Assembly (NCBI GenBank): GCA_018644785.1
Contig: JABGPV010000043.1
Span: 2,931-24,407 of the forward strand
Source of the DNA: Deltaproteobacteria bacterium
GTDB taxonomy: Bacteria; Desulfobacterota; DSM-4660; Desulfatiglandales; Desulfatiglandaceae
Length of the DNA stretch: 21,477 nt
Direction: 5' to 3'
Part shown: piece after piece, positions 1-21,477 of the stretch
How positions within the stretch are numbered: position 1 is the first letter of the stretch
How the letters are laid out: the number at the start of each line of letters is the position of its first letter
The notes under the pieces: generated by a model
Database searches by the model: none
What the model saw: the letters and a program-made list of their open reading frames with translations, nothing else
What the model was told of the DNA's origin: nothing
Made by a program: the position numbers and the translations under genes

Positions 1-233
1 TCTTCCACGGCCCTCATGGATGACAGGTAGTGGGTGTAGGTGCAGACCCCGCATGAGCGTTGTACGAAAAGCGGCGCATCCCGCGGGTCTCTTCCCTGTA
101 ATATAATTTCAATACCCCGGAACATCTGCGCGGAGCTCCAGGCGTTGACTACTTTTCCGCCTGAAACTTCTACCTCAATTTTCAAATGCCCCTCTATTCG
201 GGTAATCGGATCGACGATAATTCTCTTGCCCAT
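1..233 (-). CDS. [NiFe] hydrogenase large subunit, N-terminal part (cut by window edge)
   Basis: This is the catalytic subunit of a periplasmic [NiFe] hydrogenase, and only the first 77 residues or so lie in the window. The protein begins [20 protein letters not shown], the standard opening of the family. Around residues 60-70 it contains [10 protein letters not shown], the L1 motif whose two cysteines bind the Ni-Fe site. The ATG at 233 has a GAGAGGAG ribosome-binding site about 6 bases upstream. It starts 59 bases after the small-subunit stop on the same strand, so the two are one operon. The C-terminal L2 motif, which would show whether the enzyme is NiFe or NiFeSe, lies outside the window. 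Confidence 0.95.
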
Positions 234-292
234 ATTTTCTCCTCTCTTTTCTTAAGAGTATATTTTCATTCAGAACTCGATGGTCGTTCCGA

Positions 293-1237
293 TTATTTTT
301 TCTCCTGAAAGAACGGGGTCATGGTGTCCCAGAAATTGGGCTCACTGCACCCGATACAGGGATGTCCTGCTTCAACAGGCCAGCTGGTCCCGTCATTGTA
401 TTTGGCTGTGGCACAGTTGTTGTAAGTATCAGGGCCTTTGCAACCCATTTCGAAAAGGCAGTACCCCATTTTGGCTTCTTCGGAGCCGAATTGGGTCACG
501 AATTCACCGTTTTCATAGTGGGATCTTCTGGGGCAAGAATCGTGTATGGTCTTTTCATAAGCAAAAAGAGGTCTTCCCAGATCGTCCAGAGCGGGCAATT
601 TGCCCAGCAGCAGGAAGTTGACAATGGTACCCACCAGGTTGATCGGGTTGGGGGGGCAACCGGGGATATTGACGGTTTTGACACCCAAGGCGTCGCTGAC
701 ACTTTTGTATCCACCGGGATTGGGTTTGGCCGCCTGGATACCTCCGAAGGAAGAACAGCTGCCGATACAAACAGTAGCCGCGGCATTGGGCACGATTTCT
801 TTGGCGATATCCATGAAAGTCCGGCCGGCGATTTTACCATAGGCACCATTGTACTTGGTGGCAATGGCCCCTTCCACCACACAGATATATTTTCCCTTGT
901 ATTTCTTGGCCGCGGCATGCAGCACATCTTCAGCCTGGTATCCTGAAGCGGCCATAATGGTCTCATGGTAGGCGATATCCAGAATTTCAAGGACCAGTTC
1001 GTCGATCCAGGGATACATGGACCTGAGTGTGGCCTCGGAACAACCAGTACATTCCGCAAGGTGCAGCCATATCACCGGCTGTCGCTGTTTGGGGGCCGCG
1101 AAAACCTCAGCAACTTGGGGTATAAAGGAAGAAGAGAGTCCCATGGTGGCAGTCAGCACCCCACAGTACTTCATGAAATCCCTTCGTGAGATTCCTTTCC
1201 TTTCCAACCTTTCGTAGAATTCCTTTTCCTCTTTCAT
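293..1237 (-). CDS. Periplasmic [NiFe] hydrogenase small subunit, Tat-exported
   Basis: This is the electron-transfer subunit of a group 1 [NiFe] hydrogenase, carrying three iron-sulfur clusters. A twin-arginine signal (SRRDFMK, residues 18-24) is followed by a hydrophobic stretch and a likely cleavage site near VFA (residue 47). Cluster motifs are visible in order: ECTGCSE and GSCSSFGG for the proximal cluster, IPGCPPNP, HDSCPRRSH and CLFEMGCKGP for the distal cluster, and NNC...GHPCIGCSEPNFW for the medial cluster. WPVE keeps the proline typical of a [3Fe-4S] medial cluster. I start at the ATG at 1237 because AGGAGG lies 6 bases upstream; an ATG at 1252 overlaps that ribosome-binding site. 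The length (314 residues) matches Desulfovibrio-type precursors. There is no C-terminal membrane anchor, which fits a soluble periplasmic enzyme. Confidence 0.96.
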   Translation of the reverse strand: MKEEKEFYERLERKGISRRDFMKYCGVLTATMGLSSSFIPQVAEVFAAPKQRQPVIWLHLAECTGCSEATLRSMYPWIDELVLEILDIAYHETIMAASGYQAEDVLHAAAKKYKGKYICVVEGAIATKYNGAYGKIAGRTFMDIAKEIVPNAAATVCIGSCSSFGGIQAAKPNPGGYKSVSDALGVKTVNIPGCPPNPINLVGTIVNFLLLGKLPALDDLGRPLFAYEKTIHDSCPRRSHYENGEFVTQFGSEEAKMGYCLFEMGCKGPDTYNNCATAKYNDGTSWPVEAGHPCIGCSEPNFWDTMTPFFQEKK

Positions 1238-1295
1238 TCGGCGCCTCCTCATGTGAGTTAATGGAAACCTTCTTGGCTTAGCCTACCTGTTTTAA

Positions 1296-1324
1296 CTTAT
1301 ATCTGTTTATTATCTTGATATAAG
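1296..1324. promoter_or_regulatory. Perfect 8-bp inverted repeat flanking the hydrogenase -10 box (operator candidate)
   Basis: CTTATATC (1296-1303) and GATATAAG (1317-1324) are perfect inverted repeats separated by 13 bases. The -10 box (1309-1314) lies in the spacer. A dimeric regulator bound here would cover the promoter. I do not recognise the motif as a known regulator's site. Confidence 0.5.
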
Positions 1325-1338
1325 CTCATGGTTGTCAA
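1309..1338 (-). promoter_or_regulatory. Sigma-70 promoter of the hydrogenase operon
   Basis: On the minus strand TTGACA (1338-1333) and GATAAT (1314-1309) are separated by 18 bases. This is a near-consensus housekeeping promoter about 70 bases upstream of the small-subunit start. Transcription would begin near 1302. Confidence 0.7.
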
Positions 1339-1389
1339 GGCTTTTTTCCGAAAAACAGATTCCCCAATGTCTGTGGGCGATCCGATAGA

Positions 1390-1420
1390 AAAGGGGCGCC
1401 CGTTTTGCGGATGCCCCTTT
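1390..1420 (-). terminator. Rho-independent terminator downstream of adk
   Basis: On the minus strand an 8-bp stem AAAGGGGC / GCCCCTTT surrounds a 15-base loop and runs into TTTTCTAT. It lies 39 bases after the adenylate kinase stop, so it separates adk from the hydrogenase operon promoter. Confidence 0.75.
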
Positions 1421-1458
1421 CTTGTTCTGTTTTCGTTTGTATAAGGTTTTTTGGTTCC

Positions 1459-2142
1459 TTATGCGTCCAATTTGCGCATCAAGTCAGCGGATACTTGCTG
1501 TAAAGCATTTTTGCCGTCCAGGTCAATAATTTTGGGTACACCGTTGTTTTTGGAAGAGACCTCTTTATAAAACAGCAATCCGGCCGAGGTGCCCGTTTTC
1601 GTGTCATAATAGATATTGTGCCGTTGATCAATGGCGTCCGCATCCTGATCGTCGTCCCTGGTCTTCAGGTCTCCGTCGCAAACCCGGCATTTATCACCAT
1701 CGGGTTTGATGGCATCAATGAAAATATTGTTGGGATGGTTGTTGTCATTGACGCAAAGCCTGCGGCCCATGATGCGGTCTTTGGCAATCTGGCGATCCAG
1801 TTTCATATCGATAACGATATCCAGGGTGATGCCGGCTTCTTTGAGCGCTTTATCCAACTCCTGTGCCTGGGTGAGGTTCCGGGGAAACCCATCCAAGAGC
1901 CAACCGTCTTTGCAATCGTCTTCTTTCAGCCGATCCAGGATCATGGGGATGGTGATGCTGTCGGGAACCAATTCTCCCCTATCGATGTAGCCCTTGGCCT
2001 CTTTGCCCAGTTCGGTTCCCTGGCCGATGTTGGTCCTGAAAATAACGCCCGTTTCAATGTGAGGAATGCCGTATTTGTCTTTTACGATGGCGCCCTGGGT
2101 GCCCTTGCCGCTGCCGTTTGGTCCGAAAAACAGTATTTTCAT
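1459..2142 (-). CDS. adk: Adenylate kinase
   Basis: It interconverts ATP + AMP and 2 ADP in the cytoplasm. The P-loop GPNGSGKGTQ is at residues 8-17, the NMP-binding region follows, and LLDGFPRN (about residues 82-89) and GRRLC (about 126-130) are standard adenylate kinase motifs. The LID is longer than in E. coli and contains one Cys in GRRLC, a His ten residues later and a CRVCDGD element. This looks like a metal-stabilised LID in which one usual Cys is missing or replaced. The ATG has GGAG upstream (AAAGGAGAAAAGATC). At 227 residues it is slightly longer than the typical 214-220. The gene appears monocistronic, with its own terminator. Confidence 0.94.
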   Translation of the reverse strand: MKILFFGPNGSGKGTQGAIVKDKYGIPHIETGVIFRTNIGQGTELGKEAKGYIDRGELVPDSITIPMILDRLKEDDCKDGWLLDGFPRNLTQAQELDKALKEAGITLDIVIDMKLDRQIAKDRIMGRRLCVNDNNHPNNIFIDAIKPDGDKCRVCDGDLKTRDDDQDADAIDQRHNIYYDTKTGTSAGLLFYKEVSSKNNGVPKIIDLDGKNALQQVSADLMRKLDA

Positions 2143-2222
2143 GATCTTTTCTCCTTTATTTTATTTTTTTACCGAAAATAGGTCAAAACCATTCCACCTG
2201 TCAAGGGATTCGGTCGAAATCA

Positions 2223-3449
2223 TTAAGATTGTCCCAGGAATACGGGCAACAAGTCATGACCTTTCCGGTAATGAACCCCTGATTCCAGTGCAAAGCGCTC
2301 AGTGAACCTTACGCCGGCCTTTCCCACAGCCAGTTCCCCTTTGCTGGCCCATGCGAACAGGGTGGGGTCGCTGGTATGGGTTTTCAGGGAGATGGGGGTG
2401 AAATGATCAGCGGCCACCATGATTCGGTAATCTTCAAATTTTTCCATGCCCTCAAGAACCTTGCCCACCACTTTTTCATCAAAGGCCTCGATGGCTTGAA
2501 TCTTTTTGGAAATGCTTCCTTCGTGACTCGCCTCATCAGGGGCTTCCACGTGAACAAACATGAAATCCAGTTCACCCAGGGCTTCTAAGGCCTCTTTTGC
2601 TTTTCCCGAGTAGTTGGTATCCAGATACCCGGTGGCCCCTTCCACATCAATGGTCCTGAGCCCGGCATAGATGCCGATACCCTTGAGCAGATCCACCGCC
2701 GAAATGACCCCACCGCTGAGGCCGAAAATTTCCTTGAAAACCGGGAGTTTCAACGCTTTGCCCTGTCCCCACAACCAAATGGAGTTGGCCGGAAGAAGGC
2801 CCTTCTTTTCCCGGGATAGATTCACGGGATGGCCCTCCAGAATAGGCCAGGAGCACCGGGTGATTTCCACAATGCCGTCCTCACCTTGTGAATTCAGGTA
2901 GGTTGCCATGTTCTGGTCCTGAACGTCGTGAGGCGGTACGGTTTTGGCATTTTCAGCACCACCGTCCCATACCAGAAGGTGACGGTAAGCAACACCGGGG
3001 TAAAGCCGGACCCCCGGCACAACCATTCTTTTTTTGAGGTCTTCCAGCAGAACTTTGGCTTCTGCCGTGGTAACGCCCCCGGCACTGTTGCTCACCATGA
3101 TGATTTCGTCCTCTGATTTTCGATCCAGGGTCACCAGGTTCATTCGAAAGGCCACCTCTTTCTCCCCCAGGCGGATGCCCATGCTGGCCGCCTCAAAGGG
3201 GCCTCTGCCCGTGTGGTACGTGGCGGGATCGTAACCCATAAGCGATAGATTGGCCGTATCACTGCCCGGTTCAAGACCCTCGGGAATGGTATTGGCAAGC
3301 CCGATTCTACAGGCGGCAATGCGGTCCATGTTCGGTGTGCGGGCCACTTCCAGAGGTGTTTTGCCGTCCAGTTCAGAGAGTGGGTAATCCCCCATTCCGT
3401 CTCCGACTAAAAGAATATATTTCGTTTCCGGTTGGTTTTCTTTTTTCAT
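2223..3449 (-). CDS. Archaeal-type cofactor-independent phosphoglycerate mutase family; probable homoserine kinase substitute
   Basis: This alkaline-phosphatase-superfamily protein (408 residues) is of the ApgM type. The opening VGDGMGDYPLSELDGKTPLE contains the first metal-binding Asp. SDTANLSLMGYDP (residues 62-74) holds the phosphorylated Ser/Thr region, EAPDEASHEG contributes further metal ligands, and AADHFTPISLKTH carries the C-terminal D-H...H set. The ATG overlaps the stop of homoserine dehydrogenase by 4 bases (ATGA), giving tight translational coupling. A subfamily of ApgM-like proteins found next to hom, in genomes lacking thrB, has been proposed to be the homoserine kinase. The overlap here supports that reading over a glycolytic role, but no residue seen distinguishes the two. 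Confidence 0.85.
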   Translation of the reverse strand: MKKENQPETKYILLVGDGMGDYPLSELDGKTPLEVARTPNMDRIAACRIGLANTIPEGLEPGSDTANLSLMGYDPATYHTGRGPFEAASMGIRLGEKEVAFRMNLVTLDRKSEDEIIMVSNSAGGVTTAEAKVLLEDLKKRMVVPGVRLYPGVAYRHLLVWDGGAENAKTVPPHDVQDQNMATYLNSQGEDGIVEITRCSWPILEGHPVNLSREKKGLLPANSIWLWGQGKALKLPVFKEIFGLSGGVISAVDLLKGIGIYAGLRTIDVEGATGYLDTNYSGKAKEALEALGELDFMFVHVEAPDEASHEGSISKKIQAIEAFDEKVVGKVLEGMEKFEDYRIMVAADHFTPISLKTHTSDPTLFAWASKGELAVGKAGVRFTERFALESGVHYRKGHDLLPVFLGQS

Positions 3450-4762
3450 AAATCGTTTCCTTCCACACGAATAACCACCGTCTTATCCGTCACCACATCG
3501 AGATTGTCAATCAAATGGATTGCCCTTTGCGCCTGGCTTTCACGGGCTTCGTGGGTGAGCATGACAATGGGAACAGAACCCTTCTCGTCCCGCCCTTTCT
3601 GAATTACCGAGGATATGCTGATGCCGTTTTGCGCCAGGATCCCGGAGATGGTCGACAAAACGCCGGGGGTGTCCAGCGCCGATACCCTGAAATAATAGGA
3701 TGTCATCAGCTCATCCATGGGTTGAATGGAAACGGCCTTTTCCGGCGGCTGAACGTGGGCCAGAGGCGGCACCATGCCGCGCTTTTCCATTACCATATCC
3801 CTGGCCAGGCTTATGATGTCCGAGACCACGGCGCTGCCGGTCGGTTTTCGGCCGGCACCAAGGCCGTAATAGAGGGTTGGGCCCACAAAATCCCCTTCAA
3901 GGAAAATGGCATTAAAGGCCTCATGAACATTGGCCAGAATATGGTTTTTGGGGATCATGACCGGATGAACACGGGCCTCCAGTTGATCTCCCAGATCCTT
4001 GGCAATGGCCAGCAGCTTGATACGATACCCAAATTCCCGGGCGAAGCGGATATCATCCTGCGTAATGGCAACGATCCCCTCTCGAAATACAAGATCGAAA
4101 TCGATGGCGCTGCCAAAGGCGATTGAGATCATAATGGCCAGTTTGTGAGCCGCATCGGTTCCGTCCACATCCAACGTGGGAGGATCTTCTGCAAAACCTA
4201 AGTTCACAGCCTCTTCTACGGCCTTTTCAAAAGGCAGGTTCAGACGGGCCATTTGGGTCAGGATATAGTTTGAAGTCCCGTTCAGGATGCCCATACAGGT
4301 CTGAATCCGGTTGCCGGAAAGTCCTGTTTTCAACGCGCCGATAATGGGAATACCCCCGCCCACGCTGGCCTCAAAGGCCAAGGTGACCCCGCATCGTTCA
4401 GCCGCCTGGTAGAGTTCCCATCCGAATTCCGCCAGAAGCGCCTTGTTGGCCGTAACCACATGCTTGCCGTGCTCCATGGCCTTTAAGATGAACTCTCTGG
4501 CTTTTTCAAGGCCCCCCACCAGCTCGACCACCACATGGATTTCAGGATCAAGAATGACATCCATGGCATCAGTGGTCAAAATACCGGTTTCCGGTTTTTC
4601 CGGAATCCCACGATCCGTCTCGATATCGAGATCCGCAATTTTTCGAACGACCACCCTGGCCCCGACCCGGTTTGTGATAATCTCCCGGTTTGTGGTCAGC
4701 ACCTCAAAAGTCCCCGCGCCGACGGTCCCAAATCCAATGATCCCAACATTAATCTGCTTCAT
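3446..4762 (-). CDS. hom: Homoserine dehydrogenase with C-terminal ACT domain
   Basis: It reduces aspartate semialdehyde to homoserine in the threonine/methionine pathway. The N-terminal NAD(P)-binding motif GIIGFGTVGAG is at residues 7-17. LNGTSNYIL and EDPPTLDVDGTDAAHK are the conserved catalytic-domain signatures. An ACT domain occupies about residues 350-430 (YYFRVSALDTPGVLSTISGI), normally the site of threonine feedback. The ATG at 4762 is chosen because GCGAGGA lies 4-6 bases upstream; an in-frame TTG at 4780 lacks this. The stop overlaps the apgM-like gene. The length (438 residues) is normal. Confidence 0.95.
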   Translation of the reverse strand: MKQINVGIIGFGTVGAGTFEVLTTNREIITNRVGARVVVRKIADLDIETDRGIPEKPETGILTTDAMDVILDPEIHVVVELVGGLEKAREFILKAMEHGKHVVTANKALLAEFGWELYQAAERCGVTLAFEASVGGGIPIIGALKTGLSGNRIQTCMGILNGTSNYILTQMARLNLPFEKAVEEAVNLGFAEDPPTLDVDGTDAAHKLAIMISIAFGSAIDFDLVFREGIVAITQDDIRFAREFGYRIKLLAIAKDLGDQLEARVHPVMIPKNHILANVHEAFNAIFLEGDFVGPTLYYGLGAGRKPTGSAVVSDIISLARDMVMEKRGMVPPLAHVQPPEKAVSIQPMDELMTSYYFRVSALDTPGVLSTISGILAQNGISISSVIQKGRDEKGSVPIVMLTHEARESQAQRAIHLIDNLDVVTDKTVVIRVEGNDL

Positions 4763-4896
4763 ACAATCCTCGCTGAACAAAAAAACCTTAAATTTTAGGT
4801 GAACAGGCTGTCTGAAGGTTTTTACCTTACAGGAAAAGCAAAGAAAAGATCAAAATGAAAATTCTCCCTACGGGCCTGTGAAATTGTCTTTTCATT

Positions 4897-5676
4897 TTAA
4901 ATCTTCAGGTATCCCAGATCCGATGATATTTCATCACATGCTGCCATAACCTGTTCTGCGGCTTTTTCCAGTTTTTTCTCTGAATTGCTTTTGACCACTG
5001 GGATGGCCACACCAAGGGCGGCGATGACCTGTCTGGAGTAATCTCTGACAGGCGCAGCAATTCCGATGATCCCTTCCACAGCCTCTTCCCTTTCAAAGAT
5101 AAAACCGTTCTTTCGAATCTCTTCCAGTCGAATACTGAAGGCGTCCGTATCGGTAAGGGAGTTGGAAGTATGGGACTGTAAAGGGGTTTTTTCGACGATC
5201 TCTTTTACACGCTCGGGGTCGAGATGCGCCATCAAGACCATGCCCAGCATACCGTAGTGAAGGGGTCGCCGCCAACCGATGTCGGACGATATGCGTATCA
5301 TCCCCCCTCCCTCTCGTTTATCAACATACACCAGCTGGTCGTCCATCATAACAGCCAGGAGTACGGTGGCCCCTGTCTTGTTTTGAAGGCGTGTTATATG
5401 GTGTGCGGCCGCCTTTCGAAGCGAGAATGATGAAAAGACAATCCCCCCCAGTTCAAATAAACGCATGCCCAATTGATAACGCTTGGTGTTCGGAATTTGC
5501 CGAAGATATCCGCGACTTGTAAGATTTGAAATCAATCGCTTTGCCGTGGTCATGTTCAACCCGGCTATTTCAGCAATCTCCGACAACCCCAGCTCTCTCT
5601 GTTGAAAAGAAAAGCAGTCAAGAATATCCAGTGCCCTCTCAATGGCCTGCACTCTGTAAATCGGTTCATTTTTCAT
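4897..5676 (-). CDS. IclR-family transcriptional regulator
   Basis: This is a 259-residue IclR-type regulator. A winged helix-turn-helix covers residues 8-70 (LSEIAEIAGLNMTTAKRLISN) and an effector-binding domain follows. The domain includes RPLHYGMLGMVLMAHL, the IclR signature region, and GIAAPVRDYSRQVIAALGVA. Its ATG follows the TAA of the upstream ligase directly (TAAATG), with no strong ribosome-binding site of its own, so translation is probably coupled. Position suggests that it senses an aromatic or acyl-CoA intermediate and controls the divergent ligase and molybdenum-enzyme promoters. The ligand cannot be read from the sequence. Confidence 0.93.
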   Translation of the reverse strand: MKNEPIYRVQAIERALDILDCFSFQQRELGLSEIAEIAGLNMTTAKRLISNLTSRGYLRQIPNTKRYQLGMRLFELGGIVFSSFSLRKAAAHHITRLQNKTGATVLLAVMMDDQLVYVDKREGGGMIRISSDIGWRRPLHYGMLGMVLMAHLDPERVKEIVEKTPLQSHTSNSLTDTDAFSIRLEEIRKNGFIFEREEAVEGIIGIAAPVRDYSRQVIAALGVAIPVVKSNSEKKLEKAAEQVMAACDEISSDLGYLKI

Positions 5677-7281
5677 TTATTTTCTATACCGTTCCCTGCT
5701 TTTATCCTTTTTCGCCAGTTCCGCCAACCCGCTTTTCCCGAATTTTTTGATTTTTACGCCACCTGAAAGGGTAGGGAAGTTTTTCATGATACTTAACTCA
5801 TTGGGAAGTTTGTTCCGTGCGATTTTTCCTTCCAAAAAGCCCCTGATCTCTCCCAGAGTCACGGTTTGGCCTTCCACCGGGATCACGCAGGCACAGATAT
5901 TTTCGCCCAACACCGGATTGGGGGTGGCCACCATACATACCTGCGCTACATTGGGATGATCGATGATCAGGGATTCCAGCTCGTAGGGGTAAATCTTATA
6001 ACCACCCCGATTTATCAGATCTTTGTTCCTTCCGTAAATCTTGAAGTACCCGTTTTCTTCCCGGGATACCAGATCCCCCATGGACAGCCATTCGTCAACA
6101 ATCTGTTTTTTTGTTTCTTCCGGATTCCGCCAGTATCCTTTGAGGACATGCCAGCCCCTGAGGGTCAATTCCCCGATTTCCCCATCCGGGAGTTCTTCTC
6201 CAGTAGCGGTGTCGACGACACGGGCCTCCGTTCCCTCGATGGGTTTACCGATATATTTCTCCCGGACATGACGCGAAGATGGATAAGGACACATTATCCC
6301 CAGACCGGGACCCACTTCCGATGCACCCCAGAATGAGGCCAGGTACACCCCCATCTCTTCTTCGACTTTTGTGATCAAACCTTCCGGCGCGGGCTGGCCG
6401 GCAATCATGCCCGCCCTAAGGGAAGTAAGGTTATAGTTTTTTCTAATGGTCTGATTCAGTTCGAGAATATAGTGGACCGGCGCGCCCAATTGAATGGAGA
6501 CTTGTTCCTTCTCAATAATTTCAAAGGCGGATTCCGGATCAAACTTTTTCATCAATACCACGGTTGAAAGGAGGAGCAACGGTTGGATGAGGATGGCCCC
6601 GCATCCGTACGAATGGCACATGGGAAGGAAACCGATAAAAATGTCATCTGATTGGGCGTTGATGCCGTAAGAGTACTCCATACCCGCCCTGACAGCCTGA
6701 TAATGGGTGATCATGGCGCCCTTGGGTTTTCCGGTGGTGCCGGAGGTGTAGATCAACATGGCAAGGTCATTTTTGGTATCAATCGAAGGGGATGTATAGG
6801 TCCGCCCGTTACCCTGCTCCACAAGTTGTTTGAACCCGAATACCTTTTCGCCTTTCCCCTCTCCGGTCACTAAAATGAATTCAAGATTGGGGAGACTCTC
6901 TCTAATGCCTGAAACAACTTCGAGATAATCATAACCATCCCACTCCCTGAAAATGAAAACACCACGGGCTTCGGAGTTCTTCAATATGAATTCAGCCTCT
7001 GTTTTCCGGTACAGGGGATTTACCCAGGCCACAACAACTCCCAGCTTTTCAAGCGCATAAAATGCCGTCACAAACTCTATTGAATTGGGCATGTAGATGG
7101 CGATGCGATCGCCTTTTTGAATTCCCAGGTCCGCGAGGCTGGCGGCAAGCGCATTCGACAAGTCATTCATCTCATGATAGGTCTTTCGTTGTTTTTCACA
7201 CACAACCGCAGTTTTGCCCGGAGCGGATTCCGCCCCCTTCTCGATTATCTGCCCTAATGGGAGAGATTCTAAATCAATCAT
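5677..7281 (-). CDS. AMP-forming acyl/aryl-CoA ligase (ANL superfamily)
   Basis: It activates a carboxylic acid with ATP and CoA through an acyl-adenylate. The AMP-binding motif YTSGTTGKPKG is at residues 178-188. GASEVGPG is in the A5 region, SMGDLV and GRNKDLINRGGYKIYP are in the hinge region, and a C-terminal SGGVKIKK replaces the usual SGKI, leaving candidate catalytic lysines. The length (534 residues) is typical of medium-chain and aryl-CoA ligases. The ATG has GAGGAC upstream. It is co-transcribed with the IclR regulator and divergent from a hydroxybenzoyl-CoA-reductase-like operon, so a hydroxybenzoate or related aromatic acid is a reasonable substrate guess. The sequence alone does not fix the substrate. 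Confidence 0.9.
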   Translation of the reverse strand: MIDLESLPLGQIIEKGAESAPGKTAVVCEKQRKTYHEMNDLSNALAASLADLGIQKGDRIAIYMPNSIEFVTAFYALEKLGVVVAWVNPLYRKTEAEFILKNSEARGVFIFREWDGYDYLEVVSGIRESLPNLEFILVTGEGKGEKVFGFKQLVEQGNGRTYTSPSIDTKNDLAMLIYTSGTTGKPKGAMITHYQAVRAGMEYSYGINAQSDDIFIGFLPMCHSYGCGAILIQPLLLLSTVVLMKKFDPESAFEIIEKEQVSIQLGAPVHYILELNQTIRKNYNLTSLRAGMIAGQPAPEGLITKVEEEMGVYLASFWGASEVGPGLGIMCPYPSSRHVREKYIGKPIEGTEARVVDTATGEELPDGEIGELTLRGWHVLKGYWRNPEETKKQIVDEWLSMGDLVSREENGYFKIYGRNKDLINRGGYKIYPYELESLIIDHPNVAQVCMVATPNPVLGENICACVIPVEGQTVTLGEIRGFLEGKIARNKLPNELSIMKNFPTLSGGVKIKKFGKSGLAELAKKDKSRERYRK

Positions 7282-7322
7282 GATACCGTCCTCATTTTAT
7301 GCCCGGATCCGAAAGCCGGAAG

Positions 7323-7347
7323 ATATTTCTTGCATATCGTGAAATAT
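7323..7347. promoter_or_regulatory. Inverted repeat ATATTTC-N11-GAAATAT, operator candidate on the ligase side
   Basis: Perfect 7-bp arms (7323-7329 and 7341-7347) sit just downstream of the predicted ligase transcription start. The size and spacing suit an IclR dimer or tetramer, but binding is inferred only from position. Confidence 0.45.
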
Positions 7348-7358
7348 GTTTTTATTTT

Positions 7359-7386
7359 TTTACAATACGGTAGGATCACCTGTCAA
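7359..7386 (-). promoter_or_regulatory. Candidate sigma-70 promoter of the ligase-iclR operon
   Basis: On the minus strand a perfect TTGACA (7386-7381) is followed after 16 bases by TGTAAA (7364-7359), a 4/6 match to the -10 consensus. It lies about 75 bases upstream of the ligase ATG. Confidence 0.5.
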
Positions 7387-7430
7387 CCGGAAAATTCAGG
7401 AGATGCTTGTGGATGGCTTTTTGTTTTGGC

Positions 7431-7459
7431 TTGACAGAGCTGTTCGGCAATGTTACACC
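7431..7459 (+). promoter_or_regulatory. Candidate sigma-70 promoter of the molybdenum hydroxylase operon
   Basis: A perfect TTGACA (7431-7436) and TACACC (7454-7459) are 17 bases apart, with an upstream TG forming an extended -10 (TGTTACACC). The -10 itself is weak, which would suit an activated or repressed promoter. Confidence 0.5.
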
Positions 7460-7477
7460 TCATATATCTGAAAGATG

Positions 7478-7506
7478 ATTCCATATTATGAAAGCATGAA
7501 TGGAAT
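7478..7506. promoter_or_regulatory. Inverted repeat ATTCCAT-N15-ATGGAAT, operator candidate on the Mo-operon side
   Basis: Perfect 7-bp arms (7478-7484 and 7500-7506) lie just downstream of the predicted plus-strand start site and before the AGGAGG of the first gene. It mirrors the position of the repeat on the ligase side. Confidence 0.45.
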
Positions 7507-7552
7507 TTGATGTTTTAAGAACGGCTAAGATCTGAAAATAAGGAGGTTCACT

Positions 7553-8527
7553 GTGAGATTACCCAAATTCCGATATGTGGCACCCGAAAACATCAAGGAG
7601 GTCTCAACGATCCTGCTTGATGAACCCGGCGCGAAAATTCTCGCTGGAGGAACTGACATCCTGCCAAATATGAAGCACAGGGTTGAGCTGCCTTCAGTTT
7701 TGGTCAATATCAAGAAGATCCCTGAACTGAACTCTATTCAGCAGGACAATGGCGACATAAGGATCGGCGCCCTTACACCGCTTAAGAAGGTATATGAATC
7801 TCCAATTATAACAGAAAACTTATCGGCTCTCGCATCTGCCGCTTCTTCCGTAGGCTCATATCACCATCAGACAATGGGCACCATAGGGGGAAACATATGC
7901 CAGCAAAACAGGTGTAAGTACTATAATCAATCCCAATGGTGGCGGAGCAGCAGACCCACCTGTTTTAAAGCCGGCGGAGAGATCTGTCATGTGGTAAACA
8001 AAAAAGAGATCTGTTACTCCTGTTACTGCGGTGATGTGGCGCCGGCTCTTTTGGTGTTGGATGCAAGGATTATTGTACAGAGCAAAGATAATTCGAGGGA
8101 GATACCTTTGGATACGCTTTTCTCAGGAAATGGAAAGGCGCATTTGAATTTAGAAGAGGGAGAGATCCTGACCGAGATTATCATTCCCGGAGAGGCCAGG
8201 GATGGATTCTCCACTTATATAAAAATCGCGAATCGCGAAAGCATCGATTTCCCTATTGTGGGGGCAGCTTTCCGGGGATCCGTGAAGAAAAAAGAATACA
8301 GGGTGGCTTTCACGGCTGTGGATCGAAAACCTGTGAGGGGTAGTCGTGTTGAAGCGTTTCTGAAGGGAAAGAATCTGAGTGAGAAACTCCTGGAGGAGGC
8401 AAATCAGATCGCATCCAAAGAGGCGAGTCCGGCTAAAACGTCAACCTACTCGCCATCCTATAAAAGAAGGATGATGGGACTGCTGCTTCGAAGCGCAATA
8501 CAGGAAGCCACGGGGAGGGAAGAATAA
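7553..8527 (+). CDS. FAD subunit of a 4-hydroxybenzoyl-CoA reductase-type enzyme, with extra [4Fe-4S] loop
   Basis: This is the medium, FAD-binding subunit of a xanthine-oxidase-family molybdenum hydroxylase. FAD motifs AGGTDILPNMK (31-41) and TMGTIGGNIC (108-116) are present. Right after the second motif is the roughly 40-residue insertion characteristic of 4-hydroxybenzoyl-CoA reductase beta subunits (NRCKYYNQS...C...CHVV...C). Cys 121, 137, 145 and 154 match the spacing of the [4Fe-4S] ligands known in the Thauera enzyme, each offset by one residue. That extra cluster is a hallmark of enzymes running in the reductive direction. The start is GTG, with AGGAGG 7 bases upstream. The stop overlaps the next gene by one base. 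Confidence 0.88.
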   Translation: MRLPKFRYVAPENIKEVSTILLDEPGAKILAGGTDILPNMKHRVELPSVLVNIKKIPELNSIQQDNGDIRIGALTPLKKVYESPIITENLSALASAASSVGSYHHQTMGTIGGNICQQNRCKYYNQSQWWRSSRPTCFKAGGEICHVVNKKEICYSCYCGDVAPALLVLDARIIVQSKDNSREIPLDTLFSGNGKAHLNLEEGEILTEIIIPGEARDGFSTYIKIANRESIDFPIVGAAFRGSVKKKEYRVAFTAVDRKPVRGSRVEAFLKGKNLSEKLLEEANQIASKEASPAKTSTYSPSYKRRMMGLLLRSAIQEATGREE

Positions 8528-9003
8528 TGAAACAGGGTATTGAACTGAGGATTAATGGCGACAATTATGAGGTGCTTGTTTCCCCGAATAACACACTCCT
8601 TGAGGTTTTGAGAGACAACCTGGGGCTAATGGGTACGAAGCGCGGATGCGATCTGGGTGCTTGCGGCGCCTGCACGGTGCTGATAAACGGAGAGACCGCT
8701 CTGTCGTGCATAATGCTTGCCATGGATGCGGTCGGCAAGGAGATCGAAACCATAGAGGGCGTCGAAGAGGCAGGTCTTCTCCATCCCCTGCAAACGGCAT
8801 TTGTAGAAAAAGGCGGGCTCCAGTGCGGATTCTGTACGCCTGGGATGATTCTGACCGCCAAGACCATATTGGATGAAGAGGACCATCCCACAGAGGACAC
8901 CATAAAGAAAAAGATGGCCGGCAATCTCTGCCGTTGCACCGGTTATAAGAAGATCGTTGAGGCGGTGATGAGCGTAAGTGAACAGGCCGGGGAGGGCAGA
9001 TAA
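8527..9003 (+). CDS. [2Fe-2S] subunit of the molybdenum hydroxylase
   Basis: This is the small iron-sulfur subunit (158 residues). The plant-type ferredoxin cluster is bound by Cys 41, 46, 49 and 61 (GCDLGACGACTV). The second, helical-domain cluster is bound by Cys 100, 103, 135 and 137 (QCGFCTPGMIL and NLCRCTGY). It carries electrons between the Mo site and the FAD subunit. Its ATG overlaps the stop of the FAD subunit (TAATG) and it ends one base before the large-subunit start, so the three form one operon. Confidence 0.95.
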   Translation: MKQGIELRINGDNYEVLVSPNNTLLEVLRDNLGLMGTKRGCDLGACGACTVLINGETALSCIMLAMDAVGKEIETIEGVEEAGLLHPLQTAFVEKGGLQCGFCTPGMILTAKTILDEEDHPTEDTIKKKMAGNLCRCTGYKKIVEAVMSVSEQAGEGR

Positions 9004-9004
9004 A

Positions 9005-11287
9005 ATGGAAAATGACTTGAACGTTGTGGGCCAAAGATTGCCCATGCATGATGCGGCGGCAAAGGCAAAAGGGACGGCACAGTTTACAGATGACATTACT
9101 TTTCCCGGAATGCTCCATGGCAGGATACTCAGAAGCCCTTTCGCCCATGCGAAGATCCTCCGCATCGATACGAAAAAAGCCGAGAAACTGCCCGGCGTAA
9201 AAGGTGTGGTAACGGGTCGGGATATCCCGGACCGTCTTTATGGGATCGTCCCCAAGGCGAGAGATGAGTATGCCCTCGCCAAAGACAAAGTCCGCTACAT
9301 TGGCGATGACGTGGCCGCGGTTTGTGCCATTGACCCCGAGATCGCCGAAGAGGCCATCGAACTTATTAAAGTGGACTATGAAGAACTGCCTGCCGTATTC
9401 GATCCCTTTGAGGCCAAAAAAGAGGGCGCGCCAGTCATTCACGAAGGCATAAATAATAATACATCCTTTGCCATCAAAAAAGAATTCGGTGATGTCAAAA
9501 AGGCGTTTGCCGAATCCGATGCTATTTTTGAAGACACCTTTTTCTCCCAGCCCGTCAATCACGCCCCCATGGAACCCCACGCCGCCATTGCTCAGTATGA
9601 TCCTTTGAAGGGAGAAGTTACCCTCTGGTCTTCAACCCAGATTCCTTTTTTCCTTCGAAGAAACCTGTCCAATACGCTTCAAATTCCGGAAAGCAAGGTG
9701 CGGGTCATCAAACCCAAGGTCGGCGGCGGTTTCGGCCAGAAGATCGATATGTTTGCCAAGGATTTCTGTGCGGCCTGGTTTGCCATGCATCTGGGCAAAC
9801 CCGTAAAATTCACATATGATCGCGAAGAAGTTTTTATCTCCACCCGTCAAAGGCACCCCATGTATATTACCGTTAAGACCGGGATGAAAAAGGACGGAAC
9901 CATCCTTGCGCAAAAATTTAAGTCGTATGCCGATGGAGGGGCTTACAACAGTACGGCGCCTACGATGATGGCCCTGTCATGTTTTTTTCTGATGATCCCA
10001 TACAAGGTTCCGAATCTGTTTTATGAGGGGTACCATGTTTATACGAACAAACCCGTGGGAGGCGCCATGCGTGGACACGGTATCCCCCAGGCCCGTTTCG
10101 CCGTTGAACGCCAATTGGATCTGATGGCCGCGCGACTCGGGCTGGATCCAACCGAGATCCGCTTAAAAAACAGCATCCATGCCGGGGAGCCCCATTCGGC
10201 CGGTTTTATCATCAATACCTGCGGATTTTACGACTCCGTGAAAAAAGCCGCCGACGCCATAGGATGGAAGGAAAAAAGAGGAAAACTCCCCTTCGGCAGA
10301 GGGGTGGGTCTCGCGGGCGCATCTTTTCCAAGCGGGGTCAGTAATATGAGCCATATCAGCTCCGGCTCGGTGGTGCAGTTGGGACGGGACGGTGCCGTGA
10401 ATGTGCTGTCAGGTGCGGCAGACATCGGACAGGGCGCTGAAACCGTGATCAGCCAGATCGTCGCGGAAGAATTGGGCGTACTTCTCGAAGATGTCAGGAT
10501 AACAGCAGCCGACACGGGCCTTACCCCCCTTGATCCCGGCACTTTCGGAAGCGGGGTGACGGTCAGGGCTGGAAACGCAGCGAGATTGGCCGCTTTAGAA
10601 GCAAAAGAGAAACTGTTCGAATTTGTTGCCGGAAAGCTTGAAGCCAACCCTGAAGACCTGGTGGCGAGGAACAGGGAGATATTCGTCAAGGGCTCTCCCG
10701 GAACGAAGATCAGCATGAAAGATGCCATAAAGGGATACCAGTACGCTGATCTTCCCATGCCCATCGTGGGCAGGGGGTCATGGATGGCGCCGGCTGATGA
10801 ACCGACTACCTTGTTCAAACAGGATGGTAATTTCGCACCCAATTATTCTTTTATGACCCAGGCGGCTGAAGTCGAAGTGGATCTCATTACCGGTCAGGTA
10901 AAACTCTTGCGGATGGTCACGGCCCATGACTGCGGCAGGCCCATTAACCCCATGCTGGTTGAAGGCCAATTAGAAGGCTCCGTTGTGGGTGGTATGGGAC
11001 AGGCCCTGTATGAAGATGTGATTGTTGAAAAGGGGCAGGTGATGAACCCTTCATTTCTGGATTACGGTTTCCCCACTTTTCTTGAGATGCCGGAAATTGA
11101 GGCCATTGAAGTCGAAACGGATGATCCCATCGGGCCGTTCGGGGCCAAAGAGGCGGGGGAAGGGACGCAGTTGTCTCCGGCGCCTGCCATCGTCAATGCC
11201 ATCTATGATGCCATCGGTGTGGATTTTATGGAACTTCCCATAACCCCGGAGAAAATCCTCAAGGCCTTAGACAAAAAAGGAAAATAA
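9005..11287 (+). CDS. Molybdopterin-binding catalytic subunit, 4-hydroxybenzoyl-CoA reductase-like
   Basis: This is the large subunit (760 residues), holding the molybdopterin cytosine dinucleotide cofactor. It has the N-terminal a/b hammerhead (KAKGTAQFTDDI...GRILRSPFAHA). GGGFGQK (240-246), RGHGIPQARFA, GAADIGQGAETV and the C-terminal GPFGAKEAGEG (near 715, with the likely catalytic Glu) are the cofactor and active-site motifs. I choose the ATG at 9005, preceded by GGGGAGGG, over an in-frame GTG at 8978 inside the previous gene. Gene order is FAD-[2Fe-2S]-Mo. No Mo-cofactor sulfurtransferase or insertion chaperone gene is adjacent. A dearomatising reductase that removes a phenolic hydroxyl is the best guess, based on the FAD subunit insertion. 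Confidence 0.92.
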   Translation: MENDLNVVGQRLPMHDAAAKAKGTAQFTDDITFPGMLHGRILRSPFAHAKILRIDTKKAEKLPGVKGVVTGRDIPDRLYGIVPKARDEYALAKDKVRYIGDDVAAVCAIDPEIAEEAIELIKVDYEELPAVFDPFEAKKEGAPVIHEGINNNTSFAIKKEFGDVKKAFAESDAIFEDTFFSQPVNHAPMEPHAAIAQYDPLKGEVTLWSSTQIPFFLRRNLSNTLQIPESKVRVIKPKVGGGFGQKIDMFAKDFCAAWFAMHLGKPVKFTYDREEVFISTRQRHPMYITVKTGMKKDGTILAQKFKSYADGGAYNSTAPTMMALSCFFLMIPYKVPNLFYEGYHVYTNKPVGGAMRGHGIPQARFAVERQLDLMAARLGLDPTEIRLKNSIHAGEPHSAGFIINTCGFYDSVKKAADAIGWKEKRGKLPFGRGVGLAGASFPSGVSNMSHISSGSVVQLGRDGAVNVLSGAADIGQGAETVISQIVAEELGVLLEDVRITAADTGLTPLDPGTFGSGVTVRAGNAARLAALEAKEKLFEFVAGKLEANPEDLVARNREIFVKGSPGTKISMKDAIKGYQYADLPMPIVGRGSWMAPADEPTTLFKQDGNFAPNYSFMTQAAEVEVDLITGQVKLLRMVTAHDCGRPINPMLVEGQLEGSVVGGMGQALYEDVIVEKGQVMNPSFLDYGFPTFLEMPEIEAIEVETDDPIGPFGAKEAGEGTQLSPAPAIVNAIYDAIGVDFMELPITPEKILKALDKKGK

Positions 11288-11324
11288 ATAGGGCGGATAA
11301 TTCCGGGGACACGAGGACGGATGC

Positions 11325-11346
11325 CGATGCATTCGAGCATCGTTTT
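11325..11346 (+). terminator. Weak hairpin terminator candidate after the Mo operon
   Basis: CGATGC and GCATCG form a 6-bp stem with a 6-base loop, followed by TTTT. It lies 38 bases past the large-subunit stop, between convergent genes. Confidence 0.4.
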
Positions 11347-11378
11347 ATCGGGTGAGCTTGCTCGTTTACTTTGATGCG

Positions 11379-12248
11379 TCACCCGACCGTCGAACCGCCC
11401 GACGCCCTGACCCTCTCCAGGAAAGCTTCCAGCTTCCCATAGTGGGAGCCTCTCCAGTAAACCTTTCCGCAGCCGGTGCACCCGCTGAAGTCGAAGAAGT
11501 GCTTTTTCGTGAGCGGCTCCAGGCGCGGTAGAATCTCTTCCTTCAGCACCGGGGCCAGGTGAGAATTGCAAACCATGCACCTCGTGAACGGTTTTATCGA
11601 TCTTGTCAGATCGAAGCGGTGCATCACCTCGGCGCATTGTTCTTCCGGATCATTCGAGCGAATGAAAAGCCCCCGGTTCACGACCCGCCGCATGAGGAGT
11701 TTCCGGTTCCGGGTCAGGAGCACCCGTTTTTCTATTGTAACAGATTCGAGTAGCGCTTCAGTGGAAGTATTATTCGAGAATTCTGTGTCGAAGCCGAGGA
11801 ACCTTAGTTTCTTCGCAAGGGCGCCTAGATGCACGTCGGAGACGAACCGGAGATCGCGGAACGGCCGACCCATGAGCCTTGTCACACCCGAAATGTCCAG
11901 CGATTCGAAAACCGGGTATACGGAAATATCATCCCCGCCGTTGATCAATTGGTCAAAGTCTGCCGATATACCGTTAACCAGGATCAGGTCCACCTCGGTA
12001 TGCGGCACGCCGCACGATTCGATGCAGTCCTTCAACGACGTGTTGTGCCTGTAAATCCGCGTGAAGCGGGTCTTCCGACGGGATTTCCGGAGGAAATCGT
12101 TCAACTCCTCGTAGAAGCGTATCCATATGGTGATTGTGCTTATACCTGACATGTGAGCCATCAGCCTGTCGGACCGGGACCGGGTTTCTTCCGCCAGCCC
12201 CGGCATCGCCATGTCGGAACGATCAGATCGATGCGCTTGCTCTTTCAC
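11379..12248 (-). CDS. Mut7-C RNase domain protein with N-terminal ubiquitin-like domain
   Basis: This 289-residue cytoplasmic protein has a beta-grasp ubiquitin-like domain at about 39-118 (ITIWIRFYEELNDFL...VNGISADFDQLINGGDDISVYP). A Mut7-C PIN-like RNase domain follows (about 130-275), with FVSDVHLGALAKKLRFLG containing the first acidic residue (D138). A zinc ribbon is formed by CMVC (224-227) and CTGC (257-260). The usual TRDR element reads LLTRNRKLL here, so one acidic position is Asn. The ATG overlaps the glycosyltransferase stop by 4 bases. The first 35 residues look poorly conserved, and a later start (M30 or M33) is possible. The family is widespread but its substrate is not established. 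Confidence 0.85.
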   Translation of the reverse strand: MKEQAHRSDRSDMAMPGLAEETRSRSDRLMAHMSGISTITIWIRFYEELNDFLRKSRRKTRFTRIYRHNTSLKDCIESCGVPHTEVDLILVNGISADFDQLINGGDDISVYPVFESLDISGVTRLMGRPFRDLRFVSDVHLGALAKKLRFLGFDTEFSNNTSTEALLESVTIEKRVLLTRNRKLLMRRVVNRGLFIRSNDPEEQCAEVMHRFDLTRSIKPFTRCMVCNSHLAPVLKEEILPRLEPLTKKHFFDFSGCTGCGKVYWRGSHYGKLEAFLERVRASGGSTVG

Positions 12249-13528
12249 ATATTCAAGGACATTTTCACCGATTGCTCGATAAATTGAATAGCGCGTTCCA
12301 CCCCATCTTCCATCCGAATCTTTTCACCCAGTGCTGCTGCCCTTTTGCGCATACTCTCACTCGTGACGGCCACTTGTATTGCTGCAGCCAGATTTTCAAC
12401 AGTTAGTTTTTTCTGCGGAATGGGTTCCGGCCCGACACCAATTTCAGATATGCAGCTGCCCCAGAAAGGTTGGTCTCCGAAAAAGGGACAGATAATGGTA
12501 GGCTTCCCCGCCCGTAAACCAGCGGCGGTTGTGCCCGCCCCGCCATGGTGCACCACGGCGGCTACGCGAGGCAACAACCAGTTGTGCGGCGCTTGATCAA
12601 TTACAAACATGGTCTCTGGAAGGAGCGACGCTTCAAGCCCCCCCCAGCCGGTCGCGATGATGCCGCGCTGCCCTGATTTCTTCAAAGCTTCGGTGACGAC
12701 GGTTGTGGTCCTGGCGGGATTCCTGCCGGCGATGCTTCCGAACCCGATATAAACCGGCGGCGAACCGGCAGCGAGGAAATCCACCAACGCCCTCGAAGGC
12801 GCCCAGTTCTCATCTCCATTGAGGAACCAGTAGCCTGTAACCACAGTCGTCTCGGGCCAGTCGTCCGGCCGGGGAATAACATGCGAACTGTAGGAGTACA
12901 TGATGGGAACCGGTTGACCGTTTCTTCGCGTCAGCGTGCCGGCCGTGATCCGCCGGGGAGGCAATTCCAGAATCTCCCTGCGCCATGTGTTTATGGTCTT
13001 TCCATATATGGCCGCAGCATACCGCAAAAAAGAATAGCTCAATTTGTTGAACCAGCCGCCAAGTTTCACCCTGGAAAACAGAACACATGGAAATGCTCGG
13101 GTTGGAGCCAACAGGGGTAAAGGAATGCTTATGAATAGGGGCACATCCAGCTTTTCCGCAATGTCATAGCCGCCTGCGGCCTTTGGGTGGTAAATAATAA
13201 CGTCCGAGCCTTGCGCTGCTTTCCATTCTTCTTCAAGCATGCGGCGCATGATCGGATTAAACTGCTTTGATACACGGGCAGCCGTTTTTAGCCAGCCGAA
13301 CGTCCCGCCTGATGATTCGATGGCCTCGTGGCCACGGTCGCTTATGAGGAAACGGCTCATCTCATCGTTCATGAAACCATAATCAAGGCCGTATTGCGTT
13401 ATGAAACTCTGGAAACCAGAGTGCGTACAGATCTTCACTTGGTGACCGGTCTTCTTCAGACCCAGTCCTAATGCTACAAAAGGCTGAACATCTCCGCGTG
13501 ATCCCGCCGTGATAATCGCAACCTTCAT
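12245..13528 (-). CDS. GT1-family (UDP-glucosyl/rhamnosyl transferase-like) glycosyltransferase
   Basis: This is a 427-residue GT-B-fold enzyme similar to sterol glucosyltransferases and antibiotic or lipid glycosyltransferases. The N-terminal motif AGSRGDVQPFVALGLGLKKTGH (about 7-28) is diagnostic. The C-terminal donor-binding region contains APHNWLLPRVAAVVHHGG followed by AGTTAAGLRAGKPTI and PFFGDQPFWG. The sugar donor and acceptor cannot be read. It has no signal peptide. GGATTGGA lies just before the ATG. It lies between an alpha/beta hydrolase and the Mut7-C gene on the same strand, which suggests a shared operon. Confidence 0.9.
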   Translation of the reverse strand: MKVAIITAGSRGDVQPFVALGLGLKKTGHQVKICTHSGFQSFITQYGLDYGFMNDEMSRFLISDRGHEAIESSGGTFGWLKTAARVSKQFNPIMRRMLEEEWKAAQGSDVIIYHPKAAGGYDIAEKLDVPLFISIPLPLLAPTRAFPCVLFSRVKLGGWFNKLSYSFLRYAAAIYGKTINTWRREILELPPRRITAGTLTRRNGQPVPIMYSYSSHVIPRPDDWPETTVVTGYWFLNGDENWAPSRALVDFLAAGSPPVYIGFGSIAGRNPARTTTVVTEALKKSGQRGIIATGWGGLEASLLPETMFVIDQAPHNWLLPRVAAVVHHGGAGTTAAGLRAGKPTIICPFFGDQPFWGSCISEIGVGPEPIPQKKLTVENLAAAIQVAVTSESMRKRAAALGEKIRMEDGVERAIQFIEQSVKMSLNM

Positions 13529-13582
13529 TGTTCCAATCCGCCCACATTAAAAAGGTTTTGACAGCCAAACAAACCGCTGCGG

Positions 13583-14383
13583 CTATCCTTCTGCTAAGAA
13601 GGTCAAGACATCATCATCAAATTTTCTCTTTATTCTTGGCGGAAATTTGTGACCAACCGCCTCATAGAAACGCTGTGTTACGTTTGGAATTCCCTCTGCC
13701 GTCTCATTAATGAGCGGCGCCGGGTAAAAAATATCATCAGTCCCCCCGACGATCAGAGTGGGCGCCTTGATTTCACCGAGGCGATCTGAGGTATCATGAT
13801 CAAGATCAGCATTAATCGTCACAACGTAATCGGAGGGATCATCGGGTGCGCCTGCCAGCGTCCTGCCAAACAGGCGCATGATCAGCTTGAATAGCAGCCT
13901 CCCCATTTTTCCGCTGTACATAACAGCTGAGCTCACATGGATATCTGTCCATCTATTTTGAATCGCCCATTCTCTCCAGCGCTTTAATAATTCTCTTCCT
14001 TGTTCACCAATCTTACAGGCAGTGGACCCCAGGACCAATCGCTTCACAAGCTGAGGATAGTCCGCCGCAAAATGCTGAGCAATTTCACCGCCAGTCGAAA
14101 GGCCCATGATGTCAGGTGGTGCGCTGAATTCATCTTTTATCATTTGTGCATAATCGTCAGACATGTCACGTGTTGTGTAACCTTCCGGCAATCCCGGCTT
14201 CCGTGTCACTAAGAATACTGAGTAATTCTTTAAGTAGGCTTTAAAAGCCACCTTGAGCATTTGAAGATTCATCCCCGCAGGGGCCTTGTTTTCCACTCCC
14301 AACCCGTCGAAAATGACGATGGCATCAGATTCGCAGCCGATACGGGCATACGGAAGACCACAGTCGAAAAACCCTGATTTCAT
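13583..14383 (-). CDS. Alpha/beta hydrolase
   Basis: This 266-residue alpha/beta-hydrolase-fold protein has a nucleophile elbow GLSTGG, an acid residue in GGTDDIF and a histidine in VGHKFP near the C-terminus, which gives a complete Ser-Asp-His triad. Helical cap residues lie between the elbow and the acid. I start at the ATG at 14383, which has GAGAAG upstream. The frame stays open to a GTG at 14482, but that extension has no ribosome-binding site and no family-like sequence. The substrate is unknown; an esterase or lipase-like role is the generic expectation. It is 54 bases upstream of the glycosyltransferase. Confidence 0.82.
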   Translation of the reverse strand: MKSGFFDCGLPYARIGCESDAIVIFDGLGVENKAPAGMNLQMLKVAFKAYLKNYSVFLVTRKPGLPEGYTTRDMSDDYAQMIKDEFSAPPDIMGLSTGGEIAQHFAADYPQLVKRLVLGSTACKIGEQGRELLKRWREWAIQNRWTDIHVSSAVMYSGKMGRLLFKLIMRLFGRTLAGAPDDPSDYVVTINADLDHDTSDRLGEIKAPTLIVGGTDDIFYPAPLINETAEGIPNVTQRFYEAVGHKFPPRIKRKFDDDVLTFLAEG

Positions 14384-15384
14384 CTCATCACTTCTCTCAA
14401 ACACAATCAGCCCCTGATCCCTAGAAAGATAGTCAAAAATATTTGTGGAATATGAGGACCCTCCGATTCCACAATACTGCACTATCTTTGTATGGCCTTT
14501 AAACCAAATTTCATCGATTTTCAGGCGGATGCAAACACAAAAATCAAAACATACTCAACGCGGAATACAATCGCCAGCCTTGGAATCACAGCTTTTGTCT
14601 TTACGGTCTAATTTCCATGTACCGTAACAGGAAATAGATGAGATCTTCAACAAAAATAGCAAATTCAGGAATTCACACAGCAACAAGAGGTAAGGTATCG
14701 AGGGTGTATGATACCAGCAGGCGAACCGGCGATTTCGATCAGTCGCTGTATCTTATGCCTTGTCAGGTGACGGCGGCACTAAAAGACACACAATCCCTCT
14801 GGGCGGATCTTGCTTCGTGTGACGAGCGGCCACGGGCCTGGCGTCAAACTGTTGGGTTCGAAAGGCGACCGTCCTGGGGAAACATCAAACCCACCTCCAG
14901 GACGTTGCCGAAAAATCCGGCGAAAACAAAAAACCATCGCAATAATCTGGAGCATCATGAAGAAGTTCTGCCAGAAGCCCTCCGTCAATCCACCCCAATT
15001 TCAACGGTTGCCATTTCTTCTTCTGCACGATCCAGGTGCTCAGCGTTCGTCTTGGGAAAACAGCCATCGGTCTATCGAGCGTTATCCTTACGGTTCTGTT
15101 ATCGAGGGCAGCAATTTCTTTAACAAATTCCCAATAGGCATATTACCTCGGAATTTGAAATTTCTTAAATATCCACCCGGTAAATATGACATCTTCGGGA
15201 ATCCATTGCAGTTTGGCAATTCAAAAATGGAGGATAGGGTGAGTACTTACGATCCAGTTGGGAAGCGAATCTGGATAGATAGTACCCGGTTGCGAATGCG
15301 AATTCTGAAATGCCGAAAGTGTACGGCACTGCATTGCCCTAATTCCTAAATGATTGCAGCGCTATATGCTCTACAACTAAAAAC
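14384..15384. other. Gene-poor stretch, no recognisable gene
   Basis: About 1 kb separates the minus-strand hydrolase from the sigma-54 promoter. Several overlapping ORFs of 60-180 codons exist on both strands (for example 14638-15123 plus and 14885-15067 minus), but none shows a family motif or a good ribosome-binding site. An imperfectly explained inverted repeat CGTCCTGG (14870-14877) / CCAGGACG (14897-14904) is present. The mixed frames suggest decayed sequence, but no source element could be identified. Confidence 0.5.
15311..15328. promoter_or_regulatory. Inverted repeat TGCCG-N8-CGGCA, candidate enhancer site
   Basis: Five-bp arms (15311-15315 and 15324-15328) lie about 60-75 bases upstream of the sigma-54 core. 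That is the zone where bacterial enhancer-binding proteins usually bind. Short arms make this tentative. Confidence 0.25.
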
Positions 15385-15400
15385 TGGCATGCTCTTTGCT
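15385..15400 (+). promoter_or_regulatory. Sigma-54 (RpoN) promoter
   Basis: TGGCATGCTCTTTGCT matches the -24/-12 consensus TGGCACG-N4-TTGCW with one mismatch, and GG and GC are exactly 10 bases apart. It lies about 57 bases upstream of the ZraP-like gene. E. coli zraP is also sigma-54-dependent, which fits. Confidence 0.75.
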
Positions 15401-15456
15401 CTGATAAATATCTAAAACAAAACGATCATCCATTCAATAAAGAAGGAGGGCTTACA

Positions 15457-15777
15457 ATGAAACGATTTGCTATTCTGGTAGGAAGTATCATGTTTGTAGT
15501 CATGTCATCCTATTCGGTTTTTGCTTGGGGACCCATGTGGAGCGGTGGTGGACCGGGGGACTGTTGGCAGAATTCACGAAGTTACGACAGGGTCAATCAA
15601 GTACAGCAAGCAAAAGTGGATCGACTCAACAATAAAGTATATGAGGAAAGGGCGCAGCTGAGAGAAAGGGCTTGGGCCAAAAGGGCTGATCTGAGAGTAA
15701 ACCCGAATGCGCCCACTCCCTATGGGGGAAACGGGAGACGCGGTGGCGGCTATGGGCCGGGAAGCTGCTGGAATTGA
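15457..15777 (+). CDS. Small secreted ZraP/CpxP-like protein
   Basis: This 106-residue protein has a clear Sec signal peptide (MKRFAILVGSIMFVVMSS..., cleavage near VFA at residue 23). A charged helical segment follows (about 46-82, with LNNKVYEERAQLRERAWAK), then a Gly/Pro-rich tail with two terminal-region cysteines overall. Short periplasmic helical proteins of this shape belong to the zinc-resistance-associated (ZraP/CpxP-like) group, which buffer metals or act as chaperones under envelope stress. AAGGAGGG lies 7 bases upstream of the ATG. A sigma-54 promoter precedes it. The family assignment rests on architecture rather than a unique motif. Confidence 0.7.
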   Translation: MKRFAILVGSIMFVVMSSYSVFAWGPMWSGGGPGDCWQNSRSYDRVNQVQQAKVDRLNNKVYEERAQLRERAWAKRADLRVNPNAPTPYGGNGRRGGGYGPGSCWN

Positions 15778-15803
15778 TAGTGAGAAAAATGTCATCAGGA
15801 GGG

Positions 15804-15851
15804 AGCTAGGCTCCCGCCCCGCACAATCCGGATTTGTAATGAATTGTGCGG
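15804..15851 (+). other. Pair of strong hairpins between two secreted-protein genes
   Basis: GGGAGC-TAG-GCTCCC is followed by a 9-bp perfect stem CCGCACAAT (15819-15827) / ATTGTGCGG (15843-15851). The loop region includes a self-complementary AATCCGGATT. No U-tract follows, so this is not a classic terminator. An mRNA-stabilising or attenuating element is possible. Confidence 0.45.
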
Positions 15852-15876
15852 AAATCAACCGTATAGGAGCTTCATA

Positions 15877-15987
15877 ATGAAAGTGAAAAGAACTTTTTCT
15901 ATGGTTTTGACCGGGAGGAATACAAACGAATGCAACAGGCTCTTGGCGGAAGTTCCGAATAAGGAGTTGAACCGGGAAGAGGCATGA
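15877..15987 (+). CDS. Possible 36-residue ORF or gene remnant
   Basis: An ATG with TAGGAGC upstream opens a 36-codon frame ending TGA at 15985. Halfway through, the +1 frame reads like ordinary protein (FDREEYKRMQQALGGSSE, then stop). It could be a frameshifted remnant of a longer gene or a genuine small peptide. No family is recognised. Confidence 0.3.
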   Translation: MKVKRTFSMVLTGRNTNECNRLLAEVPNKELNREEA

Positions 15988-16002
15988 AGGAGTAATTTTG
16001 CT

Positions 16003-17070
16003 ATGAAGAAAATATCAATCGGTGTTGCAATAGCTTTGATGATCATGTTTGTGGGTTCAGGTTCTGTTCTGGCACGTAACGGCGGCGGCTACGGTGGCGG
16101 CAAAGGCGGTGGACACGGTGGAGGAAAAGGCGGCGGCGGTTATGGTGGCTTTGAAACCATATTGTTTTCGGCTTTTCCTTCTGAAGCCTTTCCTTCAGAA
16201 GATACCATAATGAACCCCAATGACGAAATGTGGTCCCAGATTGAAGGGATATCTGTTCCTGTTATGCCCATGATGGCCCCAGAACTATGGGGACAAAGCA
16301 ATACAGTGGAACTGAAATCCCTCCACAATGATACGGATGTTTACATCTATGCGAGATGGGCGGATTTGAACCAGAGCGTTTTCAAAAGCATGTGGGTCAA
16401 AACCTCTGACGGGTGGACAAACTCCGGCGCTAACGAAGACCGCATGGGCTTCGCATGGGACATAGATGGTTCCTTGTCCCGGTCCAACGGGTTCGGACCA
16501 AGAGGCGGCGTGGCGGTCGGGTGCGCCACCCTTTGCCATGTTGACCCTGATGATCCGAACAAACTGACGATGAGTACCGCTTATACCGGGGGCGTGGCCG
16601 ATCTTTGGCAATGGAAAGCAGCGCGGACAAATCCTGTTGGTTACTCGGATGATCAGTACTTTGATAATGTAAATCATAAGGGTGATGAAGGCGTGAGCAC
16701 CTACAGAGAAAACAAATCTGAGGACGGATCGAAACCCGGCTATATGTTTGCTTTTGAGGGCGGAGTGGGGACATCGCCATACCTTTTTGAAGATGAAGCG
16801 ACACCCTTTTCTGACAACCTGTTCGATGGTGATGCTCTTCCAGGTTATGTTCTGCGAACACCCTCCGGAGACCGGGCAAATGTGGAAGCGGTCGGTGTGT
16901 GGGTGGACGGATACTGGACTGTGGTATTTAAGAGAAGCCTCAGGACAGAATCCGAAAATGATGTTCAGTTCACCGCGAATGCAAATTATCCATTTGGCAT
17001 TTCAATCTTCGATAATGCCGGCAATGAAAAACATCTGAAAAGCCACCCGTTGTACCTATGGCTTGAATAG
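16003..17070 (+). CDS. Secreted Gly-rich protein with ethylbenzene-dehydrogenase-type haem-binding domain
   Basis: This 355-residue exported protein has a Sec signal peptide (residues 1-24, cleavage after VLA). A Gly/Lys/His-rich linker follows (26-49), then an EB_dh-like domain as in the haem b gamma subunit of ethylbenzene and DMSO-reductase-family dehydrogenases (SLHNDTDVYIYARWAD, EDRMGFAWDID, DGYWTVVFKRSL). Met148 and Lys310 lie near positions that could supply haem ligands. It also carries CATLCH (174-179), an unusual CX3CH that could attach a c-type haem. No catalytic Mo subunit is nearby, so it may serve as a stand-alone periplasmic electron carrier. The gene follows the sigma-54-driven ZraP-like gene. 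Confidence 0.8.
   Translation: MKKISIGVAIALMIMFVGSGSVLARNGGGYGGGKGGGHGGGKGGGGYGGFETILFSAFPSEAFPSEDTIMNPNDEMWSQIEGISVPVMPMMAPELWGQSNTVELKSLHNDTDVYIYARWADLNQSVFKSMWVKTSDGWTNSGANEDRMGFAWDIDGSLSRSNGFGPRGGVAVGCATLCHVDPDDPNKLTMSTAYTGGVADLWQWKAARTNPVGYSDDQYFDNVNHKGDEGVSTYRENKSEDGSKPGYMFAFEGGVGTSPYLFEDEATPFSDNLFDGDALPGYVLRTPSGDRANVEAVGVWVDGYWTVVFKRSLRTESENDVQFTANANYPFGISIFDNAGNEKHLKSHPLYLWLE
16079..16150 (+). repeat. Gly-codon-rich imperfect repeat inside the haem-domain gene
   Basis: Repeated GGYGGCGGN units encode GGGYGGGKGGGHGGGKGGGG. It is a low-complexity linker prone to length variation. Confidence 0.7.
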
Positions 17071-17337
17071 TTGATCGTTGAAACTTTCTTTGGTTGCCTA
17101 GCTCTGCTCCTCCTGCAAAACGGGCAAATAGATTCCTTGCGCCACTAAAAGATCAAATTATCATCTCTTTACCCGCAAACGCCAACTCTGAGAGACGCGG
17201 TTTCGTCCGTTGCACAAATGGCGCTCAATTTGTAGCATTGACTTTCTGCTCTCAAGCGATTCATGCGGCGGCGTGAGAAAAAGCAGTCACAATCTTTTGC
17301 ATCCCCCTGCCCTATCTTCAGTAAGTGACGGCGCGAC
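17071..17337. other. Intergenic gap between convergent genes
   Basis: No gene is recognised here. A 6-bp ACAAAT/ATTTGT hairpin lies near 17214-17233, but it has no U-tract. Confidence 0.5.
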
Positions 17338-18726
17338 TTATTCCATCAAAACCATGGCGAAAAAATGCCATGTGCCGTATGTTTCTTTGCGGGTATCAAT
17401 GTGGAAACCATTTCTGCGGGCTGTTTTGAACACATCAATGCCACAGGCTTCCATCATCGGTCTGAGCTTTGTCTTTTTTTCTTCCGTTTCCGGAGACTCG
17501 CACGGAGCCTCCTTTTTGCCCGTGGGTCATGTACTCCCCGGACTCGCGGACCCCACGGCAGATCCGCCTCCCGCTGAAAGCGCCGTCAATGCGAAAGCCT
17601 TATAAAATCCACTGTGATAAGCCTCACCCTCCAGGCGGCAGGCGATTTCGGTCAACAACTGCCCATCTTCTCCACTAATCAGAATCGCTCTCGAATACTC
17701 GCCCATCACCTCCTTAACCTCCCCGATTTCAGGCGTTTTGGGCGGATGATACCCGTCTTTACCATACATGGGACATCCGTAAACACATTTCCACTTCACC
17801 CATTTTTCCACCACGATAGAGTCCGTATCGATAACCTTGGCCTTTTTTGCCCCCATTTCAAGGGCACGTGCTGCCATATCCTCGATAGTCACGATTTGCG
17901 GTGTTAACAGGTTGCTGCTTTCGGGCAATGAGGGTACTTCGTTTTTCTGCGGCATTTGCGATTTATGCTCCTCTGGTTCCGGTTTGCGAGCGCGAATCAG
18001 CGCACCCTTGGTTTTGGGAGAACTGTTGAAACCTGTTTCAGCAACCCGTTTAACGTCCACGAAGCCGGTCTTTTTCAATGCTGCCAGAAATTCCATTTCC
18101 GGTACGGCACCGCCCTCTCACTGAAACCAGGTTGCAACACGGTCCTTGAGATCTTTGGACAGGGCCCGGGAAACAAACTGATCCGCCATGAACAATCTTC
18201 CTCCCGGTTTTAAAAGCCCGTACATGGACTGGAGGGCAGTCTCCTTTTCAGGGATGAGGTTGAAAACACCGTTGGAAATAACCACGTCAAACCGTTCTTC
18301 CATGCCAGACAGACGCTACACATCCCCAACCTGAAAATCGACCTTTTCGGCTTTCACCATCTCTTTATTGGCGTTGGCTTTTCGAATCATCTCGGTGGTC
18401 AGATCCAGCCCCAAGACCCTGCCGGAGGCACCCACCAGTTTTCCAGCCAAGAGGGCATCCACACCCGCGCCGCAACCGATATCAAGCACCCGTGCTCCCG
18501 AAGGGATTTCACCTAGTGAAAATGGATTGCCAACACCACAAAAGGAATCCGCCACCGCATCCGGCAGATCCCCGGTGAGGTGATTGTCATACTGCAACCC
18601 CTTGAGTCCATCCCGTCCTGTGGGATATTTAAAATGGCCCTCGGGTGTTGCAGCGACCTTTTTGTATTTATCCCGGATTCCAGCATCTATCTGTTCCAGA
18701 TCTCGAGTACTCAACTGGGAAACCAT
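17338..18726 (-). CDS. ArsM-like methyltransferase-DUF2284 fusion, predicted selenoprotein (also carries an in-frame UAG; possibly decaying)
   Basis: One frame runs about 463 codons, interrupted by UAG (18318-18316, codon 137), UGA (18120-18118, codon 203) and UGA (17529-17527, codon 400), and ends at TAA 17340-17338. Residues 1-240 form a SAM methyltransferase of the arsenite-methyltransferase type, with VLDIGCGAGVDALLAG near 80 and VVISNGVFNL and LLKPGGRLFMADQ later. The first UGA sits in WFQ-U-EGGAVP, where ArsM proteins have the As(III)-binding Cys of WxxCxxGA. An 8-bp hairpin with a GG-containing loop follows it. Cys63 is near the other ArsM Cys. The C-terminal part (about 270-460) is DUF2284 (KCVYGCPMYG..., RPMMEACGIDVFKTAR). 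UAG replaces a residue that is usually Glu (GAG to TAG). The DUF2284 Cys cluster near codon 390 looks scrambled. Start: ATG with AAGGCGG upstream. Confidence 0.6.
18084..18102 (-). promoter_or_regulatory. SECIS-like hairpin after the methyltransferase UGA
   Basis: Counting from the first base after the UGA, bases 16-23 (CCGGAAAU) pair with 27-34 (AUUUCUGG) with one G-U wobble, and GGA is in the loop. The GG is at +24/+25, inside the 16-37 base window known for bacterial SECIS loops. Confidence 0.6.
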
Positions 18727-18767
18727 CACATCCGCCTTTTCCTTTTTTAGAGTTCCTGACACAACTA

Positions 18768-19118
18768 TTAGAAATTGAAAACTTTTCCATCGGCAATCAG
18801 ATCAATGAGATGGGGTGCACCATCCAGCATCATATTGGGGAAAAACCTGGCCTCGTCAACCTGACGGGCAATTGCGCACGGCGGTCAGACCCCAATGGGA
18901 ATCTCGTTTTCGAGTAAGTAAGGAAAATAGTCGCCGGGACAGTCTCCGGTTAGCGTCTTTTCCGTGAAGTCCCGAGTGTTGTCGGCCCACAATGTGCCAT
19001 CTTCTATGAAAAAGATATGGACATTGTGTCCTTTTTCATGGGTAACTTTGGCAAATTGAAAACATCTTGCCGCCAAATTTACATCTGTCTTGCTGAGTGT
19101 ATAAACAAAATTTGCCAT
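18768..19118 (-). CDS. DsrE-family selenoprotein with UPPC motif
   Basis: This is predicted to be a 116-residue protein when UGA 18887-18885 is read as Sec78. The first 77 residues have the DsrE/DsrEFH-like fold (MANFVYTLSKTDVNLAARCF, KVTHEKGHNVHIFFIEDG). After the UGA the same frame continues in conserved style (PPCAIARQVD, then NMMLDGAPHLIDLIADGKV) to TAA 18770-18768. The UGA falls where DsrE relatives have a reactive Cys before PCA, giving a U-P-P-C redox motif. Read as a stop it would remove a third of the domain. A hairpin with loop AGGUU follows. GGAGGGAAAT precedes the ATG. The likely role is sulfur or selenium transfer or redox chemistry. DsrE-like selenoproteins have been reported in deltaproteobacteria. 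Confidence 0.82.
18850..18869 (-). promoter_or_regulatory. SECIS-like hairpin after the DsrE UGA
   Basis: GCCCGUC pairs with GACG(A)GGC around the loop AGGUU, giving 7 bp with one bulged A. The loop resembles AGGUCU of E. coli fdhF. The GG is at +24/+25 from the UGA. Confidence 0.7.
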
Positions 19119-19162
19119 ATTTCCCTCCGTTTTTAACCCGCTGGTCTACAAACACCCGCCGG

Positions 19163-19399
19163 TCATTTTTTTATGGACATACTACGATAGCGTGTCTTTT
19201 TTTTCAGTGATTCCATTAGCTCTTTTTCGTCTAGTTTGCCTGCATCGTATTTTACTTTTGCCTCACGTCTCAAAGCCGTGACTTCGTAGCTCATAACTCC
19301 TGCGATCCCATCCAGGGCCGCCGCGACAAGCGCCTCTCATGACGGTCAGTTCAAATTTGGAATGTCCAGTAAAACTTCTTTTTCTTCAATTCCGCTCAT
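19163..19399 (-). CDS. HMA-like heavy-metal-binding protein with UxxU motif (predicted double-Sec selenoprotein)
   Basis: An ATG with a perfect AAAGGAGG five bases upstream opens a frame with two UGA codons (19348-19346 and 19339-19337). Read as Sec18 and Sec21, the 78-residue product starts MSGIEEKEVLLDIPNLN, then U-P-S-U, then EALVAAALDGIAGVMSYEV and later AKVKYDAGKLDEKELMESLK. This is the heavy-metal-associated (CopZ/MerP-like) pattern: CxxC, V..AL..I.GV, V.YD, EL. Both metal-binding Cys are replaced by UGA. A hairpin with loop UGGAU follows at +24/+25 from the second UGA. The frame could also read through the terminal TGA (19165-19163) to TAA at 19135-19133. It is probably a metal(loid) chaperone. 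Conventional ORF finding would miss the gene. Confidence 0.78.
19304..19319 (-). promoter_or_regulatory. SECIS-like hairpin after the HMA double UGA
   Basis: GGCCC pairs with GGG(A)UC around the loop UGGAU, with one bulged A as in the DsrE hairpin. The GG is at +24/+25 from the second UGA and +33/+34 from the first. The stem is short (5 bp). Confidence 0.5.
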
Positions 19400-19506
19400 A
19401 GCAACCTCCTTTGTTGTGACATGTTATCTTTTCGTCCCATATTTTCTCTCTTCTTCCCGGTTGTTGGCAGCCCTTTCAACCCCCCTTCATTATTTCACAA
19501 TCCACT

Positions 19507-19809
19507 TCAGTTGTTCGAATGACTTGCTTTTCGCACCGCTTCTGTTAGGGACTCCATATCCGGAATGTTGTCAAAAGCGATGTATTCGTTAATCACAATT
19601 GAAGGCACCGCGGGCATACGTCCGCAAATGGAGCCGAGTTCGGCATGACGCGTGACCCCTTCGCGAGACCCGACATCGACCACCTCCCACGCCAGAATCC
19701 CTGGCTCAAATTCCGGGGCAATTTCCTCCAGAATGGCTGTCGCAAGATCGCACATCATACACCCCTTCTTTTTCGCAATAATCTCTACCACAACTCTTTG
19801 ATCACCCAT
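19507..19809 (-). CDS. Small thioredoxin-fold protein with CMMC motif
   Basis: This 100-residue protein begins MGDQRVVVEIIAKKKGCMMC, with a CxxC motif at 17-20 following the first beta strand as in thioredoxin/glutaredoxin-like small redox proteins. It also has a cis-Pro-type segment (MPAVPSIVINEYI). I use the ATG at 19809 (GAGAGGA about 9 bases upstream) over an open extension to 19860. In this cluster it is the one redox protein that keeps plain cysteines. It could reduce selenenyl-sulfide bonds of its neighbours, which is inference from context. Confidence 0.82.
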   Translation of the reverse strand: MGDQRVVVEIIAKKKGCMMCDLATAILEEIAPEFEPGILAWEVVDVGSREGVTRHAELGSICGRMPAVPSIVINEYIAFDNIPDMESLTEAVRKASHSNN

Positions 19810-19909
19810 CTTCAAGAATCCTCTCCCTATTGGAAAATCAGCGAATTGATGACACAGCAATCTGCTTTTGAAAACGCGGCTCTAATTGAATCTTGGGGTT
19901 TAAAGGCCC

Positions 19910-20389
19910 TCATTTACCAGATACCCGAACATCAATGCTTCCTTCACGTGATAATTTGTTCAGGATAAAGACAGCACTTTCTCGTTCAAGCCTGAAATAT
20001 TTTGCAACCGCTTCCGGCTCGATCCTCTCTTTTCCATTTAAAAAAATCAGGACCTCCTTTTCTATCTCTTTCAACCACTCATTGAACAATCCCCTCAGCT
20101 CCGTCGTAGAATAAGTGGCTATTTCGTATGAGTAGCTGATTGCAGAGAGAACCTCTTTGCTCATTTCCACCGGACTCACACCTGAGTCCGCGCATTCCTT
20201 TATTCAATGCCCCACCATGTCAATCAATTCACGGCTCTTCTCATGGTTTGCGAGTACTGCTCGAAGAATATCTTTCTTTTCCTTTTCACTTAAACCGATC
20301 AATAGAGAGGTAACCAGGCTCTGAAGGACCTCCTTTTTCACGTCAGGGCTCAAACCGACCAACGTTTCGTCTATGCTGTTTTTGCTCAT
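19910..20389 (-). CDS. Predicted selenoprotein of unknown function, UxxxC motif
   Basis: Two short ORFs in the same frame (20389-20204 and 20179-19910) join into one 159-residue protein if UGA 20206-20204 is read as Sec62. The junction reads IDMVGH-U-IKECADSG, so Sec and Cys66 form a UxxxC. The N-terminal half is acidic and helical. The C-terminal half (about 125-155, PEAVAKYFRLERESAVFILNKL) resembles a winged-helix segment. A perfect 6-bp hairpin with loop AGGUGU lies 15-32 bases after the UGA. AGAGGA precedes the ATG at 20389. The second half has no good start of its own. I do not recognise the family. It is the first gene after arsR. Confidence 0.8.
20172..20189 (-). promoter_or_regulatory. 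SECIS element after the UGA of the unknown selenoprotein
   Basis: GGACUC-AGGUGU-GAGUCC is a perfect 6-bp stem. Its 6-base loop differs from E. coli fdhF AGGUCU by one base. The loop GG is at +22/+23 from the UGA. This is the clearest bacterial SECIS candidate in the window. Confidence 0.82.
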
Positions 20390-20451
20390 CAGATTCCTCT
20401 TTTAATTTGTTTTATCTTCCACTATTAGAAATTCTCACGTGCTTCTCCATT

Positions 20452-20745
20452 TCATGACTTCAGGGAATTGTTCACTTGGGACAAATCGCTCAAGACATCA
20501 ATCAGGCCCGGAGAAGAAAGACGGTAGTAAATAAATGGGCCGTTTCTTTCTGTCTTGACAACTTCGGAATTCCGCAGGGTTCTCAGGTGAAAAGAGACAA
20601 GGGTCTGTGGCAGATCCGTGGCATGGATAATCTCGGTAACGGAAAGGGAATCTTTCCCGATCGCCATAACGATTCGAAGGCGGTTCAACTCGGCAAGCGA
20701 TTTTAAAATTTTGACAAGGTTTTCCATCGGTATGATTAACTGCAT
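20452..20745 (-). CDS. ArsR/SmtB-family repressor
   Basis: This is a 97-residue winged-helix regulator: LKSLAELNRLRIVMAI (15-30), recognition helix region SLSVTEIIHATDLPQTLVSFHLRTLRNSEVV (33-63) and the wing TERNGPFIYYRLS. No ELCVC arsenic motif is present, so the inducer is unclear. An ATG at residue 7 is an alternative start; neither has a strong ribosome-binding site. It heads the selenoprotein cluster with 62 bases to the next gene, and an inverted repeat over its own promoter suggests autoregulation. Confidence 0.9.
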   Translation of the reverse strand: MQLIIPMENLVKILKSLAELNRLRIVMAIGKDSLSVTEIIHATDLPQTLVSFHLRTLRNSEVVKTERNGPFIYYRLSSPGLIDVLSDLSQVNNSLKS

Positions 20746-20757
20746 GAGCTTTTATTT

Positions 20758-20777
20758 ATATGAGCGATTGCTTATAT
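20758..20777. promoter_or_regulatory. ArsR operator candidate
   Basis: ATATGAGC-GATT-GCTTATAT is an inverted repeat with one mismatch. It overlaps the -10 box and start site of the arsR promoter, the usual position and size for an ArsR/SmtB operator. Confidence 0.6.
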
Positions 20778-20805
20778 GCTAACGGAACCAAACCATATTT
20801 GTCAA
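20776..20805 (-). promoter_or_regulatory. Promoter of the arsR-selenoprotein cluster
   Basis: TTGACA (20805-20800) and TAGCAT (20781-20776) are 18 bases apart on the minus strand, about 30 bases upstream of the arsR start. Confidence 0.5.
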
Positions 20806-20899
20806 CATGAAAAACCTGATCATGCGCCTCAAGGTTACTGGCTTAATATGGCACTCAATGACAGTGGATCGCTATGGCAAAATAGTATAATCGACTGAC

Positions 20900-20965
20900 G
20901 GTTAGTTTCGCTAACCTAAAACTGACCCCCAAAAGAACAAAACGACAACCGAAAATTGCCCCCCC
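20900..20965 (+). mobile_element. Left end region of an IS21-family insertion sequence
   Basis: A GGTTAG-TTTCG-CTAACC hairpin (20900-20916) overlaps the first of two related repeats. CCTAAAACTGACCCCC (20915-20930) and CCGAAAATTGCCCCCCC (20949-20965) are 34 bases apart and match the multiple terminal repeats that IS21 transposases bind. The exact terminal base cannot be fixed without the other end. Confidence 0.55.
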
Positions 20966-21031
20966 TGAGTGGTCCTCTGGTAAGAAGGATTGTAAAAAAC
21001 ATCAATCCTATGACTGGAGGCAGAAAGGAGA

Positions 21032-21477
21032 ATGCTCACGGTGGATCAATACAGCTACATACGGACAGCACATCGGGTTTATGGCAAAACCATAAAACAG
21101 ATTGCGCGGGAGACGGGACATTCCAAAAATACAGTTAAGAAGGCGCTTCGGGGAGAATACAGCGGTTATAAACCAAGGATAGGACAACCCTATCCTGTTC
21201 TGGGTCCTCATGTTAAAACCATCGACCAATGGTTGAACGATGATAAAGAGCGTCCAAAAAAGCAGCGGCACACGGCTGTGCGGGTTTTTAACCGTCTGAA
21301 ACAGGAGTATGATTTTCAAGGATCTGAGACAACCGTCCGGCGATATGTTCGCGAGGCAAAATTGAGATTGGGTGTTAGTGGTCGTGAGGTATTTATACCA
21401 TCAGATCCACAGGCCGGTGTTGAAGCTGAGGTAGACTGGGGCGTATGCATTGCCATATTGGGAGGTATTGAAACACG
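21032..21477 (+). CDS. istA: IS21-family transposase IstA, N-terminal part (cut by window edge)
   Basis: An ATG with AAAGGAGA just upstream opens a frame that runs off the window (148 residues seen). A helix-turn-helix (KTIKQIARETGHSKNTVKKAL, about 19-39) is followed by ETTVRRYVREAK and by EAEVDWG near the end, where the Asp is the first residue of the DDE catalytic triad. The partner istB would lie beyond the window. Confidence 0.9.
   Translation, partial: MLTVDQYSYIRTAHRVYGKTIKQIARETGHSKNTVKKALRGEYSGYKPRIGQPYPVLGPHVKTIDQWLNDDKERPKKQRHTAVRVFNRLKQEYDFQGSETTVRRYVREAKLRLGVSGREVFIPSDPQAGVEAEVDWGVCIAILGGIET

Follow-up and report, generated by a model that had tools for sequence, protein, structure and literature searches.

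A minus-strand arsR gene cluster with in-frame UGA codons and four predicted selenoproteins in a deltaproteobacterium

Genes and upstream elements of the cluster

The DNA considered here (the window) is a stretch of 21,477 nucleotides, in which an arsR gene is followed on the minus strand by five genes, extending from position 20745 to 17338 (Table 1). This arrangement agrees with an earlier, sequence-only reading of the same DNA, which had also noted that four of the five genes are interrupted by in-frame UGA. The codons are found at six positions, i.e., one in the TsoA-like gene, two in the gene encoding the HMA-domain protein, one in the DsrE gene and two in the ArsM-DUF2284 gene. Each of the five gene starts that follow arsR is preceded by a stretch which, by eye, is purine-rich.

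A −35-like element and an imperfect palindrome, likely an operator of the ArsR family, are located upstream of arsR. The palindrome was found using a laxer script, after a first repeat search had reported none. A similar palindrome, TATGAG/CTCATA, precedes arsR in three (L008, L009 and L011) of the six other loci with enough upstream sequence, and none was seen in the remaining three (L007, L010 and L019). The arsR product scores 69.5 with the general model NF033788 (cut-off 55) and 82.4 bits with the TsoR model NF045707, below its cut-off of 115. The protein contains no cysteine, and is therefore not a thiolate As(III) sensor; arsenic sensing is unsupported.

The sequence-only reading held that the frames continue past the UGAs with family-like sequence, which was borne out for the four genes by the reading frames and by profile scores. 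With the UAG (see below) and the UGAs read through, the ArsM-DUF2284 protein reaches 740.9 bits with the model ArsM_DUF2284_UU (NF041536, cut-off 575), and the best fold matches of its predicted structure are ArsM. This is the only one of the five specific models tried that scores above its cut-off; the others, TsoA, TsoR, HUIPC and UxxU, remain below. The values are 82 bits with the TsoA model NF045695 (cut-off 170), i.e., the product is, judged by its sequence, a divergent TsoA-like protein; 58.8 bits for the thioredoxin-like protein with the HUIPC model NF047660 (cut-off 105); and 36.6 bits for the HMA protein with the UxxU metal-binding model NF041115 (cut-off 95), with the UPSU motif present. 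Scores above the cut-offs were obtained with the broader families PF00403 for the HMA protein (34.1 bits, cut-off 24.8) and PF02635 for the DsrE protein (51.8 bits, gathering score 22.7).

Table 1. Coordinates of genes, recoded or interrupting codons and RNA or DNA elements in the window
Feature	Position	Strand	Basis
−35-like element TTGACA, upstream of arsR	20800..20805	-	sequence, consensus match only
Imperfect palindrome ATATAAGC-AATC-GCTCATAT, likely ArsR-family operator	20758..20777	.	7/8 arm positions matched (script)
ArsR/SmtB-family regulator (arsR)	20452..20745	-	NF033788 and TsoR model scores
TsoA-like predicted selenoprotein, Sec62 in HUIKEC	19910..20389	-	NF045695 score; UGA kept in relatives
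UGA, predicted Sec62 (TsoA-like)	20204..20206	-	reading frame
SECIS-like hairpin of TsoA-like gene, loop GGUG	20171..20190	-	hairpin scans
Thioredoxin-like protein, HUIPC-type, Cys form (GCMMC)	19507..19809	-	NF047660 score
HMA-domain predicted selenoprotein, UPSU replacing CxxC	19163..19399	-	PF00403, NF041115, L034
Two HMA UGAs, predicted Sec18 (19348-19346) and Sec21 (19339-19337)	19337..19348	-	reading frame
SECIS-like hairpin downstream of second HMA UGA, loop UGGAU	19302..19321	-	hairpin scans
DsrE-family predicted selenoprotein, Sec78 in UPPC	18768..19118	-	PF02635; homologs
UGA, predicted Sec78 (DsrE)	18885..18887	-	reading frame; relatives
SECIS-like hairpin of DsrE, loop GGU	18850..18869	-	hairpin scans
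Arsenite methyltransferase/DUF2284 predicted double selenoprotein	17338..18726	-	read-through NF041536 score
In-frame UAG in place of residue 137 (nonsense change, pyrrolysine codon or restart site)	18316..18318	-	frame, relatives
UGA, predicted Sec203 (ArsM), aligned to Cys of ArsM structures	18118..18120	-	alignment
Sec203 SECIS hairpin with GGA loop	18084..18102	-	hairpin scan; covariation across 13 sequences
UGA, predicted Sec400 in GSTUPTG, within predicted disordered arm	17527..17529	-	reading frame, model
SECIS-like hairpin of Sec400, loop CGUGC, not GG-loop kind	17492..17512	-	all-length hairpin scan

UGA codons, downstream hairpins and their conservation

A hairpin with GG in the loop had been claimed to follow every UGA. 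This holds for four of the six codons, for which the spacings given earlier are exact, with the GG at +22/23 from the TsoA-like UGA and at +24/25 from the second HMA UGA, the DsrE UGA and the ArsM U203 codon. It does not hold for the first HMA UGA, which sits nine bases upstream of the second and has no GG-loop hairpin of its own, nor for U400 of ArsM, a codon which, together with the in-frame UAG of the same gene, is absent from the sequence-only reading. All four genes have a hairpin with a G in the loop 16−37 nt past a UGA, as in bacterial SECIS elements; the weakest case is Sec400, with the loop CGUGC.

Of these six UGAs, four are followed by a hairpin of E ≤ −7 whose loop has GG at +22 to +26, compared to 7/823 of the other TGAs in the window (0.85%), which agrees with the earlier view that four such coincidences are hard to attribute to chance. 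When the first HMA UGA is omitted the binomial probability of the remaining 4/5 is ∼3e-8, a figure that is flattered because the GG position was fixed after the claim had been seen. Used by itself, the published bSECIS rule discriminates poorly (44/273 sampled control TGAs pass, or 24/274 with a narrower script), and two stricter SECIS scripts missed the Sec203 hairpin or others through limits on window length. Hairpins were also scanned at all lengths using a laxer energy (−4); in a laxer control for one of the stricter scripts, restricted to even lengths, 85/273 control TGAs pass.

In the Sec203 hairpin, 103/104 cells are paired across 13 sequences, and eight cells are changed on both sides, a number reached in 0/500 shuffles (shuffled mean, 2.9). 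Two of the five measures of covariation are not above the shuffles, i.e., pairs changed on both sides (372/500) and further pair types (494/500). The Sec203 site is UGA in 12/13 sequences; in L001 it is replaced by Gly, and Sec400 is found there without a hairpin. The Sec400 arm harbors at least one UGA in each of 15 sequences, and in L009 and L011 it harbors three, which yields four predicted Sec per protein. Comparison of the ArsM-DUF2284 frame with that of L001 gave dN/dS values of 0.14−0.31 in four parts of the gene, i.e., purifying selection.

The sequence-only reading had proposed that homologs should have Cys or Sec at the UGA sites, which is seen for DsrE, ArsM and HMA, while for the TsoA-like protein only UGA, and no Cys form, was found. 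The DsrE UGA is present in 7/7 sequences, and 23/33 database homologs are exactly 77 residues long, the length that precedes the UGA; among the ten of these 33 that were read, eight terminate before the site and two have Cys there. For the HMA protein, Cys is found at the UGA sites in HMA-domain homologs, and conservation of UPSU rests on L034, the sole HMA relative among the loci. The TsoA-like UGA is retained, as UxxxC, in all seven related loci read (4 + 3). Eight of 20 homologs were read; W occupies the site in a single one, the other seven begin past it and no Cys form was seen.

If the genes were decayed, the UGAs would be nonsense mutations, as expected from the way in which the standard code breaks the frames, but other genomes have the same UGAs and hairpins, and the sequence is under purifying selection. 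Decay of the cluster, which had also been doubted earlier, is thus rejected as highly improbable. Extremely improbable is a code of the table-4 type in which UGA encodes tryptophan: the database records P0002, P0003 and P0154 do print W at the Sec site, but UGA is an ordinary stop (87/218 ORF ends) in G001, the nearest relative genome found, in which the five longest window DNA matches outside the operon are 77−83% identical. This reading is therefore rejected, and the downstream hairpins, as well as the Cys that homologs of DsrE, ArsM and HMA have in place of Sec, also argue against it.

The search for selA, selB, selC and selD that had been suggested was carried out in G001, which encodes SelA, SelB and SelD as well as a tRNA-Sec (selC) with anticodon UCA. 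The observation of four UGA-containing genes with hairpins is confirmed, and the selenoprotein interpretation is supported. We assign a probability of roughly 0.72 to the reading that the UGAs of the four genes are read as selenocysteine and that the products likely bind and carry a soft metalloid, for example arsenic, and methylate it.

The in-frame UAG of the ArsM-DUF2284 gene

The UAG at residue 137 precedes both Sec codons and would end translation unless read through. At nearly even odds, the cluster is real and the UAG arose recently by nonsense mutation (or reflects an error in the sequence); this copy of ArsM-DUF2284 would then have been inactivated only lately, with the remainder of the cluster still functional. 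The relatives have Gln, Glu or Asp at residue 137, a variable position, UAG serves as a normal stop in G001 (61/218 ORF ends), and among TAG cases in 0.95 Mb, of which 11 of 25 were read, there is no clear second sense UAG beyond a methylamine gene; an hsdM-like case also stops early at a UGA and appears decayed. On the other hand, the frame past the UAG continues undamaged as far as the C-terminus, including both UGAs, the codons that only the window has, counted along the entire gene, comprise 28 synonymous and 9 nonsynonymous ones, and a pyrrolysine (Pyl) system is found in G001.

The latter observation raises the unlikely alternative that the UAG encodes Pyl, such that the protein would contain one Pyl besides its two Sec. 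In G001, pylB, tRNA-Pyl (CUA), pylS, pylC and pylD share one contig, the four proteins scoring over the NCBIfam cut-offs. The frame of a dimethylamine methyltransferase crosses a UAG (TIGR02368, 669.3 bits, cut-off 369.1), a search of G001 for a trimethylamine methyltransferase with UAG (TIGR02369) found none, and frames with coding-like sequence both before and after the stop are more frequent in G001 for TAG (25/257) than for TAA (21/398). Constraint downstream of the UAG is also intact. Against Pyl, residue 137 is variable and by alignment non-catalytic, i.e., the UAG is not conserved at a functional position, UAG is a frequent stop in G001, and no pyl gene is seen in the window. Furthermore, PylS is over the cut-off in G001 alone among the 10 genomes searched; it was counted only over the cut-off because TIGR02367 at E ≤ 0.001 is unspecific, matching 13/14 control genomes. 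In a rather unlikely elaboration, the ArsM-DUF2284 mRNA of this lineage would specify two Sec (UGA) and one Pyl (UAG), the latter having drifted to a non-catalytic position because the Pyl system of the host makes amber codons tolerable. Of the nonsense and Pyl readings, nonsense is the more likely.

Translation could also stop at the UAG and restart five codons later, at an ATG (18303) located 12 bases past the UAG, where an ORF begins, to yield a split ArsM. This is quite improbable: a stop at the site is found in 0/11 relatives that cover it in one frame (L001−L011), and breaking the Rossmann fold at this position is unlikely to be harmless. In L013 the ArsM match ends near this position and the remaining ArsM was not found behind it, so that the gene seems truncated rather than split; past the end of the match an ArsR-like frame and a separate DUF2284 are seen by eye. 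Reading of the UAG as Sec is unlikely as well; homologs have no Cys at residue 137, and UCA is the anticodon of the single G001 tRNA-Sec that exceeds the gathering score. A profile search with NF041536 across 197 genomes (G001 and relatives) gave a score over the cut-off in G001 alone, so there is no closer copy among these to settle the UAG.

Relation to known families and proposed function

The cluster is not categorically new, as NCBIfam contains the models ArsM_DUF2284_UU, TsoA, HUIPC and UxxU, and a 2026 review (PMC13188914) names these families together with a DsrE-like UxxC selenoprotein, citing Haft and Tolstoy 2025 for ArsM_DUF2284_UU. The earlier description of the selenoproteins as hidden thus applies to the fragmented ORFs and not to the biology, because the families are already catalogued. 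The window gene shares with ArsM_DUF2284_UU the same two domains, a Sec in ArsM (UxxG) and a Sec in the DUF2284 arm, but the UAG is particular to the window, and the table of the review gives two Sec where relatives L009 and L011 have four predicted Sec. As in the three selenoprotein operon (Tso), a gene for a TsoR-like regulator adjoins a TsoA-like gene with more selenoprotein genes nearby. The window TsoR and TsoA scores are, however, under the cut-offs, and the matches listed for 20 scanned proteins of the window include neither TsoB nor TsoC; in G001, TsoA and TsoB over the cut-offs are found with a TsoR-like gene elsewhere in the genome. The HMA protein shares with UxxU metal-binding (MerP-like HMA) proteins a domain in which UxxU replaces CxxC, and differs in its low score with that model. 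The DsrE protein, like the UxxC protein of the review, combines PF02635 with UxxC and differs in its position within this cluster.

The role of the cluster in metal(loid) handling is an inference. The regulator gene and the five genes would be transcribed together, and the ArsR-family protein may repress this transcription by binding the palindrome upstream of its own gene. The HMA protein (UPSU) could act as a selenol metallochaperone, with the DsrE protein (UPPC) and the thioredoxin-like protein as possible redox or sulfur-transfer partners. ArsM would grip the metalloid by Sec203 and a cysteine during methylation, and the flexible Sec400 arm may deliver it to the Cys-containing DUF2284 domain or take it up from there.

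The cluster combines one regulator gene with four predicted selenoproteins of different folds, in which Sec occupies Cys positions that bind metal or substrate in a chaperone-like domain and in an arsenic methyltransferase, such that the question of what a selenol adds to metalloid handling becomes testable within one operon. The Sec-Pro arm, which in some relatives is expanded to three repeats followed by hairpins, provides bacterial proteins in which the number of predicted Sec ranges naturally from two to four; the review notes 2−3 Sec in a small subset of families. If the UAG is pyrrolysine, one protein would carry both rare amino acids. Both are encoded in one genome in G001, as in the Sec- and Pyl-containing Deltaproteobacteria of PMC8318568, passages of which describe them in different proteins. 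A protein with Sec and Pyl would also be evidence that amber codons can drift into sense use, which would then be spreading beyond methylamine genes in bacteria.

Gene cluster and related loci

The cluster is headed by a gene for an ArsR/SmtB-family regulator followed by five further genes, separated from each other by 100, 107, 44 and 41 bases, each with a purine-rich stretch (judged by eye) preceding its start. Six in-frame UGAs are distributed over four of these genes. The sequence-only reading described four UGA-containing genes with downstream hairpins, which is correct; its inventory did not mention the second UGA and the in-frame UAG of the arsM gene.

Features of the cluster, of the arms in relatives and of the pyrrolysine cassette (window positions unless a locus is named)
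Feature	Position	Strand	Details
arsR, ArsR/SmtB-family	20745-20452	minus	heads the cluster
TsoA-like	20389-19910	minus	one in-frame UGA, HUIKEC
thioredoxin-like	19809-19507	minus	
HMA	19399-19163	minus	two in-frame UGAs, UPSU
DsrE	19118-18768	minus	one in-frame UGA, UPPC
ArsM-DUF2284 (arsenite methyltransferase + DUF2284 fusion)	18726-17338	minus	two in-frame UGAs, WFQUEGG and GSTUPTG
in-frame UAG	18316-18318	minus	ArsM residue 137
palindrome	20758-20777		ATATAAGC-AATC-GCTCATAT, upstream of arsR
-35-like TTGACA	20805-20800	arsR direction	palindrome begins 22 bases after it
locus L008	6794-8308		arm: two UGAs, one Cys codon
locus L009	4402-5949		arm: three UGAs
locus L011	10001-11530		arm: three UGAs
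pyrrolysine cassette, locus L068	1699-5882 (G001 contig C19)		bits (cut-off): PylB 434 (348.2), PylS large subunit 318.8 (178.15), PylC 417.5 (248.3), PylD 249.7 (150.05); tRNA-Pyl, CUA anticodon

An IS21-type transposase start is found near the cluster (21032-21475; 89.9 bits, cut-off 160), a sign of possible mobility. Elsewhere in the window, a three-subunit molybdenum hydroxylase (7553-11287) scores below the cut-offs for all subunits, its large and FAD subunits being closest to 4-hydroxybenzoyl-CoA reductase and its small subunit to glyceraldehyde dehydrogenase gamma; at 16003-17070 lies a haem-binding protein of the ethylbenzene-dehydrogenase type (PF09459), Gly-rich at its N-terminus.

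The nearest relative found is the genome of Deltaproteobacteria bacterium isolate MASpbin.1 (G001), whose locus L001 is 77-83% identical to the window DNA outside the operon in the five longest matches (longest 3.8 kb). This genome holds two ArsM-DUF2284 copies, one in L001, accompanied by TsoA-like, thioredoxin and DsrE genes with no HMA match, and one in L002, accompanied by thioredoxin, HMA and DsrE. The order DsrE to ArsM recurs in L003, L004 and L005. Further UGA-containing frames were seen at related loci. In Desulfosarcina widdelii, the frame of a gene for a MerF-like transport protein (L007 6895-7191; 78.8 bits, cut-off 50), which lies upstream of the TsoA and ArsM-DUF2284 genes, contains a UGA (UCFTP), and about 1.6 kb upstream of the L001 TsoA-like match there is a second HUIPC-like thioredoxin ORF with a UGA (6951-7235, NQULAC; 46.8 bits, cut-off 105). 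At L013 (7927-9234) the ArsM match stops near the residue of the window's UAG and is followed by an ArsR-like frame and then a separate DUF2284 with a UGA; this ArsM looks like a truncated gene.

Predicted selenocysteine at the in-frame UGA codons

Hairpins with GG in the loop, at +22/23 or +24/25, follow the UGAs of the TsoA-like and DsrE genes, the second UGA of HMA and the first of ArsM-DUF2284 (Sec203). With E <= -7, such a hairpin is found after 4 of the 6 cluster UGAs vs 7 of 823 other TGAs in the window; the kind is absent after the first HMA UGA and the second ArsM-DUF2284 UGA (Sec400). The general published SECIS rule (review PMC13188914) is much less selective, i.e., 44 of 273 sampled control TGAs pass it.

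For the Sec203 hairpin, an alignment of 13 sequences has an eight-pair stem that is paired in 103 of 104 cells, with changes on both sides in 8 cells, a value reached by none of 500 shuffles; when the partner column is shifted by 1-3 positions, the percentage of paired cells drops and so does the covariation score. The number of pairs changed on both sides (2; 372/500 shuffles) and that of further pair types (5; 494/500) do not exceed the shuffles.

The sites recur in homologs. Sec203 corresponds to UGA in 12 of 13 sequences (Gly in L001), and at least one UGA is present in the Sec400 arm of each of 15. The DsrE UGA is conserved in 7/7 sequences; among database homologs, 23 of 33 are exactly 77 residues long, which is the length ahead of the UGA, and of ten examined, eight stop at the site while two are full-length with Cys there. 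The UPSU motif is conserved in L034, the sole HMA relative among the loci, and the TsoA-like UGA in all seven loci compared (L019, L022, L023, L024 and the shorter L025-L027), always as UxxxC. No Cys form of the latter was seen among the 8 of 20 database homologs examined, one having W and seven beginning past the site.

The relative G001 encodes SelA, SelB, SelD and a tRNA-Sec with anticodon UCA. Among the genomes searched, SelB is over its cut-off in 8/8 and SelD in 7/7, while SelA and tRNA-Sec each reach theirs in 6/7, G002 being the miss for both. Hairpins, covariation, homologs with UGA or Cys and the machinery agree, and the earlier selenoprotein reading stands as a prediction for the four genes.

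In L008, L009 and L011 the Sec400 arm consists of three tandem GxxUPxx repeats, so that the L009 and L011 proteins, with Sec203 included, are predicted to contain four selenocysteines each. Across arm-type UGA sites in 15 sequences, 18 of 20 have a hairpin with G in loop positions 1-2 and a loop starting after 20-23 bases; none is found in L001, and the third L011 site has only one at 35. The only control available for comparison comes from a different script with laxer settings, in which 85 of 273 TGAs passed with spacings anywhere from 16 to 37; the informative feature is therefore the constant spacing. In the Cys-coding repeat of L008 the stem is retained, but its loop (GCC) lacks GG.

The amber codon in ArsM

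The most interesting point of the cluster is the in-frame UAG in arsM. A nonsense change or an error comes close to an even bet: residue 137 is variable in relatives (Gln, Glu or Asp), yet purifying selection persists beyond the codon, where three consecutive segments of the frame give dN/dS values of 0.18, 0.31 and 0.14 against L001. Codons unique to the window over the whole ArsM-DUF2284 gene comprise 28 synonymous vs 9 nonsynonymous changes.

Reading of the codon as pyrrolysine is unlikely, though with specific points in its favor, as G001, a MAG that also encodes the Sec machinery, carries a pyrrolysine cassette on a single 8-kb contig, and its dimethylamine methyltransferase frame crosses a UAG (L146 991-2418; TIGR02368, 669.3 bits, cut-off 369.1). 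However, in 20 regions of G001, 61 of the 218 ORFs with 150 residues or more end in UAG, which is therefore also an ordinary stop there; moreover, among the ten genomes searched PylS is over its cut-off only in G001. Over 80 regions (0.95 Mb) of that genome, frames that are coding-like before the stop are also coding-like after it in 25/257 cases for TAG, 21/398 for TAA and 33/496 for TGA, i.e., the share is higher for TAG, but most of the 11 TAG cases examined look, by eye, like a following gene that shares the frame or like an antisense frame. Two individual frames were noted in G001: L131 8714-9541, with an internal TAG (9359) and a coding-like score on both sides, and an hsdM-like fragment (L104 9255-10112) that contains an in-frame UAG, stops prematurely at a UGA and looks decayed. 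Reinitiation of translation after the UAG is the least probable of the three accounts, with a small chance only.

Relation to known systems and proposed function

A selenoprotein cluster of this kind is already known. Selenoproteins listed in the review PMC13188914 include TsoA, ArsM/DUF2284, ArsM/AhpD, UxxU metal-binding, HUIPC thioredoxin and DsrE-like UxxC types; Tso is presented there as an operon of three selenoproteins that has more selenoprotein genes next to it. In the window, ArsM-DUF2284 meets its NCBIfam model and ArsR the general ArsR model, the TsoA-like, TsoR-like, thioredoxin and HMA proteins fall below the cut-offs of their specific models, and the NCBIfam matches of DsrE are all weak. 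G001 carries TsoA and TsoB over cut-off together with a TsoR-like gene on a separate contig, so that "Tso-like, ArsM-centred variant" is the most fitting description of the window cluster. This variant was not met in the literature searched, which did not extend to the original publication (Haft and Tolstoy 2025). The review also mentions archaeal FrhD/VhuD with multiple Sec and, in the text, 2-3 Sec in a small subset of families; its table gives 2 for the ArsM/DUF2284 family, in contrast to the four predicted in L009 and L011.

Since a palindrome with a -35-like element precedes arsR, and similar palindromes are found upstream of arsR in L008, L009 and L011 (absent before arsR in L007, L010 and L019), autoregulation via this putative operator is likely. 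The regulator contains no cysteines, which argues against direct sensing of As(III) by thiolates.

Sec203 aligns with a cysteine of structurally known arsenite methyltransferases (5evj and 8xt7 alignments). A predicted model of ArsM-DUF2284 (mean pLDDT 75.4, pTM 0.55) has ArsM structures as its closest matches by fold. Because of this alignment and fold, Sec203 would stand in for a metalloid-binding thiolate; in ArsM proteins the aligned cysteine binds arsenic and is catalytic. Residues 383-426, which form the Sec400 arm, are predicted to be disordered (pLDDT under 50) and lie inside DUF2284, a domain whose Cys314, Cys318 and Cys428 do not vary across 14 sequences; a flexible selenol beside this Cys-containing domain suggests a carrier arm. 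Judging from their families, HMA with its UPSU motif would serve as a selenol metallochaperone, and DsrE and the thioredoxin would be redox or sulfur partners.
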